Shown: positions 1 through 64,000 of the stretch, one piece after another
Layout of the letters: each line of letters begins with the position of its first letter
Position numbering within the stretch: position 1 is the first letter of the stretch
Source: Pyxidicoccus trucidator
Lineage (GTDB): Bacteria > Myxococcota > Myxococcia > Myxococcales > Myxococcaceae
Assembly: GCF_010894435.1 (NCBI RefSeq)
Contig: NZ_JAAIXZ010000013.1
Span: forward strand, 62,001 to 126,000
Length of the DNA stretch: 64,000 nucleotides
Reading direction: 5' to 3'
Notes under the pieces: generated by a model
Told to the model about the DNA's origin: nothing
What the model saw: only the letters and a program-made list of their open reading frames with translations
Database searches by the model: none
Program-made: the position numbers and the translations under genes

Positions 1-1239
1 CGCATCCTCCAGCGACTGGAACACCGTGCGCTCGCCGTCCAGCAGGTCCATGGCGTGCTGGGCGAAGTAGCCCATCTTCACGCTGCCACCCAGGGCCACC
101 GTGCCCTCGTCCGGCTGCGTGGAGCCCGTCACCAGCTTCAGCAGCGTGGACTTGCCCGCGCCGTTGACGCCCATGACACACCAGCGCTCCGTGCGCCGCA
201 CGAGGAAGTCCAGGCCCTCGTAGATGCTCCGGTTGCCGTAGCCCTTATGAACGCTCTTCAGGCTCACCACGTCCTCACCGGAGCGCGGCGCCGGCAGGAA
301 CTCGAACAGCACCGTGGTGCGGCGCTTGGGCGGCTCCACGCGCTCAATCTTCTCCAGCTTCTTCACGCGGCTCTGCACCTGCGCGGCGTGCGAGGCGCGT
401 GCCTTGAAGCGCTCGATGAACTTGATTTCCTTCGCGAGCATCGCCTGCTGGCGATCGAACTGCGCCTGCTGCTGCTTCTCGTTCTGCGCCCGCTGCTGCT
501 CGTAGAACTCGTAGTTGCCCGTGTACGTCGTCAGCGAGCCACCGTCGATTTCGATGACCTTGTTGACGATGCGGTTCATGAACTCGCGGTCGTGCGAGGT
601 CATCAGCAGCGCGCCCTCGTAGCCCTTGAGGAACTCCTCCAGCCAGATGAGGCTCTCCAGGTCCAGGTGGTTGCTGGGCTCGTCGAGGAGCATGGCGTCC
701 GGACGCATCAGGAGGATGCGGGCCAGGGCCACGCGCATCTTCCAACCGCCCGACAGCGCGCCCACGTCGCCGTCCATCATCTCCTGGCTGAAGCCCAGGC
801 CCGCGAGGATTTCCCGCGCCCGGCCCTCCAGGGCGTAGCCACCCAGCTCCTCGAAGCGCCCCTGGACCACGCCGTAGCGCTCGACGAGCTTGTCCATGTT
901 GTCCGCCTGGTCCGGGTCCCCCATGGCGGCTTCCAGCGCCTTCATCTCGGCGGCCACGGAGCTGACCGGGCCGGCGCCGTCCATGACCTCGGAGGCCGCG
1001 CTGCGGCCCTGCATCTCACCGACGTCCTGGCTGAAGTAGCCGATGGTGACACCCCGGTCGACGGCCACCTGGCCCTCGTCGGGGTGCTCCTGGTTCGTAA
1101 TCATGCGGAACAGGGTCGTCTTGCCGGCGCCGTTCGGACCGACCAGGCCCACCTTCTCGCCTTTGTGGAGCGCCGCGGAGGCCTCGATGAAGAGGATCTG
1201 CTGGCCATTCTGCTTGCCGATGTTGTCGAGACGGATCAT
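1..1239 (-). CDS. ABC-F family ATPase, C-terminus cut by window edge
   Basis: Soluble tandem-ATPase of the ABC-F class (Uup/EttA/YbiT group), which acts on ribosomes rather than as a transporter. The first 413 codons are visible from ATG at 1239; the rest lies left of the window. Domain 1 has Walker A GPNGAGKTTL, signature LSGGWKMRVALAR and Walker B LLLDEPSNHLD. A charged linker rich in Gln, Lys and Arg follows (the Uup/EttA-type linker), and then domain 2 with Walker A GVNGAGKSTL. No membrane segment is present, which agrees with ABC-F. It is transcribed away from the B3/B4-domain gene. The subfamily (translation factor or antibiotic protection) cannot be decided from the visible part. Confidence 0.93.
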   Translation of the reverse strand, partial: MIRLDNIGKQNGQQILFIEASAALHKGEKVGLVGPNGAGKTTLFRMITNQEHPDEGQVAVDRGVTIGYFSQDVGEMQGRSAASEVMDGAGPVSSVAAEMKALEAAMGDPDQADNMDKLVERYGVVQGRFEELGGYALEGRAREILAGLGFSQEMMDGDVGALSGGWKMRVALARILLMRPDAMLLDEPSNHLDLESLIWLEEFLKGYEGALLMTSHDREFMNRIVNKVIEIDGGSLTTYTGNYEFYEQQRAQNEKQQQAQFDRQQAMLAKEIKFIERFKARASHAAQVQSRVKKLEKIERVEPPKRRTTVLFEFLPAPRSGEDVVSLKSVHKGYGNRSIYEGLDFLVRRTERWCVMGVNGAGKSTLLKLVTGSTQPDEGTVALGGSVKMGYFAQHAMDLLDGERTVFQSLEDA

Positions 1240-1558
1240 GTGCGTGCGAGGGGGCCCGGAAAGCGGGTGCGGGCGCCCTTATGCCATGTAGGGCGCCACG
1301 GGAAGAATGTTCCGAACCTCCCGAAGGCGGGTTCTCTTTCCGGAGGCAGGCGGGCGGGCGGGCTCCCGGTGGAATGGCAGGGAGACCCACACCCCGCTCG
1401 GCCCCATCCCGGCCGGGCACGGGCACGGCCCCCGGGCGTCCTCGAAGGCCGGGCTCACGCGGAAATCCCCGCTCGGGGGCGGGCGCTTCCGCAGGACTGT
1501 CCACACTCGGGGCCGAGGCGCGCGCCCTGGCCTCGGCGCGTGGCGTAGAGTCCTCGCC
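1240..1558. other. Divergent intergenic region
   Basis: 319 bp between the divergent ABC-F ATPase and the B3/B4-domain gene, so it should hold both promoters. I see no convincing -35/-10 pair, RNA gene or strong inverted repeat. Reading frames here are GC-rich noise without family motifs. Confidence 0.5.
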
Positions 1559-2185
1559 GTGCTGACCGTCGACCCGCATCCCTCCCTGGACACGCTGGCC
1601 TTCACCACCGCATTCCCCGCGCCGCTGGGCTCGCTGCCCTCGCCGGAGTGGCTGGTGGCCCTGCTCAAGCCCGGCGCCTCCGCCCCCTTCTCCAGCGACG
1701 ACGCCGTGCGAGGCACCGTCCGCGACATGCTCCGCCACGGCGGCTACAAGCCCACCGGGCGCGGCAAGCCCGCCTCCGAGTACCTCGTGCGCGCCTCGGG
1801 TGACGGCTCGCTCGGCTCCATCAACACCGCCGTCGACGCCTGCAACGCCGTGTCCCTGCACAGCGGCCTGCCCATCAGCGTCGTGGACCTGGACCGCGCC
1901 CGCGCACCCTTCCGCGTCGGTATTGCCCCCGCCGGCTCGCAGTACGTGTTCAACGCCTCCGGGCAGAGCATCGACCTGGAGGGGCTGCTGTGCCTCTTCG
2001 ACGCGGAGGGGCCCTGCGCCAACGCGGTGAAGGACGCCCAGCGCACCAAGACGAACGCCGACACCCGCCGCACCCTCACCGTGCTGTGGGGCGCGAAGGA
2101 GCTGGGAGACCGCACCGCCCGCGCCTTCGCCTGGTACCGCGAGCTGCTGGAGCGCGCGGGCGCCACCGTGGAGCAACTGCCCTGA
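1559..2185 (+). CDS. B3/B4 tRNA-editing-domain protein
   Basis: 208-aa protein resembling the B3/B4 domain of the phenylalanyl-tRNA synthetase beta subunit, occurring alone. Such stand-alone proteins are presumed to act on or edit aminoacyl-tRNA; the substrate here is unknown. The pattern visible is a short helical N-terminus, then GSINTAVDACNAVSLHSGLPIS and a strand-rich middle, ending in LTVLWGAKELGDRT, all usual in this family. The start is GTG at 1559, because the sequence upstream is non-coding in character. The stop TGA at 2183 overlaps the probable beginning of the phosphotransferase gene, so the two are probably co-translated. Confidence 0.8.
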   Translation: MLTVDPHPSLDTLAFTTAFPAPLGSLPSPEWLVALLKPGASAPFSSDDAVRGTVRDMLRHGGYKPTGRGKPASEYLVRASGDGSLGSINTAVDACNAVSLHSGLPISVVDLDRARAPFRVGIAPAGSQYVFNASGQSIDLEGLLCLFDAEGPCANAVKDAQRTKTNADTRRTLTVLWGAKELGDRTARAFAWYRELLERAGATVEQLP

Positions 2186-3288
2186 GCGCCCCGGACCTGG
2201 AGCTGCTCCTCGCGGATGGAGCGCGTGCCCTCTCCGCCGCGTGGGGACGGCCCGTGCTCCTCGGCGCGCCCCAGGTCCTGCGCACCCAGTCCCGCTGTGA
2301 CGTCGTCCGCGCCTCCGTGCGCGGCGGTGACGTGCCCACCGTCATCCTCAAGCACTTCCGCGACGACCCGGTGCTCGGCCTGGACGAGTGGACCGGCCTG
2401 GAGCTGCTCGGCCGCCTCAACCTCACCACCGCCCCGGGACTCATCGCCGGGGACGTGGCCACGCGCCTGTTCGTCCTCGAGGACCTGGGCACCGGTCCCA
2501 GCCTGGAGGAGCTCCTCACCGGCAATGACCCGCGCGCCGCCTCGGGCGGGCTGCTCGCCGTGGCGCGCCTCACCGGACAGATGCACGCGCGCACCCTGAG
2601 CGTGCAGGCGGACTTCGACCTCATCCGCCACACGCTGAGCCCCCGCCCCTCGCGTGTGCGCATCGACAACGCGCGCTACCTGCTGGACCACGAGGAGCGG
2701 CTGCACCGCTGGGTGACGGCCACCGGCGCCAGGGAGGACCCGGGCACCCACGAGGACCTGGAGGTGCTCGCCCGCGAGCTGGCCGACCCCGGCCCCTTCC
2801 TCTCGCTGACCCACGGGGACATGGCGCCGGGCAATGCCATCTTCACGCCCGGCGGCCCGCGCCTGCTCGACTTCGAGTACTGCGGCATGCGCCACGCCCT
2901 GTACGACACGCTGATGTGGCTGCTGGTGGTGCCGCTGCCCGACGAGCTCATCTCCCGCGCGGAGCTGACGTACCGCATCGCCTGCTCGCAGGGCTGCGAC
3001 GCGGCGCAGGTGGACTCCACGTGGATGCGCGCCCGCGCGTCCGTGGTCGCCGCGCGCACGGTGAACATGTTCCAGTGGATTCCCCCCAGGGCCCTGGAGA
3101 AAGACCGCGAGTGGGCCCCGGGCTTCTCCGAGCGCGCCGCGCTGCTGCGACACCTCGCGCGCTGCCGGGCCGTGCTGGAGCCCGCGAATCCCGTGCCCGC
3201 GCTGGCGCGCACGCTGGCGTCGCTGGAGTCACGGCTCATCGAGCGGTGGCCGGAGACTCCCGCGTTCACCTGGCCCGCGTTCCGGTAG
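2182..3288 (+). CDS. Phosphotransferase (APH/choline-kinase fold)
   Basis: About 368 aa with the aminoglycoside/choline kinase fold. The catalytic loop is LTHGDMAPGN (Brenner motif HGDxxxxN) and the metal-binding motif is LLDFEY. Such enzymes phosphorylate small molecules with ATP; the substrate is not predictable here. Protein-like sequence (DLELLLADGARALSAAWGRP) begins immediately after the stop of the B3/B4 gene. The start is uncertain: no ATG fits. A CTG at 2182 overlapping the upstream TGA, a GTG at 2254 (which would drop conserved-looking residues) or a GTG far inside the upstream gene are the options. The next gene begins 4 bp after its stop, so this looks like an operon. Confidence 0.8.
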   Translation: MSAPDLELLLADGARALSAAWGRPVLLGAPQVLRTQSRCDVVRASVRGGDVPTVILKHFRDDPVLGLDEWTGLELLGRLNLTTAPGLIAGDVATRLFVLEDLGTGPSLEELLTGNDPRAASGGLLAVARLTGQMHARTLSVQADFDLIRHTLSPRPSRVRIDNARYLLDHEERLHRWVTATGAREDPGTHEDLEVLARELADPGPFLSLTHGDMAPGNAIFTPGGPRLLDFEYCGMRHALYDTLMWLLVVPLPDELISRAELTYRIACSQGCDAAQVDSTWMRARASVVAARTVNMFQWIPPRALEKDREWAPGFSERAALLRHLARCRAVLEPANPVPALARTLASLESRLIERWPETPAFTWPAFR

Positions 3289-3292
3289 CGCC

Positions 3293-3691
3293 ATGTCCCT
3301 GGACCTGGACGCTCGCTGCGCGACCCACCCGCAGGTCTCCGCCACCGCCGTGTGCCATCGGTGTGGCCGCTTCGTGTGCGACTCGTGCGCGCGGCCCGTC
3401 GAGAACGACGTGCTGTGTGGCGATTGCGTCTGGCGTCAGGCACTGGCGCCTGAGGTGTCCTCGCGGGCCTGGGTGGCCTTCGGGCTCGGCCTCGCGGGGT
3501 TGCTGTGCGGGCTGGTGCCCGGAATGGTCGGCTGGGTGGTGGCGGAGTCGGAGCTGCGGCGCATCAAACGGGGCGAGGCCCCCGTGGGCGGGCGCACGTT
3601 CGCCGAAGCGGCGCGGCTCATCGGGAAGGTCTGCACCGCCGCGCTGGTCTTGATGGTACTGGGGTGGTTGCAGTGGCTCTCCAGCCGCTGA
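3293..3691 (+). CDS. Zinc-finger membrane protein
   Basis: 132-aa protein. An N-terminal B-box-like zinc-binding segment has CATHP, CHRCG, CDSCA and CGDC within the first 45 residues. A DUF4190-like region follows: a hydrophobic hairpin at about residues 58-85 (FGLGLAGLLCGLVPGMVGWVVA) and a second segment near the C-terminus (ALVLMVLGWLQWL). The arrangement, a small cytoplasmic zinc module tethered to the inner membrane, is common in myxobacteria but has no assigned function. It starts 4 bp downstream of the phosphotransferase. Confidence 0.75.
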   Translation: MSLDLDARCATHPQVSATAVCHRCGRFVCDSCARPVENDVLCGDCVWRQALAPEVSSRAWVAFGLGLAGLLCGLVPGMVGWVVAESELRRIKRGEAPVGGRTFAEAARLIGKVCTAALVLMVLGWLQWLSSR

Positions 3692-3708
3692 GGTAGGGAG
3701 ACTCCTCC

Positions 3709-4233
3709 ATGTCCGACGAAGCCCGTGGCTACTTGAGCCGGCAGTTCGAGATTGCGTGGATGCTCACGAGCTATCACCTCGACGGCCTGTCCACCGAGGA
3801 GTGTCTGTGGCGGCCCGCGCCGCAGGGGTTGCACGTGCACCCGGCACCCGATGGCACTTGGCGCGCCGACTGGCCCGAGCGCGAGGGCTATGACATCGGC
3901 CCGGCGAGCATCGCCTGGGTGACGTGGCATATCGGCTTCTGGTGGTCCATGGCGCTCGACCACTCCTTTGGTGACGCGACGCTCGCACGCGAGGACGTGC
4001 CGTGGCCGGGGGATGCGGACGGCGTACGCCGGTGGCTCGGCGAGCTGCGGGAACGGTGGCTCCGGGCAATCGAGCAGCTCACGGAGGACGACCTGCGCTC
4101 GACTGCGCGAACCCGCTGGCCGTTCCAGGACCGCCCGTTCGGTGACGTCGTCGCGTGGGCCAACCTCGAGCTGATGAAGAACGCCGCCGAGCTCGGCTAC
4201 GCGCGCTTCCTCTACGCCGTCCGGGCCCGCTGA
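3709..4233 (+). CDS. DinB-family protein
   Basis: 174-aa four-helix-bundle protein of the DinB/YfiT superfamily (DinB_2 type). Members are metal-dependent transferases acting on thiols such as bacillithiol or mycothiol, or are uncharacterised. Visible family features are SYHLDGLSTEECLWRP near the N-terminus, ASIAWVTWHIGFWWS in helix 2 and WANLELMKNAAELGYARFL in the last helix. The last helix lacks the HxxxH pair seen in many metal-binding DinB proteins, so only two of the usual three His ligands are obvious. ATG at 3709 follows the purine-rich ggtagggag, 17 bp after the zinc-finger gene. Confidence 0.82.
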   Translation: MSDEARGYLSRQFEIAWMLTSYHLDGLSTEECLWRPAPQGLHVHPAPDGTWRADWPEREGYDIGPASIAWVTWHIGFWWSMALDHSFGDATLAREDVPWPGDADGVRRWLGELRERWLRAIEQLTEDDLRSTARTRWPFQDRPFGDVVAWANLELMKNAAELGYARFLYAVRAR

Positions 4234-4291
4234 GACGGCAGCCGGGCGCACCGGTCCTCGCGGGCCTGGGCTGGGGACATGCCGCCTTCTC

Positions 4292-4323
4292 CAACAACCT
4301 TGTTGCCCAACAACCTTGTTGCC
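4292..4323. repeat. Perfect 16-bp tandem duplication with palindromic core
   Basis: CAACAACCTTGTTGCC occurs twice back to back (4292-4307 and 4308-4323). Each unit contains the inverted repeat AACAA-CC-TTGTT. Its AT-rich core stands out from the GC-rich surroundings. Two adjacent palindromes look like paired operator sites for a dimeric regulator, but no regulator gene is adjacent. Confidence 0.7.
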
Positions 4324-4460
4324 CATGAGCTGGGCGCGCGGAATCCGGTCCATCGTGGGTCGGGGTCGAGTCCTCCAGGTCGAGGGCTTCGGGCTGTTCG
4401 CACTCGTCGGTGCCGCCTGCTGTCAGGCCGGGCGGGAGACCGGGGCCCCGGCCGCTCCTC

Positions 4461-4484
4461 CGTGGAAGGAACGTTCGTTCCACG
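4461..4484. promoter_or_regulatory. Hairpin upstream of SGNH hydrolase gene
   Basis: Arms CGTGGAA (4461-4467) and TTCCACG (4478-4484) flank a 10-nt centre that itself contains GGAACG-TT-CGTTCC. It lies 91 bp before the hydrolase ATG. It could be an operator or the terminator of the upstream operon; there is no T-run. Confidence 0.45.
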
Positions 4485-4574
4485 GTCCCCCGTGCATCGG
4501 GGCCTCGGGGGCTTTATCGCCAGGGACACTCAATTTCCCTGACGCGACCCACGGGTTGCTCCGCCCCTACACTC

Positions 4575-5348
4575 ATGCCGCTCCTCATCCTGCTGACCCT
4601 GGCCATGGCGCTGGGCCTGGGCTCGGCCGCGCTGGCTTCCTCCCGCGCCCAGCTCTCGCCACGGGAGCCCACCGCCACCGAGGCTTCACGCGCCTCCGTC
4701 ATCCTGAGCACGCCCATCCGCTACGCAGCCCTGGGCGCGTCCGACACCGTGGGCGTGGGCAGCCGTGCTCCATCGCGCGAAAACTGGACCGCGCGCCTCC
4801 GCGCCGCGCTGCCCGCGGACACCGTGTATGGCCGCTTCGCCCGCAGCGGCATCACGCTGGGGGATGCGGCCGACGTCGAGGTGCCTCGCGCCATCGCCTT
4901 CCAGCCCACGCTCGTGACGATGTGGCTGTCGGTGAACGACGCATTGCGCCCCGTGCCGCTGCCCACCTACCAGAAGTCACTCCACGCCACGCTCGAACGG
5001 CTGACGCGCGAGACGAACGCCCAGGTGGTGCTGCTCAACGTCCCGGACCTCGCCACGCTCGCCGGCTCCCATGCCACGGGCGAGATGCGCGCGAAGCTTC
5101 GCGAGCAGATGCGTGCATGGAATGAGGCCATCAACGCCACGGCCCGCTCCTTCGGCTCGCGCGTCCTCGTCGTGGACCTGCTCCCGGCCTCGCGCGAGCT
5201 GACCGAGCACGCCGAGTGGATTTCCTCCGACGGCTTCCACCCGAGCCCCGAGGGCTACCAGAAGCTCGCCGACCTCACGCTCCAGGCCATGCAGCGCGCC
5301 GGGTGGCTGCCGCCCCTGAGCGCTCGCGCACAGCCCTGGCATGGGTGA
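4575..5348 (+). CDS. SGNH/GDSL-type hydrolase, secreted or membrane-anchored
   Basis: 257-aa esterase/lipase-like protein. A signal sequence or anchor (MPLLILLTLAMALGLGSAALA) precedes the hydrolase. The block I nucleophile motif is ALGASDTVGVG (GDS-like with Ser), the block III region is LSVNDA with the conserved Asn, and the block V Asp-His pair sits in SSDGFHPSPEGYQKLA. The fold is that of the GDSL esterases; the substrate is unknown. ATG at 4575 was chosen because it begins the hydrophobic leader; the open frame extends to 4410 but upstream is not protein-like. The gene converges on the kelch lipoprotein gene. Confidence 0.85.
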   Translation: MPLLILLTLAMALGLGSAALASSRAQLSPREPTATEASRASVILSTPIRYAALGASDTVGVGSRAPSRENWTARLRAALPADTVYGRFARSGITLGDAADVEVPRAIAFQPTLVTMWLSVNDALRPVPLPTYQKSLHATLERLTRETNAQVVLLNVPDLATLAGSHATGEMRAKLREQMRAWNEAINATARSFGSRVLVVDLLPASRELTEHAEWISSDGFHPSPEGYQKLADLTLQAMQRAGWLPPLSARAQPWHG

Positions 5349-5358
5349 AGCATGAGGG

Positions 5359-5382
5359 GGCGCACGGCGGTTCCCGTGCGCC
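5359..5382. terminator. Bidirectional terminator hairpin
   Basis: Perfect arms GGCGCACGG (5359-5367) and CCGTGCGCC (5374-5382) with a 6-nt loop sit between two convergent stop codons (5348 and 5396). There is no strong T-run, which is usual in this GC range. Confidence 0.65.
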
Positions 5383-5395
5383 ACCCTTCACTTCT

Positions 5396-8368
5396 CTACT
5401 GAGCGCTGAAGACGAGGTCGTCCTTGTCGTCGAACTGCCCGGTGGGGCACGGGCTGCTCGTGCCACCGTAACGGAACACCGCGCGCACCACCTGAGTGGA
5501 GCCGGCCGGCAGCGTGTAGGTCACCGACAGGCTCTGGAGACCACTGGCCGGCGCGCTGGCCGTCCCGACGAGCGTCCACACAGGCGACGCGGCACTGGGC
5601 GCGGAGTACACGTCCAGCACGTCCGACGTGCTGAACGCCCAAACGGTGGCGGTGAGCCGCGCCGCCGTGCCCGCGCGGAGCGCCCCACCATCCACGGTGG
5701 CGAGGACGAGCCGGTCGAGGGACTCGTCCCCGTGGAAGGTGCCCGTGGCTCCGTCCGCGCAGCTGCTCCCCACCGTGTTGGGCGCGTTCAGCTCGGGGCC
5801 CAGGTTGGCCCGGCCGGTGAGCAGGGTGCCCGAGTCACAGCTCGGCCCCACCACCCCCGCGCAGGACGGCGCCCGCCACGTGGCGCTGTAGGTCGCCTGG
5901 ATGGGGCCACCCGTCCCCGGAGCGGTGATGCTGGCCGTCTGGGAGGACGCGGAGTTGCCCGGCACGTCCCAGGCCACCGCGTGCACGGTATGCGTTCCCG
6001 CCGACACCGACCCCGCGTTCCACGCCACCGAATACGGCGCGCTCGTGTCCGTACCGGCGGCCTGGCCGTCGACGTAGAACGTGACGCTCTGGATGCCCGA
6101 GTAGTCCTGCGCCGTGGCCGCCAGCGTCACCGTGCCACTCACCGTGGCGCCGTTGAGCGGGCTGTCCAGCGTCACGGACGGCGCCGTGTTGTCCACCACA
6201 TTCACCTGGAGTGCCGACACCGTCACATTGCCTGCGGCGTCGTAGGCGCGTGCCGTCAGCAGGTGGGAGCTGGCCGGCGTCGCCAGCAGCGTGTTCCACG
6301 TCACCGAGTACGGCACAGTGGTGTCGGAGCCCACGAGCGCCGGCAGCGCTCCCGGGGTGTTGGTCTGCACGTAGAACTCGACGCGCGTGACACCGACGTC
6401 GTCGTTCGCAGTGGCCTGGAGCACCACCTGGCCACGGACCGTCGCTCCCGGGGCGGGAGACGTGAGGGAGACGGTGGGCGACTGCGTGTCGACAGGATTC
6501 ACGACCGGGAAGACCAGGTCGTCACGGTCATTGTAGGACCCTGCCACGCACGGCCCCACCGAGCTGCCATAGCGGAAGACTCCGCGCACGGCCTGCCGGG
6601 CGCCGTTCGGCAGCACGAAGCTCGTCGAGAGCACCTGCGAGCCCGCCATGGTCGGAGAGACCGTCGCGACGAAGACCCAGCTCGGGTTGGACGCATCCGC
6701 GGCGGAGTAGATGTCGAGGTAGTCCGTCGAGAAGCCGGAGAAGGCCCACACCGTCGCGTCGACGATGACCGTCCTGCCCGCGGTGAACGGACCGCCATCA
6801 AGGCTCCGCACCTTGAGCCGGTCCAGCGACTCGTCCACGTGGAAGCTGCCGCCCGTGCCGTCGGCGCAGGTGCCTCCGAGGGTGTTGGGCGCGTTCGGCT
6901 CGGCGCCCACGGAGCCACGGCCCACGAGCAGCGTGCCCGAGTCACAGGTGGAGAGCTCCCCCGTGCAGGCGGGGACCTTCAGCGTCGCGTCGTACTGCGC
7001 ATTCCCCGGCTGCCCGGGCACACAGACTCCCGGACCCGTGTCACAGGTGGAGCCGGCGCCGCAGGTGCCACAGTCCAGCGTGCCACCGCAGCCATCCGAC
7101 ATGGCGCCGCACGTGCGGTTCTGCGCCGCACACGTGGTGGGCACGCACACGCAGACATTGGACGCCGAGCACGCCTGGCCCGCGCCGCAGGTACCACAGC
7201 TCAGCGTGCCGCCGCAGCCGTCGGGAATGGTGCCGCAGTTCTTGCCCTGCGCCGCACACGTGGTGGGCGCGCACGTCGAGAGGGAGATGAGCTCCGCGAC
7301 CTGGGGATTGTTGATGACCATGCTGCTGCCCGGGGCGGTGCTGTACGAGCCGCCCACCACCAGCGCGTCGCCCGTGGCCAGTTGGACCATCCGCGCGTAT
7401 TCACGCTTCTGGGCGAGGACCGGCCCCTGCATCCACGTGCCCGTGGCGGGGTGGTAGCGCTCGACCGAGCCGAGCGTCACACCCGGGCCGCCGTAGCCGC
7501 CCGCGACCAGCACCGTGCCATCCGCCAGCACCGTTCCGGCCATGTGCATGCGGTAACTGTTCGCCATCGAGCCGGTGGTCGTGAACTGGAGCAGCGCGGG
7601 GTCGAACAGCTCCGTTGTCTGCTGGCTGCCGCCGGTGAAGAGCACCCGGCCATCCTGCAGCAGCGCCGCCAGGTGGTTGATGCGCCCGTTGGCGGACGTC
7701 CCCACCTTGGTGAAGGTGTTCGACGCCGGGTCGAACAGCTGCGCTCCGGGCGAGCACATCAGCAGCACGCGCCCATCCAGCAGCAGCGTGGCGGTGCCCT
7801 GCGCACAGCTGTAGTGCGAGTTACCCGCGGACGACCAGGTGCCCGTGGCTGGGTCATAGATTTCCGCGGAGCTGACGGCGACACCGCCCGTGCTCTGCCC
7901 CCCCATCATCAGCACGCGTCCGTCCGCCAGCCGCGCGCTCTGCGCTCGCTGGCGGCCCGTGGTGAGAGAGCCCGTGGGGGTCCACGTGTTCGTCTGCGGC
8001 TCAAACAGCTCCGCCGAGGGGAGGTAGCCGTACGGGTTTCCTCCCATCCCACCCGCGGCCAGCACCCTTCCATCCGCCAGGGTGATGAGGCTGTGGAAGG
8101 TACGGGGCGTGTTCAGGGGCGGCGTGGCCGTCCAGGTGTTCGTGGAGGGGTTGTAGAACTCAGACTTGCTGCTGTCCGCGACGAGCGCGCGCCCGTCGTT
8201 CAGCAGCACGAGCTCGGGATACTGATGCGAGGTACTCGTCGGGCCGGTGAACCCGCTGAGTTCCTGCGACAGCGTCGCGGTGGAGGTTTCGGACGACTCG
8301 GGCTCGACCACTCCACAGGCAACGAGCAGGCAGCTCGCCAGGATGGCGAGTGTGTGACGACTGAACAT
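5396..8368 (-). CDS. Kelch-repeat lipoprotein with Cys-rich and Ig-like domains
   Basis: 990-aa surface or outer-membrane lipoprotein. The signal peptide ends in lipobox LLVAC (Cys18). Residues of about 45-365 form a kelch beta-propeller with repeated DGRVLxxGG and TNTWTPTG blocks. Next come two Cys-rich units (CGGTLSCGTCGAG and CGGTLDCGTCGAG), as found in many myxobacterial surface proteins. The C-terminal half holds two copies of one beta-rich domain, each with CDSGTLLxGR, NAPNTxG and FHxDESLDRL (about 455-615 and 815-990), flanking two bacterial Ig-like domains (SPxxGATVxGxVxLxATA). A role in binding surface polysaccharide or protein is likely from the domains; no catalytic motif is visible. 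Confidence 0.85.
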   Translation of the reverse strand: MFSRHTLAILASCLLVACGVVEPESSETSTATLSQELSGFTGPTSTSHQYPELVLLNDGRALVADSSKSEFYNPSTNTWTATPPLNTPRTFHSLITLADGRVLAAGGMGGNPYGYLPSAELFEPQTNTWTPTGSLTTGRQRAQSARLADGRVLMMGGQSTGGVAVSSAEIYDPATGTWSSAGNSHYSCAQGTATLLLDGRVLLMCSPGAQLFDPASNTFTKVGTSANGRINHLAALLQDGRVLFTGGSQQTTELFDPALLQFTTTGSMANSYRMHMAGTVLADGTVLVAGGYGGPGVTLGSVERYHPATGTWMQGPVLAQKREYARMVQLATGDALVVGGSYSTAPGSSMVINNPQVAELISLSTCAPTTCAAQGKNCGTIPDGCGGTLSCGTCGAGQACSASNVCVCVPTTCAAQNRTCGAMSDGCGGTLDCGTCGAGSTCDTGPGVCVPGQPGNAQYDATLKVPACTGELSTCDSGTLLVGRGSVGAEPNAPNTLGGTCADGTGGSFHVDESLDRLKVRSLDGGPFTAGRTVIVDATVWAFSGFSTDYLDIYSAADASNPSWVFVATVSPTMAGSQVLSTSFVLPNGARQAVRGVFRYGSSVGPCVAGSYNDRDDLVFPVVNPVDTQSPTVSLTSPAPGATVRGQVVLQATANDDVGVTRVEFYVQTNTPGALPALVGSDTTVPYSVTWNTLLATPASSHLLTARAYDAAGNVTVSALQVNVVDNTAPSVTLDSPLNGATVSGTVTLAATAQDYSGIQSVTFYVDGQAAGTDTSAPYSVAWNAGSVSAGTHTVHAVAWDVPGNSASSQTASITAPGTGGPIQATYSATWRAPSCAGVVGPSCDSGTLLTGRANLGPELNAPNTVGSSCADGATGTFHGDESLDRLVLATVDGGALRAGTAARLTATVWAFSTSDVLDVYSAPSAASPVWTLVGTASAPASGLQSLSVTYTLPAGSTQVVRAVFRYGGTSSPCPTGQFDDKDDLVFSAQ

Positions 8369-8577
8369 GCATTTTCCTCGATGCCGCGTTCCTTCGCGGC
8401 GGTTGTTCGCACTGCATGGGACTCGGAGCGCACTTGCTCAGTGATGTCCCCGAAACGAGCGAGCAGGCTGAGGAACCTTGCACGTAGGGCTGACATCGAG
8501 ATGACGGGGTGCCAGTACCCACCTCGTTCCAACCCATGCCGTTGTGGGCGCCGCGGGCCGTCTCCTAGGCTCAGCGC

Positions 8578-9201
8578 ATGCTCTCCCTCGCCCTCGTGCT
8601 CGTCCTGTCGCAGCTCCCGCCTCCTCTTTCACCCGAGGCCGTCGCCCGCTTCGAGGCGGAGAAGGTGGTGCTGCTTCCCGGACTGGTCGCGAAGTACACG
8701 TGCGAGAAACCGGGCAGGAAGACGCCGCATCCGCTGTGTGACGCGGCACAGGGAGAGCAGAAGGGCACCGCCGCGGAGATTCGCGGGAAGAACGCCTTGA
8801 TGGGACTCACCTGGGCCGTGAAGCGTGGCAAGTCCGGCAAGGTGGAGGTGAGCGCACCGTGGCTCTCCGGGCTCGCGCTCAACAAGGACAGCGTCGGAGT
8901 CTGGGGCGCCATCACCGACATCACCCCGGAAAATGCGGAAGAGAAGCGGATGCTCGGCAGGCTCGCGAAGGACTTCGCCGCGATGCTCGAAGGCCGCAAG
9001 GCGAGCGTGAAGCGTCCCGCCTATATCGACGAGCTGCTGGCCGTCTGGTCGAAGACCGCGAACCACCTCGTCGAGCAGCAGGACACCGCCTGGGTCTTCA
9101 AGGGCACCCCCATCACCCTGCGCAAGGTTGGCGAGCGGTGGGTGATGCTCGGTGCGCCGAAGAACGGAGAAGGCATCCTCCTGTCCGTCTTCACGCCTTG
9201 A
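8578..9201 (+). CDS. Hypothetical secreted protein
   Basis: 207 aa starting with a short signal-peptide-like segment (MLSLALVLVLSQLPPPLS). The rest is soluble with no motif I recognise; two Cys lie at YTCEKPGRKTPHPLCDAA. It is divergent from the kelch lipoprotein across 209 bp and convergent with another secreted hypothetical 18 bp downstream. Codon use is like that of its neighbours, so it is probably a real gene restricted to myxobacteria. Confidence 0.65.
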   Translation: MLSLALVLVLSQLPPPLSPEAVARFEAEKVVLLPGLVAKYTCEKPGRKTPHPLCDAAQGEQKGTAAEIRGKNALMGLTWAVKRGKSGKVEVSAPWLSGLALNKDSVGVWGAITDITPENAEEKRMLGRLAKDFAAMLEGRKASVKRPAYIDELLAVWSKTANHLVEQQDTAWVFKGTPITLRKVGERWVMLGAPKNGEGILLSVFTP

Positions 9202-9219
9202 AGCCGAAGTCCTGGCGCC

Positions 9220-9846
9220 TCACCGCATCCAGCGCGCGCGAAGCCGGCCGTTGACCACCTCGACGGCCATCCAGTCATCCGCGAAGGCGGCCGAGCAATC
9301 ACACTGGACCTCCTTCAGGTGCTCCCGGACCAGGCGCAGCTTGTACCCGCGCGGCGTCGCGAGAATCGCCACGGTGCTGTCCTTCGACTGCCCCAGACTC
9401 TGCCGCACGTCGAGGAGCTTCCCCGTCGCCGCATCAATGAGGGCCACGCCCACGGAGTCGTAGCCGGGGCGGCCGTCCCTCCCGAAGAACACGAGCACTC
9501 GCCCACCTTCCACCGCGAAGGCAGAGACTCCGGAGGCAGTGGCACCGGCGACCTGGCAGGTGGACTTCCCGTTGGCGATGTTCGGGATGGGGGAGTACCA
9601 GCCCCTCTCCAGCGGAAGCTCCGTCTTGCCACCCGGACCTTCCACGAACGCGCGCATGTCGTCCTCGGTGCACTCTCCCGAGAGGGAATCGAAGCTCACC
9701 GAGAACGTGTGACTCCCGAGCTGGCACGTCAGCCGGAAGTCACAGTCGGGAGGCGCAGCCGGCCTCACGGGCTCGGAGGCTTCCGCCGCGAGCGTCCCAA
9801 CCCTCAGGCTTCCCGCCAGAAGCACCATCCTCCAGCCGCGCGTCAT
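9220..9846 (-). CDS. Hypothetical secreted protein
   Basis: 208 aa from the ATG at 9846, where the leader MTRGWRMVLLAGSLRVGTLAAEASE begins; an upstream in-frame start at 9885 would put charged residues before the signal peptide. The mature part has Cys residues at PPDCDFRLTCQLGS, GECTEDD, STCQVAG and VQCDCSAAF, which could form disulphides. It has a strand-rich pattern and no recognised family. It converges on the 8578-9201 gene. Confidence 0.65.
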   Translation of the reverse strand: MTRGWRMVLLAGSLRVGTLAAEASEPVRPAAPPDCDFRLTCQLGSHTFSVSFDSLSGECTEDDMRAFVEGPGGKTELPLERGWYSPIPNIANGKSTCQVAGATASGVSAFAVEGGRVLVFFGRDGRPGYDSVGVALIDAATGKLLDVRQSLGQSKDSTVAILATPRGYKLRLVREHLKEVQCDCSAAFADDWMAVEVVNGRLRARWMR

Positions 9847-9997
9847 TGCTTCCTCCACTCCGAGTGGAGGCCCGGTGGGGCGCACTCAGTGAACAGCGTC
9901 GTGGACCGCGTCACGGAGCGCAACGGGGAAGGCGCTCCACAGGCCCGCGTGGTGTCCCTCTTCCGCGAGGGCAGCGAGCGGTAGCCTCCGCCGCGGC

Positions 9998-11695
9998 TCA
10001 GCCGATGAACGGCGTGAGCGCCTTCAGCCAGACGACGACGGCCGCCGCGCCGGCATCGGGCACTCCGAGGGCGCGCTCACCGAGGTAGCTCGCGCGGCCC
10101 AGGCGCGGCTGCATGCGCGTGGTGGCCTCCGCGCCCTGCTCGGCCTCACGGACACAGGCGGCCCAGGCGTCGGCGGTGGACTTCCCCGCCTTCAGCTCGC
10201 GCGCAAACGTGTCCGCCGCCGGCCGCAGCGCGTCCAGCATGGTGCGGTCTCCGGGACGGGCGCCTCCCAGCTCGGACACCGCGTCCACCGCGAGCCCGAA
10301 GGCCCCGGCCCACGCGGCGGCGTCCGGCGTCTGGTCCGACAGGTGGCGGGCGGCTCGCAGCAGCGCGGTGGCGTAGAACGGTCCGGAGCTGCCGCCGATG
10401 GCCCGGCGCAACGCATTGCCAATCGCGTTCAGCGCGCGCGTGGCGCTCGTCCAGGACGACTCCGGCAGGGCACGGATGGCCGCGGCTCCTCGCGCGAGGC
10501 TCAGGCCCAGGTCACCGTCCCCCGCCGCGCTGTCCAGCGCCGTCAGCCGCGACTCGGCCGCGTCGAGCGCATCGGCGACGGCGAGGGCTGCTTTCTGGAA
10601 GCGGTCCATTCCGGGCCGCCGCTCGGCGGGGACGGCCGGGGCCTCCTGCGTGACGGACACGCTCCGGGGCTCGCGCTCCGGAGCCACCCTTCCCTCGCCC
10701 GACCAGGCGGGCGCGGTGGTCGCCGCATCCAGCCTGCGCAGGCGCGCATCGTCCACCTTCAGCAGCGACAGCGAGCAGCCCGGCATCTCCAGCGCGGAGA
10801 GGAACGTCCCGCTCCACGCCCGCTCCACCCGCACACCCGCCTCGCGCAGCACGGCCAGGGCCCGGCGCGCCACAATCGCCAGCTCCATGGGCGGCGTGCC
10901 CCCGAGCCCGTTGACCAGCAGCGCCACCCGCTCTCCGGAGGAGATGCGCCGGTCCTCCAGGATGGTGGTCAGCAGCGTGTCCACCAGCTCATCCGCGGAC
11001 CGCAGCGGCACGCGCCGCACGCCCTGCTCGCCGTGGATGCCCAGCCCCAGCTCGATTTCATCCTCGCCCAGCGTGAAGCCGGGACGCCCCGCCGCCGGCA
11101 CCGTGCAGGGGCCCAGCGCGACACCCATGGTGCCCAGCTCCGCCGCCGCGGCCCCGGCCTCGCGCGCCACCTCCGCCAGGGACGCACCCGATGCGGCGGC
11201 GGCTCCGGCGATTTTGTGCACCAGCACCGTCCCGGCGATGCCACGCCGCCGCGCGGGCTCCACCGTGTCGTGCAGGGCCACGTCGTCGGCCACCACGACT
11301 GTCTCCACGGGGATTCCCTCCGCGCGCGCCAGCTCCGCCGCGAGGCCGAAGTTCAGCCGGTCCCCCGTGTAGTTCTTCACCACCAGGAGCGCGCCCGCCG
11401 GGCCCGACACCGCGCGGATGGCGGCCAGCACCGCGTCCGCGCTCGGCGAGGTGAACACGTCCCCCGCCACCGCCGCGTCCAGCATGCCCTCGCCCACGTA
11501 GCCCGCATGCGCCGGCTCGTGCCCGCTGCCACCTCCGGAGAGGACGGCCACCTTCCGCTGGTGGACCTCCACCGGCGTGTCGGCGCGCACCACCACCGTC
11601 TCGTCCTCCAGCAGCACCTGACCCGGCGCGAGCGCGACGAGTCCTTCGAGCATCTCCCGCACCACGGCGCGGGGCGCGTTGACGAGCTTCTTCAC
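9998..11695 (-). CDS. ATP-dependent dihydroxyacetone kinase (DhaK-DhaL fusion)
   Basis: 565-aa single-chain kinase phosphorylating dihydroxyacetone or glyceraldehyde in the cytoplasm. The N-terminal DhaK domain (about 1-330) has VAVLSGGGSGHEPAHAGYVG and GLGIHGEQG, whose His forms the hemiaminal with substrate. The C-terminal DhaL ATP-binding domain (about 365-565) has the metal-binding motif SAAGDGDLGLSLARG. A short proline/acid-rich linker joins them, as in the Citrobacter and eukaryotic enzymes, and no PTS partner (DhaM) is nearby, so it uses ATP directly. It is divergent from a small conserved gene at 11752. It could instead belong to a sugar-kinase subfamily such as triulose or erythrulose kinases. 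Confidence 0.93.
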   Translation of the reverse strand: MKKLVNAPRAVVREMLEGLVALAPGQVLLEDETVVVRADTPVEVHQRKVAVLSGGGSGHEPAHAGYVGEGMLDAAVAGDVFTSPSADAVLAAIRAVSGPAGALLVVKNYTGDRLNFGLAAELARAEGIPVETVVVADDVALHDTVEPARRRGIAGTVLVHKIAGAAAASGASLAEVAREAGAAAAELGTMGVALGPCTVPAAGRPGFTLGEDEIELGLGIHGEQGVRRVPLRSADELVDTLLTTILEDRRISSGERVALLVNGLGGTPPMELAIVARRALAVLREAGVRVERAWSGTFLSALEMPGCSLSLLKVDDARLRRLDAATTAPAWSGEGRVAPEREPRSVSVTQEAPAVPAERRPGMDRFQKAALAVADALDAAESRLTALDSAAGDGDLGLSLARGAAAIRALPESSWTSATRALNAIGNALRRAIGGSSGPFYATALLRAARHLSDQTPDAAAWAGAFGLAVDAVSELGGARPGDRTMLDALRPAADTFARELKAGKSTADAWAACVREAEQGAEATTRMQPRLGRASYLGERALGVPDAGAAAVVVWLKALTPFIG

Positions 11696-11751
11696 AGTGC
11701 GGTTCTCCTCGCTGAAGGTGGACGCGGCCCAGGATGATAGGGTTCGCGCCC

Positions 11752-12012
11752 ATGGCCAAGTCCCCCTGCCCCGTCACCCTGTCGCAGTTCCTCGAGAAGG
11801 CCGAGCCGCTCAAGGTCGTCATCAACGGCCAGGAGATGCTCGCCGAGGTGAAGTCGTTCTCCACCGGCTCGTTCGGCTGGTACATCAACGGGAAGACGCT
11901 CGTCACCGTCGATGGCAAGCCCGTGTCGGTGCAGATTGGAATGAACCTCACCGTCGTCGGCTCGAAGGAAGCCGACCGCGGCACGCCCAGCACCCCTCCA
12001 TCCGGGACGTAA
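11752..12012 (+). CDS. Small conserved hypothetical protein
   Basis: 86-aa cytoplasmic protein with a compact strand-rich core (LKVVINGQEMLAEVKSFSTGSFGWYINGK) and a loose Pro/Thr tail. No family recognised. The ATG at 11752 was chosen over one 18 bp upstream because MAKSPCPVTLSQFLEKAEPL begins the ordered sequence. It is 57 bp from the divergent dihydroxyacetone kinase start. Confidence 0.65.
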   Translation: MAKSPCPVTLSQFLEKAEPLKVVINGQEMLAEVKSFSTGSFGWYINGKTLVTVDGKPVSVQIGMNLTVVGSKEADRGTPSTPPSGT

Positions 12013-12107
12013 CACCCGTCCGGGCCCCGGCTTTCCCTCGCTCCACCGGACCCTGGCGTCGCTTGTAGGATGGCGCCGCCTCGCCTCTACCCCTGGATGT
12101 CATCGTC

Positions 12108-12998
12108 ATGTCCCTGCTGGAGCGCCTCCGGTCCCTGTTCTCCGCCACCCCCGCCCCCTCGCCCGCCGAGGGTGGCGACGCGTCCGCGCAGCCCGCCGCT
12201 CCGGGTGCGGGAGAGCCCCCACCGCCCGTGCTGACGCGCTTCCTCCAGGCGGGCGAGGTGGTGGTGAAGGAGGGAGACCCCGGCACCTCCATGTTCGTCG
12301 TGCTGGAGGGCCGCGTCGGCGTGGCCCGTGAGAGCGAGGGCCGCGAGCCCGTCGTCATGGAGCAGCTCGGCGCCGGAGAGTTCTTCGGCGAGCTGGCCCT
12401 GCTCACCGGCTCCCCGCGCACCGCCAGCATCGTCGCCCTGGAGGACGCCGTCATCCTGGAGCTGTCCCAGACGGGCGACCGCGCCGCCTGGGCGGACTAT
12501 GGCGTGGCGGGTGACAAGGTGGAGCAGGCCGCCCGAGCGCGTCTCATGGCGGACGCCATGCGCAGCAACCCGCTGCTCGCCTCGCTGTCGCCGGAGCTCC
12601 AGGCCGAGCTCGGCCGCTCCTTCGTCCCCGTCACCGTGCCGGCCGGTGAGACGCTCCTCACCCGGGGCAAACCCGGTGACGCGTTGTATTTGTTACTGCG
12701 TGGCCAATGTGAAGTGTTCCACACCCACGACGACGGCACCCAGACGGCCTATCCCCGCCTGGAGGAGGGCGCCCTCTTCGGGGAGATTTCCCTGCTGCGC
12801 AGCCGGCTGGCCACCGCCACCGTGCGGACGCTCACCTCGTGCACACTGCTCAAGCTGGAGCGCGAGGTCTTCGAGAAGACCATCATGACCCAGCCCAACC
12901 TGCGCGGCGCCCTGGTGCGACTGGGGCTTCAGCGCCTGAAGCAGACGGTGCAGGTGATGGCCGAGCCTTCCAGCCCCCCGGGCCGCAAGGGCGCCTGA
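12108..12998 (+). CDS. Protein with two cyclic-nucleotide-binding domains
   Basis: 296-aa cytoplasmic protein made of two cNMP-binding (CRP-like) beta-roll domains with no HTH or kinase output. Domain 1 (about 40-145) has an intact phosphate-binding cassette FFGELALLTGSPRTAS, including the Arg that contacts the cyclic phosphate. Domain 2 (about 165-275) has LFGEISLLRSRLATAT, in which the PR pair is displaced, so it may bind weakly or not at all. A Pro/Ala-rich linker precedes domain 1. A scaffold or sensor acting by protein contact is likely. Confidence 0.85.
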   Translation: MSLLERLRSLFSATPAPSPAEGGDASAQPAAPGAGEPPPPVLTRFLQAGEVVVKEGDPGTSMFVVLEGRVGVARESEGREPVVMEQLGAGEFFGELALLTGSPRTASIVALEDAVILELSQTGDRAAWADYGVAGDKVEQAARARLMADAMRSNPLLASLSPELQAELGRSFVPVTVPAGETLLTRGKPGDALYLLLRGQCEVFHTHDDGTQTAYPRLEEGALFGEISLLRSRLATATVRTLTSCTLLKLEREVFEKTIMTQPNLRGALVRLGLQRLKQTVQVMAEPSSPPGRKGA

Positions 12999-13064
12999 GC
13001 CGCGCGGGCGTTGGCTCCGGCTTTGCTATGTGCCGGGCCAGCAACACGGGTGGCGAGGTGGGCG

Positions 13065-13397
13065 ATGGCGGCGCAGTCTGAAGTGCGTAAGGCGTTCGTG
13101 GCGAAGGCAGTGACTCTGTTTCCGAATGACACGGTGGTGCGGGCGCTGGCCCTGATGAAGCGCTACGGGCTGTCCCGGCTGCCGGTGGTGGACGAGACGC
13201 ACGGGGAGCTCATCGGCAACGTGACGTCCGAGGACCTCCAGCAGGTGTGGGAGCACTCTCCGCTGGCCTGTATGTCGGAAATTCTTTCCCTGAAATCCTT
13301 GCAGGAGGGGGAGGACGGCAACTCCTGGCGCCCCCGGGTGACGCTCATCTCCCCGCTGGTGGACGTGTACCAGACCAGCAAGCGCTGGAAGCAGTAG
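13065..13397 (+). CDS. Single-CBS-domain protein
   Basis: 110-aa protein with one recognisable CBS motif: AVTLFPNDTVVRALALMKRYGLSRLPVVDE followed by GELIGNVTSEDLQQ. CBS domains normally occur in pairs and bind adenosyl ligands; this one probably dimerises to complete the pair. The C-terminal 40 residues are unlike CBS. ATG at 13065 was chosen; the open frame extends upstream to 13011. It follows the cNMP-domain gene by 66 bp and its stop touches that of the convergent HxlR gene. Confidence 0.78.
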   Translation: MAAQSEVRKAFVAKAVTLFPNDTVVRALALMKRYGLSRLPVVDETHGELIGNVTSEDLQQVWEHSPLACMSEILSLKSLQEGEDGNSWRPRVTLISPLVDVYQTSKRWKQ

Positions 13398-13398
13398 C

Positions 13399-13743
13399 TC
13401 AGCGCAGCTGCTTGAGCTTCGTGCCGACCGCGACGATGGCCTGGATGGCGGGGAGCAGCTCCCCGCCCAGCTCCGTCAGCGCGTACTCCACCGAGGGCGG
13501 AGAGGTCGGCAGCGCCCGGCGGCGCACCACGCCCTTCTTCTCCAAATCCCTGAGGCGCGAGGTGAGCACCTTCGCGGAGATGCGCGGCAGGTCCGCCCGC
13601 AGCTCGCTGAAGCGGCGCGGCCCCGCGCTCAGGTACCAGAGAACATTGGGCGTCCACGCTCCGCCGATGAGCGACATGCACTCCGTCAGCGGGCAGGCGG
13701 GCGGCGGAGGGGGCGCTTTGCTCTTTCGCCTGGGCAACGACAT
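13399..13743 (-). CDS. HxlR-family transcriptional regulator
   Basis: 114-aa winged-helix DNA-binding protein. The HxlR signature is clear: CPLTECMSLIGGAWTPNVLWYLSAGPRRFSELRADLPRISAKVLTSRLRDLEKKGVVRR, then the wing and YALTELGGELLPAI. Cys16 is in the position used for redox or aldehyde sensing in several HxlR proteins, with a second Cys at 22. It is divergent from a nitronate monooxygenase gene with a palindromic operator between, so it very probably controls that gene and itself. Confidence 0.9.
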   Translation of the reverse strand: MSLPRRKSKAPPPPPACPLTECMSLIGGAWTPNVLWYLSAGPRRFSELRADLPRISAKVLTSRLRDLEKKGVVRRRALPTSPPSVEYALTELGGELLPAIQAIVAVGTKLKQLR

Positions 13744-13755
13744 GGACGGCCTCCA

Positions 13756-13787
13756 GTAACCCGGCGGTTACCACAAAGTGCGGTAAC
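13756..13787. promoter_or_regulatory. Putative HxlR operator
   Basis: GTAACCCGGCGGTTAC (13756-13771) is a perfect 6-bp inverted repeat with 4-nt spacer. A second half-site GGTAAC at 13782-13787 forms another inverted repeat with GTTACC at 13767-13772. It sits 12 bp before the HxlR start and 50 bp before the monooxygenase start, which suits autoregulation and control of the divergent gene. Confidence 0.7.
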
Positions 13788-13837
13788 GCCCGCTTACTCG
13801 CGGCGCGAAGAAAACCAGCGCCGCTTATCCTTGCCCC

Positions 13838-14938
13838 ATGAGCGAGACATGGAGCGGGAAGCAGGGCAGCCCGACGGAGGCCGTCCGCCGGCTGGGCGTG
13901 CGGTACCCCATCGTCCAGGGACCGTTCGGTGGTGGACTCTCCTCGACGCGGCTCGCGGCGACGGTGTCCGACCTGGGTGGGCTGGGCTCCTACGGCGCCT
14001 ACAGCCTGACACCGGACCAGATTGTCAGCCTGACGAAGGAGCTGCGGACGCTGACGTCCAAGCCCTTCGCCGTGAATCTGTGGGTGTCGGACCATGACCC
14101 CGGCGGGCGGGACATGAGCCCGGAGGACTTCGAGCGCGCCTGGGCGCTGTTCGAGCCCTTCTACCGCGAGCTGGGCGTGCCGAAGCCCGAGCGGCCCCAG
14201 CGCTACAGCCAGCGCTTCGACGAGCAGGTGGAGGCGCTGCTGGAGGCGCGACCGCCGGTGTTCAGCTTCGTGTTCGGCGTGCCCTCGGCGACCCTCCTCG
14301 CGGAGTGCCGCAAGCGCGGCATCGTCACCGTCGGCGCCGCGACGTCCATCGCGGAGGCACAGGCGCTGGACGGAGCGGGCGTGGACCTCATCGTCGCCAC
14401 GGGCTTCGAGGCGGGCGGACACCGGCCGTCGTTCCTCGCGCGGGCGGAGGACTCGCTGATGGGGACCTTTGCGCTCACCCAGCTCGTCGCGGACCGGGTG
14501 AAGGCACCGGTCATCTCCGCCGGAGGCATCGCCGACGCGCGCGGCATCCGCGCGGCGCTCACGCTGGGCGCGCAGGCCGGGCAGCTCGGCACCGCCTTCC
14601 TCGCGTGCGAAGAGTCCGGCGCCACGCCCGAGCACCGCGCCGCCCTGTTCAGCGACAAGTCCCACCACACGGCGCTGACGCGGGCCTTCTCCGGAAGGCT
14701 GGCCCGCGGCCTGCGCAACCGCTGGAGCGAAGAGATGGGCCCGCGCGTCCCCGAGCTGCCGCCCTTCCCCATCCAGAGCTGGTTCCTGGGGCAACTGCGG
14801 CCCGCCGCCATCAAGGCGGGGCGCACGGACCTCATCTCCCTGTGGAGCGGGCAGATTGCGCCCAACCTCAAGCACCGCACTGCGAAGGAGCTGATGGAGT
14901 CGCTGGTGCGAGGGCTGACACAGGACGCGGTGCGCTGA
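13838..14938 (+). CDS. Nitronate monooxygenase (2-nitropropane dioxygenase family)
   Basis: 366-aa FMN-dependent TIM-barrel oxidoreductase. Family features in order are RYPIVQGPFGGGLSSTRLAATVSDLGGLGSYGA at the N-terminus, VFSFVFGVPSATLLAECRKRGI, GVDLIVATGFEAGGHRP (phosphate and substrate loop) and APVISAGGIADARGIRAALTLGAQAGQLGTAFL (FMN phosphate binding). It oxidises alkyl nitronates or acts as a related quinone-type flavoenzyme; the exact substrate is unknown. Control by the divergent HxlR regulator through the palindrome between them is probable. Confidence 0.9.
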   Translation: MSETWSGKQGSPTEAVRRLGVRYPIVQGPFGGGLSSTRLAATVSDLGGLGSYGAYSLTPDQIVSLTKELRTLTSKPFAVNLWVSDHDPGGRDMSPEDFERAWALFEPFYRELGVPKPERPQRYSQRFDEQVEALLEARPPVFSFVFGVPSATLLAECRKRGIVTVGAATSIAEAQALDGAGVDLIVATGFEAGGHRPSFLARAEDSLMGTFALTQLVADRVKAPVISAGGIADARGIRAALTLGAQAGQLGTAFLACEESGATPEHRAALFSDKSHHTALTRAFSGRLARGLRNRWSEEMGPRVPELPPFPIQSWFLGQLRPAAIKAGRTDLISLWSGQIAPNLKHRTAKELMESLVRGLTQDAVR

Positions 14939-15080
14939 GTACGTCGCGCACTCTCAGACTTCGCGAAGACACGACAGCAACCGTGTTTCTTTTGCAGTCC
15001 ACGTTGAATACCGGAAGCACTCCTCCGTCCCTTCCTTTCCTTCGCAGCGCCAGGCCGGCGGCGCTTAGCGAGGACAACAC

Positions 15081-17831
15081 ATGAGGAAGCAACACAGCGC
15101 AGCATGGAGATGTGTCACGGGGCTCACGGCGTGGATGACGCTCGTTGGTTGTGGCGAGGCTCCCCAGGCTCCCCAGGCTTCGGAGACCGCACCGCTCGAA
15201 GCCGCGGCGCAGTCCCTGGCGGACGGACCTGACTTCGTCGTGACGTCGGTGACGGGGCCCACGAGCGTGCTGCCCGGCCAGCCCATCCCTCTCACCGTGA
15301 GGGTGTGCAACCAGGGCACGCAGCCGGGCAGCCCCCTGGTGGAGCTGTATCTGTCGTCCGACAAGGTCATCACTCCCCATGACCCACCGGGCCCCGTCGT
15401 CGACGCCCCCGTGGGAGGCCTCTTCGTGAACCTGGGCCCCGGGGAGTGCCAGACGCATCAGCTCCAGGGCTGGCCCGGCGCGGTCCCCGAGGGGGCCTGG
15501 TACCTGGGCGCCGCCGTGGACCCGGGCAAGGAAATCACCGAGTCCAACGAGGCCAACAACCTCCGGCTGGGGAGCCGCATCGGCGTGGGAAACAAGCCGG
15601 ACCTGGTGGTGTCGTCCGTCACGGGCCCCTCCACCCTCCCGCTGAACCAGCCCTTCACCGCCACCGTGTCGGTGTGCAACCAGGGCACGCAAGTGGGCGG
15701 CTCCGTCGTGGAGCTGTACCTGTCGCAGGACACCGTCATCACCCCGCCCGTGCCGCCCAATCCTCCCACCGACCTGCCCGTGGGATTGCTGCCCTTCCCG
15801 CCGCTCGAGCCGGGCCAGTGCCAGACGCAGCAGGTGCAGACCTGGGGGGCGGCGCCCACCGAGGGCACCTGGTACCTGGGGGCCGCGGTGGACCCCCTCA
15901 ATGGAACGCCCGAGCTCATCGAGGACAACAACACCCGCGCGAGCAGCCGCATCGGCGTGGGCAACCGCCCGGAGCTCGTGGTGACGGTCGTCACCGGCCC
16001 CACCACCTCGCTGCCGGGCCGGGACATCACCGTCACGGCGACGGTGTGCAACCAGGGCACGCAGCCGGGCGGCGCACCGGTGGAGTGGTACCTGTCGCAG
16101 GACGCGGTCATCACCCCCAACGGGCCGACCGCTCCGTCCCCGGACCTCTTCGTGGGCGGCACCGGCGTCCCGATGCTCAACCCGGGCCAGTGCCAAAGCG
16201 TGACGTTCAACACCTACGTGGGCTCGCTGGAGGGCCAGTACTACGTGGGCGCCGTGGTGGACCCGGCCAACGGCGTCCAGGAGTTCTTCGAGGACAACAA
16301 CACCCGCGCGGGCAATCGCATCGCCTTCGGCTCGCGGCCTGACTTCGTGGTGACGTCCGTCTCCGGCACCTCGGGCGTGCAGCCCAACGGGCCCCTCAGC
16401 GCGGCGGTGCGGGTGTGCAACCAGGGCACGGCGCCGGGTGCCACGCAGGTGGAGGTGTTCCTGTCGCAGGACGCCACCATCGCCCTGCCGGTGCCTCCCG
16501 GTGGCCCCGGCCAGGACGTTCTGGTGGGCATGGCGCCTGTCGACCCGCTCGAACCCGGCCAGTGCCGCACGGTGACAATCTCCGGTTCCACGGGTCCCGC
16601 CTCCGAGGGCACCTGGTACCTGGGCGCCATCGTGGACGCGCGCCAGTGGGAGACCGAGCTCTTCGAGGACAACAACACCCGCGCGGGCAACCGCGTCGCC
16701 ATCGGCTACCGGGCGGACTTCACGGTGACGGCCGTTACCGGGCCCGTGAGCGTGGTTCCGGGCCAGCCCTTCAACGTCACGGCGACGGTGTGCAACCAGG
16801 GCACCCAGGCGGAGCACGGCGACGTGGAGGTGTACCTGTCGCAGGACAACGTCATCACCCCGCGCTCGCCGTCTGGCCCTGGCCCCGACGTCGCCATCGG
16901 CTTCGCGCCCATAGGCATGATGGCCCCGGGTCAGTGCCAGACGGTGACCATTCCCGCCTTTGCGTTCGCACCGGGGGGGGATGGCGCGTACTTCCTGGGC
17001 GCCTACGCGGACCCGATGGGACGGACCACCGAGCTGTTCGAGGACAACAACGCCCGCGCAGGCGCCCGCGTGGGCGTGGGCTACCGGCCGGACTTCACCG
17101 TGACGTCCGTCACCGGCCCCACGAGCACCCGGCCCTTCCAGGCGTTCAACGCCACGGTGACGGTGTGCAACCAGGGCACCCAGCCGGACTACGCCGGAGG
17201 CGTGGAGCTGTACCTGTCGCAGGACACCGTCATCACCCCGACCGGGCCGTCGACCCCGAGCCCGGACATCAACGTGGGCTACGCCTCCCTCGGGACGCTC
17301 GCCCCGGGGATGTGCCAGACGCTGACGATTCCCGTGACGTCCGGCATCTCGGAAGGCGTCTGGTACCTCGCTGCCGTGGTGGACCCGCGGAACCTGGTCA
17401 CCGAGTTCCTCGATGACAACAACACCCGCGTGGGCAACCGCATCGGCATCGGTGACCGGCCGGACTTCGTGGTGACGTCCGTCACCGGGCCCGCGAGCAC
17501 GCAGTCGGGTCAGCCCTTCAATGCCTCGGCACGGGTGTGCAACCAGGGGACGATGAGCGGCAGCACCGACGTGGCGCTGTACCTGTCCGAGGACTCCGTC
17601 ATCACCCCGTCCTCGCCCTCCGGTCCGGGCCCGGACTTCCTCGCGGGCTCCATGCCCACCGGCAACCTCGAACCGGGCCAGTGCCTGACGCTGACCGTCA
17701 ACGCCTCCTCGGGAGGGAACCTGCGTGGCTCGCTCTACCTGGGCGCCATCGCGGACCCGTACGGCTGGATTGGGAATGAGTTGATTGAGGACAACAACAC
17801 CCGCGTAGGCAGCCGCATCACCGTCAACTGA
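15081..17831 (+). CDS. Lipoprotein with seven CARDB-like repeats
   Basis: 916-aa exported protein. The signal peptide ends in LVGC (lipobox), followed by an Ala-rich linker. Seven repeats of about 120-125 residues follow, each opening with PDFVVTSVTGPxS, then VCNQGTQ, a VELYLSQDxVITP block, EPGQCQT and WYLGAxVDPxxxxxELxEDNNTR. This is the CARDB (cell-adhesion-related) Ig-like pattern. The repeats also share DNA identity around GTGTGCAACCAGGGCAC, so the array is recombination-prone. No catalytic domain is present. A role as an adhesin or matrix protein on the outer surface is likely. ATG at 15081. Confidence 0.85.
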   Translation: MRKQHSAAWRCVTGLTAWMTLVGCGEAPQAPQASETAPLEAAAQSLADGPDFVVTSVTGPTSVLPGQPIPLTVRVCNQGTQPGSPLVELYLSSDKVITPHDPPGPVVDAPVGGLFVNLGPGECQTHQLQGWPGAVPEGAWYLGAAVDPGKEITESNEANNLRLGSRIGVGNKPDLVVSSVTGPSTLPLNQPFTATVSVCNQGTQVGGSVVELYLSQDTVITPPVPPNPPTDLPVGLLPFPPLEPGQCQTQQVQTWGAAPTEGTWYLGAAVDPLNGTPELIEDNNTRASSRIGVGNRPELVVTVVTGPTTSLPGRDITVTATVCNQGTQPGGAPVEWYLSQDAVITPNGPTAPSPDLFVGGTGVPMLNPGQCQSVTFNTYVGSLEGQYYVGAVVDPANGVQEFFEDNNTRAGNRIAFGSRPDFVVTSVSGTSGVQPNGPLSAAVRVCNQGTAPGATQVEVFLSQDATIALPVPPGGPGQDVLVGMAPVDPLEPGQCRTVTISGSTGPASEGTWYLGAIVDARQWETELFEDNNTRAGNRVAIGYRADFTVTAVTGPVSVVPGQPFNVTATVCNQGTQAEHGDVEVYLSQDNVITPRSPSGPGPDVAIGFAPIGMMAPGQCQTVTIPAFAFAPGGDGAYFLGAYADPMGRTTELFEDNNARAGARVGVGYRPDFTVTSVTGPTSTRPFQAFNATVTVCNQGTQPDYAGGVELYLSQDTVITPTGPSTPSPDINVGYASLGTLAPGMCQTLTIPVTSGISEGVWYLAAVVDPRNLVTEFLDDNNTRVGNRIGIGDRPDFVVTSVTGPASTQSGQPFNASARVCNQGTMSGSTDVALYLSEDSVITPSSPSGPGPDFLAGSMPTGNLEPGQCLTLTVNASSGGNLRGSLYLGAIADPYGWIGNELIEDNNTRVGSRITVN

Positions 17832-17859
17832 GTCGCAGGCAGCACCGCTGAGCAGTGAC

Positions 17860-17894
17860 GGCCCTCCTCTTTTCTCCGTGGGAAGAGGGGGGCC
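17860..17894 (+). terminator. Terminator hairpin after CARDB gene
   Basis: Arms GGCCCTCCTCTT (17860-17871) and AAGAGGGGGGCC (17883-17894) pair over 12 positions with a single G-T wobble and an 11-nt loop, 29 bp after the stop codon. Confidence 0.65.
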
Positions 17895-17962
17895 GGGCGC
17901 CGCGTACGGAAGCCGGAGGAAATTGGATGTAACCGGCTTTTCGACGTGTGCGTAGCACTGAC

Positions 17963-19693
17963 ATGAACCTCAAGCTCCAGCGCAAGCTCACTGTCACGAC
18001 TCCTCCGTCGTTCCCCAGGGCAGAGCCGAAGCCGGCGAAGCCTCCTCCGGCCGCCGCTGCGCGTCAGACGGAGCGCAGCTCGTTCGAGAGGTCAGCGCCT
18101 CGGCCCGCGGGGATGCCCGTCATCACCGATGAGCGCCGTCCCATGGGCATCGTCCCGGACATGGCGACTTCGCGCATGCCGAGCGGTGCCGAGCTCACGG
18201 TCAGCGGCAGGCCTGGCATGGCCGCCTTCCGGGTCAACGGTGCGCTGGGACGCGGCATGGAGATGCCGGCCCCGCAGATGGACCCGCTCCACAAGGAGAT
18301 GCAGCGCTCCGAGGTGAAGCCGGCGGCGACGTCCCTCGGCAACAGCTCGATGGAGGCGGAGGCAGCTCCGGCGGAGAAGTCCCTCGGCAGCAGCCCGATG
18401 GAGGCGGAGGCAGCTCCGGCGGAGAAGCAGGTGAAGGAGGGGACGGGCGCAACGGCGGGCGACGTCCGCACCGCCGCCAGTGACTCGGTGGAGGACGAGG
18501 TCGACGAGGCGCTGGACGACATCCGCAACCCGGCCGAGCTGGCGGACGCGCTCGCCTCGGGCGAGCTGTCTCCCGAGGCGCAGGCCGAGCTCATCCATCA
18601 AGTCGTGGAGGGCGGCGTCGACTCCATGGGGAGCCTCCTGGGCGTGCGCACCCTGGAGAATGTCGACCTCACCTTCGACCCTGGCTCCTATGACACCCTC
18701 GTGCTCAGCCCGGCCCAGCGGCAGGCAGTGGCGGACGCGCTCATCACCGCCCACAACGAGCAGCCCTTCAGCGAGGAGGAATTGCTCTCGCTCGCGCCGT
18801 ACCTGCCCGACCTCGCGCGGTCCACCACCGGCAGCGTGGACGGCGGCCTCGTGGAGTCCATCGGCGAGGCCCTGGAGGAGCGCGGTGATGAGGGCGATGC
18901 GGCGCTCGCGGCGTTCGCCTTCACCTCGTCCGCCGCCCTCATCGCCGAGCACTACCCCACCAACGCGGACCGCGTCGAAGCCTTCGAGTTGCTGAACGAC
19001 GCCCTCCCGGACGCGTACGGCGGCCTCATCGGCGACTACGCGACGGACGGACAGGAGCGCGTGGCCGCCAACCTGACGCGGCTCTTCGCCTTCGACACCG
19101 AGGGGCTGCTGGAGCACTACCTGGCGACGGGACACGACGAGGAGTCCACGCTCGCGACCTTCTTCTCCAACACGCTGCTCAACCCCGCGTTCGCCAACGT
19201 GCCCATCGAGGAGGGGCTCGACGGGAAGGGCACGGAGAGCATCTCCGAGCTGCTGAACCGCCGCATCGACGAGTACTCCGGCGCCATCTTCGACCGGCTC
19301 GGAGAGACCACCGACGCCAACGAGGCCGAGCGCGCCAACCTCTCCGACAAGCTCGGACGTCTCGCAGCCTCCGTGCTGGGGGGAGCCACCATCCTCCTGG
19401 AGGAAGGGGAGGCCGAGCGCGAGACGCTGGCGAACCTGGTCACCTCCACGCTGGGCGCCCTGATTCCCAGCTTCACGGGCAGCGACGTGCTCATCTCCGC
19501 CCTGGGCGACACCATTCGCAACAGCGAGATTGACGGAGCAGACGCCGCCGAGCAGTTCGCCGAGCAGCTCTCCAACTCCTTCCAGACGGTGCTCGAGGAG
19601 CTCGAGAGCACGCTCAACACGGGCGTGCTGACCAGCGCCTTCGTCAGCGCCTTCGACCACGAGAAGGGCTGGCTGACGGAGGAGCGGAACTAG
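17963..19693 (+). CDS. Unrecognised acidic protein with disordered leader
   Basis: 576 aa, family not recognised. Residues 1-50 are Pro/Ala/Lys-rich and disordered and end in RSSFERSAPRP. There is no signal peptide or membrane segment. Near residues 118-155 a duplicated block SLGxSxMEAEAAPAEK occurs twice in tandem. From about residue 165 the protein is acidic and strongly alpha-helical, with many DEVDEALDD- and EELLSLAPYL-like segments and a regular helical-repeat look. An ATG at 17963 (MNLKLQRK) is preferred to GTG at 17948. It lies directly before a SitA/SitI toxin pair; whether it is an effector or part of that island is unknown. Confidence 0.6.
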   Translation: MNLKLQRKLTVTTPPSFPRAEPKPAKPPPAAAARQTERSSFERSAPRPAGMPVITDERRPMGIVPDMATSRMPSGAELTVSGRPGMAAFRVNGALGRGMEMPAPQMDPLHKEMQRSEVKPAATSLGNSSMEAEAAPAEKSLGSSPMEAEAAPAEKQVKEGTGATAGDVRTAASDSVEDEVDEALDDIRNPAELADALASGELSPEAQAELIHQVVEGGVDSMGSLLGVRTLENVDLTFDPGSYDTLVLSPAQRQAVADALITAHNEQPFSEEELLSLAPYLPDLARSTTGSVDGGLVESIGEALEERGDEGDAALAAFAFTSSAALIAEHYPTNADRVEAFELLNDALPDAYGGLIGDYATDGQERVAANLTRLFAFDTEGLLEHYLATGHDEESTLATFFSNTLLNPAFANVPIEEGLDGKGTESISELLNRRIDEYSGAIFDRLGETTDANEAERANLSDKLGRLAASVLGGATILLEEGEAERETLANLVTSTLGALIPSFTGSDVLISALGDTIRNSEIDGADAAEQFAEQLSNSFQTVLEELESTLNTGVLTSAFVSAFDHEKGWLTEERN

Positions 19694-19983
19694 CACTCCT
19701 GCGTCAGGGGCCCGCGGGGTGCACGGGGAGACGGGCTGGCTGCGTGAGGCGCGTCGGTGGTTGGAGCGGTGGCAAGTGGGGCAGCGAGGCAGCCAGGTGG
19801 CAATCACACGCGCCATGGCGAGCCGTATGACGCTGTGACGGCTGAGCTGCTTCTTCGTTCTGAACCCCGGCAGGGAAACGAGGAAGTCATTGGCGGGCTC
19901 GGCCTCATCGTCCCGCTACTCGATGAGCAGCCACAGCGGCTCCCCTCTCGTCACGGCAGGTTGGAATGATATTTTTGCTGGAT

Positions 19984-20655
19984 ATGCGAACCTTTCATGC
20001 TTTCGGGCTTTCGTTGGTTGCGGTGCTCTGGCTGGGCTGCTCCACCACGCCACCCACTCCCATGGCGCAGGCATGGGACGAGGCGGAGGTGGAGTGCCAC
20101 ACCGCCGAGGCAGACCAGTGCGTTTCGCTCCTATGCTTGGGGGACGCCTGTGGCTTCTACCGGTGCGGGGACCTGCCCGGTGAAATCGAGCTGGCGCGCT
20201 TCCCGCCTGCACGTCCTCCAGCGCCTTCTGCGGCGCCTGGGAGTGGTCCCCGGAGGAACTGGGGGGGCGCGGGGAAGCTCCCAGGTGGGGCCGTCATGGT
20301 GTTCCCCAACTGGAACGGCGCCCCCGAGCAAATCACCCCCCCTTCACGCCAGCTCACGCCGGGCCGCTGGGAGAAGCACCACATCTTTCCCCAGTCTCAG
20401 GACCTGGCGGAGTGGTTCGAGGCCCGGGGCGTCAAAATCCACGACTACACGATGCCCATTCCGCTTCACGTCCACAGACGCATTCACGACGGCAGCGGAC
20501 GTGGTGGCGCATGGAATGATGCGTGGCGCGAGTTCAAGACGAGAAACCAGAACGCCCCACCAACGGAGATTTTCAAGTTCGCGGGGGAGATGATTCACCG
20601 CTTCGAGCTCATCGGAGGCCCCATTCAGTCTTACTATTCCCGCCCCGGAGCGTGA
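19984..20655 (+). CDS. sitA6: SitA6-family lipoprotein toxin with HNH/AHH-like nuclease end
   Basis: 223-aa polymorphic toxin of the swarm-inhibition (Sit) type (TIGR02269 lipoproteins). Such toxins sit in the outer membrane and pass between TraA-matched kin by outer-membrane exchange. The signal peptide MRTFHAFGLSLVAVLWLG is followed by lipobox Cys19. A Cys-rich segment (ECHTAEADQCVSLLCLGDACGFYRC) and a Pro-rich linker follow. The C-terminal toxin domain has RWEKHHIFPQ (His132-His133) and IPLHVHRRIHDG, then WNDAWREF, an HNH/AHH-like nuclease pattern. Start at 19984; an ATG 18 bp upstream is possible. The local AT-rich stretch before the gene suggests transfer. The cognate immunity gene begins 13 bp downstream. 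Confidence 0.85.
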   Translation: MRTFHAFGLSLVAVLWLGCSTTPPTPMAQAWDEAEVECHTAEADQCVSLLCLGDACGFYRCGDLPGEIELARFPPARPPAPSAAPGSGPRRNWGGAGKLPGGAVMVFPNWNGAPEQITPPSRQLTPGRWEKHHIFPQSQDLAEWFEARGVKIHDYTMPIPLHVHRRIHDGSGRGGAWNDAWREFKTRNQNAPPTEIFKFAGEMIHRFELIGGPIQSYYSRPGA

Positions 20656-20668
20656 GGTCTTCCAACAG

Positions 20669-21379
20669 ATGAGCCGGTTCTTTTGGCTGCGCGAGGATAA
20701 GGCGGTAGCGGCTGGCTTCGACGCCACCCACAAGTGGCGTCTGCCCGGCGTGCGGTGCCACACGTGCGGCGCCACGTGGGCGAGTGCAGGGCACCAGTAT
20801 CCCGCTGTGGACCTGTCGCAGATGCCGGAGCGCCGCGAGTTCGAGGTGGCCCGACCCGAGCCATTTCGTGAGTTCGCGCGCCTGCGGGAGCTGGTGCGCC
20901 CCCTGGCGCCGCCCAATGCTCCGTTGCCGCCCGGCACACACTTGGGTCCCCTGGTGGGCCTTGCCTCCGGGGAGTTCGGCCCGTTCACGTCCCTGGGTGA
21001 CGTGCTTTGGGTGATTCGTCGGCATGCGCTGGAGCGCCTCCAGGCGGAAGGCGTGAGGGGGCTGTTGGGTTGCCGGACGGAGCTGCGGTTCCGGCAGAAG
21101 AACCCGCCTGAGCTGCTGGAGCTTCAGATAGAGCCGCACGGTCGCCTTCACCCGGACTGCATTCCCCCGGACGTGCCTCCGCCGTGCCCGACCTGCGGCT
21201 GGGTGTATTTCCGGCTGCCGGATGAACCCATTCTGGACGCGGCGTCCCTGCCCCCGGAACTGGACCTGTTCCGGGTGGGTGACTACTCGACGGTAATCGT
21301 GGGTACCGAGCGGTTCATGGAGGCCGTGCGCCGCCTGGAGCCAGGCGGCATCACGTTCCACGAGCTGCCAACGCGCTAG
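20669..21379 (+). CDS. sitI6: SitI6-family double-CxxCG immunity protein
   Basis: 236-aa cytoplasmic protein of the double-CxxCG family (TIGR02264) that is always found after SitA6-type lipoproteins. Two zinc-ribbon-like motifs are visible: CHTCG (Cys30/33) and CPTCGW (Cys173/176). The fold is otherwise unassigned. It is expected to neutralise the nuclease encoded 13 bp upstream and to make the cell and its kin resistant. No membrane segment, consistent with protection inside the cell where the nuclease acts. Confidence 0.85.
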   Translation: MSRFFWLREDKAVAAGFDATHKWRLPGVRCHTCGATWASAGHQYPAVDLSQMPERREFEVARPEPFREFARLRELVRPLAPPNAPLPPGTHLGPLVGLASGEFGPFTSLGDVLWVIRRHALERLQAEGVRGLLGCRTELRFRQKNPPELLELQIEPHGRLHPDCIPPDVPPPCPTCGWVYFRLPDEPILDAASLPPELDLFRVGDYSTVIVGTERFMEAVRRLEPGGITFHELPTR

Positions 21380-21622
21380 CGGCGCCAAGCGCTCCGACTG
21401 GAGAACCTGGGGGCGCCGCGCGTGCTCGGCTCCGTCCAGGACCGGTTGACGGCGCTGGTGGGGAGGGCGGCCCCGTCCGGTGGTGCTTGCCAGGAGCGCA
21501 CCCACCGGGCTGGAGCGAGGGAGGCAACCTGACCTCAGTGGGGCGCATCGGAATGCGCGGCAGTGCACGGTCCCCGAACCGCCCGCCCTTCTCATTCTCC
21601 GTCAGGGCTGCGTCCACTCACC

Positions 21623-21876
21623 ATGAATCCAGCGCTCACCGATGCCACCCGGTTGGCGCGTAAGCGGCTGGTCGAGGAAGTGCGGTTGGCCACCTACCTG
21701 AATCATCCGAACATCGCCCGCGTCCACGGGCTACACGAAACCGAAGCGGCCTTGCACGTCATCATGGAGTCCGTCAGCGGGCGCCCGCACATCGTCCACG
21801 GGCGGTTGACCCCAGCCGCATCCGCGCGAAGCTGAGCGGCAAGGCGAAGCTGACGGACAGCGCAGGCCCGGCAACC
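21623..21876 (+). pseudogene. Truncated, frameshifted Ser/Thr kinase remnant
   Basis: Remnant of a Hanks-type kinase. The frame from ATG 21623 reads RLVEEVRLATYLNHPNIARV then HGLHETEAALHVIMES, which matches the alpha-C helix to hinge region. It then jumps to HIVHGRLTP, the catalytic-loop region, with the intervening segment deleted. After 21813 the match continues two frames over as PSRIRAKLSGKAKLTD, so a frameshift follows. The glycine loop, catalytic Asp and C-lobe are absent. It lies between the Sit pair and gluconokinase, where gene debris is common. Confidence 0.65.
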
Positions 21877-22362
21877 TCAGCGCCCCAACCCCTCGCGAAT
21901 GCGCTTCACCACCACGTCCGGCGGAGGCGACACGTCCACCCGGAGCGCATCCTCGGGCACCTCCAGCGTGGCGAGCTGGCTGTCCAGCAGCGACGGCGGC
22001 ATGAAGTGGCCGTGACGTTGTGACAGCCGGCGCGCCAGCACCTCGCGCGGCGCATCCAGGTACACCCACCGCATCCGCGACGGGTCCACCTCCAGCAGCG
22101 CCCGGTAGGAGCTCTTGAGCGCGGAGCAGACCAGCACCAGGTCCTCTCCACGCTCCAGCGCCTCCGCCACCACCTCACGCAGTACCTGGAGCCAGGGCCA
22201 CCGGTCTTCGTCCGTCAGCGGCACACCCGCCGCCATCTTCACGACGTTGGCCTTCGGGTGCAGGTCATCCGCGTCCACGAAGCGCCACCCCAGCGACTTC
22301 CCCAGCGCGCGGCCCACCGTGGTCTTCCCGGCTCCGGACACCCCCATGACGATGACAATCAT
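21877..22362 (-). CDS. gntK: Gluconokinase
   Basis: 161-aa cytoplasmic enzyme converting gluconate and ATP to 6-phosphogluconate. The P-loop is MGVSGAGKTTVG, preceded by MIVIV. The family motif FVDADDLHPKANVVKMAAGVPLTDEDRWPWL is complete, as are VLVCSALKSSYRALL and RRLSQRHGHFMPPSLLDSQLATLEVP. Length fits GntK (160-175 aa). ATG at 22362 was chosen because the P-loop strand follows at once; an open extension upstream is Arg-rich noise. No gluconate transporter or regulator is adjacent. Confidence 0.95.
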   Translation of the reverse strand: MIVIVMGVSGAGKTTVGRALGKSLGWRFVDADDLHPKANVVKMAAGVPLTDEDRWPWLQVLREVVAEALERGEDLVLVCSALKSSYRALLEVDPSRMRWVYLDAPREVLARRLSQRHGHFMPPSLLDSQLATLEVPEDALRVDVSPPPDVVVKRIREGLGR

Positions 22363-22535
22363 CCCGTGCGGCCTCCCGGTGCCGTGAAATTCGCCGCCCA
22401 TCATTCGGCCCCGCGCCCTCGCGCGCCACCCCATTGGACGCCGAATGCCCACCTCACCACGTCCTGGGCATGTCAGACCCCCCAGGTACTCTTCCTTTCA
22501 TCGCCGCAACTGACGCGGCACGGAGGGGGAAGTAC

Positions 22536-23636
22536 ATGGCGGACATCGCGGACGGCGAACAGCTCGCGCTCCAGGGCTCTGGCTCCAAGCCCTACATCCT
22601 CAAGAACACCGGCGGCGTGTACTCGTGCTCGTGCCCCGCCTGGCGCAACCAGTCGATTGCCATCGAGCGGCGCACCTGCAAGCACCTGCGCAAGGTGCGC
22701 GGGGACGCCGCCGAGGACGCACGTACCGGCGCCGCCAGCGCGTCCGGCGCCGCCCCCGCCAGCGCCGCGAAGAGCGCGGGCAAGGCGAAGAAGGCCGGGG
22801 CCTCCGAGGAAGCCGCCGCCAAGGCGCCGCCGCTGCTGCTGGCGCACTCATGGGAGACCGACGTCGACCTCACCGACTGGTGGATGAGCGAGAAGCTCGA
22901 CGGCGTGCGCGCGTACTGGGACGGGCAGCGCTTCTGGTCCCGCCTGGGCAACGAGTTCTTCGCGCCCGCGTGGTTCACCGCGGGGCTGCCAGACTTCCCG
23001 CTCGACGGTGAGCTGTTCGGCGGGCGCAAGCGCTTCCAGCGCACGGTGAGCATCGTCCGCCGGCAGGACCGGAGCAACGACTGGAAGGAGCTCTTCTTCG
23101 TCGCCTTCGACGCGCCGTCCGTGGACGCGCCCTTCGAGAAGCGGCTGGAGCACTGCCGCAAATGGATGGAGGACGCGAAGCCCGCGTACGCGAAGTGGCA
23201 CGAGCATGAGCGCTGCCAGGGCACGCCGCACCTGCGCGCGGAGCTGGAGCGGGTAGAGGGCCTGGGCGGCGAGGGGCTCATGCTGCGCAAGCCCGGCTCG
23301 CGCTATGAGGCGGGCCGCTCGCACACGCTGCTGAAGGTGAAGAGCTTCAAGGACGACGAGGCGCGCGTCGTCGGGCACGTGGCGGGCGCCGGCCGTCACA
23401 AGGGCCGCCTGGGCGCGCTCGAGGTGGAGCTGCGCAACGGCACGCGCTTCAGCGTGGGCACCGGCCTGTCCGACGCCGAGCGCGAGGCCCCGCCGGCCAT
23501 CGGCACCGTCATCACCTTCCGCTACCAGGAGCTGTCCGACGACGGCGTGCCGCGCTTCCCCACGTACGTGGGCGTGCGCATCGACGCGGCCCCCTTCGAG
23601 GCCAAGGCCAAGGCGAAGTCGAAGGCCCGGGCGTAG
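22536..23636 (+). CDS. SWIM zinc-finger / ATP-dependent DNA ligase fusion
   Basis: 366-aa protein. The N-terminus is a SWIM zinc finger (YSCSCPAWRNQ...TCKHL; Cys31, Cys33, Cys48, His50), a nucleic-acid or protein-binding module. An Ala/Lys-rich linker follows. From about residue 100 there is a small ATP-dependent ligase with motif I SEKLDGVRAYW (adenylated Lys120), motif III-like FPLDGELFGG, motif IV GEGLMLRKP and motif V LLKVKSF, then an OB-fold end. It seals nicks in DNA, with the finger probably directing it to a site. ATG 22536 has a good Shine-Dalgarno (ggaggggga) 6 bp before it. No Ku/LigD partner is nearby. Confidence 0.9.
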   Translation: MADIADGEQLALQGSGSKPYILKNTGGVYSCSCPAWRNQSIAIERRTCKHLRKVRGDAAEDARTGAASASGAAPASAAKSAGKAKKAGASEEAAAKAPPLLLAHSWETDVDLTDWWMSEKLDGVRAYWDGQRFWSRLGNEFFAPAWFTAGLPDFPLDGELFGGRKRFQRTVSIVRRQDRSNDWKELFFVAFDAPSVDAPFEKRLEHCRKWMEDAKPAYAKWHEHERCQGTPHLRAELERVEGLGGEGLMLRKPGSRYEAGRSHTLLKVKSFKDDEARVVGHVAGAGRHKGRLGALEVELRNGTRFSVGTGLSDAEREAPPAIGTVITFRYQELSDDGVPRFPTYVGVRIDAAPFEAKAKAKSKARA

Positions 23637-23997
23637 TCGGGCCGTGGAAGCGGGGGGCCGGGGCGCCGGAGCCCGCCGGCCCCCGAGGGCCGCTCCCGGT
23701 CCGTTGCTCGACGGAGCCGCCGCGCAGTGCCCGCTGGCGGAAGGCAGGCAGGTTCAGCGAGCGGAGGCGTGCACGAAAGCGCTGGACGAAACGCGTCCGC
23801 ACCGCCTGCTCAAAATGATGCGCCCACAGAAGACGACCTTGTGAGGGGTGTGCGCTAGCGGTCATCGCAATGGCGCGAACCGGCGTCTCGTACCTGGGGC
23901 CACCGCCCCGGCGAGGCGCGCGCGGTCTAGAGACGAACGGTGCATCAACCTCGCACAGTCCAGGAAATCCCCATCCTGGTGTCTGCTCTGGCCAACC
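23637..23997. other. Intergenic region
   Basis: 361 bp between the ligase and the kinase-PilZ gene. It contains the hairpin at 23653-23684. Short frames here lack protein-like composition or motifs. Nothing else was seen. Confidence 0.5.
23653..23684 (+). terminator. Terminator hairpin after ligase gene
   Basis: Perfect 9-bp arms GGGGGCCGG (23653-23661) and CCGGCCCCC (23676-23684), 14-nt loop, beginning 17 bp after the ligase stop. No T-run. Confidence 0.6.
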
Positions 23998-25401
<1,404 letters not shown>

Positions 25402-25517
25402 GCAGTGCGGTATCCAACCCTCTTCACCCGGGTCCGCGTTCCCTTCCTGACGCGCCCGGGCTTCCGTCGCCACGCGAGGCTTCCAGGGAAGACGCAATTC
25501 GCTAGCCTTTGCCCACC

Positions 25518-26429
25518 ATGATGCATGCGGATGGTCGAAAGGGCCGAAGGTCAGTCGGGTCATCGGGGGTTGCCATCATCCTGGCTTCGCTGCTGCTGGT
25601 GGCCACGAGCGCCTGCCAGGACGCGGCGACGGCGGCGGGGACGGCGCTGTACGTCACCACGGAGTTCGACCCGCTGCTGCAGCTCACGCAGCTCCAGGTG
25701 TCGGGCCAGGTGGAGGGCGGAGGCGAGCTTCCCGGCGCGCTGCTGCCGGAGAACCCGGGGCGCATCCTGCAGAGCGGTGAGACGTTCCGGGTGCTGCTGC
25801 CGGAGGCGCCGGACGGCGCGCGGGTGACGCTGCGGCTGCAGGGCCGGAGCGGCGCCGCGCTCGCGGCGGAGGGCACGGCGGAGACCCAGGTCCGCGCGGG
25901 GTACGAGGTGGACGTGCGGGTGGCGCTGGTGCCCTGGTCGGAGGTCCCCGACAGCGGCACGCCGGATGGCGGGGACGCGGGGACTCCGGATGGGGGCGAC
26001 TCCGGGACCCCGGATGCGGGCAGCTTCTGCATGAACTGTCCGGACGGCTGCTGCCGTGACGGCTTCTGTGTGCCTCGCACCTTCCAGTCCTGCGGCGTGG
26101 GCGGCGTGGGCTGCACGGTGTGCGACGGGGTCCGGGCCAATGCGTGCTCCGCGCTGGGCACCTGCACCTGTGGGGGGAACCCGGCGTGCGGCGGCATCAA
26201 CGTGGACCGGTGCGACAAGGGCCAGTGCAAGTGCGGAGGCAGCAGCCCCTGCGGCCCGGGCCAGGCGTGCGTCGACGGCAGGTGCCGCTGCACACCCGGC
26301 TCGTGCCCCAACGGCTGCTGCTCGGGGGACACCTGCGAGCCCGGCAACGAGGAGTCCAAGTGCGGCACGGGCGGCGAGGCCTGTGAGAAGTGCCGCAGGG
26401 AGTGCACCGCGGAGCGCACCTGCCGGTAG
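25518..26429 (+). CDS. Cys-rich lipoprotein
   Basis: 303 aa. The signal peptide ends in lipobox ATSAC. A beta-rich region follows (about 45-140). Next is a Gly/Asp/Thr linker with the repeat GTPDGGDAGTPDGGD, then a C-terminal half of about 130 residues with some 28 Cys in EGF/TIL-like units (CPDGCCRDGFC, CGPGQACVDGRCRC, CPNGCCSGDTC). This matches secreted adhesive or matrix proteins of myxobacteria; no enzyme motif. Two adjacent ATGs (25518, 25521) are equally usable. It converges on the ceramidase gene 28 bp downstream. Confidence 0.75.
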   Translation: MMHADGRKGRRSVGSSGVAIILASLLLVATSACQDAATAAGTALYVTTEFDPLLQLTQLQVSGQVEGGGELPGALLPENPGRILQSGETFRVLLPEAPDGARVTLRLQGRSGAALAAEGTAETQVRAGYEVDVRVALVPWSEVPDSGTPDGGDAGTPDGGDSGTPDAGSFCMNCPDGCCRDGFCVPRTFQSCGVGGVGCTVCDGVRANACSALGTCTCGGNPACGGINVDRCDKGQCKCGGSSPCGPGQACVDGRCRCTPGSCPNGCCSGDTCEPGNEESKCGTGGEACEKCRRECTAERTCR

Positions 26430-26457
26430 GCCCGCGGGGCCCTTCGCACCGCCGCCG

Positions 26458-28524
26458 TCACCGCACGGTGAAGGAGCGCGAGGCGCCCGAGTACGGGCGC
26501 ACGCGCCCGTCCCAGCCGGACTTCCAGCTGCCCTCGTGGACCAGCCGGTACGTGCCCGGTGCGGCGTCCGCGGGGACGTCCCACTCCACGGTGACGTGCG
26601 AGCAGGCCAGCGTGGGCACGCAGTTCTCCCGCCGCCACCGGTAGCGCGTCTCCCAGGCGCTGTCGTCCGCCACGTCCACCCAGGCGCCGCCCGGACCCTG
26701 CCGCTGCACGCGCAGGTAGGTGCCCTCCAGGCGCAAATCGTTCTTCGGGTGCCCGCCCCAGAAGGTGGCGCTCACCGTGTCTCCCCGCGCGTAGGCGGCG
26801 CGCGCGTCGGTGACGACCTCGCCGAAGTCCACCCACAGCAGCTTGTCGTCGAACACCACGCCCGGCTGGAGGCTGGTCTGCACGTGGCGCAAATCCCGGG
26901 GCGCGGGGCCCGGGGGCACGGGCTGGCCGTCGCGCAGCGCCGTGGCCAGCGTGTCGAAGGTCTGCTGGAGCGCGGCCAGCGTCCACGGGCCGAAGTGCGT
27001 GGAGGCGCCCTCGTAGGCCTGGCGCGCGTACTCCTCGCGGGTGGAGACATAGCCCGCGTAGTCGTTGGCCAGCCCGGCGATGACCACCTCCGTCACGCCC
27101 AGGGGCGCCAGCCGCTCCAGCACCGTGCGCCGCAGCCGGCGGCCGGCCATCGTCGTCAGCTCGAAGGGCACCGCCACCAGCGCGAGGTTGCCCACGGTGA
27201 CGAGCTGCAGGGGCAGCACCTCCGGCGTCCACGGGTAGGGCGACATGCTGCCTGGCTCCAGGACAATGGGCTTCTCCGCCTGACAGGGCGTGGTGGTGAC
27301 GGCGCAGGTGAACTGGCTCCACACGTCGTGGATGGCGGCGCACGAAGCGCCCTCCGCGCCAAAGCCCGGCCCGTCCTCCGCGCCGGCGAGCATGGACACG
27401 CCGATGGCGGCGGTGCACGTGCGGCGCGGCTTGCCGTCCGTCCAGGCGGGTGCCACGTCCACCGCGTCCAGCTTCACGTACGTCTGGCGGTACTCCACGC
27501 CGCCGGTGAGGGGCGCATTCGCGGTGGCCCACAGCCGCGCGGCGAAGTCGTACTGCCTGCGGGCGGCGAGCTCCGTGTCCTCGAAGTCGTCCGCGCCGCC
27601 GCCGTCCGTGCCGCCGAGCACGTTGGGCGTGACGTCGCCCTCGTTGGAGTTGGCGAAGGCGGCCACGAAAGTGTCCCTCCCGCCGGTGGGCCGCGCGCCG
27701 CGCGACGACTCGAAGAGGGACGCGGCGAGGCCCTTGTTGTCGCCGCTGATGAGCGTGTTGTCGTTGCCCATGGAGGTGGCGTGCACGGCGAACCAGTTGA
27801 TGAGGCCCACCTCCGTGCCGTCCGTCCGGGTGAGGCGCAGCAGCGTCATCCGCGTGTCCACGTCGGAGGTGTAGAGGGCGCGCTCCCCGGGTGGGTTGAA
27901 GCGGTAGGCCTCCGGCGAGCGGTTGCGGCTGGCACCAAGCAGCTCGCCCGCCGCCAGCCGCACGGTGCCCTCGGCGAGGCGGGCGTCGGCTCGGATGATG
28001 GAGGCGACGATGCCGGAGACGATGGCGTCGAAGTTCTGGGGCACGAAGCCGAACGACGTCAGGTTGTAGAAGGCGTAGTGCGAGAAGCCACCCGGCCCCG
28101 AGTGCGTGTGGGTGGCGCTCAGCAGGACGTTGTCGTCCGTGTAGCGGTCGCCGAAGCGCGCGCGCAGCTTCTCCACCACCTGCCGCTTCACCCCCTGGAA
28201 CACCATGGCCAGGTCCGCGCTGACGAAGGCCACCCGCCGGCCATTGCAGGGCGAGGCGATGACGAAGGCGCGCGAGCGCAGCCGCTGGTGGATGCCGGAC
28301 GTCTGCTGCGCCAATTGCGCGTAGCCCATCATCCCCACCTCCGCGGCGGGGCCGGTGATGTCGCCCACGCCCGCGCCGACGAGGAAGCGCTGCTGGCCCG
28401 CGCACGCGTCGTCCGAGCCGTCGGGGCCGTCCGGACGCGCCGGGGGGACGGGGCTGGCGGCCCCTGCCGCCGTGGCGAGCACGAGGGAGAGCGCCAGGAA
28501 GGGCCGGACGAGCTGTCGGTGCAT
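26458..28524 (-). CDS. Neutral/alkaline ceramidase family protein
   Basis: 688-aa secreted protein of the neutral/alkaline ceramidase family, which cleaves ceramide to sphingosine and fatty acid. Signal peptide MHRQLVRPFLALSLVLATAAGA. Family motifs are FLVGAGVGDITGPAAEVGMMGYA at the start of the mature protein, LLSATHTHSGPGG (zinc His residues), and a C-terminal Ig-like domain at about 590-688. The usual nucleophile hexapeptide GDVSPN reads GDVTPN here (Thr299), so activity on the usual substrate is uncertain. ATG at 28524 begins the signal peptide. The open frame upstream is rejected because it is Arg/Pro-rich. Confidence 0.88.
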   Translation of the reverse strand: MHRQLVRPFLALSLVLATAAGAASPVPPARPDGPDGSDDACAGQQRFLVGAGVGDITGPAAEVGMMGYAQLAQQTSGIHQRLRSRAFVIASPCNGRRVAFVSADLAMVFQGVKRQVVEKLRARFGDRYTDDNVLLSATHTHSGPGGFSHYAFYNLTSFGFVPQNFDAIVSGIVASIIRADARLAEGTVRLAAGELLGASRNRSPEAYRFNPPGERALYTSDVDTRMTLLRLTRTDGTEVGLINWFAVHATSMGNDNTLISGDNKGLAASLFESSRGARPTGGRDTFVAAFANSNEGDVTPNVLGGTDGGGADDFEDTELAARRQYDFAARLWATANAPLTGGVEYRQTYVKLDAVDVAPAWTDGKPRRTCTAAIGVSMLAGAEDGPGFGAEGASCAAIHDVWSQFTCAVTTTPCQAEKPIVLEPGSMSPYPWTPEVLPLQLVTVGNLALVAVPFELTTMAGRRLRRTVLERLAPLGVTEVVIAGLANDYAGYVSTREEYARQAYEGASTHFGPWTLAALQQTFDTLATALRDGQPVPPGPAPRDLRHVQTSLQPGVVFDDKLLWVDFGEVVTDARAAYARGDTVSATFWGGHPKNDLRLEGTYLRVQRQGPGGAWVDVADDSAWETRYRWRRENCVPTLACSHVTVEWDVPADAAPGTYRLVHEGSWKSGWDGRVRPYSGASRSFTVR

Positions 28525-28675
28525 ACCTGCCTCCGGGGCGCCCGGGGATGCGCCTCCTGGGGACAAGTTGGTGACGGAACGGGCCCGCGTGCAGGGCCGC
28601 GACGGGCGCGCCGTCAGGCGGGCCACAGTCCGCGGGGCCTCTCGCCTCGCCCCAGGGGGCGAAGGGAGGCGCCGC

Positions 28676-30847
28676 TCACACGCCCGGTCGGCTCGACGGC
28701 TCCTTCGGAGGGGCGACGTTCAGGTACACGCGGAAGGTGGTGCCTGCTCCCATCGACGACTCCACGGAGATATGGCCGCCCATCTGGTTGACGATGGTGT
28801 CGCAGATGGACAGTCCCAGGCCCGTGCCCACGCCCGCGGCCTTGGTGGTGAAGAAGGGGTCGAAGATGCGGCGCAGGTGCTCGGGGGGAATGCCCTGGCC
28901 GGTGTCCCGCACCACCACCATGACGCGGCCGCCATCATCCAGGAACGTGGTGAGGCGAATCTCGTTCGTCTCGGACTGGCCTTCCTCAATCGCGTGCGCG
29001 GCGTTGATGACGAGGTTGAGGAACACCTGGAACAGCTTGCCCTCGTTGCCGCGCACCGGGGGCACGTCGCCGTACTCCTTCACCAGCTTCGCGCGGGCGC
29101 GCACCGTGCTGGCCGCCATCTGCGTCACCGAGTCCAGCACCCGGTGCACGTCCACCGGCTCCTCCTTGCCGTCCTCCACGCGGGAGAAGACGCGCAGCTG
29201 GCGGACGATTTGCCGCATGCGCTCGGCACCCTCGCGGGCGTCGTCCAGCACCTGCCGGCACTCCACCAGCTCGTCGTGCGTGAGGGGGCGCGAGCGCGGG
29301 CCCACCGTGCCGTGGAGGTAGTCCAGGTTGGACAGCACGTAGGCGAGCGGGTTGTTCAGCTCGTGGGCGATGCCGGCGGCCAGCAGGCCCATGGAGGCCA
29401 TGCGGTCGGTGAGCATGAGCTGCGCCTGGGTGCGCTTGCGCTCGGTGAAGTCGCGCGCCACCGTCACCCGCGCGGGCGTCCCGTCGAAGACGACGGCCAG
29501 CGTCACCAGGTCCGCCACCACCACCTCGCCGTCCTTGCGCACCAGCGGCATCTCCACCGCGCGCGCGGAGTGGTGGCCCTCCATCGCCTGGCCCAGGTGG
29601 AGCTGCGCCGCCGCCCGGTCCTCCGGCCGCACCACCTCCAGCACGTGGCGGCCCACCAGCTCCGAGGCCTCGCGGTAGCCCAGGTACTGAATCAGGGCCG
29701 GGTTCACCGACAGGAGCACCCCGTCGCCCACGTGCACCATGACGGGGTCCGGGAAGGCCTCAATCAAGAGGTGCACACCGGCTTCGGTGCGCCGCAGCGT
29801 GGTCTCCGTGTGCACGCGCAGCGCGTTGTCCGTGCGCTGCTCCAGCGCCAGCGACAGGGCGCCGGCCGCGCCGGACAGGAGGTTGACCTCGATGGGGCCC
29901 CAGGGGCGCGCCTCGCGACAGTTGTCGAAGCCGATGACGCCGAAGAGCAGCCCGTGCACGCGCAGCGGCAGCAGCAGCACGGAGCGCACGCCCTGCGACT
30001 CCATCACCGGCGCCATCATCTCGGTGAAGTCCCGGGGCAGCCCCTGGACGGGCTCCCCGCGCAGCAGCCGCTTCGCCTGGTAGGGGTGCAGCGCCTCCAG
30101 CAACGGCAGGCCGTGCATCTCCGGGTCCTCCAGGTTGGGAGCGACGCCGGGCGCGCACCACTCCGCGCGCTGCGAGGCGAGCTGGTTGCCTTCGGGGCCC
30201 CGGTGCATCTCGAAGACGTAGACGCGACTGGCGGCGGACACGCGGCCCAGCGGCTCGACGATGGCGCCGTACAAGTCTTGCGGCAGCTCGTGCGGCATCA
30301 TCCGCTGCTGCACGTCCACCATCGTCTCGAGGTAGCGCTCGCGGGTGGTGACGGCCTCCTCCGCCAGCCGCCGGGCGGTGACGTCCACCAGCGTGCCCAC
30401 CACCTCGCCGGGCGCGGCGGGCAGGGCGCGGGCGGACAGGGCCACCCAGCGGATGCCCCGGCCGCCTTCCGCCTCGATGCGCAGCTCTTCGCGCGGCGCC
30501 AGGCTGCGCTGCTGGGCCGTGGACTCCAGCAGCTCCCGGGCGCGCTCCCGGTCCTCGGGGTGGAAGGCGTCCACCAGCGAGCGCCCGAGCCACCGCTCCA
30601 CCAGCATGCCCGTGAGGCGCTCCCAGGGCCGCCCCAGCAGGACGAGGTTGCCGCGCGCGTCGAGCTGGAACACCACCTCGCGCATCAGCTCGTCGAGGAG
30701 CCGCGCGCGCTGCGCATCCACCGGTGTGCTGGGCGGACGCATCAGGAGGTGCGAGGGCGCGTGCGGCTCGCGCCCGTTGGGAGACGGCTCCTCGGGAACC
30801 GTGTCCTGGGCATCAGCGTGCCCCGCTGCCCGCTGCTCGTCCGCCAA
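28676..30847 (-). CDS. PAS-GAF-PAS sensor histidine kinase
   Basis: 723-aa cytoplasmic two-component kinase. Domains in order are PAS (about 48-165, ending GTLVDVTARR), a GAF-like domain (about 180-345, LLLPLRVHGLLFGVIGFDN), a second PAS (about 355-480, ending VARDFTERKR), HisKA with phospho-acceptor His495 in GIAHELNNPLAYVLSNL, and HATPase with NLVINAAHAIEE, VVVRDTGQGIPP, FFTTKAAGVGTGLGL and GHISVES. No transmembrane helix or receiver domain. No response regulator is adjacent, so it is an orphan kinase, as is usual in myxobacteria. Confidence 0.92.
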   Translation of the reverse strand: MADEQRAAGHADAQDTVPEEPSPNGREPHAPSHLLMRPPSTPVDAQRARLLDELMREVVFQLDARGNLVLLGRPWERLTGMLVERWLGRSLVDAFHPEDRERARELLESTAQQRSLAPREELRIEAEGGRGIRWVALSARALPAAPGEVVGTLVDVTARRLAEEAVTTRERYLETMVDVQQRMMPHELPQDLYGAIVEPLGRVSAASRVYVFEMHRGPEGNQLASQRAEWCAPGVAPNLEDPEMHGLPLLEALHPYQAKRLLRGEPVQGLPRDFTEMMAPVMESQGVRSVLLLPLRVHGLLFGVIGFDNCREARPWGPIEVNLLSGAAGALSLALEQRTDNALRVHTETTLRRTEAGVHLLIEAFPDPVMVHVGDGVLLSVNPALIQYLGYREASELVGRHVLEVVRPEDRAAAQLHLGQAMEGHHSARAVEMPLVRKDGEVVVADLVTLAVVFDGTPARVTVARDFTERKRTQAQLMLTDRMASMGLLAAGIAHELNNPLAYVLSNLDYLHGTVGPRSRPLTHDELVECRQVLDDAREGAERMRQIVRQLRVFSRVEDGKEEPVDVHRVLDSVTQMAASTVRARAKLVKEYGDVPPVRGNEGKLFQVFLNLVINAAHAIEEGQSETNEIRLTTFLDDGGRVMVVVRDTGQGIPPEHLRRIFDPFFTTKAAGVGTGLGLSICDTIVNQMGGHISVESSMGAGTTFRVYLNVAPPKEPSSRPGV

Positions 30848-31003
30848 GTCCGGCCTCCTGCGCCCACGGAGAAGGGCCGGAGTCCTGACAGCGCACGCGG
30901 CTGCCGGGAGCAGTTCCAGACCCTGATTCCCCTCCCAGTGGCGACGTCATCCCGAAGCATACGGCCACCGAATGTCTGGAAGTCAATGGAAGGGCCAACG
31001 AGT

Positions 31004-31663
31004 TCACGCTCCGTCGTCGGGCTCCCACCCACCCGGAGCGCCCGAGCGAGGGCGCAGTCGGCGGTCCCCGATGACGCGGGCAGGCACGCCGGCGACAATC
31101 GACCAGGCAGGCACGTCCCGCGTGACGACAGAGCCCATGGCCACCACGGCATGGTCCCCCACGGTAACACCATCCGTGATTCCGGCGTTGGCCCCCACCC
31201 AGACGTCCGCGCCGATGACGAGCCCCCGCGAGGTGACGGGCTGCTCCCTCACGGGGCGGTCCGGCGCCAGCCCATGGTCGAAGGCGTAGAGGGTGGCGCC
31301 GGTGGCGATACGGGTGCCCTCGCCGATGCGGATGCCCGCCGACCCACCGTCCAGGCTGACCCGGGCGTTGAGGCTGACCCGGGGTCCCAGCACCACCGGT
31401 CCATGGACGAAGACTTCCGCGGCGATACTGCACCCGGGTCCAATGGACACCGTGCGTCCGGGCTCCGCGAAGATTCGCGCCTCCGGGGCGATGAAGCACC
31501 CCTCCGCGATTTCCACCGTCTCCAGCTCGCGCAACCACTGCTGCACCTCGCGCTGCCAGGCCTCCGCCCACTCGCGGTGGCGGGGCTTGAGCACGAAGTA
31601 GAGCCACGGCATCCAGGAGAGCCGGAGCTTGTGCTGCTCGCGGCGGCGCGCGTCCAGGTCCAC
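31004..31663 (-). CDS. Hexapeptide-repeat acyltransferase
   Basis: 219-aa left-handed beta-helix acyltransferase (LbetaH, maltose/galactoside O-acetyltransferase-like). Repeats of the [LIV]-G-x-x-x-x kind run from about residue 50 to 200: IGPGCSIAAEVFVHGPVVLGPRV, IRIGEGTRIATGATLYAFDHG (with the active-site His) and VIGADVWVGANAGITDGVTVGDHAVVAMGSVV, ending VAGVPARVIG. The N-terminus (RLSWMPWLYFVLKPRHREWAEAW) is an extension unlike the short enzymes and may dock on a membrane or partner. It starts with GTG at 31663. It may modify a polysaccharide or glycolipid; no glycan cluster is adjacent. Confidence 0.88.
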   Translation of the reverse strand: MDLDARRREQHKLRLSWMPWLYFVLKPRHREWAEAWQREVQQWLRELETVEIAEGCFIAPEARIFAEPGRTVSIGPGCSIAAEVFVHGPVVLGPRVSLNARVSLDGGSAGIRIGEGTRIATGATLYAFDHGLAPDRPVREQPVTSRGLVIGADVWVGANAGITDGVTVGDHAVVAMGSVVTRDVPAWSIVAGVPARVIGDRRLRPRSGAPGGWEPDDGA

Positions 31664-31786
31664 GCTCCCTGACTACCACGCGCAAGCCAGGAGCCCACGC
31701 CGGAACGGCCTCCGGGCGCGCGCGGCTCCGGCGCTTCAAGGCCAGAGAGACAACCCCTGGACAGAACAGCGGGCCGGACACGCGGC

Positions 31787-31811
31787 GCTCATGCAAGTCA
31801 CCTGCATGAGC
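31787..31811. promoter_or_regulatory. Inverted repeat upstream of small lipoprotein
   Basis: Perfect 9-bp arms GCTCATGCA (31787-31795) and TGCATGAGC (31803-31811) with 7-nt spacer AGTCACC, 48 bp before the lipoprotein ATG. It lies in the divergent region shared with the acyltransferase. The size fits a dimeric repressor site better than a terminator. Confidence 0.55.
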
Positions 31812-31859
31812 AACTGGTGACATACTGTGAGCGCCTCACCATCCAACTGGAGTGCACAA

Positions 31860-32117
31860 ATGCTGACTCGAATCCGGAGTGCGGGAATCGCCCTGATGTT
31901 GCTGTCCGGCCTCGCGGGCTGTGGCGGTGTCGAGCAGCCGGAGACGGAGGACAACCTCTCGCAGACGGAGCAGGCCTACATCATCTCCTGCAGCGCGGAG
32001 GACCCGTCGCCCTGTGTCAGGTCCTCCCCGTTCGTCTGTGACTACGACCTGGGCATGTGCGTCCCCGTCTGCGCCGACGGCAGGGTGTGTCCGTCACACC
32101 GGTACTGCTGTAACTGA
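31860..32117 (+). CDS. Small Cys-rich lipoprotein
   Basis: 85 aa. Signal peptide MLTRIRSAGIALMLLSGLAG with lipobox Cys21, then an acidic linker (EQPETEDNLSQTEQA) shared with many myxobacterial surface lipoproteins. A C-terminal knot-like part carries eight Cys (SCSAEDPSPC, FVCDYDLGMCVPVC, CPSHRYCCN). Function unknown; small disulphide-rich secreted proteins of this kind often bind or inhibit. The longer frame starting at 31827 is not used because the signal peptide begins at 31860. Confidence 0.7.
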   Translation: MLTRIRSAGIALMLLSGLAGCGGVEQPETEDNLSQTEQAYIISCSAEDPSPCVRSSPFVCDYDLGMCVPVCADGRVCPSHRYCCN

Positions 32118-32146
32118 GAGTCGACTGGGAGTCTTGACGACCTGAC

Positions 32147-33904
32147 TCAGCGGTCCGCTGCCCCTTCCACGGTGAAGTGGCAGCGCTCCCGCTCGGCGGC
32201 GATGACCTCCACGTCCGCGGCGGCGGGCTCCAGGCGCGACACCATGTCGTCCGGCTCCCAGGAGTACGGCTCCCCGTTGAGGAGGACGCGGCCGTCCACC
32301 ACCGCGCGCGTCATCTCCAGCATCGGGTGGGAGGACAAGTCCCGCACCATCGCCTCGAAGCGCCCCTGCCGCACCGGGTCCGCGAAGCGGAAGCGCGAGC
32401 GGGCCAGCGCCGCCAGGTGGAACCACATGGGACGGAAGGCCACGCCCGCGAGGTTCAGCCGCTTCGCCATCAGTTGCAGCATCTCCGTGGCCTCGCGCGA
32501 CAGCCCCAGCCCCGGCACGTCCTGCCCCGGCAGCTGTGGCCGCCGCTCGCTGAAGCGCGCGCGCGGGTGGCGCAGGCTCAGCCAGTTGACGAAGAGGAAG
32601 GGCTCGCCCGCCACGGGCCGCCGCTCCAGCACGACGTCCACCAGCAGGTGCTCCTGTCCGCCCGTGCGGCCCAGCACCTTGAGGCGGTCCCCCGCCCCGG
32701 TGGAGCCCACCTCCACCCGCAGCCGGCTGTAGCCCAGCCGCTCCACGTGCGAGAGCAGGCCGTAGCGGAACAGCGTGTACTCCAGCGACTGCGCCGTGTA
32801 GTAGCCCAGCAGCCGCGGCTGCAGCGTGCCGCCCAGCCCCAGCGAGCCCTCCAGGTCCTCCAGCGTCAGCGGCTCCTCCACCTGCGTGCCCTCCTGCGAC
32901 AGCAGCCGGGAGATGCGCTGGTAGCGCGCGCTCAGCGGATCATACCGCGCGGTGATGCGGCGCGAGCCCTTCCCCGCCAGCACCAGCACCGTGCCCGCGA
33001 ACACCTTCCACGACTCGGCGTGGTAGCCGCCGCCCGGCAGCCACACGCTGGGCACGCCGCGCAGCGCGCTCGCCAGCGCCCTGTCCCTGCGCCGCGCGCC
33101 GTCCAGCGTCAGCCCCACCCGGCCGAAGCGGTCTCCCGCCAGCACGTCCCCGCCGGCAATCACGAAGGCCATGTCCGGGCGGGGCATGCGCGACAGCAGC
33201 CCCTCCAGCAGCGACAGGTAGTCGTTGTCGGTGCAGCGCTCCGGCACCCGTGTCTCGTCCACCTCCAGCGGGAGCGCGCCCCAGTCGCTGCCGGACAGCG
33301 AGCCAATCCACGCCCGCTCCTGTCCCGCCAGACACTCCGCCGTGCCGTCCGGAGGGTGCGCGTCCAAATCCAGCACCACCGTCTGCCCGTCGAAGCCCTC
33401 CGCGTGCAGGGCCGCCAGCGCCACCGCCAGGTCATTCACGGCGCAGAAGCCGCCGCCCCGCCCCGGCGCCGCGTGGTGGAAGCCGCCCGCCATGTTCACC
33501 ACCGGGCCCCGGCGCGCCCGCGCCAGCCGCGCCGCCCCCAGCGTGCCGCCGCACACCAGCCGCACGTTGGACAGCAGCGTGTCCACGGGCACCTCGGACG
33601 GGTCCGTGGCGAAGATGCGCGCCAGCGTCTCCGGCTGGCCGAGCGACTCCAGGTACGCCCCGTCGTGCACGCGGGCCAGCTCCGCGTAGCTCACCGGCAG
33701 CGGGCGGTGCACGTCCTGCGGGCGCACCACGCCCTTCTCCAGGAGGTACCAGGTGGTGAAGTCCACCCCGCGCGGTTCGATGCCCACCGTGGACTCGATG
33801 CCGCTGAGCGGCAGCCGGTAGGACTCGTCGTAGAAGATGGGCACGCCCGTACTGCTTCCCGGCCCCCAGCGCCCCAGCCAGTCCCAGACGCTCATGCGCG
33901 GCAC
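32147..33904 (-). CDS. Histone deacetylase family protein with C-terminal extension
   Basis: 585-aa zinc-dependent deacetylase of the arginase/HDAC fold, acting on acetyl-lysine or acetylpolyamine. The catalytic core (about 20-320) is intact: GGFHHAAPGRGGGFCAVND (general-base His143-His144), VLDLDAHPPDGT (zinc Asp/His), FVIAGGDVLAGDRFGR (second zinc Asp) and LPGGGYH (transition-state Tyr). Residues of about 330-585 form a second part unlike any HDAC tail I know (LLGYYTAQSLEYTLFRYGLL, HLLVDVVLERRPV, FLFVNWLSLRHP), with hydrophobic strand-helix patterning of a folded domain. No signal peptide, so cytoplasmic. Confidence 0.87.
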   Translation of the reverse strand: MPRMSVWDWLGRWGPGSSTGVPIFYDESYRLPLSGIESTVGIEPRGVDFTTWYLLEKGVVRPQDVHRPLPVSYAELARVHDGAYLESLGQPETLARIFATDPSEVPVDTLLSNVRLVCGGTLGAARLARARRGPVVNMAGGFHHAAPGRGGGFCAVNDLAVALAALHAEGFDGQTVVLDLDAHPPDGTAECLAGQERAWIGSLSGSDWGALPLEVDETRVPERCTDNDYLSLLEGLLSRMPRPDMAFVIAGGDVLAGDRFGRVGLTLDGARRRDRALASALRGVPSVWLPGGGYHAESWKVFAGTVLVLAGKGSRRITARYDPLSARYQRISRLLSQEGTQVEEPLTLEDLEGSLGLGGTLQPRLLGYYTAQSLEYTLFRYGLLSHVERLGYSRLRVEVGSTGAGDRLKVLGRTGGQEHLLVDVVLERRPVAGEPFLFVNWLSLRHPRARFSERRPQLPGQDVPGLGLSREATEMLQLMAKRLNLAGVAFRPMWFHLAALARSRFRFADPVRQGRFEAMVRDLSSHPMLEMTRAVVDGRVLLNGEPYSWEPDDMVSRLEPAAADVEVIAAERERCHFTVEGAADR

Positions 33905-34102
33905 CTCGGGCGGAGACGGATGGTGGCGGAGGGGGACGGTGGCGGGCAGGGGGCGGGCACGGAGGCGGCAAGCTTCGCGCAGGCCACGGCGTCACGGGGC
34001 CTTTTTCGCGCACGCCCGGAGGACGGGCCGGCGACTCACCCGGCGTGAAGAGTCCGCCTCCGCCCGGCGGGACTGCCGTGCCCGGCGTCCTGCACACCCG
34101 GG

Positions 34103-34501
34103 ATGAACCTCAGCAGCCACAACCACGGCGGCCTGGACGTGCGCGATGCGCCGGCTGTGCGGCCGGACCTGGTGGTGTCGGTGACGACGGTGGGCTCGCC
34201 GGACGAGGGGGCGGACCTGGCGGACTACCTGCGCCGCAACGTGGCGCCAGGCGGCTTCACGGAGGGCGTGCTGGCCGACTTCGCCAACAGCCTGGGCACG
34301 GTGCCAGGCCTGCTGTCCGGTGACAGCCACCCGCAGGACGCGCTGAAGGGGCTGGACGCGCTCACCCGCAACGGCGTGCAGCCAGGGCGTGGCCACCGGG
34401 ACGACGTGAACCAGATGCTCGGCAGCACCAACCTCTTCGAGAGCAACCCGAGGCCCGTGTTCCGCTCGCACGCCAACCGGATGAAGAACGCGGGACTTTG
34501 A
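34103..34501 (+). pseudogene. Decayed family I.1 lipase
   Basis: The 132-aa frame matches the second half of Pseudomonas-type secreted lipases: VRPDLVVSVTTVGSPDEGADLADYLR, FANSLGTVPGLLSG and a normal C-terminus SNPRPVFRSHANRMKNAGL. The nucleophile elbow GHSxGG is now SHNHGG, so the catalytic Ser has become Asn. The N-terminal half (signal, oxyanion loop) is missing. The middle segment, which carries the catalytic Asp and Ca site, is deleted between LDALTRNG and HRDDVNQ; the catalytic His region remains. It cannot be active. It is followed by remains of its foldase gene. Confidence 0.75.
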
Positions 34502-34588
34502 GGCGACGACAGACCGAGCGTCCGCCGCCGGGGCGGACCTGGGCGCTCCCGGACCGCCCTCTGGGAGGTGGCCCGGACGCGTCTGGGA

Positions 34589-34655
34589 GCGTGCTGTTCG
34601 GAAATGTCGGGGGTTTTGTGGGGCGCAAATGTCCCGACATTTCCGAACAGCACGC
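34589..34655. repeat. Perfect 67-bp palindromic element
   Basis: A left arm of 23 bp (34589-34611) and its exact reverse complement (34633-34655) flank a 21-nt centre, in which TTTG and CAAA can extend the stem. The arms contain GTGCTGTTCGGAAATGTCGG. It lies between the decayed lipase and foldase genes. It is much longer than the terminators in this window and without a T-run, so a REP/MITE-like unit or a protein-binding palindrome is possible. Confidence 0.85.
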
Positions 34656-34815
34656 CCTCGCCCCGCCACCCGACGGGCTCCGCGGTGACGGCGTGGTCGG
34701 CCCGGCCATCGCGGGGCTGCCAGACTTCGGGCCTGGCTGCCGGTATCCGCGAGCGCCTGATGAAATGAATCACATCGCCGTGCCGGGTCACCCCGCGGCC
34801 CCTGGAGGCACCGCC

Positions 34816-35338
34816 GTGAAGCCCCGTCCTTTCGCCGGCGCGCTCGCGCTGGGAGCCGCCATTGGGGCCGGTGTGCGCGGGTGGCTTGTTTCCCAGGCGA
34901 GGGGCCGGAAGAGACTGGCACCCCCGCTGGCACCACGAGCGCGGGGCGAGAGGTGGCGGCGAGCTCCGCGTCCGGCGTGAGGACAGCGCTGGCCGCGGCG
35001 GGCGGCGCGGGGCAGCACGCGCCGGGGAGACCCTGCCGCCCACGTCCCTTCAGGACACGGAGGAGGACGGCGCACTACGGGTGGACGCGGCGGGGCACCT
35101 CGTGCCGTCCGCCGAAGTGCGCCTGCTTTTCGACGACCGCCTTGCCGACACCGGAGAGCCGCCGCCCGAGGACATCCGGGCCGCATCATCGCAGCGCTCC
35201 GCGCGAAACTGCCTCCGGGCGCGGCGGGAGCGGCGGTGCGGCTGCTCGATGACTCCCTGGGCCATGAGGCGACGCGCACGTTGCAGGTGCCTCCGGACAG
35301 CGCGCCGGAGGACCTGGTCGGCAAGATGAAGGCCCTGC
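34816..35338 (+). pseudogene. Decayed lipase foldase (lipase secretion chaperone)
   Basis: Remains of a LifO/LipB-type steric chaperone of the lipase upstream. GTG at 34816, with Shine-Dalgarno ggagg, starts a membrane-anchor-like leader (KPRPFAGALALGAAIGAG), then the frame degrades. The match resumes in another frame at about 35033: PPTSLQDTEEDGALRVDAAG, HLVPSAEVRLLFDDRLAD, TGEPPPEDIRA. After another shift near 35180 it continues as RIIAALRAKLPPGAAGAAVRLLDDSLG. These are the conserved SLxxTxxDGxLxxDxxGxL and LFDYFL segments of foldases. At least two frameshifts occur, and the C-terminal half (the lipase-embracing helices) is missing. Confidence 0.7.
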
Positions 35339-35358
35339 GCCGCCCGCGACGCTCACGC

Positions 35359-36087
35359 TCACTCCACGGGCTTGCGGGCCTCCGCGCGCAGCTCCGGGCT
35401 GCGGCGATGGAGCGCGCGCGCCACGAGCGCGGTGAGCAGCGCCCAGGCCAGCCCCGCCACCCAGCCCGCCAGCACGTCCGTGGGGTAGTGCACGCCCAGG
35501 TACACGCGCGTCAGCCCCACCATGAAGGGCAGCAGCAGCGACACGACCAGGATGTACGCCTTGAGCCGCCGACGCTCCGCGAGCTGCGCCATGAGCCCGC
35601 CGAGCGTGAGGTACACGGTGGCCGACAGCATGGCGTGTCCGCTGGGGAAGCTGTGGGTCATCACCTCCGTCAGGTGCGGCACCACGGAGGGACGCGGCCG
35701 GGAGAAGAGCTGCTTGAGCAGCGAGTTCAGCAGGATGCCGCCCCCCGTCGCGGCCAGCACCAGCAGCAGCGTCCGATAGCGTCGCGCCAGCAGGAGGAAG
35801 CCGCACACCGTCAGCGTGACGAGGAACAGCACCGTCACGCCGCCCAGCGCCGTCACCTCCTCCGCCGACACCGCCAGCCACCAGGGCCCCCGCGCCACCG
35901 AGGGGTCCTTCGGGTCTCTCAGCATGCGCAGCACGCGCTCGTCGAAGTCCTGCGTCTCGCCCTCGGACACCTCGTCCGACAGGGCGACGAAGCCCAGGAA
36001 GCACGCCCCCAGCAACAACAGCATCCCCAGGAGCCGCGTCACCGCGACGTCCAGCCTCGACATCCGCTCCCAGAGCCTCCGCCACAT
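35359..36087 (-). CDS. PAP2-family membrane phosphatase
   Basis: 242-aa inner-membrane phosphatase with about six hydrophobic segments. The three catalytic blocks are present: KQLFSRPRP, HSFPSGHAM and TRVYLGVHYPTD. Family members dephosphorylate phosphatidic acid, phosphatidylglycerophosphate or undecaprenyl pyrophosphate in the periplasm; which one is not decided by motif. ATG at 36087 (MWRRLWERM) was chosen as the last start before the first membrane helix; the open frame extends to 36156. It follows two ExbD genes on the same strand at 75 bp and may be co-transcribed with them. Confidence 0.88.
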   Translation of the reverse strand: MWRRLWERMSRLDVAVTRLLGMLLLLGACFLGFVALSDEVSEGETQDFDERVLRMLRDPKDPSVARGPWWLAVSAEEVTALGGVTVLFLVTLTVCGFLLLARRYRTLLLVLAATGGGILLNSLLKQLFSRPRPSVVPHLTEVMTHSFPSGHAMLSATVYLTLGGLMAQLAERRRLKAYILVVSLLLPFMVGLTRVYLGVHYPTDVLAGWVAGLAWALLTALVARALHRRSPELRAEARKPVE

Positions 36088-36162
36088 GTTCGTGACACTA
36101 AGCACCCGGGGCCGGAGCGGAGCCCCGGAGTGCTCGGAGTGTCGGCTGTTGTCCACGGCTGC

Positions 36163-36588
36163 TCAGTCGGTGAGCACCCCCAGCTCCTCCGCGCCGGCCG
36201 ACTTCGCCCCATCCAGGGCCGTCACCAGTCGGCTGTAGCCCGCGCGCGCATCCATCTTGAAGAACACGTGCCGCTGGCCCCGGGGGCGCGCGTCCAGCAC
36301 CGCCTTGAGGCGCGCCACGTAGTCGGCGTCGTCCACGGGCTCATCGTTCAGCGTGAGCCCTCCCTCGGGCGTGAGACCCACCACCCAGGTCTTCTCCCCG
36401 GGCGAGGGCGGCGGCGCCGGGGCATCGGACACCTCCGGGAGCTGCACGGCGAGGTCCGCGTTCATCAGCGGCGTGACGACCATGAAGATGATGAGCAGCA
36501 CCAGCACCACGTCCACCAGCGGGGTGACGTTGATGTCCGACTGCACGGCGGACTGGGGCTTCACGAAGCTCTTTTTCGGGGTACGCAT
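36163..36588 (-). CDS. ExbD/TolR family transport protein (second copy)
   Basis: 141-aa inner-membrane protein of the TonB/Tol energy-transducing family. The N-terminal membrane helix with the key Asp is in SDINVTPLVDVVLVLLIIFMVVTP, and a periplasmic domain follows from about residue 55. It works with an ExbB/TolQ stator to use the proton gradient; no ExbB or TonB lies in the window. It starts 11 bp after the first ExbD gene with ATG 36588. The two paralogues share the membrane helix closely but differ in the periplasmic part, so they probably form a hetero-oligomer. Confidence 0.9.
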   Translation of the reverse strand: MRTPKKSFVKPQSAVQSDINVTPLVDVVLVLLIIFMVVTPLMNADLAVQLPEVSDAPAPPPSPGEKTWVVGLTPEGGLTLNDEPVDDADYVARLKAVLDARPRGQRHVFFKMDARAGYSRLVTALDGAKSAGAEELGVLTD

Positions 36589-36599
36589 GGCGGGCCTCC

Positions 36600-37019
36600 T
36601 CACGACTTGTCGGGCGTCTCCACGCCGAAGGACACCCGCTCCGCCCCAGCGGAGCGCGCGAGCTTGAGGACCCGCTGCACGTCGCCGCACGAGAGGGAAT
36701 GGTCCGCCTTGAGCAGGATGCGCCGCCCCGGCGTCTGCCGCAGCTCGGCCTGGAGCCGGGTCTGGAAGGTCGCGTCGTCCGGGTACGCCTGGGCCTCCAC
36801 GAACAGCTTGCGGTCCGGCATCACGGAGAGGACCAGCGGGTCATCCTTGCCGTCCTTCTCCACCTGGACGGCCCGGGGCAGCTCAACGGACTGCCCCCGC
36901 TGCATCATCGGCGTGACGACCATGAAGATGATGAGGAGGACCAGCACCACATCGACGAGCGGGGTGACGTTGATGTCGCTCTTGATTCCACCCCGACCAC
37001 CACCGGCGGACATTCCCAT
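36600..37019 (-). CDS. ExbD/TolR family transport protein (first copy)
   Basis: 139-aa ExbD-type protein. Gly-rich start MGMSAGGGRGGIKSDINVTP, then the single membrane helix LVDVVLVLLIIFMVVTPMM with the proton-path Asp, and a periplasmic domain with RRILLKADHSLSCGDVQRVLKLARSAGAERVSFG, the classical ExbD ending. First gene of an operon with the second copy. Its proton-channel partner must be encoded elsewhere. Confidence 0.9.
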   Translation of the reverse strand: MGMSAGGGRGGIKSDINVTPLVDVVLVLLIIFMVVTPMMQRGQSVELPRAVQVEKDGKDDPLVLSVMPDRKLFVEAQAYPDDATFQTRLQAELRQTPGRRILLKADHSLSCGDVQRVLKLARSAGAERVSFGVETPDKS

Positions 37020-37169
37020 TTACGCGGCTGCTCCTTGCAGGAAGGGACAGCCTCAGGGGAACACGGACGCGACGGCGCGTTGGCGGACGTCCCGCCAGCA
37101 TTCAGTCACGGTTGCGTCATGGGGTCGGCGCCGGCTCCGGAAGCGGTTCCGGAGCCGGACGGGACGCAC

Positions 37170-37406
37170 TCAGGCGACGCGGATGCGGTCGCTGCCCGCC
37201 CCGCCGAAGGCCGCGCCCGCCACGCACAGGACGTGGAGGATGATGCCCGGCACGACGAGGAGGAAGTAGCCGACCCCCACCATGCAGAACCACAGCACGG
37301 CCCGGATGAGCTGCCCCTTGTAGAGCTGGCCCAGGCCCGGAATCAGCACGGACAGCACCCCGGCGATGAGGGGGTTGAAGCGGCGTTCACGAATCAGGTC
37401 GGGCAT
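37170..37406 (-). CDS. Small two-helix membrane protein
   Basis: 78 aa with two membrane segments (FNPLIAGVLSVLIPGLGQLY and LWFCMVGVGYFLLVVPGIILHV). The motif IPGLGQLYKGQ resembles TM2-type proteins. Function unknown. It is divergent from the aldehyde dehydrogenase across 139 bp, in which CCTCC (37425-37429) and GGAGG (37437-37441) form a short inverted repeat. Confidence 0.7.
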   Translation of the reverse strand: MPDLIRERRFNPLIAGVLSVLIPGLGQLYKGQLIRAVLWFCMVGVGYFLLVVPGIILHVLCVAGAAFGGAGSDRIRVA

Positions 37407-37545
37407 GCGGTCTCCAGTCCTTGTCCTCCATATAAAGGAGGGAGGCGGGGGGACGAAAATCGAGTCTGCGGCAGGACGCTCGCCCCACGAGCGGCGTTGT
37501 GTCCCCGCCCTCCCCTGCTATCACACGGTTACAGGAGGGACTCAC

Positions 37546-38961
37546 ATGGCCATCGCCACCATTGACCCGACGACGGGCAAGACGCTGCGCACCTTCGCCA
37601 CGCACACCGCCGAGGAGCTGGAGGCGAAGCTCCAGCTCGCGGCGGACACGTTCCGCACCTACCGCCACACCTCCTTCGCCGAGCGCGCCACCTGGATGCG
37701 GCGCGCCGCGGAGTTGCTGGAGGCGGAGGCCCCCCGCTACGGCCGCATCATGACGGAGGAGATGGGCAAGCCGCTGGAGGCCGCCAAGGCCGAGGCCCGC
37801 AAGTGCGCCACCGCCTGCCGCTACTACGTCTCCAAGGCGGAGGGGCTCCTGAGGGACCAGCCGATTGAAGTCGGCGGGGACAGGGCCTTCGTGCGCTACC
37901 AGCCGCTGGGCCCCGTGCTGGCCATCATGCCGTGGAACTTCCCTTTCTGGCAGGTGGTGCGCTTCGCCGCCCCGGCGCTGATGGCGGGCAACGTAGGGCT
38001 GCTCAAGCACGCGCACAACGTGCCCCAGTGCGCGCTGGCGCTGGAGGAGCTGTTCGTCCAGGCGGGCTTCCCGCGCGGCGCGTTCCAGGCGCTGATGATT
38101 GAGACCTCGGACGTGAATCGCGTCATCGAGGACCCGAGGGTGAAGGCGGTGACGCTGACCGGCAGCGAGGGCGCGGGCCGGGCGGTGGGCGCCGCGGCGG
38201 GCAAGGCCATCAAGAAGGTGGTGCTGGAGCTGGGCGGGAGCGACCCGTTCATCGTCATGCCGAGCGCGGACCTGGACAAGGCGGTGGAGACGGCGGTGAC
38301 GGCGCGGCTCATCAACAACGGCCAGTCCTGCATCGCCGCCAAGCGCTTCATCGTCGCGGACAGCATCGCCGCGGACTTCGAGCGCCGCTTCGTGGAACGC
38401 ATGAAGCGCGTCACCGTGGGCGACCCCATGGACCCGAAGACGGACCTGGGGCCGCTGGCCACCGAGGGCATCCTCAAGGGCCTGGCCGCGCAGGTGGACG
38501 AGAGCGTCAAGGCCGGCACGCGCCTGCTGCTGGGCGGCAAGCCGCTGGAGCGCCCGGGGAACTTCTACCCCGCCACCGTGCTGGCGGACCCGCCGCCCCA
38601 GGCGCCCGCCTTCCATGACGAGCTGTTCGGCCCGGTGGCCACGCTGCTGCGCGCGCGCGACGTGGACCATGCGGTGGAGCTGGCCAACGCGACGCCCTTC
38701 GGCCTGGGCGCCAGCGTGTGGACGAAGGACGAGGCGGAGCAGCGGAAGTTCATCGACGGCATCGACTCCGGCATGGTGTTCGTCAACGAGATGGTGGCGT
38801 CGGACCCGAGGCTGCCCTTCGGCGGCGTGAAGCACTCGGGCCACGGGCGCGAGCTGGCCGACGTGGGCATCCGCGAGTTCGTGAACATGAAGACGGTGCG
38901 CATCGCGACCGGCACGGGCCCGCAGCAGCCGCCTCCGCCCCGGAACTCCGTCAGCGAGTAG
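37546..38961 (+). CDS. Aldehyde dehydrogenase, succinate-semialdehyde type
   Basis: 471-aa NAD(P)-dependent aldehyde dehydrogenase, most like the succinate-semialdehyde group (GabD/Sad). Visible: MPWNFPFWQVVRFAAPAL, LTGSEGAGRAVG (nucleotide binding), VVLELGGSDPF with general-base Glu, NNGQSCIAAKRF with catalytic Cys, and ELFGPVATL. It oxidises an aldehyde to an acid; the natural substrate could also be another semialdehyde. ATG 37546 has a good ribosome site (caggaggga). The neighbours give no pathway hint. Confidence 0.92.
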   Translation: MAIATIDPTTGKTLRTFATHTAEELEAKLQLAADTFRTYRHTSFAERATWMRRAAELLEAEAPRYGRIMTEEMGKPLEAAKAEARKCATACRYYVSKAEGLLRDQPIEVGGDRAFVRYQPLGPVLAIMPWNFPFWQVVRFAAPALMAGNVGLLKHAHNVPQCALALEELFVQAGFPRGAFQALMIETSDVNRVIEDPRVKAVTLTGSEGAGRAVGAAAGKAIKKVVLELGGSDPFIVMPSADLDKAVETAVTARLINNGQSCIAAKRFIVADSIAADFERRFVERMKRVTVGDPMDPKTDLGPLATEGILKGLAAQVDESVKAGTRLLLGGKPLERPGNFYPATVLADPPPQAPAFHDELFGPVATLLRARDVDHAVELANATPFGLGASVWTKDEAEQRKFIDGIDSGMVFVNEMVASDPRLPFGGVKHSGHGRELADVGIREFVNMKTVRIATGTGPQQPPPPRNSVSE

Positions 38962-38985
38962 CTCGGGGACGGGGGCTCTCAGCTC

Positions 38986-39001
38986 GGAGCCCGCGGGCTC
39001 C
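38986..39001. terminator. Bidirectional terminator palindrome
   Basis: GGAGCCC-GC-GGGCTCC, perfect 7-bp arms, between the convergent stops at 38961 and 39010. The nearby GGGCTC at 38973-38978 can also pair with it. Confidence 0.5.
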
Positions 39002-39009
39002 GGGCCGTC

Positions 39010-40095
39010 CTACCGCGTCCGCACCCTGCCGTCGGGCGGGCGGTGGACCTCTTCCAGCGCCTGCGTCACCGCGTCCACCTCCGCGCCGAGCTGCTCCATG
39101 CTGTGCCGCAGGCCCGCGCCGGCCACGTCCTCGTCGGAGGTGTCCGCCGAGCGCACCCGCAGCACCTGCGCATAGAGGCCCTCCAGCGTGTAGTAGAGGC
39201 GCGTGTGCTCGGCCTCCAGCCGGTTGGCCGCGGTGGCCAGCTCCGCGCGCTGGCGCCGCTGCTCGTCCAGCGCGGCCAGGGCGCCGGCGAGCCGCTCGCG
39301 CACGACGGCGTCCTCCTCGGTCGACACGCGGGTGAAGAGCGCCTCGCGCTCGGACTCCAGCCGGCGGGCCTCCTCCGGCGTCGACAGCGCTCGAAGCTCG
39401 CGCTCCCTGTGCGCCAGCTCGTGACACCCCTTGCGCAGCGCCTCCACCGTGCGCTCCGGCGCGTGCACCACCTCGCGCAACACGGCCGGGCCTCCGCGCA
39501 GCTCGGCGAGCAGCTTGCCGCACAGTGCGTCCACCTTCGCCACCCGGGGGTCCACCGTCGCTTCCGTGGAGGGCTCCGCGACGTCAGGCCCGGGCGCCTG
39601 CGTCCGCCGGGCCTCCGCCTCGCGCGAGGACGTCCGTGAGTCCCCTGCCTCTCGCGCATGGCCCCCCGTCCCCAGCGCCTCCGCGTCTCGCAGCGCGTCA
39701 CGCCGGGGCCGCTCCAGGTGCCTCGCAGCCAGGAGGAAGAAGACCAGCGCCACGAAGACGAGCCACCACAGCCGCCGGGGCTGCGCCATGGCCATCAGCA
39801 CGCACGTGACGGCCAGCGTCGCGTACATGCCGCCCCGCGCGGGGCTGCGAGCCCGGTCCCGCTGCGCCTCCCGCTCGGCCCGCCGCGCCGCGCGCTGGGC
39901 CTCCTTGCGCCACTTCTTCTCCCACTTGCGGCGCACCTTCCGGGGCGGCAGGCGCCCGGTGCGGCGCACCCACTCTTCCACCCAGGCGTCCTCCCGCGCA
40001 CGGCCCTCGGCCAGCGCTGCCTCCAGCCGGCCCAGGCGCTCGTCCTGGGCACGCGAGGAAGGGACGGAAGGTGGCTGGCGCGGTCCACGGGTCAC
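39010..40095 (-). CDS. Coiled-coil membrane protein, unknown function
   Basis: 361 aa, family not recognised. Residues 1-85 are highly basic and helical (RKVRRKWEKKWRKEAQRAARRAEREAQRDRA). Two membrane helices lie at about 89-125 (YATLAVTCVLMAMAQ and LWWLVFVALVFFLLAA). Residues of about 170-361 form a long soluble coiled coil rich in Glu, Arg and Ala. No catalytic motif. GTG start at 40095. It is divergent from the sigma54-type activator gene. Confidence 0.7.
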   Translation of the reverse strand: MTRGPRQPPSVPSSRAQDERLGRLEAALAEGRAREDAWVEEWVRRTGRLPPRKVRRKWEKKWRKEAQRAARRAEREAQRDRARSPARGGMYATLAVTCVLMAMAQPRRLWWLVFVALVFFLLAARHLERPRRDALRDAEALGTGGHAREAGDSRTSSREAEARRTQAPGPDVAEPSTEATVDPRVAKVDALCGKLLAELRGGPAVLREVVHAPERTVEALRKGCHELAHRERELRALSTPEEARRLESEREALFTRVSTEEDAVVRERLAGALAALDEQRRQRAELATAANRLEAEHTRLYYTLEGLYAQVLRVRSADTSDEDVAGAGLRHSMEQLGAEVDAVTQALEEVHRPPDGRVRTR

Positions 40096-40204
40096 GCACT
40101 GACGATAACGACTTCCCGGGGTGTTGAGGGGGGCGGAGGGCTCTCTCCATCGCCTGGCCCACGGACGGGCCCCTCCCTTAGCCGGCTCGGACTTAAAAAT
40201 CGGA

Positions 40205-40224
40205 AATGCTCAATCGTTTGCATT
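40205..40224. promoter_or_regulatory. Possible operator upstream of sigma54 activator
   Basis: AATGC (40205-40209) and GCATT (40220-40224) form a short inverted repeat with a 10-nt spacer in an unusually AT-rich stretch, 68 bp before the activator start. It might be autoregulated through the activator's own HTH. Weak evidence. Confidence 0.3.
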
Positions 40225-40291
40225 CCCCCCTGAAAAGCCCGAAGAGAATGGGGCGGGCCGGGGGGACGTAAGGGGATTGCGTGTGGTGAGC

Positions 40292-43207
<2,916 letters not shown>

Positions 43208-43251
43208 GGCGAGGAGAAGCAGTCCCCAACCCGCGATGCGCTCCGCCCTGT

Positions 43252-43272
43252 TTCCCCACACCCCTGTGGGAA
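43252..43272 (+). terminator. Terminator-like hairpin after sigma54 activator
   Basis: TTCCCCACA (43252-43260) pairs with TGTGGGAA (43265-43272), one bulged C, 4-nt loop, 45 bp after the activator stop codon. Confidence 0.5.
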
Positions 43273-43555
43273 CTCGGTAGAGGTCGCACTCCGGGCCGAG
43301 GAGGGGGGAAACCCCGACCCGGAGCGCCTTGCTGCCAGTGCCTCTGAAAGAACACACCCGCGGGACGGAGAGGGGGGAACTCCGGCCCGGGGTGCCGGGG
43401 CCGCCGAAGCGGCCTCCATGGGATGTCGTGTGCGGGCGGCCTTTCGTGAAGCACCGTCGTGCACTGACCTGAGGCAAAGCACTCCGCGTGCCAGCCCTGG
43501 AGGGCCCTGGCGCGCAAACGGAAATCATCCTTCGAGGTAGGTGCAGGGAGCAGGC

Positions 43556-43602
43556 ATATCCAACCGGCCGGGTGGGATATCCGAGAGACGCTTTCTGGAT
43601 AT
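43556..43602. promoter_or_regulatory. Three GGATAT half-sites upstream of heme A synthase
   Basis: ATATCC at 43556-43561, GGATAT at 43575-43580 (within GGATATCC) and GGATAT at 43597-43602. The first two form an inverted repeat and the third is a direct copy 22 bp on. They lie 112-158 bp before the proposed start of the heme A synthase gene and may bind its regulator. Confidence 0.4.
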
Positions 43603-43713
43603 GTCGGACGGTGGAGAAAGCCAGGAGCCGAGCAGCCTCGCTGATGGCCGGGGTGAAACTGGATGAGGGGGCCCGGGCAGCAGTCGGGGGCGAAGTGGGT
43701 TATGGGGAGCGCG

Positions 43714-44685
43714 ATGACCCACGCTGCCTCGTCCCGTCGGTTCCAGGTCTTCAGCCTGGGCGTGCTCGCCTACACGTTGGGCGTGATTCTGTGGGGTGCC
43801 TTCGTCCGGGCCACCGGCTCGGGCGCGGGGTGTGGAGACCACTGGCCGGTGTGCAACGGCGAGGTGGTGCCGCGCGCGCCCACGGTGGCGACACTCATCG
43901 AGTACACGCACCGGCTGACGAGCGGGCTGGCGATGGTGCTCGCGCTGGCGCTGTGCGTGTGGGCGGTGCGTACACACGTGAAGGGGCACCCGGCGCGGCG
44001 CGCGGCGGTGTGGGCGCTGGTCTTCATGGTGACGGAGGCGCTGGTGGGCGCGGGCATCGTCCTCCTGAAGTACGTGGCGGACAACGCGTCGGTGGGCCGG
44101 GCGGTGTGGATGGGCGTGCACCTGGTGAACACGTTCCTCCTGGTGGGCGCGCAGTCGCTGGTGGTGTGGTTCTCGCGCGGGCGCGCGTCGCTGACGCTGC
44201 GGGGGCAGGGGCTGGTGGGCGTGCTGCTGGGCACGAGCGTGGCGGGGCTGCTGCTGCTGGGCGTGAGCGGCGCGGTGGCGGCGCTGGGTGACACGCTGTT
44301 CCCGTCGCAGAGCCTGGCGCACGGGCTGGAGCAGGACCTGTCCGAGACGGCGCACGCGTTCATCCGGCTGCGGGTGCTGCACCCGGTGCTGGCGGTGGGG
44401 ATTGGCGCGCTGGTGGTGCTGGTGTCGCGGTGGGTGGCGCGGCTGCGGCCCTCGGCGGAGGCGCGGCGGGCGTCGACGGCCCTTATCATTATATATGCGG
44501 CACAGCTGTGCGCCGGCCTCGTCAACCTGGTGCTGCTGGCGCCGGTGTGGATGCAGCTGGTGCACCTGCTGCTGGCGGACTTCGTGTGGATGGCGCTGGT
44601 GCAGCTGTGCGCGGCGGGGCTCTCCTCGGATGCGCCGAAGGCCGTGGCCGAGGCTCAGGTTGCTCCGGGCGTCGAGCCGGCGTGA
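43714..44685 (+). CDS. ctaA: Heme A synthase (CtaA/COX15 family)
   Basis: 323-aa inner-membrane enzyme oxidising heme O to heme A for cytochrome c oxidase. About eight hydrophobic helices. Motifs: GAFVRATGSGAGCGDHWPVCNG after helix 1 (a conserved Cys pair in the loop), IEYTHRLTSG with heme-ligand His, WMGVHLVNTFLLV, RLRVLHPVLAVGIGA and the final MQLVHLLLADFVWMALV, giving the expected four His. ATG 43714 follows the ribosome-site-like ggggag; an ATG at 43702 is also possible. No ctaB or cta structural genes adjoin, unlike many bacteria. Confidence 0.9.
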   Translation: MTHAASSRRFQVFSLGVLAYTLGVILWGAFVRATGSGAGCGDHWPVCNGEVVPRAPTVATLIEYTHRLTSGLAMVLALALCVWAVRTHVKGHPARRAAVWALVFMVTEALVGAGIVLLKYVADNASVGRAVWMGVHLVNTFLLVGAQSLVVWFSRGRASLTLRGQGLVGVLLGTSVAGLLLLGVSGAVAALGDTLFPSQSLAHGLEQDLSETAHAFIRLRVLHPVLAVGIGALVVLVSRWVARLRPSAEARRASTALIIIYAAQLCAGLVNLVLLAPVWMQLVHLLLADFVWMALVQLCAAGLSSDAPKAVAEAQVAPGVEPA

Positions 44686-44746
44686 CGCGCGGCCCGCCGG
44701 TGGAGAGCAGCTCCCCGGACCCGTCCGCGTCCCAGGCGCGCGTCAC
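44682..44746. terminator. Long-loop inverted repeat between convergent genes
   Basis: GTGACGCGCG (44682-44691) overlaps the ctaA stop and pairs perfectly with CGCGCGTCAC (44737-44746), 22 bp before the stop of the convergent transporter gene. A bidirectional terminator role is likely; the 45-nt loop is long. Confidence 0.4.
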
Positions 44747-44767
44747 CTGAAGCCCCGCCGATGAGGC

Positions 44768-46294
44768 TCAGCGCGACTCCGACTCCGCGCGCAGGCGGAG
44801 CCCCTTGGGCACCACGGCGCGCTCCACCGCTTCGAAGAGACCGCTGGCGAGCAGCGCCAGCGCGGCGGCGGGTACGGCGCCCTCCAGGATGAGCCCCACG
44901 TCGTCCAACCGGATGCCGGTGAGGATGGGCTGGCCGTAGCCGCCTGCTCCCACCAGCGCGCCCAGCGTGGCGGTGCCCACGTTGATGACGGCGGCCGTCT
45001 GGATGCCGGCGAGGATGGACGGCGCGGCCATGGGCAGGTCGATGCGCCACAGCCTCGCGCGGGACGGCAGGCCGAGCGCCTCGGCGGACTCGCGAAGCTC
45101 CAGGGGAATGCCCGCGAGCCCCGCCGCCGTGTTCCGGACGATGGGCAGCAGGCTGTAGAGGAACAGCGCGGCGATGGCCGGCCGCGAGCCGATGCCCAGC
45201 AGCGGAATCATCACCACCAGCAGCGCCAGCGAGGGCACCGTCTGGATGATGCCGGCCAGCCCCAGCACGCCCTGCCCCAGTCGCGGCCGGCGCGCGGCCA
45301 GCACGCCCAGCGGCACGGCGAGGGCGATGGCCGCCAGCAGCGACACCACGACGAGGAACAGGTGCTCACGCGTGCGGCGCCAGACGCGCGCGGACAGGCT
45401 CTCGCCGCGCACCTCGGCGGTGATGCCGAGCGCGCTCGCGAGGAAGTCGGCGGCCACGCGCGCCTCGGGCACCCGCTCCAGGCGCGCACGGGCGTTGAGC
45501 TTCACCATCTCCGCCTCCGACAGGCGCCCCTCCAGCCGGAGCGCCGCCGCCAGTGCATCCGGCGCGCGCGACTCCAGGTCCGCGCGGTAGAGCAGCACGG
45601 CGTCGTACGCGGGGAAGTGGCGCAGGTCGTCCTCCAGCACGCGCAGCCCGTACGCGGCAATCTCCGCGTCGGTGGAGTACAGGTCCGTCACCTGGAGCGC
45701 GCCGCTCTCGAGTCCACGGTAGGCCAGGTCGTGGTCCAGCCCGCGTAGGTCTTTCTGGGGCAACCGGTAGCGGTCTCTCAGGGCGGGCCAGCCGTCGGCG
45801 CGGTCCATGAACTCATTGCTGAAGCCGAAGCGCAGCTCGGGGTGCGCGAGCAGGTCGGAGATGCGGCGGATTCCCAGGCGCTCGGCCTCGGCCTCCTTCA
45901 TGCCCAGCGCATAGGTGTTGTTGAAACCCAGCGGCGCGCTCATGCGCAGGCCCTCGGCCGCGAGCGCCTCTCGCAGGGACGCGTCGTCCGGCAGGTTGCG
46001 CCCGGACAGCAGCTCCTGCCGCAGCGTTCCGGTGTACTCGGGATACAGGTCCAGCTCGCCCCGGCGGAGTGCCTCCCAGAGCACGGTGGTGCCGCCCAGC
46101 TCGCGCCGGTGCTCCGCGCGCGCGCCCGTGCTCCGCGCGAGCTGCGTCACCAGGTCCCCGAGGATGACGGACTCGGTGAACTTCTTGGAGCCCACGCGCA
46201 CGGTGGGCACGCCGTCACCGGAGGAAGGAGCGCCACCGCCACACGCGGCGAGCAGCAACGAGAGCAGCAGGCTCGAAACGCACGAAGCCCTCAC
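44768..46294 (-). CDS. Osmoprotectant ABC transporter, fused binding protein and permease
   Basis: 508-aa fusion for uptake of glycine betaine, choline or similar (OpuC/OsmX type). Signal or lipobox LLLAAC at the N-terminus, then a substrate-binding domain (about 30-290) with VGSKKFTESVILGDLVTQLA, LYPEYTGT and LGFNNTYALGM. The permease domain follows (about 305-500), with EHLFLVVVSLLAAIALAVPLGVL, the EAA-like loop ELRESAEALGLPSRARLWRIDLPMAAPSI and INVGTATLGALVGAGGYGQPI. Starts with GTG 46294, overlapping the ATPase stop by 4 bp (GTGA), so translation is coupled. Known systems usually have the order permease then binding domain, or separate genes. Confidence 0.9.
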   Translation of the reverse strand: MRASCVSSLLLSLLLAACGGGAPSSGDGVPTVRVGSKKFTESVILGDLVTQLARSTGARAEHRRELGGTTVLWEALRRGELDLYPEYTGTLRQELLSGRNLPDDASLREALAAEGLRMSAPLGFNNTYALGMKEAEAERLGIRRISDLLAHPELRFGFSNEFMDRADGWPALRDRYRLPQKDLRGLDHDLAYRGLESGALQVTDLYSTDAEIAAYGLRVLEDDLRHFPAYDAVLLYRADLESRAPDALAAALRLEGRLSEAEMVKLNARARLERVPEARVAADFLASALGITAEVRGESLSARVWRRTREHLFLVVVSLLAAIALAVPLGVLAARRPRLGQGVLGLAGIIQTVPSLALLVVMIPLLGIGSRPAIAALFLYSLLPIVRNTAAGLAGIPLELRESAEALGLPSRARLWRIDLPMAAPSILAGIQTAAVINVGTATLGALVGAGGYGQPILTGIRLDDVGLILEGAVPAAALALLASGLFEAVERAVVPKGLRLRAESESR

Positions 46295-47043
46295 GCCGCC
46301 GCGCCTCCGCCGGGGAGGGGCCGCTGGGCCTGGATGAAGCGGGTGACGAACGGGTCCGCGGGGCGCGCTTCGAGGTCCGCGAGGCCGCCCTGCTGCACCA
46401 CGCGCCCGTCGCGCATGAGGAGGATGTCGTCTCCGAGGAACCCCGCCTCCGCCAGGTCATGCGTCACCAGCACCACCGTCTTTCGCAGGCGCGCGAAGAT
46501 GGCGCGCAGGTCGGCTTGCAGCTCATGGCGCACCAGTGGGTCCAGCGCGCCCAGCGGCTCGTCCAGCAACAGCACGTCCGGGTCGAGCATGAGCGCGCGC
46601 ATCAGCGCCACCCGCTGCCGCTGGCCTCCCGAGAGCTGCGCGGGATAGCGCGCCAGGGCCTCCGCCGGGAAGCGCGTCAGCTCCACCAGCGCGTCCAGCC
46701 GCTCGCGGGTGCGCGTCCCCGCCCAGCGCAGGTGTCGGGCCATGAGGGTGACGTTCTCCTCGCCGGTGAGGTGCGGGAACAGGCCACCGCCCTGGAGCGC
46801 GTAGCCCACGCGGTGGCGCACGGCGAGCAGCGCGTCTCCGCCACCGGGCAGCGGCTGGCCGTCGAACAGCACGCGGCCGGTGTCCGGATGCAGCAGCCCG
46901 TTGAGCAGCCGCACCAGCGTGGACTTGCCACAGCCACTGGGGCCGAGCAGCACCGTGGTGCGCCCCGTGGGCAGGCGCAGGCTCAGCGGGTGCAGTGCCT
47001 GTGTGGAGCCGTAGCGCTTGGAGACATCTTGCAGCTCGTACAC
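46291..47043 (-). CDS. Osmoprotectant ABC transporter ATPase
   Basis: 250-aa ATPase of the betaine/choline (OpuCA/OsmV) transporter encoded with the permease fusion. Walker A GPSGCGKSTL, Q-loop region HRVGYALQGGGLFPHLT, signature LSGGQRQRVALMRAL, Walker B LLLDEPLGALD, switch His VLVTHDLAEA. GTG start at 47043. No C-terminal CBS pair, unlike OpuCA, so ionic-strength regulation through CBS is absent here. Confidence 0.92.
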   Translation of the reverse strand: MYELQDVSKRYGSTQALHPLSLRLPTGRTTVLLGPSGCGKSTLVRLLNGLLHPDTGRVLFDGQPLPGGGDALLAVRHRVGYALQGGGLFPHLTGEENVTLMARHLRWAGTRTRERLDALVELTRFPAEALARYPAQLSGGQRQRVALMRALMLDPDVLLLDEPLGALDPLVRHELQADLRAIFARLRKTVVLVTHDLAEAGFLGDDILLMRDGRVVQQGGLADLEARPADPFVTRFIQAQRPLPGGGAAA

Positions 47044-47065
47044 GAGGCACCGTCCTCCAGCGAAG

Positions 47066-48037
47066 TCAGGGCAGCGAGAAGGCGCCGTTACAGGCGGCGG
47101 GGAAGGGAGTCTCGGAAGCCAGGAAGCTGCACGAGGCGAAGAGGGCGCGGTCCTTCCACTCCGTCGCGGCGGCCCATACCACCAGCGGGCCCCGTGCGGT
47201 GGGCGCGGTGAAGCGGGAGCAGCGTGCGGGCCGCGTCTCCAGGAGGCAGGGCACCTCCTCCACCGGGCCGGCCCCTGGCAGCGCGTCCGCCAATTCCGCT
47301 ACACCCTGGTCGCTCCAGCGCATCGTCACGTCCGTCCGCGAGGGCTGGTAGACGCTCCACGCGAAGGTGGCGTCACCGCAGCGGATGCGCCCCAGGCGGG
47401 TGGTGGACGCGGAGAGCTGGCAGTCCCCGGGCACGGCCAGCGCACGCCACGGCAGGCGAGGAGGGAGCACCAGCGCGTCCGGGCCCAGCGCGTCACCCTC
47501 GGGGTTGCCGCGAGCCGCGAGGTACTCGAGCAACTCCAGACAGCGCGCCAGCAGGGGCCGCGCATTGCCTCGCGCGATGCAGCCGACACCTCTCAGCCGG
47601 CCGGGCCCCGCGTTGACGGCGGAGTAGTAGCCCCCGGCGCGACAGTCACCCTCGGCGCCACCGTCCGCGCGCGCACACGCGGCGAAGCGACTGGAGCGCC
47701 ACGAGCTTCCCGCGAGCGGCAGCTCTCCCTCCACCTCCACCAGCTCCATTCCCAGGCGCGCGGCGACACGCTCCTGCGAGCGGATGAGCACCTGGGCGAA
47801 GCTCTCGGTCTTCTCCTCGGCAATCCACACCGTCAGGTCGCCGCAGCGCCAGGTGCGCGAGTCCGCGCTGTCGGGCACGGCCATGCAGCCCTCGAAGAGG
47901 GCCCGGGCCTCGGGGACGAAGGGGCCCACGGGAGTGGTGCCCTCGGGGGAGAGGGGAGGCACGCGTGGCGTGGGCGCCGTGCACGCGCACAGGACGCCCA
48001 CCCAGTACACCGACACCCACCACGCAGCGGTCCGCAT
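47066..48037 (-). CDS. Hypothetical lipoprotein
   Basis: 323 aa. The signal peptide MRTAAWWVSVYWVGVLCAC ends in a lipobox-like CAC. The mature part has about a dozen Cys spread over its length (FEGCMAV, WRCGDL, FAACARADG, DCRAGG, GCIARG, ARCLELL, GDCQLS, IRCGD, CLLETRPARCSRF, CSFLAS, ACNGAF), suggesting disulphides in a periplasmic or surface protein. No family recognised. ATG at 48037 was chosen because it begins the signal peptide. It lies 22 bp upstream of the transporter ATPase on the same strand and may be in its operon. Confidence 0.65.
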   Translation of the reverse strand: MRTAAWWVSVYWVGVLCACTAPTPRVPPLSPEGTTPVGPFVPEARALFEGCMAVPDSADSRTWRCGDLTVWIAEEKTESFAQVLIRSQERVAARLGMELVEVEGELPLAGSSWRSSRFAACARADGGAEGDCRAGGYYSAVNAGPGRLRGVGCIARGNARPLLARCLELLEYLAARGNPEGDALGPDALVLPPRLPWRALAVPGDCQLSASTTRLGRIRCGDATFAWSVYQPSRTDVTMRWSDQGVAELADALPGAGPVEEVPCLLETRPARCSRFTAPTARGPLVVWAAATEWKDRALFASCSFLASETPFPAACNGAFSLP

Positions 48038-48111
48038 GGAGCCGGGATAGGCGCCACCGCGAGCCACGTCAACCCATGTGGTGGCTTGGCGACCAGCGTC
48101 GTACACAACCC

Positions 48112-49122
48112 TCAGGCCGCCACGGCCTCGGTGATGCTGAGCGCCGCCGGAGTGTGGACCACGCGCGTGAGGCGCAGCCCGGCCTGGGCGAACAGCTTGC
48201 CGAACTCCTCCTCCGTGCGCTCACGCCCGGGCAGCGACGCCATCATCATCACATCCAGCACCTTGCCGCCGTGAGGCGCGTTGCCCCGGGGAATCACGGT
48301 GTCCACCACCAGGACGCGCCCTTCCTTCGCCATGGCCTCGCGGCAGTTGCGGAGGATGCGGACGCAGACCTCGTCGCTCCAGTCGTGGAGGATGCGCTTG
48401 AGGACGTACGCATCCGCGCCAGCGGGCACCGACTCGAAGAAGTCTCCCTCCGCCAGCTCGCAGCGGTCCGAGAAGCCGGCCTGTGCAATGCGAGCCTCGG
48501 CGAGGACGTGGCGGTGGTCGAACAACACGCCGTGCACCTGGGGCGCGGCCTTGAGCACCTCCAGGAGGAAGCCGCCGTGCCCGCCGCCCACGTCCACCAC
48601 GCGCTTCAGCGGCGTGAAGTCATAGCTCCCGGCGATGGGCCCGTTCTCCATGTCCGAGAGGCTGGACATGCCGCGGTGGAAGACGGCGCCCTGCGTGGCG
48701 TCGCTCGCGAGGAAGTCGAAGAAGGGCTTGCCGAAGATGCGGTCGAACGGGTTCTTCCCCGTGCGCACCGTCTCCACGAGCTCCCCGGTGGGCGCCCAGA
48801 AGATGCGCTGCGTGAGCATCAGCACCGCGCTGCGCAGCGAGCCGGGCACGTCCTTGCGGAGGTACTCGGCGGCCGGAGTCAGCGCGAAGCGGCCGGAGTC
48901 ATCCTCCGAGAACACACCCACGCTCGCGAGCAGCCGGAGCACGCGGTACAGCGACTGGGCATCGGCGCCGACCGCCTCCGCGAGCGAGGCCGCGCTTCGA
49001 GGGCCCTGCACCAGGTGGTCGGCCACCCCCAATTCCGTCGCGGCCGACAGCGCACCGGAGAGGATGAAGCCGAAGCCCAGGTCGACAATCTGCTGCGCGG
49101 GATGGACGGTGGGGGTGGTCAT
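48112..49122 (-). CDS. SAM-dependent O-methyltransferase (family 2 type)
   Basis: 336-aa methyltransferase with the plant/polyketide O-methyltransferase architecture. An N-terminal winged-helix dimerisation domain (about 10-100, ELGVADHLVQGPRSAASLAEAVGADAQSLYRVLRLLASVGVF) is followed by the catalytic domain: motif I VVDVGGGHGGFLLEVL, EGDFFESVPAGADAYVLKRILHDWSDE (active-site His) and VLVVDTVIP. Such enzymes methylate phenolic or polyketide hydroxyls, commonly in secondary metabolism; no biosynthetic cluster adjoins. ATG at 49122; an ATG 9 bp upstream also fits. Confidence 0.9.
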   Translation of the reverse strand: MTTPTVHPAQQIVDLGFGFILSGALSAATELGVADHLVQGPRSAASLAEAVGADAQSLYRVLRLLASVGVFSEDDSGRFALTPAAEYLRKDVPGSLRSAVLMLTQRIFWAPTGELVETVRTGKNPFDRIFGKPFFDFLASDATQGAVFHRGMSSLSDMENGPIAGSYDFTPLKRVVDVGGGHGGFLLEVLKAAPQVHGVLFDHRHVLAEARIAQAGFSDRCELAEGDFFESVPAGADAYVLKRILHDWSDEVCVRILRNCREAMAKEGRVLVVDTVIPRGNAPHGGKVLDVMMMASLPGRERTEEEFGKLFAQAGLRLTRVVHTPAALSITEAVAA

Positions 49123-49240
49123 GCCTCGCATTGTGGGCCGAGGCCCCCGAGCGGGGTCAATGTGAGCGCGCACCCACCGTGAACACCCTTCCCCGACGCG
49201 CCACATCCAACGTCAGATGTGGCGCGGCCGTGGAAGATGC

Positions 49241-49810
49241 CTACGGCACGGAGTCTGACGCCGTGCCCCTGTTGTTGAAGAGGTCCTCGGCAATCTTCTC
49301 GTACATGCTCTCCACGGCGCTCTCGGCGATGAGGGTAATCTCCCCCGGCTGCGAGGTGGAGCGCTTGGAGGCCACCGTCCCGGTGGAGCGCCGGAGCACG
49401 TTGCCCTGCGCGTCCACCAGTCGGGCCTTGTAGCGGACCTGCGCCTCGGCGGCGGCCGCGCCACCGACTTCATTCACCGCCGTGGGAGCCAGCTCCAGCT
49501 CTGCCTCGACAATCTGCAGCACGAGCTCCTTCCCGCCGTCGGTCCGGAACGCCGAGCGGAAGCCGTTCTTGAAGCCCCGGTCCAGCGTGGTCCGCCATGC
49601 CTCCACGTTGGTCGGGACGACGCCACTGCGGGCGGGGACCTGGAACACGTCGCGGACGCTCGGGTCCAGCTCCAGCGCCAGCGAGGCCTGGCTCTCGGGC
49701 AGGTCGATGTTCGGGCGCGGGTCGCCCGCGGCGACGGAGAGGGTGCAGCCGGTGGCGAACAGCACGGCCGTGAGCGACACAGCGGCAAGGGACCACGAAG
49801 AGCGGGGCAT
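49241..49810 (-). CDS. Hypothetical lipoprotein
   Basis: 189 aa. Signal peptide MPRSSWSLAAVSLTAVLFATGC with lipobox ATGC. The mature part alternates strands and helices (LALELDPSVRDVFQVP, LVLQIVEAELELAPTAV, AEAQVRYKARLVDAQGNVLRRSTGTV, AVESMYEKIAEDLF) in the way of LptE-like or DUF-type outer-membrane lipoproteins that are conserved in gliding bacteria. Function not assigned. ATG at 49810. Confidence 0.7.
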   Translation of the reverse strand: MPRSSWSLAAVSLTAVLFATGCTLSVAAGDPRPNIDLPESQASLALELDPSVRDVFQVPARSGVVPTNVEAWRTTLDRGFKNGFRSAFRTDGGKELVLQIVEAELELAPTAVNEVGGAAAAEAQVRYKARLVDAQGNVLRRSTGTVASKRSTSQPGEITLIAESAVESMYEKIAEDLFNNRGTASDSVP

Positions 49811-49940
49811 GGGTTCTCCAGGGGCGTTGGAACGGCACTCGTAACAGCCCGCTCAAGCGCCCTGCAAGAAGCCTTCCCAGGTCAATCCAATAGCAACCCC
49901 TCGACAATTCGGAGTGGGCAGTGCCGGAACGGTGCTCCGC

Positions 49941-50612
49941 TCAGTCGAGGGCCTCCTTCACGCTCCTGCCACGCTCCTCGTTGCGGTAGATGAGGTTGCC
50001 CGTGCGGTTGAGCAACAGCCCGAAGTCGGAATCGGCCCGGTAGTCATCCAGCCCATCCCCCACCAGCTCCTGCCCCTCCCTCTGGTCATCGATGACACGC
50101 GAGAGGAAGGCCTGGTCGAACTCCTTGCCCTGCTTCTCCCGCACCTCTCTCAGGTCCCTCTGCGCATCGCCGATGTCCTCGTCCAGGTCGTCGTCCACAT
50201 CCACCATCCGCTCTTCGTAGCCCTCCTGGACGCCCGCGCTTCCGGAGCCGCCAACGCCCTGCTCCCCTGGCGAGCCGGACAGGTCCACCGCGGCAATCTC
50301 CAGGGCCTCCTTGTCCGCCCACGCGCGCAGGTCGCCCAGGTTCTTGCGGTGGTCCGTCACCAACTGCTTCGCGAACTTCTGCACCTGCGGGTCCTGGGAG
50401 CGCTCCAGCGCCAGCTCTCCAAGGGCAATCTGCTTGACGTTGAAGAGGACGAGCTCGCTGACGAACTCCTCCCGCTCCGCCGCCGCCTCGCCGATTTGAC
50501 GCTCCCGCTTCTCCGACTCATCCGCGTGCGCGACACACCCCACCAGCAGGCCCACCACCAGCGTGGCCGTGAGGCCCATCGCGCCAACCCTGCTCCTACG
50601 CATTCCAGCCAT
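49941..50612 (-). CDS. DUF4142-type exported protein
   Basis: 223-aa protein with lipoprotein-like leader MAGMRRSRVGAMGLTATLVVGLLVGC. The mature part is a helical bundle of the DUF4142 (ferritin-like) kind: EEFVSELVLFNVKQIALGELALERSQDPQVQKFAKQLVTDHRKNLGDL, then an acidic stretch (DVDDDLDEDIGDAQ) and FDQAFLSRVIDDQREGQELV. No metal-ligand set is complete by eye. ATG 50612 has GGAGGT upstream (GGAGGTGGAC) and is better than the ATG three codons later. Confidence 0.8.
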   Translation of the reverse strand: MAGMRRSRVGAMGLTATLVVGLLVGCVAHADESEKRERQIGEAAAEREEFVSELVLFNVKQIALGELALERSQDPQVQKFAKQLVTDHRKNLGDLRAWADKEALEIAAVDLSGSPGEQGVGGSGSAGVQEGYEERMVDVDDDLDEDIGDAQRDLREVREKQGKEFDQAFLSRVIDDQREGQELVGDGLDDYRADSDFGLLLNRTGNLIYRNEERGRSVKEALD

Positions 50613-50799
50613 GTCCACCTCCAGACGGAGCCATGTCCCGAAGGTGGTCTCCTGTGGGGAGTGGACGCAAAGGCGCCAAGCCTGTCCGGGCCTCCCTCCA
50701 GGGCCGGGCAACCCCATCTGGAGTCCGGGGGCCCGCCCTCCTGCTCGAAAGGAAGGGCCCCGGCCCGCACCTTCCGCTTGACCGGACCGGGGACTGCTA

Positions 50800-50828
50800 T
50801 CAATACTCCATCCGGATGAACGGATTGA
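50800..50828. promoter_or_regulatory. Putative operator of the ArsR-type regulator
   Basis: A perfect 10-bp palindrome CATCCGGATG (50809-50818) lies inside a wider, slightly off-centre inverted repeat TCAAT (50800-50804) / ATTGA (50824-50828). It is 24 bp before the regulator start, where binding by the ArsR protein would repress its own operon with ahcY. The palindrome also coincides with an AT-richer stretch typical of a promoter. Confidence 0.6.
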
Positions 50829-50841
50829 GTCTCCACCGCCC

Positions 50842-51786
50842 GTGAACACCGCCCCCGCCATACTCGGCTGGATGACGTCGCTGGCCGACACGACACGGGT
50901 GCGCCTGCTGCGCCTGGTGGAGCGGCACGAGCTGACGGTGGTGGAGCTGTGCGCGGTGCTCCAACTTCCCCAGTCCACGGTGAGCCGGCACCTGAAGGTG
51001 CTCGCGGATGACGGGTGGGTGGAGTGGCGCCCGGAGGGCACCAGCCGGCTGTACCACATGGCGGTGGAGGGCCTGCCCCCGGCGGCCCGGCGCCTGTGGA
51101 CGCTGACGCGCGAGCAGATGTCCCAGGTCATCGCCGCCGAGCAGGACGACCAGCGCCTCGCCCCCGTGCTCGCCGAGCGGCAGAGCCGCAGCCAGGCCTT
51201 CTTCTCCACCGCCGCGGGCAAGTGGGACAAGCTGCGCCGCGAGCTGTTCGGCGAGCGCTTCGACGTGCTCGGCCTGCTGGCCCTGCTGGAGCCGACGTGG
51301 CGCGTGGGCGACCTGGGCTGCGGCACCGGGCAGACGTCGGAGATGCTGTCGCCGTACGTGCGCAGGGTCATCGCCGTCGAGTCCTCCGCGGCCATGTTCA
51401 AGGCGGCGAGGGCCCGGCTGGGCAGCCTCACCAACGTCGAGCTGCACCGGGGTGACCTGCACGCGCTGCCCGTGGACGACGGCACGCTGGACGTGGCGCT
51501 GCTCCACCTGGTGCTGCACCACGTGGCGGAGCCGGCGGCCGTGCTGGCGGAGGCCGCGCGAGCGCTCGTGCCGGGCGGCCGCATCCTCCTCATCGACATG
51601 CAGCGGCACGAGCGCCGCGAGTATCAACAACAGATGGGCCATGTCTGGCTGGGCTTCGAGCCGGAGCAGCTCACCGGCTGGCTCACGGACGCCGGCTTCA
51701 CCGACGTTCGCATCCACCCCCTCCCCGCGGCTGCCGAAGCCAAGGGGCCCGCGTTGCTGTCCGCCGTGGCGGTCCGCGGAAGCTGA
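50842..51786 (+). CDS. ArsR-family regulator fused to methyltransferase-like domain (SahR-like)
   Basis: 314-aa regulator. The N-terminal ArsR winged helix (residues 1-95) has [50 protein letters not shown]. Residues of about 150-314 form a class I methyltransferase fold ([49 protein letters not shown]). This fusion matches SahR, the regulator of S-adenosylhomocysteine and methionine metabolism, whose methyltransferase-like domain senses SAH. The gene lies 40 bp before ahcY, which fits. GTG start at 50842. Catalytic methylation is not excluded. Confidence 0.85.
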
Positions 51787-51826
51787 AGCAGCATCTGAAA
51801 CCCGTAGCTTTCCATTGGAGTCGAAG

Positions 51827-53305
<1,479 letters not shown>

Positions 53306-53329
53306 GCGGCAGGTAGCGCCGGAGTGAGC

Positions 53330-53365
53330 AAGGCCCAGGCACCGAGTTCCGGTGTCCTGGGCCTT
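53330..53365 (+). terminator. Strong terminator after ahcY
   Basis: AAGGCCCAGG and CACCG (53330-53344) pair with CGGTG (53350-53354) and CCTGGGCCTT (53356-53365), leaving one bulged T and a 5-nt loop: 15 bp of stem, 24 bp after the stop. It would also serve the convergent gene at 53396. Confidence 0.75.
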
Positions 53366-53395
53366 CGTGTATCCGCGGGTCGCTTTGAAGAGCGC

Positions 53396-54013
53396 TCACT
53401 GCGCCTTGTCCGCGGGGCTCTTCACCCGCCTGTCCGTGGCAATCCAGTTCACCTCCCAGGTCTTGCCTCCGTCCTCGGAGAACGCCTGCTCGAACCGACA
53501 GGAGTCCGGCGTGATGTCCGAGATGACGAATCGAACGAAGATGGCTCGGCCATTCAATGTTTCCTGGGCATAGAACTCGCCACGCCCGTTCTTGAAGCCA
53601 CCGATGGTGGGGAGCGTCAGGGTGCCACCTGCGCTGTTGGCGAAGTTGAGGCTCCACTGGCGGGACTCGGGGTTGTAGAGGCGCAGCGACAACCCTTCGA
53701 TGTGACCTGCGGGGCCACGGACATCGAGCTCCACGAGATTGGCGCGACCATTCCAGACCTTGCGCACCACCGTCGTGCCCTCGTATTCGACCCAGTCATT
53801 GGAGCCGGTCAAAGGACGCAGGCGGCGCTTCAGACGGGTCGTCCAGGTCCCCAGCTCCCAGTCGAAGTCCTGCTGCCCATCCCTCTTCGCGGGCTGTGGA
53901 GGTGGGGGTTTCTCCGCGCTGGCTGCCTGCTGTGCGCTCCCTGGAAGGGGTTGAAACGCGATGGCCAGGAGGGACAGCAAGAGAGCAGCTCGCAGAAGCC
54001 TGGGCGTATTCAT
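53396..54013 (-). CDS. Hypothetical exported protein, DUF1579-like
   Basis: 205 aa. Signal peptide MNTPRLLRAALLLSLLAIAFQPLPGSAQ, Pro-rich linker, then a strand-rich domain beginning FDWELGTWTTRLKRRL and including EGTTVVRKVWNGRANLVELDV, LSLRLYNPESRQWSLNFANS and DSCRFEQAFSEDGGKTWEVNWIATD. The FDWELGTW/DGGKTWE pattern resembles DUF1579-type calycin-like proteins. Function unknown. It converges on ahcY. Confidence 0.7.
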   Translation of the reverse strand: MNTPRLLRAALLLSLLAIAFQPLPGSAQQAASAEKPPPPQPAKRDGQQDFDWELGTWTTRLKRRLRPLTGSNDWVEYEGTTVVRKVWNGRANLVELDVRGPAGHIEGLSLRLYNPESRQWSLNFANSAGGTLTLPTIGGFKNGRGEFYAQETLNGRAIFVRFVISDITPDSCRFEQAFSEDGGKTWEVNWIATDRRVKSPADKAQ

Positions 54014-54097
54014 GGGGACCCATGCTCGATGCCGCCTGTCACCGTCGCAATAGCCACTCCGGAGGTGGCTGACATGGCCACTTCCCGCAGCGGCGGC

Positions 54098-56314
54098 TCA
54101 ATGTGTCGGGCGGTTGCGGCCGTAGGCCTGTTCGAGAATCGCGTCGCTCCCGAGGCGGCTCTCCTTCGCGGCCTCCACGTCCAGGCCCTCGCCGTGGCCG
54201 CGCCCGCGTCCCTCGAACACGATTCCCGCACCGTCGAACGAGGCGGTGCGCGGGCACGACGGCAGCTTCAGCCCCGAGCGCAGCAAGTCGCACGGCAACG
54301 AGCCCGCCGACTCGAACGTCGAGTCACCCTCCGTCCGCGTGAGGATGTACCGCGCACGCCCGCTCTCGAAGCGCAGTGACACCAGCGAGCGCCCCACCAG
54401 CCCCTCCACGTCCACGCGCGGGCGCACTTCCCGCCACGGCTCCTGCCCGCCCTGCGAGAACAGCAGCCACTCGTCCCACTTCAGTGGCGGCAGCCCCACT
54501 GCCTTCGCCTCGTCGCGCTGCACGCGCACGGTGCCTCGGAAGGCCTGACAGTGCGTCGTGTCGCAGACGGCGCGGCCCGGGTGCCGGCTGTGCCGCTCGT
54601 TGTGCGCAATCACCCGCGCCAGCGCCACGCGCGCTTCACCCTTCAGCGTCACGTCCTCCGCCACCACCACGCCCGCCGTGTATTGCAGGCGCGTGGTGCG
54701 GAACACGAAGTCGGAGCCCCGCCGCGCCTTCATCGCGCTCGGCGTCGTGGGCACGCCCGGAGGCGGCCGGTACGGCGGAGGCGGCGACCACGTGAAGACA
54801 CCCGCGTAGTCCCGTCCCTCGGGCAGCTTCGGAAAGCGCACGCGCCAGGGAGCTCCCAGGCACACCGCCGCGCCACCTGACGCGAGCCCCTCCAGTCGCG
54901 TCCACTCCGTCGGCGCGGCGCGTGGCGTCCCACCGTCCACCGCGAAGCCCGCGCCCGGGCACTGCGCCTCCACGTCCCTCGCGGGCATCAGCCCTAGCAC
55001 CTGCACACGCGCGGCCTCCAGCCCTGCCTGACGGCGCGCGCGGAACAGCAACTCCGGAATCTCCTGCGCGAAGTGTCGCGGCATCTTCCCCGGCCGCACC
55101 GCCACCAGCACCAGGTCCGCATCCACCGCCGCAATCCAACCGAACTGCGGCCGGCTCGCGGCATCTCTCACGGTGCCCGTCTTGGTGGCCACGCCCGCCA
55201 GCGCCTTCGACGCGGGCAACTCCGACAGCGTGCCGCGCGCCGCGTTGTCCCCCATCAGCGCCACCACGGCCGGCCGCGCCTCCGCCAGCAGTCGGTACGC
55301 CTGTGCCATGCCCCACGGCGACAGCGCCAGAGTGGAGCGCAGCCCAATCGCATCCGCCATGTCCGTCGGAGTCCCCGTCAGCCCCACCGCCTGCAGCACG
55401 GGCCCCCACGCGCCGAACGCCCTCGGCGCCGTGCCCGTCGCCGCCCAGTCCATGAAGTACCCGTTGCACGAGCGCAGCAGCGCGGTGCGCGCGTCCACCT
55501 TCGCGGGCAGGCCCGGCCCACAGGCCCACTCCTGCACGCCCGCGCGCGGCTTCAACACCGGATGCTCCGCTGCCGCCGCGTACACGAAGGGCTTCAGCGT
55601 CGAGCCATAGGGCAGCGCGCGCCGCACGTCGCCCTCCGACAGCAGAACCTCGCCCGAGTGCCGGCTCAGCACCACCGTGGTCGGCGCAGCCGCGCGCACC
55701 TCCACTCCCGCCAATTCGTCGATGGTCAGCGGCGCTACCCACCGCCCCCCGTCCTGGCACTGGCGCAGCCGGCGCGACAGCGCCTTGGGAAACCCCACCG
55801 ACTCGTTCAGCAGCCGCGCCAGCGCCCGCCGCGCCCGGGGCGTGTCCACTGCCGGAGCCGACGCCACCTCCGACGCCGCGCGAGTCAGCGACTGGTAGGG
55901 CGAGTCCCGCCACGCCTCCAGCTCGCCGCTCACCGCGACGGAGAAGGCCTCGTGAAACAGCCGGTCCTCGCTGGCCTGCGGACAGGCCCACCAGAGGAAC
56001 TGGTGCGCCAGCTCGTGCCGCAGCGCCACGCGCAGGCGCTCGTCCAGCACGCCCGGCGCGTTCTGCCGCAACTCCACCCGGCCCGGCCGGCCCTGCGCGT
56101 TGCGCTCGGGGGCCAGGGCCGTGCCGCGCTCCAGGAGGATGGTGCCCGGAGCCTTCGCCGGAGCCGTGCCGGCCTCCGCCACGTACCGGGCCTCCAGCGC
56201 CCTCCAGGCGGAGTCCGCCTCGCGGCGAAGCTCCGCCTCGGGCGTCACGTCACCGCGCGTGACGAAGGTGGGGGTGGCCGCGAGCACCGCGGCCACCGTG
56301 GCGGCCCACAGCAT
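54098..56314 (-). CDS. yfaQ: YfaQ/DUF2300-like protein with metallopeptidase, transpeptidase and SpoIID-like motifs
   Basis: 738-aa exported protein, last gene of the macroglobulin operon, in the place of E. coli yfaQ (DUF2300). Short signal peptide. Residues 100-104 read HELAH with a downstream Glu in RLFHEAF, a zinc-peptidase pattern. Residues of about 210-430 carry all three penicillin-binding transpeptidase motifs: S238TLK, S282CN and K378TG. Towards the C-terminus RVIAHNERHSRHPGRAVCDTTHCQAF and GRGRGHGEGLDVEAAKE resemble SpoIID lytic transglycosylases. The combination suggests peptidoglycan chemistry in the periplasm. The gene begins 3 bp after the macroglobulin stop. Activity of each part is untested. 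Confidence 0.78.
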   Translation of the reverse strand: MLWAATVAAVLAATPTFVTRGDVTPEAELRREADSAWRALEARYVAEAGTAPAKAPGTILLERGTALAPERNAQGRPGRVELRQNAPGVLDERLRVALRHELAHQFLWWACPQASEDRLFHEAFSVAVSGELEAWRDSPYQSLTRAASEVASAPAVDTPRARRALARLLNESVGFPKALSRRLRQCQDGGRWVAPLTIDELAGVEVRAAAPTTVVLSRHSGEVLLSEGDVRRALPYGSTLKPFVYAAAAEHPVLKPRAGVQEWACGPGLPAKVDARTALLRSCNGYFMDWAATGTAPRAFGAWGPVLQAVGLTGTPTDMADAIGLRSTLALSPWGMAQAYRLLAEARPAVVALMGDNAARGTLSELPASKALAGVATKTGTVRDAASRPQFGWIAAVDADLVLVAVRPGKMPRHFAQEIPELLFRARRQAGLEAARVQVLGLMPARDVEAQCPGAGFAVDGGTPRAAPTEWTRLEGLASGGAAVCLGAPWRVRFPKLPEGRDYAGVFTWSPPPPYRPPPGVPTTPSAMKARRGSDFVFRTTRLQYTAGVVVAEDVTLKGEARVALARVIAHNERHSRHPGRAVCDTTHCQAFRGTVRVQRDEAKAVGLPPLKWDEWLLFSQGGQEPWREVRPRVDVEGLVGRSLVSLRFESGRARYILTRTEGDSTFESAGSLPCDLLRSGLKLPSCPRTASFDGAGIVFEGRGRGHGEGLDVEAAKESRLGSDAILEQAYGRNRPTH

Positions 56315-56317
56315 GGG

Positions 56318-59300
56318 CTACAGGTCGCCCGTGCCCTTCTTCGAGGGCACCACCTTCAGCGAGGCCGGGGCTGACCGCCCGTGGATGCTCGCGGCGTACA
56401 TGTCCTCGATGCGCGCGGGAGGCGCGGAGAAGGTGCCCGGGAACTGCGCGCGCAGCACGTAGCCCACGGTGCGCGGGCTGTTGCTCCACCACGCCGGCTC
56501 CTCGAAGAAGAAGGTGGCGCGCTCCGGGTCCAGCACGCGGCGGCGGAGCGCCTCGGGGACCAGGGGCAGCGAGTGCGGAGGACCGCGGAACGCCTTGTCC
56601 TCCTGCAGCGCGACGAAGCCCGCGGGCACCGAGTCCTCCACCACGTAGTACGCCGAGCGCACGCGGCTCTCTCCGCGCGCATCCAGCGTCAGCTCCACGT
56701 AGACCTCCTCGCCCTGGGACACGGTGTCACCCGCCTCCAGCTTCACCTTCCCGCCCTCGCGCAGCACGTAGTAGCTGCGCTGGATGGACATGCCCTCCGC
56801 CTTCGGCTGCACCGCCGACAGCGGAGTGAGCGTGGTGGCCTGCAGCGTGGCCACGCCGTCGAAGCCGCCCACGTCCACCGTGCGCGTCCCCGGCTCCAGC
56901 ACCGCGACGAGGCCCATGCCGCGCGGCGAGAACTTCACCGCGCTCTTCACACCCTTCACCTCCGGCGGCGTCATGCCCCGGAAGGCCTTCGCGTCGCGCT
57001 CCAGCAGCCACAGCGAGTGCAGCAGCGCGGTGCTCCGGTCGAACGTGGACAGGTCCGGCTCGGACAGCATCTCCAGGATGCGGCGGCGCGCGCGGGTGAG
57101 GTCCAGCGTGCCGAAGGACGCGGCATGCGCGGCGATGGCCGTCATGCCCACGCGGCGCAGCGGGAAGCGGAAGAACGCCTCGGACATCTCCATTTCCTGG
57201 CCCGGCTTGTACGCGGCCAGCTTCGCGAAGCCCTGCGAGCTCTGCGACACCAGCGAGTTGATGCGGGCCTGGAGCGCGGGCTCCTTCATGATGCCCGCCT
57301 TCTCCGCGGCCAGCACCGCCAGCGCCAGCGGGTACAGCTGCCCGCCTTCCGCGCCTTCCACCAGCGCGCGCACGCGGGCGGCCTGCTTCGGCCCCTCCAG
57401 CCGCGCCAGCACGTAGGCACGGGTGGCCTCGTACTCGGGCGGCAGGCCCTCCTGCGCCTCCAGCCAGCGCGAGCTGTCGATGATGCGCGGGTCATTGCGG
57501 TCCACCAGCCCCGCCTCCGCCGCGTAGGCCAGGCCGTCCAGGGCGATGAGCGTCAGCGGCAGGCTCGGCGTGTCGTAGCCGCCAAACCAGGTGAAGCCGC
57601 CGCCCTTCACGGAGAGGTTGAGGATGCGCGCGGTGCCCTGCACCGAGCGGCTGCGCGCCTCGGCCAGCAGCGCCTGCGTGTCCGTGTCCAGCTTCGCCAG
57701 CGCGCCCGCCTGCTGGAGCACCTGGTACACCGCCACGTTGGGCACGGTGGTGGACACCAGTTGCTCCAGGCAGCCGTACGGGTACGTGAGCAGCTCGCGC
57801 ACGTTGGAGAGCGCCGCGTCGACAATCGACGGCTGGAGCACCAGCTCCACGCTTGCCAGCGTCGCCTCCTTCGGGGCCGGCACCTCCAGCGCGCCGCCGC
57901 CCCAGGCGCTCACCTTCACGGTGTCCTCCACCGCGGCCGGCTCCACCTGGAAGGACTTCCGGTCCTTGAGCGGGTCCTTGGCGCCCGTCACGTCCACCGT
58001 GAGCTGCGCGGCGCCCGTGCTGGTGGCCTTCAGCGTCACCGGCACCACCTTCTCTCCGCCCTTGGCCAGCTCCACCTTGTGCTGCGACTGGTCCGCCTTG
58101 AGCGAGCCCAGCGACGCCAGCTTCACGTCCAGCAGCTGGCTGCCCGGGGACTTCTCGCCCGCGGACAGGCGCACCGAGGCGAGCGCCTCGTCACCCTCGC
58201 GCAGGAACTGAGGCAGCGCGGCGTAGAGGTTGAGGCCGCCGCGCGTGGCGAACTCGGAGGTGCCCTCGCCGAAGCGGCCGGACGTGTCCGCCGCCACCGC
58301 CGTCACCACCCACAGCGTCTGGTTGGAGGGCAGCGTGAAGCGCACCGTGGCGCGGCCGTCCCGGTCCGTCACCACCACCGGGTCCCAGTGCGCGGTGTCC
58401 TTCTCCAAATCCTTCGCCTGGCGGCTGGGCGGTTTGATGGACGCGAAGGCATGGTCCGGCAGCCCCGCCATCTTCCGCGCCAGCTGCTCGCCGTAGCCGT
58501 AGCCCTGGAACTCGGAGGAGTAGAAGTTCGTCACGTTGTTGCGTGCCGGCGGGTAGAAGAAGTCCAGCACCTTGGGGCGGAACTCGGTCTGGATGGCGTA
58601 GACGGCCTTGTCCACCACGCCCACGGACAGCTGCGCCACGACGCCGCGGCCCTCGTGGTCCACCACGCGCACGTCCAGCGTCTGCTCGGTGAGCGGCGGG
58701 GCCTCCACGCGACGGGGCTGCACCTCCACCGTGAGGGTGCGCTCACGCGGCACCACGCGGAACGCCACCGTGCGCTCCTCCCAGCGGCCCGTGGCCGTGG
58801 GGTACGCGACGGACGCGTACACCGCGCTGCCGAAGCGCTTCTCCACGCTGAAGCTGTGCACCAGCGTGCGGCCCTTCAGCTCCACCACCTGCGTGTCATA
58901 AAGGCTGGCGCCCGCGAGCGTCACCCACACCGGGCCCGCATCACGGCCGCCGGGGCCCCAGCCGTCGGGCATCAGCGCCACCAGCCGAGCCGTGTTGCCC
59001 GGCTCCAGCACGCCGGACAGCGACGCCAGCGTGAGGTTGGGCACCTGCGCCACCGGCTCGTCCGCGCCGCCGATGACGAGCAGCGACTCCTCGCCCTCCC
59101 ACTTCTCGCCCTTCTTGTCCTTCACCACCACGCGCGCCAGCACCGCGCCCACGTCGGACGTGGGCACCTTCTCGCGGTGCGTGCCGTCCGCCGCCGTGGT
59201 GAACGAGCGCTTGCCCAGGCTCTTCTCCTCGCCGTCCGGCTTGCGCGAGAAGAACTCCACCTCGCCCTGCGTGACGCCGTAGGGCTTGCCGGACAGCGTG

Positions 59301-61039
59301 GTGGCGCGCACCGACAGCGTCGCCTCGCCGCCCTTGGCCACCACCGCGTCTGAGTACCGCGCCACACCCAGGACTTCGACCTTGGAGAGGAAGAAGGCGG
59401 TGGTGGAGTTGGCGAACGTCTCCTGGTCATCGCGCGCGCGGATGGTGAGCGAGTACCGGTACGGAATCCGCTCCTCGCCCGCGGCCAGCGCCGGCACGGC
59501 CACTTCGATTTCCGCCTCGCCATTCACGTCGAAGGCGCTCGCGCTGGACCACGGGTCCTCGGTGGCGTCGCGCGCGGCGACGGAGGAGTAGAGCCGCTCG
59601 GGGACGCTCAGCTTGCCCTCCGTGCTGGAGCCCGAGCCGTACGTCACCGCGCTGCCCTGACCGCCCTTGCCGGCGTCATCCACCCACGCGGGCGCGTCCA
59701 GCAGGCTGCGGTAGAGGAACACCTCGTACTTCGCGCCGTCGGGCGTGCCACCGGCGTAGCGGCGGGCGCGCACCTTCACGCGCAGCGTCTCGCCGGGCAC
59801 CACCGTCTCCGACGCCGGCTCCACCTCCAGATAGAACGTGGGCTTCACGTAGTCCTGCACGCGGGCCTCGCCCTGGTGCGGCTGGCCGTCGACTTCGGCC
59901 TCCACGCGCAGCACGCCGGTGCCCAAATCATCGGGCACCTTGAGCGTGCCGTGGAACGCGCCGAACTCGTCCACCGGAGCGCGCGTGCTGAGCGCGCGGC
60001 CTTCCTGCGAGATGAGCTTCACCGTCACCTCGCGCTTCTTCGGAGTGAAGAGGCGCGCGAGGAAGGTGTCCGGCTGGCGCACCAGCCCGCGGTACTTCAC
60101 CTCGTGGCCCGGCTTGTAGATGGGCCGGTCGCTGTAGATGAACACGTCCGGCGCCACCGCCAGCGCGGAGTAGAAGTCCGTGTCCACAATCGCCGTGTCG
60201 CCGCCCGCCGAGGCCGTGGCGAGGATGCGCGGCTCGGACACCTCCAGCGTCACCTCACCCTTGGCGTCCGTCGTCCCCGTCGGGCCCTTGCCCTTGGGCA
60301 GGTACACCTGCACCTGGGCGCCCGCGCGCGGCTTCTGGTCTCTTCCCGCCACGCGCACCAGCACCTCGCCGTCGGTCTGCTTCAGCTGCACCGTCAAGTC
60401 ACTGACGACGAGCACCACCTGCCCCTCCACCCGCCCCTGCACGAGTTGGAGCACGTAGGTGCCGGCCGGCAGCGGCGCGAGCACCACACGGCGCTCCTGG
60501 AAGCCGCTGCTCTCGCCGCCGGTGTTGAAGCCGGGGACGTTGAACTCGCGGTCCGCGCCGCCCAGGTCCAGGTTCAGCCACTGGCTGCGTGCCACGGTGA
60601 AGCCCGGGGGCACGCCCACCAGCTTCTTTGGCCCTTCGGCCACCTTGGCCAGCGGCTCGCCCGAGCCCGGCACGTCCGGCGGCTTGGGCAGCACGTCGCC
60701 CACTTCCGAGCGGAAGGACGGGTTGAGCGTGTCGAGCAACCACATGCCCGGCGCGCTGACGGCGTTGAGGCCCCGGCTGAGCGCGCGGCCCGGGTTGTTC
60801 AGCGTCGGCGGCGTCTGGTACGCGCGGCGCAGGTCACCCTGCGCGCGGATGAAGGCGTCCAGGTTGTCCGGCTTGAGGACGCGCAGCTCCACCGGGCCCT
60901 TGTCCTCGAAGGCCACGTCCACCGCGACGGGCTCCTGGCTGCCATAGGAGCGGGGCACGGTGATGTAGAGCGGCTTGGCGGCAGCCACGCCGGACAGCAC
61001 CAGCGCGGCGAGCGCCGCGAAACGAGCAACACTCTTCAT
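56318..61039 (-). CDS. yfaS: Alpha-2-macroglobulin family protein (YfaS type)
   Basis: 1573-aa periplasmic protease-trapping protein related to animal alpha-2-macroglobulin. Signal peptide MKSVARFAALAALVLSGVAAA without lipobox Cys, so it is soluble or tethered by partners. MG domains fill the first half (VFIYSDRPIYKPGHEVKYRGLVRQP marks the MG1-MG3 type). The thioester motif is present as YPYGCLEQ with Cys1090, followed by the helical toroid thioester domain and a C-terminal receptor-like domain. On cleavage of the bait region the thioester would bind the attacking protease. Its start overlaps the DUF2138 stop by 4 bp (ATGA). Confidence 0.92.
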   Translation of the reverse strand: MKSVARFAALAALVLSGVAAAKPLYITVPRSYGSQEPVAVDVAFEDKGPVELRVLKPDNLDAFIRAQGDLRRAYQTPPTLNNPGRALSRGLNAVSAPGMWLLDTLNPSFRSEVGDVLPKPPDVPGSGEPLAKVAEGPKKLVGVPPGFTVARSQWLNLDLGGADREFNVPGFNTGGESSGFQERRVVLAPLPAGTYVLQLVQGRVEGQVVLVVSDLTVQLKQTDGEVLVRVAGRDQKPRAGAQVQVYLPKGKGPTGTTDAKGEVTLEVSEPRILATASAGGDTAIVDTDFYSALAVAPDVFIYSDRPIYKPGHEVKYRGLVRQPDTFLARLFTPKKREVTVKLISQEGRALSTRAPVDEFGAFHGTLKVPDDLGTGVLRVEAEVDGQPHQGEARVQDYVKPTFYLEVEPASETVVPGETLRVKVRARRYAGGTPDGAKYEVFLYRSLLDAPAWVDDAGKGGQGSAVTYGSGSSTEGKLSVPERLYSSVAARDATEDPWSSASAFDVNGEAEIEVAVPALAAGEERIPYRYSLTIRARDDQETFANSTTAFFLSKVEVLGVARYSDAVVAKGGEATLSVRATTLSGKPYGVTQGEVEFFSRKPDGEEKSLGKRSFTTAADGTHREKVPTSDVGAVLARVVVKDKKGEKWEGEESLLVIGGADEPVAQVPNLTLASLSGVLEPGNTARLVALMPDGWGPGGRDAGPVWVTLAGASLYDTQVVELKGRTLVHSFSVEKRFGSAVYASVAYPTATGRWEERTVAFRVVPRERTLTVEVQPRRVEAPPLTEQTLDVRVVDHEGRGVVAQLSVGVVDKAVYAIQTEFRPKVLDFFYPPARNNVTNFYSSEFQGYGYGEQLARKMAGLPDHAFASIKPPSRQAKDLEKDTAHWDPVVVTDRDGRATVRFTLPSNQTLWVVTAVAADTSGRFGEGTSEFATRGGLNLYAALPQFLREGDEALASVRLSAGEKSPGSQLLDVKLASLGSLKADQSQHKVELAKGGEKVVPVTLKATSTGAAQLTVDVTGAKDPLKDRKSFQVEPAAVEDTVKVSAWGGGALEVPAPKEATLASVELVLQPSIVDAALSNVRELLTYPYGCLEQLVSTTVPNVAVYQVLQQAGALAKLDTDTQALLAEARSRSVQGTARILNLSVKGGGFTWFGGYDTPSLPLTLIALDGLAYAAEAGLVDRNDPRIIDSSRWLEAQEGLPPEYEATRAYVLARLEGPKQAARVRALVEGAEGGQLYPLALAVLAAEKAGIMKEPALQARINSLVSQSSQGFAKLAAYKPGQEMEMSEAFFRFPLRRVGMTAIAAHAASFGTLDLTRARRRILEMLSEPDLSTFDRSTALLHSLWLLERDAKAFRGMTPPEVKGVKSAVKFSPRGMGLVAVLEPGTRTVDVGGFDGVATLQATTLTPLSAVQPKAEGMSIQRSYYVLREGGKVKLEAGDTVSQGEEVYVELTLDARGESRVRSAYYVVEDSVPAGFVALQEDKAFRGPPHSLPLVPEALRRRVLDPERATFFFEEPAWWSNSPRTVGYVLRAQFPGTFSAPPARIEDMYAASIHGRSAPASLKVVPSKKGTGDL

Positions 61040-62643
61040 GACCCGAAACCTCCAGGAACCAGCGAATCGCCCTGCACGGTGCCGCGCAGGCCCAGGTACG
61101 GCAGCGACTCCAGGTCGCGCCGCGCCGCTTCGATTTCAGGGGGCGCCGCATTCGGCATCGGCGCGTTGCGCCCCACGCGGGACTCGGACAGGAAGCCGTC
61201 CATGGTGAGGCCGCTGAGCAGCCGTCCCGTATTCACCCCAAAGGCCACCGACGTGGGCGCGCGCAGCCCCGCCACCACCGGGCCCGCCGCGTTGAGCAGG
61301 TTGGGTGTCTTGCCCTCACACGCCTTGCGCAGCCGGTCCAGCTCGGCGGGGTTGGACGCCATCACCACGTGGTTGCAGAACTTGTCGGCCACCAGCCGGT
61401 TGTAGCCTCCGGAGAACAGCCCCTCCAGCGCGGCCCCGTCCTCGGTGCGGCCCCACAGCACGGCCATCTCCAGCGGCAGCGCCGAGTCCCCGCGCGGCGT
61501 CCACACCAGCGCCACCTGGCGCGTGCGCGTGGCGCCCTTGCCTCCGCCTTCCTTCCAGAACTCGCTCAGCGTTTCGGGCTCCAGCGACTCCGGCAGCTTG
61601 AGCTGGAGCGCCAGCAGCACCGGCGTCTCCTCGGGCACCAGCTTGAGCAGGTCATCGGACAGCGGCGCCGCGTCCAGGCGCGCGGGGCCATCCATGAGCT
61701 GGCCGGCGATGCCTCGGCCCACCAGCTTGTTGCCCTCCACGCCGAACTGGAGCCGCGCGCCCGGCGCGAGGCCGACGATGCTCGTCAAGAGCTGCACCTC
61801 GCGGCCGTACGCGTCCGGGTCGAAGCCCAGCTCCACGTCGACGTTGTCCGCGGCCTCCAGCGCCGGCAGCTCGGCACAGAGGCCCTGGAGCACCGCCACC
61901 GGGTGACGCGCCAGCACCATCCGGTCCGCCGAGCGCCCCGCCCACAGCGTCTGCTCCGCCACCAGCCAGCGGCTCATCTCATGCGTGCCGGGGACGCCGC
62001 CGGGGCAGCTCTCCGCCTTCATGCCGCCGCGGTTGGCCACGCCGTCCAGCGCGTCGAAGGCCGCCGTGGTGGTGTCTCCCGGCTTGGGGAGGATGAAGGC
62101 CGGCGTGCTCGCGCGCGCGTCACCGGCGAACCACACCACGCGGAACGGCGCGTCCAGGAGCTGGTTGGCGACGAGGTCCAGCACCGCGCCCTTGAACTCG
62201 CCCTTCAGGTCCTCGCCGGTGGAGCCGAGGAACGCGGCCCACCCGCCCACGAAGCCCTGGCCCAGCGGCTTGCCGAGCTGCTCCTTGAGCCACGCGTTGC
62301 CAGCCATCGCCTCGCGCACCTTGCCGGGGTGGTGCACGTCTACCCAGATGGCGGAGGGCGCGGAGGTGCCGGGCACCTCCATGGTGGTGACCTGGGTGTC
62401 GGGCATGCCCTCCACCTCGGCGCCCGCGCTGGCGGGGCCCGTTCGCTCACCCGTGACGAGCAGCGCGCCACCACCCGAGCCACCGGACTTCGCGCCACGG
62501 CGGCCCAGGAGGAAGCCTCCCGCGACGGCGGCGCCGACGAGGGCGGTGATGAGGCCGATGAGCATGGCCTTGGGAGGACCGCGCCGGGGAGGCGGGGCCG
62601 CCGGAGGAGGCGTGCCCGGAGGCGGGCTCGACGGAGACGTCAT
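61036..62643 (-). CDS. yfaA: DUF2138 protein (YfaA-like)
   Basis: 535-aa inner-membrane-anchored protein of the DUF2138/YfaA type, always linked to YfaS macroglobulins. A Pro-rich cytoplasmic stretch precedes one membrane helix (PKAMLIGLITALVGAAVAGGFLLGRRG), and the rest is periplasmic. The periplasmic part (about 95-535) shows WVDVHHPGKVREAMAGNAWLKEQLGKPL, RVVWFAGDA and SRWLVAEQTLWAGRSADRMVLARHPVAVLQGLC. No enzyme motif seen. It may hold the macroglobulin at the membrane. ATG 62643 overlaps the DUF1175 stop (ATGA). Confidence 0.8.
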   Translation of the reverse strand: MTSPSSPPPGTPPPAAPPPRRGPPKAMLIGLITALVGAAVAGGFLLGRRGAKSGGSGGGALLVTGERTGPASAGAEVEGMPDTQVTTMEVPGTSAPSAIWVDVHHPGKVREAMAGNAWLKEQLGKPLGQGFVGGWAAFLGSTGEDLKGEFKGAVLDLVANQLLDAPFRVVWFAGDARASTPAFILPKPGDTTTAAFDALDGVANRGGMKAESCPGGVPGTHEMSRWLVAEQTLWAGRSADRMVLARHPVAVLQGLCAELPALEAADNVDVELGFDPDAYGREVQLLTSIVGLAPGARLQFGVEGNKLVGRGIAGQLMDGPARLDAAPLSDDLLKLVPEETPVLLALQLKLPESLEPETLSEFWKEGGGKGATRTRQVALVWTPRGDSALPLEMAVLWGRTEDGAALEGLFSGGYNRLVADKFCNHVVMASNPAELDRLRKACEGKTPNLLNAAGPVVAGLRAPTSVAFGVNTGRLLSGLTMDGFLSESRVGRNAPMPNAAPPEIEAARRDLESLPYLGLRGTVQGDSLVPGGFGS

Positions 62644-63227
62644 GGCATCCACTCCTTGAAGCGGAAGAAGCCGAGGAAGCCGGCGTTGTTCGGCACCGGG
62701 CGCCACTCCAGCGGCGCCTCGGTGGCAAGGTTGTGGAGGAGTCCGGTGCGCACCGCGGCGCCCTTCTCCCCCGGGTGGTAGACGACGCGAGCGGGCGCGT
62801 GGGCCCGGTCCTCCGGGCGCACCACCAGCATCAGGTGGAAGACGGTGCCGGAGTCGTGCTCCTGGCGGAAGGCGAGGATGTCGCCCGTGCGCAGCGCCTC
62901 GCGCGTGGCGTCGTCACGGCCCAGCGGCGTGAAGCTCTGGCCGAGCAGCGTCTCCGCGTCCGCGAAGTCCGAGGGCTGGCCGCGCTCGTTCTTCCACAGC
63001 GGGGTGGCGAGCCGCTCCGGGGCGACATTCTTGTACGCGACGCGGTAGGCGAAGCGGATGAGGCCCGCGCAGTCGCGCTGGTCCGGGTGCCATGCGGCGT
63101 CCTGCTTGCGAAGCTGCGCGAGCGCCACGCTCGCCACGTGCCGCCGCAGCAGCACGTCGCGCGTCTCGGGCGCGGGCGCCGCGGGTGCGGTCGCCTCCAG
63201 CAGCAGGAGCAGGGACAGGGCGAGCAT
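62640..63227 (-). CDS. yfaT: DUF1175 protein (YfaT-like)
   Basis: 195-aa exported protein of the DUF1175/YfaT family, second in the visible part of the operon. Signal peptide MLALSLLLLLEATAPAAPA. The sequence around RDCAGLIRFAYRVAY (Cys53) and GDILAFRQ...VFHLMLVV (His131) resembles the Cys and His sites of NlpC/P60 peptidoglycan endopeptidases, so it may cut cell-wall peptides. That is inference from motif alone. Its stop overlaps the DUF2138 start by 4 bp, and it starts 33 bp after the DUF2135 stop. Confidence 0.82.
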   Translation of the reverse strand: MLALSLLLLLEATAPAAPAPETRDVLLRRHVASVALAQLRKQDAAWHPDQRDCAGLIRFAYRVAYKNVAPERLATPLWKNERGQPSDFADAETLLGQSFTPLGRDDATREALRTGDILAFRQEHDSGTVFHLMLVVRPEDRAHAPARVVYHPGEKGAAVRTGLLHNLATEAPLEWRPVPNNAGFLGFFRFKEWMP

Positions 63228-63260
63228 GGGGGTGTGGGGACGCCGGTGGAGGCGCGAGCC

Positions 63261-64000
63261 TCAGTAGCCTTCGCCTTCGCCGCCGCTGTCGCCGCTGGTC
63301 TGAAGCTCCTTGAGGGCCTCCGCCAGGTTGGTGGGCCAGTCCGGGTGCTTGGGCTTGGGGTCCTGCGCGGGCACGTACACCTCGGCCTGTCCGTCGCCGA
63401 GCACGTTCACCCAGGCCAGCACGCGGGTGGTGCCCGGGGTGGCCAGCGGAATGCGCACCATGCGGCGGATTTCGTTCGGCGTGCCCTCGAAGAGCGCGAG
63501 GTTGAGGGTGGCCACGGTGTGGGCCTTGTCGCCGCTGGGCCAGTAGTTGGTGGCCACCAGGTACACGCCCTTGGGCGGCGCGCGGTGGATGTAGAGGTAC
63601 GGGCCGTAGGCGGGCTGGTCGAAGTCACCGCCCTGCTCGTTGAGGAAGAAGGTGCCGCCGGAGGGGCTCTCGGTGTCGGCCCAGTACACGTGGGCCATCT
63701 CCCCCACCTGGAGCTGGTCACCGGCCTCGCTGGAGTCGGTGGGCTCGTAGATGTGCAGGTCGGTGTAGACGCCGTCGGTGTCGCTGGTGAGGACGACCTT
63801 GAAGGGGACGGGCGGAATCTGCGCGTAGCTCGTCGCCTGGGTGCGCGCGGTGCCGGCCTGGTTGGTGGCCATCACCGTGACGATGTTCTTCCCGCTGGCG
63901 GCGGGGAACTTGCGGCTGAAGCGACCGCCGTAGGTGCGCATGAGGTAGCGGTCGCCGTTGATGGAGACCACCACCGGGTCGATGGTGGTGTCGCTGATGG
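63261..64000 (-). CDS. yfaP: DUF2135 protein (YfaP-like), N-terminus cut by window edge
   Basis: 246 codons of the C-terminal part are visible. The sequence has a strand-rich start (PVVVSINGDRYLMRTYGGRFSRKFPAASGKNIVTVMATNQAG), then VPFKVVLTSDTDGVYTDLHIYEPTD, HVYWADTESPSGGTFFLNEQGGDFDQPAYGPYLYIHRAPPKGVYLVATNYWPSG. This is the DUF2135/YfaP pattern of periplasmic proteins with an Ig/VWA-like fold that travel with YfaS macroglobulins. First visible gene of the operon; the start lies beyond position 64000. Confidence 0.85.
   Translation of the reverse strand, partial: ISDTTIDPVVVSINGDRYLMRTYGGRFSRKFPAASGKNIVTVMATNQAGTARTQATSYAQIPPVPFKVVLTSDTDGVYTDLHIYEPTDSSEAGDQLQVGEMAHVYWADTESPSGGTFFLNEQGGDFDQPAYGPYLYIHRAPPKGVYLVATNYWPSGDKAHTVATLNLALFEGTPNEIRRMVRIPLATPGTTRVLAWVNVLGDGQAEVYVPAQDPKPKHPDWPTNLAEALKELQTSGDSGGEGEGY

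What the first reader, a model, noticed from the sequence alone, without database searches (positions are those of the whole stretch)
17963..21876. SitA6/SitI6 toxin-immunity island flanked by an unknown protein and a kinase relic
A lipobox toxin with a HHIFPQ-type nuclease end is followed 13 bp later by a double-CxxCG protein (established SitA6/SitI6 arrangement of myxobacterial swarm inhibition). Sit toxins move between kin by TraA-dependent outer-membrane exchange and discriminate self. The gene debris downstream and the AT-rich stretch before the toxin suggest a replaceable cassette. The toxin tip is the variable part, so its specificity may be new.
Basis: partly seen in the sequence, partly recalled or inferred. 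Interest (0 to 1): 0.75.

Follow-up and report, generated by a model that had tools for sequence, protein, structure and literature searches.

The report
SitA6/SitI6 toxin-immunity pair, recently inserted
A social soil bacterium carries here one of its many copies of a known kind of contact-delivered DNA-cutting toxin with its antidote, in a small patchwork of DNA that its close sequenced relatives lack at this spot.

Summary
Window 19984-20655 is a SitA6 lipoprotein toxin (TIGR02269, 282.8 bits, cut-off 85.75); 20669-21379, 13 bp on, is its SitI6 immunity protein (TIGR02264, 329.5 bits, cut-off 100.15). It is one of 16 SitA6 loci in this Myxococcus-group genome, which also has TraA and TraB. 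'Replaceable cassette' is supported: about 3.98 kb (17900-21876) is extra DNA between a CARDB gene's hairpin and a gluconokinase gene. Two relatives are empty there; a third holds a lone SUKH immunity gene at the same junction. The insert is a mosaic: an orphan gene, a truncated transposon (new here), the sitAI6 pair, and a collapsed kinase locus. 'The toxin tip is the variable part' is not supported: over 60 pairs the catalytic-type His, Trp and Asn positions are invariant. An AHH fold was not confirmed by sequence or structure. SitI6 folds like MXAN_0049 (Imm11), in line with its published clan. Most likely function: TraA-dependent delivery of a nuclease to kin lacking SitI6, as published for the family; inferred, not tested, for this copy. 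A new member of a known kind; the reused slot and the minimal promoter-A-I unit merit follow-up.

The parts
17859..17895 (+). 16-bp hairpin after the CARDB gene; the insert begins 4 nt after it (last base shared with relatives about 17899)
   Evidence: fold -39.2 kcal/mol, z -3.44; hairpins at the same place in G002 (z -3.67) and G010 (z -1.59, 13 of 200 shuffles as stable); junction alignment. No T run, so the terminator scan does not list it
17900..21876 (.). inserted segment (about 3.98 kb) absent from the same slot in G010 and G023; G002 has a SUKH immunity gene there instead
17963..19693 (+). P581: orphan Ala/Leu/Glu-rich protein (576 aa from ATG 17963, 581 from GTG 17948), no Cys, no strong hydrophobic stretch; its stop lies in a CTAG next to the IS end
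   Evidence: no Pfam or PHROGs hit, NCBIfam only far below cut-off; no match in 40 relatives, plasmids, viral contigs
19694..19943 (-). relic of a multi-copy IS with a DDE_5 transposase: one end kept, about 235 bp deleted inside, the rest of the element missing
   Evidence: 92-94% identical to other copies in the same genome; intact copy L182 883-2133 is PF13546
19967..19975 (+). extended -10-like element TGATATTTT, 17 bp before the start codon
   Evidence: TGnTAnnnT between -34 and -8 in 22 of 52 close family members, 0 of 52 in each of nine control windows
19984..20655 (+). sitA6: lipoprotein toxin, 223 aa; lipid Cys19; invariant H132 H133 H153 H164 H168 W177 N178
20669..21379 (+). sitI6: immunity protein, 236 aa, two CxxC motifs (C30/C33, C173/C176 invariant in 60 of 60)
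   Evidence: model pLDDT 89.1, fold of MXAN_0049
21463..21858 (+). relic of a protein-kinase locus: leader segment (21463-21634) joined to two pieces of a kinase gene (21628-21784, 21787-21858)

Best explanation
This is an intact member of the SitA6/SitI6 toxin-immunity family in a small mosaic island. Shown here: both genes belong to the family, the residues invariant in the family are present, the genome has TraA/TraB, and the island is extra DNA relative to close relatives. Inferred from published work on the family: SitA6 is lipidated, held in the outer membrane, passed to a TraA-compatible neighbour by outer membrane exchange, acts in a way that needs ClpA/ClpS in the target, and cuts DNA in the cytoplasm; SitI6 is not transferred and blocks the nuclease in clonemates. 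Acquiring the pair would therefore turn recent siblings that lack SitI6, or a cross-protecting homologue, into targets.
For: HMM scores far over the cut-offs for both genes. 16 SitA6 loci and 19 SitI6 loci in the genome. TraA 1058 bits and TraB 1016 bits, adjacent. Lipobox pattern in 50 of 60 members, window included, versus 0 of 60 SitI6 N-termini; the residue after Cys is S, A or G. Purifying selection: whole-gene dN/dS 0.18-0.26 (SitA6) and 0.15-0.24 (SitI6) in six comparisons. Toxin and immunity distances correlate among 52 close pairs (r 0.50; highest of 2000 permutations 0.267), which shared descent of linked genes alone would also give. A plasmid pair, pMF1.20/pMF1.19, is over both cut-offs; pMF1.20 cut DNA in vitro and was bound and inhibited by pMF1.19 (PMC6091211). 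SitA6 alleles were used in OME resistance screens, clpA and clpS mutants being resistant (PMC8546572).
Against: No expression, delivery or killing data for this copy. The toxin fold is not confirmed: the model is poor overall (pLDDT 58.5), with no match at E 0.001 or better. The biochemically tested relative is only 34% identical. The lipobox has Trp at -3 and fails a stricter pattern of mine, which only 19 of 60 members meet; 35 of the 50 members that meet the looser pattern share that Trp. No sitB-like gene was looked for.
Confidence: 0.82

Rival explanations
1. The pair acts mainly as an addiction module that keeps its own island or replicon, killing cells that lose it, rather than in kin discrimination.
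For: pMF1.19/pMF1.20, members over both cut-offs, raised retention of a test plasmid in M. xanthus from 43% to 84% at 168 h (PMC6091211). A second Myxococcus plasmid, pYRE, carries the pair near a ParB gene. The island here holds no recognisable benefit gene.
Against: The authors of that paper themselves speculate about delivery to neighbours, and the protein has a lipoprotein signal. The two roles are not exclusive: killing of cured siblings is also kin discrimination. Only 2 of 72,556 plasmid records matched, against 16 loci in this one genome.
Confidence: 0.2
2. The pair is a decaying remnant like its surroundings (IS and kinase debris) and is no longer used.
For: Neighbouring debris. Of the genome's 16 SitA6 loci 2 are in pieces (C22; C2, which also lacks the N-terminal half), and of 19 SitI6 loci 3 have no toxin beside them, 2 of these broken.
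Against: Both frames are whole, the family-invariant residues are present, dN/dS is well below 1, and the promoter-like element is kept although IS sequence ends only about 40 bp before the start codon.
Confidence: 0.1
3. The slot differs because relatives lost the island, not because this genome gained it.
For: Only 4 genomes seen share the slot, and the surroundings do change: G002, G010 and G023 have a peptidase S37 gene between NMO and CARDB that the window lacks.
Against: G010 and G023 join the CARDB hairpin and gluconokinase cleanly (118 and 115 bp between the ORFs); a clean loss would be needed there. P581 was found in none of 40 relatives; the IS and kinase pieces have their relatives elsewhere.
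Confidence: 0.08

Closest known systems
SitA6/SitI6 (TIGR02269/PF09533 and TIGR02264/PF09535) of Myxococcus xanthus DK1622, nine loci (PMC12077181)
   Same: both families over cut-off, same order, lipoprotein signal, TraAB genome
   Different: 16 SitA6 loci here; this copy is at most 81% identical to any SitA6 found and sits at a site empty in close relatives. DK1622 itself was not compared by name
pMF1.20/pMF1.19 of Myxococcus fulvus plasmid pMF1 (PMC6091211)
   Same: both over cut-off, same His pattern; demonstrated nuclease and inhibitor
   Different: 34% (toxin) and 40% (immunity) identity; plasmid-borne
MXAN_0049 (Imm11, T6SS immunity protein; PDB 6a4c)
   Same: fold of the SitI6 model: Foldseek E 5.8e-5, VIA-align Z 11.8 over 169 residues at 3.5 A; clan link already in print (PMC12077181)
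   Different: 12% identity; SitI6 has double CxxC and no PF07791 hit
AHH nucleases (PF14412) of the same genome, 25 matches
   Same: a HH dyad followed by spaced His residues, by eye
   Different: none of 36 SitA6 members hits PF14412; hhalign probability 1.6-4.8%

Membership tests
SitA6 toxin | TIGR02269 score over curated cut-off | tested here: met
   282.8 against 85.75 bits
SitA6 toxin | lipoprotein signal peptide with lipobox | tested here: met
   a recalled PROSITE-type pattern matches the window copy and 50 of 60 members in all; a stricter pattern of mine matched 19 of 60 and not the window
SitA6 toxin | same (non-modular) toxin domain in all members | tested here: met
   one alignable domain with invariant residues in 60 of 60 pairs
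SitA6 toxin | AHH nuclease domain (PF14412), as stated in PMC8546572 | tested here: inconclusive
   0 of 36 members hit PF14412 at E up to 10, within HMMER's filters; hhalign 1.6-4.8%; structure search weak on a poor model
SitA6 toxin | immunity gene directly downstream | tested here: met
   SitI6 starts 13 bp after the SitA6 stop
SitA6 toxin | traAB in the same genome | tested here: met
   NF033759 1058 bits, NF033763 1016 bits
SitA6 toxin | TraA-dependent transfer and killing | not testable with these tools
   needs a co-culture assay
SitI6 immunity | TIGR02264 score over cut-off and two CxxC motifs | tested here: met
   329.5 against 100.15 bits; two CxxC in 60 of 60 members
SitI6 immunity | neutralises the cognate toxin | not testable with these tools
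   shown in what I read for pMF1.19 (PMC6091211)
Imm11 (PF07791) | PF07791 match | tested here: not met
   only PF09535 listed at E up to 0.1
Imm11 clan | Imm11 fold | tested here: met
Mobile element with its own recombinase | integrase or intact transposase inside the insert | tested here: not met
   a truncated transposase relic only; none in the four ORFs of the insert that were scanned; shorter ORFs were not scanned

The most novel reading that the evidence does not exclude
The slot between the CARDB-gene hairpin and gluconokinase is a docking site for interchangeable toxin/immunity genes, and the unit that moves is minimal: a nearly leaderless -10 element of about 20 bp plus sitA6 and sitI6, without a recombinase. 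A second address may be the leader of a kinase locus, which follows sitAI6 here and an AHH-Imm11 pair in another species, so that unrelated toxin-immunity types would replace one another at fixed places.
Probability: 0.25. Interest if true: 0.55.

Novelty: new member of a known kind. Interest (0 to 1): 0.36.

Why it matters
Sit cassettes are described as self-identity barcodes that change when a pair is gained or lost (PMC10047993, passages). Here a probable gain is visible almost to the base, with empty sites in two close relatives, a different immunity gene at the same junction in a third, and the debris of other insertions. That makes it a tractable case for asking how such pairs move without a recombinase of their own and whether a lone immunity gene at the slot protects against a departed toxin.

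Tried and rejected
'Toxin tip is variable': rejected on 60 pairs. 'Positive selection': no 40-codon bin in six comparisons has pN/pS over 1, the highest being 0.87 in SitI6 81-120. 'AHH fold': Pfam, hhalign and structure search gave no support; among weak VIA-align rows the phage T5 SciA endonuclease appears at Z 2.7, below unrelated ATP synthase rows at 3.1-3.2, so nothing is claimed. 'The -10 motif is specific to sit genes': rejected, since one of three exact genome matches of a longer pattern precedes an unrelated small gene at window 11735. 'The IS brought the pair': no support; blastn found nothing like window 19694-19983 in the other loci held at that time and the IS is truncated at the pair. 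'Prophage cargo': no SitA6 match in phage records or viral contigs. P581 origin: nothing in 40 relatives, plasmids, viral contigs or PHROGs; two PDB rows at E 0.15 and 0.45 are taken as chance. tblastx rows for P581 are scattered short pieces and were discarded.

Against the docking reading: only 4 genomes share the first slot. For the kinase leader, G013 has AHH-Imm11 directly upstream, G021 has only an inverted Imm11-like stretch about 1.9 kb away, and G023 has an alpha/beta hydrolase gene there.

Limits: the genome search scores only part of its first-look candidates (33 per genome at most, 15, 18), so absences and copy counts there are not exhaustive. Flank sharing used flanks up to 4 kb and a 600-bp threshold, so shared contexts may be undercounted; 7 of 60 pairs had under 1 kb downstream. 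Split, truncated or unpaired copies were dropped from the pair set, and one truncated reading from L007 was dropped before alignment (60 left of 61). Entropy bins rest on 52 of the 60 pairs, dN/dS on 6 relatives. The junctions are good to a few bases. The IS701-like label and its YTAR target rule are recalled, as is the PROSITE-type lipobox pattern.
Full report
What is there. NCBIfam names them SitA6 family polymorphic toxin lipoprotein (TIGR02269, E 1.5e-84, 282.8 bits against a cut-off of 85.75) and SitI6 family double-CXXCG motif immunity protein (TIGR02264, E 1e-98, 329.5 bits against 100.15). The start codon at 19984 fits the family. The window is part of a 12.67-Mb genome in 136 contigs. 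Some same-genus relatives can be named by matching contig lengths: G023 is Pyxidicoccus caerfyrddinensis, G013 Myxococcus eversor, G012 Pyxidicoccus fallax, G016 Myxococcus vastator. The species of the window itself was not identified.

Family setting. The genome has 18 TIGR02269 matches in 16 loci: 14 as single matches without stops, 2 in pieces (C22; C2, which also lacks the N-terminal half). It has 20 TIGR02264 matches in 19 loci: 16 beside a SitA6 locus, one whole gene without a toxin (C11) and two broken ones without (C12 at 310 kb, C34). Of 41 genomes searched, 24 have a match to this SitA6 at E 1e-10 or better: 24 of the 25 of this genus (own included) and 0 of 16 outside it. The nearest copy, 80-81% identical, is in G023 at another place. 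TraA and TraB, adjacent, are in the same genome.

Where it sits. In G010 and G023, as in the window, NMO, CARDB, gluconokinase and DNA ligase follow one another; the relatives have one more gene, a peptidase S37, between NMO and CARDB, which the window lacks. Only 118 and 115 bp separate their CARDB and gluconokinase ORFs; in the window it is 4,045 bp. Alignment puts the extra DNA at about 17900-21876, from 4 nt after a strong hairpin to the gluconokinase stop codon. G002 has the same flanks and, at the same junction, about 0.6 kb with one SMI1/KNR4 (SUKH-1) gene, E 2.9e-20. So of the 4 genomes seen with CARDB beside gluconokinase, 2 are empty and 2 hold different inserts. G020's contig ends too close to judge; the other genus members lack this CARDB neighbour where examined (20 of 24 relatives fetched, G007, G016, G018 and G022 not).

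What the insert is made of. From left to right: P581, a 576-aa protein with no match in the libraries and relatives searched; an IS relic, whose end begins right after the CTAG that holds P581's stop codon and which has lost an inner piece and most of its transposase gene, with matches at seven other places in the genome, three of them at contig ends, and one intact copy coding for a DDE_5 transposase; the pair with about 40 bp of upstream DNA that resembles that of its nearest relative L018 (by eye); and a collapsed kinase locus. In G013, G021 and G023 the leader and the kinase pieces are 1.2 to 3.6 kb apart; here they are joined. In G013 an AHH (PF14412, E 1.6e-21) and Imm11 (PF07791, E 2.7e-7) pair lies directly upstream of that leader, where the window has SitA6 and SitI6. 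G021 has only an inverted Imm11-like stretch 1.9 kb away and G023 a hydrolase gene.

How small is the unit. Among 52 close pairs, upstream identity exceeds the distal baseline (0.295) only within about 20 bp of the start codon, and downstream identity falls to baseline right after the stop codon (ungapped). The upstream bit includes an extended -10-like element: TGnTAnnnT occurs between -34 and -8 in 22 of 52, and in 0 of 52 in each of nine control windows further upstream. It would place the transcription start a few bases before the ATG (inference). The element is not specific to sit genes. The 60 pairs fall into 42 flank contexts, and the nearest SitA6 relative shares a flank for 24 of 60. 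So pairs change place often, but shared contexts exist too.

The proteins. Across 60 pairs, residues H132, H133, F135, H153, H164, H168, G175, W177, N178 and W181 of SitA6 and the four Cys of the two CxxC motifs of SitI6 are invariant; in the 52 closest, SitA6 varies most at 1-40 and next at 181-200, SitI6 at 101-120 and 1-20. All six comparisons show purifying selection. The SitI6 model (pLDDT 89.1) has one significant PDB match, MXAN_0049, in line with the clan link stated in PMC12077181 (part 1 of 2 read). The SitA6 model is confident only around residues 131-206: a strand with the HH dyad, a second strand (156-160) and a helix (161-167) with H164 in it and H168 just after it recall a His-Me finger nuclease, but searches did not confirm this. 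PMC8546572 (passages and one section) assigns SitA6 toxins to AHH nucleases; my sequence comparison with 19 of the 25 AHH domains of this genome did not show it.

How it works. Best supported: outer membrane exchange hands the lipoprotein to TraA-compatible neighbours; the nuclease domain reaches the cytoplasm; cells without SitI6 die. For Sit toxins these steps rest on PMC5562445 (passages), PMC8546572 and PMC10047993 (passages), and for the nuclease and its inhibitor on the plasmid pair pMF1.20/pMF1.19 (PMC6091211, parts 1 and 2 of 4 read). For this copy they are inferred. Addiction is a plausible second role.

Verdict. An ordinary member of an interesting, known family, at an unusually clear insertion site. 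The literature searches brought up papers that place sitAI loci on prophages and other mobile elements; in the passages read I saw no description of this slot or of the near-leaderless element, but I read no paper in full.

Noticed in passing
G000:C8:274286-278957 (L090): Three sitAI6 pairs in tandem, about 1.62 kb apart. Toxins are 82-90% identical to one another, immunity proteins 70-78%: immunity appears to diverge faster than toxin.
   Followed up: partly
L062:8842-9321: Lone SUKH-1 immunity gene at the same junction as the window's island in G002; no toxin gene seen between the flanking genes.
   Followed up: partly
L180 (G013:C70): AHH and Imm11 pair directly upstream of the kinase-locus leader whose relic ends the window's island.
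   Followed up: partly
window 20029-20040 and family: Trp at position -3 of the lipobox (WLGC) in 35 of the 50 SitA6 members that match the loose pattern; unusual for a lipobox.
   Followed up: no
L124, L127, L133, L135: Records titled 'Comamonas sp. KCTC 72670' encode SitA6 copies, and L124 shares flanks with loci of this genus: probably a mislabelled myxobacterial genome.
   Followed up: no
window 11735-11754: A similar extended -10-like element directly before a small gene that starts at 11752; likely a general near-leaderless promoter type.
   Followed up: partly
SitA6 residues 38-61: Besides the lipid Cys, Cys at 38, 46, 51, 56 and 61 are kept in 58-60 of 60 members: possibly a disulfide-bonded region.
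   Followed up: no
G000:C34:33240-36142: A broken SitI6 gene without SitA6 lies about 2 kb from an AHH-domain frame.
   Followed up: no
window 14939-15080: The peptidase S37 gene that G002, G010 and G023 have between NMO and CARDB is missing; no trace anywhere in the window by tblastn.
   Followed up: partly

Follow-up and report, generated by a model that had tools for sequence, protein, structure and literature searches.

A Mag/Yfa-type macroglobulin operon in a myxobacterium, with a thioester motif and a transpeptidase/SpoIID-like partner protein

Why do some bacteria keep an alpha-2-macroglobulin (A2M) in one operon with proteins that appear to deal with peptidoglycan? For Type II macroglobulin operons, the reason for their protection against peptidoglycan-targeting toxins was stated in 2025 to be unresolved (PMC12663445; this paper, like PMC5764988, PMC12282094 and PMC10977779, is cited here from excerpts). 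The question arises again at one end of the window, by which we mean the 64,000-nucleotide stretch of a 12.67-Mb Pyxidicoccus trucidator genome analysed here (contig C13:62001-126000). There, one run of five minus-strand genes encodes a DUF2135 protein, a DUF1175 protein, a membrane protein, an A2M and a further, last protein (Table 1). The A2M is a protease trap akin to those of animal immunity, and its host is a predatory soil bacterium. An earlier sequence-only reading had described this run as having two ATGA overlaps and gaps of 3 and 33 bp, and our own reading of the sequence is the same: the overlaps join DUF1175 to the third gene (62640-62643) and the third gene to the A2M gene (61036-61039), while 33 bp lie between DUF2135 and DUF1175 and 3 bp between the A2M gene and the last gene. 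The window ends inside the DUF2135 gene, which runs on for a further 169 bp, with its likely ATG at contig C13:126169 (L007:14169). Since the next frame upstream is divergent, the operon begins with DUF2135 and lacks magA. All five proteins have an N-terminal hydrophobic stretch, either signal peptide-like or transmembrane, and a sigma-70 and terminator scan gave no match.

Table 1. Genes of the operon, in order of transcription, with positions in the window
Feature	Position	Strand	Remarks
DUF2135 protein (MagF/YfaP-like), first gene	63261..64000, on to C13:126169	-	302 aa complete; signal peptide-like start; Ig-like region; PF09906 and PF09136 above cut-off
DUF1175 protein, MagC-like, NlpC/P60 (papain-like) fold	62640..63227	-	signal peptide-like start; Cys53, His131, His151; PF06672 E 4.7e-30
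Membrane-anchored protein in the DUF2138/MagB slot	61036..62643	-	ATG 62643 overlaps the DUF1175 stop; GTG alternative frame to 62706
Alpha-2-macroglobulin, 1573 aa	56318..61039	-	signal peptide-like start; thioester motif YPYGCLEQ, Cys = residue 1090
YfaQ/MagE-like three-part protein, 738 aa	54098..56314	-	HExxH region, PBP transpeptidase-like domain, SpoIID-like region

Five family names had been attached to these genes, and three of them withstood a search with the corresponding Pfam models, while two did not. In particular, the A2M carries bMG10, MG2, A2M, TED and bait domains, all above the cut-off, and the DUF1175 (E 4.7e-30) and DUF2135 (E 1.4e-6, above cut-off) proteins match as named. 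The label DUF2138, on the other hand, has to be given up for the third gene: it is without any Pfam match, PF09909 matches 0/27 of its family members, and hhalign against the YfaA/Citrobacter DUF2138 family returned a probability of 0.1%, with E. coli YfaA, the positive control, matching PF09909 at 1.4e-291. Size, slot and membrane anchor are the sole points on which the third gene agrees with the DUF2138 class. The label DUF2300 fares no better for the last gene, in which PF10062 has no match; this model is also absent from all 195 genomes of the phylum and finds its positive control, E. coli YfaQ, at 2.8e-91. As for the third protein itself, hydropathy indicates a single N-terminal transmembrane helix (the hydrophobic peak lies at residue 49, counted in the longer frame), and its AlphaFold2 model has a pTM of 0.76. 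None of its 337 Foldseek matches in the PDB reaches E <= 0.001, and TP0453, with a best VIA Z of 5.9, was too weak a fold match to be used.

Is this arrangement a peculiarity of a single genome? Among 147 genomes of the class, the last gene occurs in 77 and DUF1175 in 74, all of them within the 77, and 70 genomes have neither. The three genomes with the last gene and without DUF1175 contain a marginal match (G012) or the SpoIID piece alone (G122 and G123). The two genes co-occur more than chance would have it, although the Fisher p of 6e-39 is an overstatement, because the genomes are related. The order DUF2135-DUF1175-[membrane protein]-A2M-[transpeptidase/SpoIID], all on one strand, is complete in 31 of 42 loci, a count that includes one locus (L125) whose last gene runs off its contig and resumes in another locus (L136). 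Nine of the remaining loci hold one to three genes on short or end-cut contigs, and two hold the SpoIID piece alone. What is more, the identical order is found in 20 further genome regions; a contig end truncates one of these, and in another the A2M is split over two frames. The sequence-only reading had called the gene set conserved and had named a lack of co-occurrence elsewhere as speaking against its view; the survey bears the conservation out, with the last gene present in every genome that has DUF1175 (74/74). Such strict co-inheritance and fixed order are consistent with what may be an obligate multi-protein system.

What does the last gene encode? The initial Pfam scan gave weak matches to PBP transpeptidase and SpoIID models, as did NCBIfam, with PF00905 at 14.6 bits against a gathering score of 22.1 and PF08486 likewise under its cut-off. 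The AlphaFold2 model of the protein (pLDDT 87.9, pTM 0.79) yielded 147 Foldseek matches in the PDB at E <= 0.001, the best being PBP1b (E 5.2e-8, prob 1.00), and VIA-align placed residues 206-430 on PBP2/PBP3 with a Z of 20.4 and an rmsd of 3.0 over 216 residues. Motifs such as SxxK, SxN, KTG and HExxH are signs of enzyme activity. When the window's protein is aligned with 30 of the 39 others retrieved (31 sequences, identities down to 42%), S238xxK241, S282xN284 and K378TGT are identical in all 31; both the fold and the motifs of a PBP transpeptidase are, in other words, present. The SpoIID-like region, at approximately residues 536-731, contains CDTTHCQ at 584-590 and GRGHGxG at 704-710. Here E553, C584, D585, H588, C589 and Q590 are identical in the 30 proteins that reach this far, as are the Gly and His positions of GxGHGxG in 29/29; the family profile matches the SpoIID structures 5i1t, 5txu and 4rwr at E 0.0094 to 0.045, and 21 of 31 members match PF08486 at E <= 0.1 (best 0.0011). 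Finally, H100-E101..H104 and H121-E122 near the N-terminus are identical in 31/31. A gluzincin-like zinc metallopeptidase would also have a downstream Glu and the fold; the family gave isolated weak BSP and SprT matches, and we treat this as a putative region assigned at the level of the motif. E. coli YfaQ has its HExxH at the C end, and hhalign found no homology between the two regions past the motif (prob 0.5%). As the motif alone aligns, a domain permutation is not claimed.

The DUF1175 family profile matches P. aeruginosa MagC (PDB 7bk8) at E 5.5e-47. DC53, H131 and YH151 are invariant in 17/17 sequences, namely 13 of this operon type, YfaT and three of other types, and the MagC chain has the equivalent residues in the profile alignment. 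Zouhir et al. 2021 describe MagC in their title as NlpC/P60-like and as interacting with peptidoglycan. The DUF1175 protein is a homologue of MagC and, judged by its fold and its catalytic Cys and His, NlpC/P60-like.

How much of this is known from elsewhere? That the locus is a Mag/Yfa-type operon in a myxobacterium, as first proposed, is confirmed by the presence of an A2M with DUF1175, DUF2135 and YfaQ-class genes in one operon. With P. aeruginosa Mag (magABCDEF, PA4492-PA4487; MagC, 7bk8, being the sole Pseudomonas Mag sequence compared) it shares an A2M, a MagC homologue and a YfaQ-class protein in a tight operon, as well as a protein with a membrane anchor at the position of MagB. PA4491 is listed as YfaA and PA4488 as YfaQ in one table (PMC10977779), and as magB and magE elsewhere (PMC5764988). 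The window's operon differs in having five genes in another order and no magA, a CxEQ motif that is missing from MagD (PMC5764988), a MagB-slot protein without recognisable homology to the YfaA class and a last protein with HExxH at its N end. The E. coli operon, yfaA-yfaT-yfaS-yfaQ-yfaP, has an equivalent functional set in a different order, as had been pointed out from the sequence. YfaQ has transpeptidase-like and SpoIID-like parts and a C-terminal HEYLH, a resemblance to transpeptidase and SpoIID that is already published (PMC12282094). Its SpoIID match is above the Pfam cut-off, and the N-terminal region of E. coli/Citrobacter YfaQ aligns with the window's transpeptidase domain at an hhalign probability of 88.8 (E 2.5e-6), but its motifs are degenerate (SxN to SCG, KTG to KTW). 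The word macroglobulin has zero occurrences in the main text of PMC12282094, and neither transpeptidase nor SpoIID is mentioned in the excerpted text of PMC12663445.

A second, different Mag operon is present in four related genomes (L089-L092). It likewise has DUF1175, a thioester A2M (CxEQ in all four), DUF2135 and a clear PF00905 and PF08486 protein, but in the order [DUF3352-like]-DUF1175-A2M-DUF2135-[transpeptidase and SpoIID]. Its last proteins are all close homologues, and the two of the four that were scanned gave PF00905 at 1.1e-26 (94.1 bits) and PF08486 at 2.4e-24, both above cut-off. Over both domains, this protein aligns with the window's family at an hhalign probability of 98.2% (E 5.4e-14); no HExxH was found in the last protein of L092. 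The DUF3352-like protein matches PF11832 at E 4.8e-7. A role for DUF3352 in linking the window's membrane protein to this protein and to YfaA was rejected, with hhalign probabilities of 0.4% and 1.5%.

The A2M itself does not fit the division into two types. CXEQ is the thioester motif, which is missing from P. aeruginosa MagD and from Type II A2Ms (PMC5764988), and the window's A2M, which reads CLEQ, thereby falls outside Type II. CxEQ is present in 38 of 39 A2M frames across the 42 loci, the exception being a 260-aa fragment. Citrobacter YfaS differs here: it has no CxEQ, and the equivalent place reads PYGGVI. The motif is also absent from a third, divergent A2M-DUF1175 locus (L093). With Type I the window's A2M shares CxEQ, but no PBP1C was found beside it, nor does it cluster with YfhM: in a tree of 18 sequences, E. 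coli YfhM and the genome's two PBP1C-linked A2Ms form a clade at 100/100 with the window's A2M outside. The tree thus disfavours the idea that a PBP1C-type A2M has replaced a Mag A2M, and a link to YfaS has no firm place in it; several of its branches are long. The operon is therefore of the Mag kind with a trap that resembles Type I, and a thioester within a Mag operon breaks the scheme of two types, in which Type I has the thioester and pbpC and Type II has mag genes without the thioester. It is real, conserved and mostly of a known kind, and its enzyme content and thioester make it a distinct, testable variant.

What, then, is the system for? Given Mag-like parts with intact motifs, we favour, with moderate confidence, an envelope guard of the Mag type, one that joins a protease trap to the remodelling of peptidoglycan. 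The gene order, the domains, the invariant catalytic motifs, the thioester motif and the co-inheritance belong to the loci themselves; complex formation is proposed by analogy with P. aeruginosa, where MagD binds MagA, MagB and MagF and is located at the inner membrane (PMC5764988). The secreted thioester A2M would trap proteases in the periplasm, probably held with the membrane-anchored subunit, the MagC-like peptidoglycan-binding protein and the multi-domain enzyme, which could in principle both cross-link peptidoglycan (PBP-type) and cut it (SpoIID-type). An attacker whose proteases and peptidoglycan hydrolases break through the wall would then have its protease neutralised, and the complex would reshape or repair the wall nearby. 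The transpeptidase/SpoIID protein and the MagC-like DUF1175 protein point to peptidoglycan, in agreement with the T6SS phenotype of magD: MagD shields cells from two peptidoglycan effectors, VgrG3 and Tae1, its effect on Tae1 being limited (PMC12663445). This suggests a system that guards or repairs the cell wall, beyond a protease shield, and makes the partner genes a candidate answer to why Type II operons protect against such toxins. The sequence-only reading had proposed a shield that would benefit a predator secreting many proteases, a possible role that passes over this peptidoglycan-related content, the strongest in the operon. The myxobacterial version should be the better test bed, because it retains active-site motifs no longer present in E. 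coli; a search of titles and abstracts found no relevant literature on macroglobulin in myxobacteria or Myxococcus. That said, several points count against the guard. The window protein is below the PF00905 and PF08486 cut-offs; YfaQ has lost SxN and KTG and its deletion still has a phenotype, so that its role may be other than catalytic; MagE is reported to be cytoplasmic and outside the stable complex with MagD (PMC5764988); the DUF1175 family has been termed inactive (PMC10318531); and magD gave no protection against the B. thailandensis T6SS or TseH (PMC12663445).

Would a plain protease shield suffice, with the A2M as its working part and a last protein that serves in maturation or as a chaperone, its enzyme folds being vestigial? 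We consider this unlikely, if the least so of the alternatives. Deletion of magE alters MagD processing, and MagE was proposed to be a chaperone or processing factor (PMC5764988); the active site of E. coli YfaQ is degenerate, and the thioester is retained in every A2M frame except the fragment. However, a vestigial fold is hard to reconcile with SxxK, SxN, KTGT and HExxH being invariant in 31/31 myxobacterial proteins down to 42% identity, and the magD phenotype concerns peptidoglycan effectors (PMC12663445). Rather less likely still is a module for wall growth or morphogenesis, in vegetative or fruiting cells, that has nothing to do with defence and whose A2M protects the enzyme or its site from the cell's own proteases. 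E. coli cells deleted for yfaQ are indeed wider across conditions, with phenotype profiles near those of mepS, mepK and nlpI deletions (PMC12282094), and the operon is limited to part of the class (77/147 genomes). Its absence from the other 70 nevertheless argues against a core growth function, and in Pseudomonas mag is GacA-regulated along with T6SS genes (PMC12663445). That the serine-enzyme domain senses or binds beta-lactams, as a sensor or resistance factor, is highly improbable: Foldseek matches OXA-57 and OXA-45 (prob 1.00), but the 50 highest VIA Z rows are all PBPs, the domain is fused to a SpoIID-like part, and the protein shows neither a regulator nor a signalling part.

The envelope guard also has a stronger form, which we put forward only tentatively and hold to be doubtful. 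Namely, a fully armed Mag would wire the thioester A2M to one protein with zinc peptidase, DD-transpeptidase and SpoIID lytic transglycosylase centres and to an NlpC/P60 partner, such that bait cleavage by an intruder would switch on local wall remodelling; gammaproteobacterial Mag/Yfa would then be decayed forms that have lost the thioester and the PBP active site. 

Judged by how similar the last proteins are, the nearest named relative is Pyxidicoccus caerfyrddinensis, at 89% identity. In the same genome as the window, a PBP transpeptidase domain adjoins the A2M at three of six A2M loci, none having been seen among the part of the neighbours scanned at C1, C10 and C21. At the C18 and C7 loci, the A2M is followed by a PBP1C (Transgly, Transpeptidase and BiPBP_C), which is the arrangement of E. 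coli yfhM-pbpC. These Type I pairs resemble the window's operon in setting a thioester A2M beside a PBP transpeptidase and differ from it in that PBP1C is a glycosyltransferase-transpeptidase without SpoIID and in the separate A2M clade described above. Since PBP1C adjoins two other A2Ms of the genome, the coupling of A2M and PBP recurs, which speaks for the envelope guard.

Four related genomes (L089-L092) carry a second Mag operon, whose gene order is unlike that in the window and whose transpeptidase-SpoIID protein exceeds the Pfam cut-offs. A third, divergent A2M-DUF1175 locus is found in G137, and its macroglobulin has no CxEQ motif. Homologues of the SpoIID part alone occur in two further loci (L095 and L101), with neither DUF1175 nor a Mag A2M near them. 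The L101 homologue retains the initial residues of the transpeptidase domain and looks as if the remainder had been deleted.

A record titled Comamonas sp. KCTC 72670 (L107) holds a Myxococcus-like operon at 77% identity, and is probably a mislabelled or contaminated assembly. A whole yfa operon lies on a mobilizable IncFIB/IncFII plasmid of Citrobacter portucalensis (NZ_CP134684.1; L144), and among the control genomes Thermotoga maritima, a species distant from Proteobacteria, gave a DUF1175 match above the cut-off.

Beyond that of the window, the genome encodes five MG2 macroglobulins, on contigs C18, C7, C1, C10 and C21 (L096-L100), of which the first two adjoin PBP1C. Two frames that share 25 bp make up the split C1 macroglobulin; in several relatives, too, some frames around an MG2 match are only ~1030-1250 aa long. 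Finally, in the window's adenosylhomocysteinase frame (617 aa), the AdoHcyase match starts only at residue 140, reflecting either a wrong start or a long N-terminal extension.

Coordinates of the individual loci and frames
Feature	Locus	Position
SpoIID-part homologue	L095	9720-10715
SpoIID-part homologue	L101	7479-8786
Third A2M-DUF1175 locus	L093	5157-10468
C1 macroglobulin, two frames	L098	8299-12039 + 5855-8323
Adenosylhomocysteinase frame	window	51452-53305

Follow-up and report, generated by a model that had tools for sequence, protein, structure and literature searches.

Here, we found that the last gene of a macroglobulin operon in Pyxidicoccus trucidator encodes, on the minus strand, a single 738-aa protein in which three modules stand in series: a gluzincin, a PBP transpeptidase fold and a SpoIID fold. 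The modules are known ones in a new combination, which had been anticipated in part for E. coli YfaQ. It lies within the window (the whole stretch of 64,000 nucleotides that was analysed) and comprises the following features, with residues numbered along the protein:

54098..56314, minus strand: tri-domain protein, 738 aa, last gene of the mag/yfa-type operon and positional counterpart of E. coli yfaQ
56273..56314, minus strand: N-terminal hydrophobic stretch, residues 1-14, a probable signal peptide with a low-confidence predicted helix (2-10)
55700..56275, minus strand: gluzincin-fold module, residues 14-205 (isolated-module structure prediction and structure comparison)
56003..56017, minus strand: HELAH zinc motif, residues 100-104 (H100, E101, H104), invariant in 25/25 full-length relatives
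55949..55951, minus strand: E122 on the second helix, candidate third zinc ligand (gluzincin Glu), invariant in 25/25
55025..55699, minus strand: PBP transpeptidase-fold module, residues 206-430 (Foldseek, VIA-align and profile comparison)
55592..55603, minus strand: SxxK motif S238-T-L-K241, S and K invariant in 25/25
55463..55471, minus strand: SxN motif S282-C-N284, invariant in 25/25
55175..55183, minus strand: KTG motif K378-T-G380 (KSG in some relatives), K and G invariant in 25/25
54110..55024, minus strand: SpoIID-fold module, residues 431-735 (profile search and motif alignment)
54656..54658, minus strand: E553, by alignment the equivalent of the catalytic E101 of C. difficile SpoIID (PMC6221140), invariant in 25/25
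54545..54586, minus strand: RHPGRAVCDTTHCQ, residues 577-590, in which H578, C584, H588 and C589 align with the SpoIID zinc ligands H134, C140, H145 and C146 (PMC6221140)
54182..54211, minus strand: SpoIID tail motif GRGRGHGEGL, residues 702-711 (alignment and conservation)

A PDB sequence search with the 738-aa protein alone returned chance matches only and was thus uninformative, so that profiles were required. The AlphaFold model of the whole protein, built on an alignment of 27 sequences, reached a mean pLDDT of 89.4 and a pTM of 0.85; its VIA neighbour list was filled by PBPs and is therefore informative on the transpeptidase module, not on the other two. Predicted alone, the N-terminal module (pLDDT 91) found metallopeptidases exclusively among its listed structural neighbours (M1 aminopeptidases, M9 collagenases, thermolysin and others), with an M1 aminopeptidase as the best match (Z 10.4 over 171 residues). 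Since the Foldseek E-values were modest (0.02), the fold call rests on the Z score, the motif position and the conservation taken together. In the model, HExxH lies within helix 92-110 and E122 within helix 118-129, and residues 14-205 are accordingly predicted to adopt a gluzincin fold (zincin MA clan) with the HExxH and a Glu on the second helix. The module shares the HExxH-x17-E spacing, the upper beta-sheet and the active-site helices with the M1, M9 and M4 folds, but represents the small catalytic core only and matches no named family above cut-off; in relatives, the matches to named peptidase families (M78, SprT, eCIS_core) are all sub-threshold.

Residues 206-430 superimpose on P. aeruginosa PBP3 over 216 residues (VIA-align, Z 20.4, rmsd 2.8), and the top Foldseek matches are class A PBPs (PBP1b, E 1e-7), with class D beta-lactamases matching too. 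The modelled placement of the motifs is that of a PBP-type SxxK acyltransferase: SxxK starts helix 241-247, SxN lies between helices 275-280 and 284-292, and KTG is found on strand 376-383. We thus predict this fold for the module, with SxxK, SxN and KTG (KSG) in the canonical sequence and on the secondary-structure elements expected for them. The single-sequence match to Pfam Transpeptidase PF00905 (residues 213-291, E 0.02, 14.6 bits) stays below the gathering cut-off of 22.1, and the module is therefore assigned to the fold, not to PF00905 membership. The first-pass annotation had drawn a parallel to the yfhM-pbpC locus, where a macroglobulin gene has the PBP1C gene as its partner. The genomic side of this parallel holds, as two PBP1C-like genes stand beside thioester macroglobulins in the same genome (G000:C7:370728-375302 and G000:C18:91002-94750), and the module shares its fold (Z about 20) and the SxxK/SxN/KTG motifs with transpeptidases such as PBP1C of the pbpC-yfhM locus, likewise a neighbour of a thioester macroglobulin. 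The closeness to PBP1C itself, however, is not demonstrable: the module is compact (about 225 residues) and has no glycosyltransferase domain, and we do not claim a PBP1C origin, the scores against nine same-genome PBPs and the PDB being too weak to rank.

For the C-terminal part, a profile search of the PDB returned SpoIID as the first three solved proteins matched (E 3e-5 to 2e-4). The single-sequence match to Pfam SpoIID PF08486 (residues 561-599, E 0.05) scores 14.7 against a cut-off of 23; in a Bdellovibrionota relative (L101) the score is 25.9, above the cut-off, and at E<1 the model finds 21 of the 27 relatives. E553 closes helix 542-553 of the AlphaFold model, and the zinc ligands are retained in 23 to 25 of the 25 full-length relatives. 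On sequence grounds, residues 431-735 are hence predicted to be related to the SpoIID lytic transglycosylases, with the catalytic Glu and the zinc ligands known from published work in place. In C. difficile SpoIID, which acts after the amidase SpoIIP, the substitutions E101A, C140A and H145A each abolish in vitro activity, and the H134/C140/H145/C146 zinc site is absent from Bacillus SpoIID (PMC6221140). The module thus has the catalytic Glu, the four zinc ligands and the GxGHG tail in common with SpoIID (PF08486), but is fused behind a transpeptidase fold, has no sporulation-gene neighbours and scores sub-cut-off in the 738-aa protein. Two stand-alone genes (L102 in G147 and L103 in G146) contain the SpoIID half only (residues 428-733), and a macroglobulin gene is absent from their fetched flanks. 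An acidobacterial SpoIID protein (L105:33-1616) has a C-terminal part that looks zincin-like by eye with a broken motif, YEVAW replacing HExxH; this part has no Pfam match.

Are these active sites a conserved property of the family? The 25 full-length relatives compared come from Myxococcota and Bdellovibrionota and range from 100 down to 25% identity to the query. They share just 55 of the 738 residues without exception, and these include every one of the 11 catalytic positions tested (H100, E101, H104 and E122; S238, K241, S282, N284, K378 and G380; E553). The corresponding enrichment (hypergeometric p about 1e-13) is a guide only, as the rows are related. The first-pass annotation had reported from the letters alone a HELAH at 100-104 with a later Glu, the three transpeptidase motifs in order, and CDTTHCQ with a GRGxGHG tail in one protein, and had named a lack of conservation or an unrelated fold as refuting outcomes. 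Its observation is confirmed throughout: the later Glu is E122, the triad reads STLK (238-241), SCN (282-284) and KTG (378-380), CDTTHCQ lies at 584-590 and GRGRGHGEG at 702-710, the zinc ligands align with those of SpoIID, every tested residue is invariant, and the folds found by structure (PBPs, Z 20.4; metallopeptidases, Z 10.4) and by profile (SpoIID, E 3e-5) are the expected ones. Two corrections concern the strand, which is minus, and the family name DUF2300 (PF10062), which does not apply, because the 738-aa protein has no PF10062 match and the domain is found in the E. coli and Citrobacter counterpart only.

Of 195 Myxococcota genomes, 82 have a relative. A sample of 241 genomes from Bdellovibrionota, the phylum of a Bdellovibrionales match, yielded six that do. 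A wider scan covered 84,980 species genomes and started from two peptide patterns, which may have let more distant relatives in other phyla escape. The relatives that it confirmed beyond a SpoIID-like stretch were labelled Myxococcota or Bdellovibrionota, except for one Comamonas and some labelled merely 'bacterium' or 'Deltaproteobacteria'. The locus labelled Comamonas sp. KCTC 72670 (L066, BNCN01000008.1) is 77% identical to Myxococcus and is probably mislabelled or contaminated. A search of plasmids and viral contigs for further gammaproteobacterial relatives gave none beyond Citrobacter.

The genes in front of the tri-domain gene define the operon:

56318..61039, minus strand: alpha-2-macroglobulin (A2M), 1573 aa, with an intact thioester motif YPYGCLEQ (Pfam MG2, A2M, bMG10 and others)
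61036..62706, minus strand: 556-aa protein with an N-terminal TM-like segment, in the place of DUF2138/YfaA/MagB (size and position)
62640..63227, minus strand: DUF1175 protein, YfaT/MagC counterpart (Pfam), with an NlpC/P60-like triad C53, H131, H151, invariant or nearly so
63261..63974, minus strand: DUF2135 protein, YfaP/MagF or MagA counterpart (Pfam), which may run past the window edge

These genes are tightly packed in the order DUF2135, DUF1175, 556-aa TM-like protein, A2M and tri-domain protein, and with DUF1175 and DUF2135 genes near the A2M gene the operon is of the mag/yfa type. The 556-aa protein gave no Pfam or profile match to DUF2138/YfaA, while its size, TM-like segment and place fit. 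Among relatives whose flanking sequence was long enough, almost all have the A2M gene immediately upstream of the tri-domain gene. Here, the A2M stop and the tri-domain start (56315-56320) read TAG CCC ATG in the same frame with one codon between them, so that a readthrough would fuse both proteins. PADLOC gave zero matches, and no sigma-70 promoter or terminator-like site was detected in the operon region. The Pyxidicoccus genome holds six A2M matches in all, the mag-type locus included.

The DUF1175 neighbour is likely an NlpC/P60-like cysteine peptidase, as suggested by its conserved residues: D52-C53-A54-G55 and H131 are kept in 34 of 34 alignment rows and H151 in 33 of 34 (myxobacteria, Bdellovibrionota, Citrobacter and E. 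coli), the motifs DCAG, HLM and YHxG persist from myxobacteria to E. coli YfaT, and YfaT itself matches the Pfam NlpC/P60 family at E 4e-4, just under the cut-off. Among the operons examined from Myxococcota and Bdellovibrionota, every A2M has kept the thioester motif, with a single, fragmentary exception. The motif is absent from the Citrobacter mag-type A2M and from E. coli YfaS, a pseudogene. P. aeruginosa MagD equally has no thioester, and Type II A2Ms are defined by lacking CXEQ (PMC5764988). The Type II operon magABCDEF shares with the present one DUF2135, DUF1175, a TM protein, an A2M and a gene in the MagE position; its A2M, however, belongs to a class without the thioester, and since YPYGCLEQ is present here, the Type II label misfits these operons.

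The tri-domain protein is a positional and partly a sequence-level counterpart of E. coli YfaQ, whose gene occupies the same position in the yfaA-yfaT-yfaS-yfaQ-yfaP cluster. Both genes directly follow the A2M gene of a DUF1175-A2M operon, both proteins match SpoIID (YfaQ above the Pfam cut-off) and contain an HExxH, and the transpeptidase parts are homologous by hhalign (P 1e-6, probability 82%, 206 columns). They differ in that the zincin is N-terminal here, whereas the HEYLH of YfaQ lies at the far C-terminus, inside DUF2300. The two lineages thus seem to carry the metal module at opposite ends of the protein, a change of domain order read from motifs and Pfam matches in two enteric sequences; hhalign with these two sequences detected no homology of the HEYLH region to the N-terminal zincin, nor of the YfaQ SpoIID part to the SpoIID module. 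YfaQ and its Citrobacter relative further differ by SCG in place of SxN, KTW in place of KTG, and by having neither the SpoIID HC zinc pair nor the GHG tail. An earlier study described YfaQ in 2025 as bipartite, transpeptidase-like and SpoIID-like, with no metallopeptidase part, and found that yfaQ deletion widens cells and groups with wall-endopeptidase mutants, in a cluster with mepK, mepS and nlpI deletions (PMC12282094). By gene order, P. aeruginosa MagE (PA4488) is the probable YfaQ counterpart. The mag operon and magD were reported to protect against wall-targeting T6SS effectors (Nature Communications 2025, PMC12663445).

From the observed architecture, motif conservation and operon context we infer export, catalysis, substrates and a repair function, and we consider it probable that the protein is a secreted multi-domain enzyme of peptidoglycan remodelling or repair, which works in the cell envelope as a member of a Mag-type macroglobulin complex. 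The SpoIID module would cut glycan strands without stem peptides. Because SpoIID-type enzymes require such stem-peptide-free glycan, candidates for supplying it are the zinc peptidase in the same protein and the NlpC/P60-like neighbour, one or both of which may strip or trim the stem peptides first, while the serine module of the transpeptidase fold would re-link or trim peptides. Combined, the modules could form a cut-and-reseal unit at the damaged wall, with the macroglobulin meanwhile trapping incoming proteases; the zinc peptidase might also, in a second role, cleave the macroglobulin bait region. The locus, with wall-enzyme folds beside a macroglobulin protease trap, suggests a kit for cell-wall repair or remodelling. 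Indirect backing comes from other species, namely the wider yfaQ-deletion cells of E. coli and, in P. aeruginosa, the protection by magD against T6SS effectors and the change in MagD on deletion of magE. The first-pass interpretation of a wall enzyme repairing what a protease-armed attacker breaks is partly supported, with the repair as a putative role. Three observations stand against a remodelling or repair function: the SCG, the KTW and the lost SpoIID zinc site of enteric YfaQ indicate that full catalysis is dispensable somewhere; MagE is regarded by the P. aeruginosa authors as cytoplasmic and as not stably bound to MagD (PMC5764988); and the putative signal peptide here has an n-region without charge.

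The bait-region role borders on a different and, in our judgement, unlikely explanation, in which the protein is a processing factor that mainly serves the proteolytic or chaperone-like handling of the macroglobulin. Its gluzincin would cleave the A2M or help it to mature, and the folds of the wall enzymes would chiefly anchor the complex at the peptidoglycan. Indeed, deletion of magE, which occupies the same position in P. aeruginosa, alters the amount and processing of MagD, and that study proposed that MagE acts in this processing (PMC5764988); the tri-domain gene lies directly behind the A2M gene and supplies a zinc-peptidase fold with the full HExxH...E. A processing factor would, however, leave the invariance of S238, K241, N284, K378 and E553 unexplained. 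The same invariance makes a pseudoenzyme improbable, in which the three folds would act as a scaffold or as a sensor of the wall, bind stem peptide and glycan, and bring the macroglobulin complex to sites of wall damage without catalysis. Such a scaffold would fit the retention of the gene in enteric relatives despite degraded active sites, and the transpeptidase and SpoIID matches below the Pfam gathering thresholds, which go with very divergent modules; but catalytic residues among the 55 invariant positions in Myxococcota and Bdellovibrionota are the opposite of what a pseudoenzyme predicts. That intact versions occur in two phyla containing predators would agree with an offensive enzyme, exported to digest prey walls while the macroglobulin shields it from prey proteases. 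We regard this as very improbable, given that so few sampled Bdellovibrionota genomes are positive, that E. coli and Citrobacter have the same operon type, and that a transpeptidase fold is unexpected in a secreted lysin.

Returning to a remodelling or repair enzyme within the Mag-type complex, the joint loss of the thioester and of active-site residues in enteric bacteria hints, from two sequenced examples and the literature, at a functional coupling. We tentatively suggest, as a doubtful extension, that the three-active-site polypeptide, the thioester macroglobulin and the NlpC/P60-like peptidase represent the intact ancestral Mag form, and that the gammaproteobacterial thioester and partner sites decayed together. 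In a limited literature check that covered few subscription papers, we found neither a paper joining SpoIID, a transpeptidase and a macroglobulin nor a mention of DUF2300. As far as we found, four elements are new: the zincin module of the tri-domain protein, the full active-site set that enteric YfaQ has partly lost, the intact macroglobulin thioester of these operons, and the likely NlpC/P60-like cysteine peptidase nature of DUF1175.

In summary, these findings touch on two open questions, the roles of the partners of bacterial macroglobulins and what underlies the protection that the mag operon gives against wall-degrading toxins, and the tri-domain protein offers concrete catalytic residues for mutagenesis. 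They suggest that wall enzymes accompany a protease trap in both bacterial macroglobulin loci. The well-studied Pseudomonas and E. coli systems may be reduced versions of one that myxobacteria and some Bdellovibrionota have kept in a state predicted to be catalytically complete.
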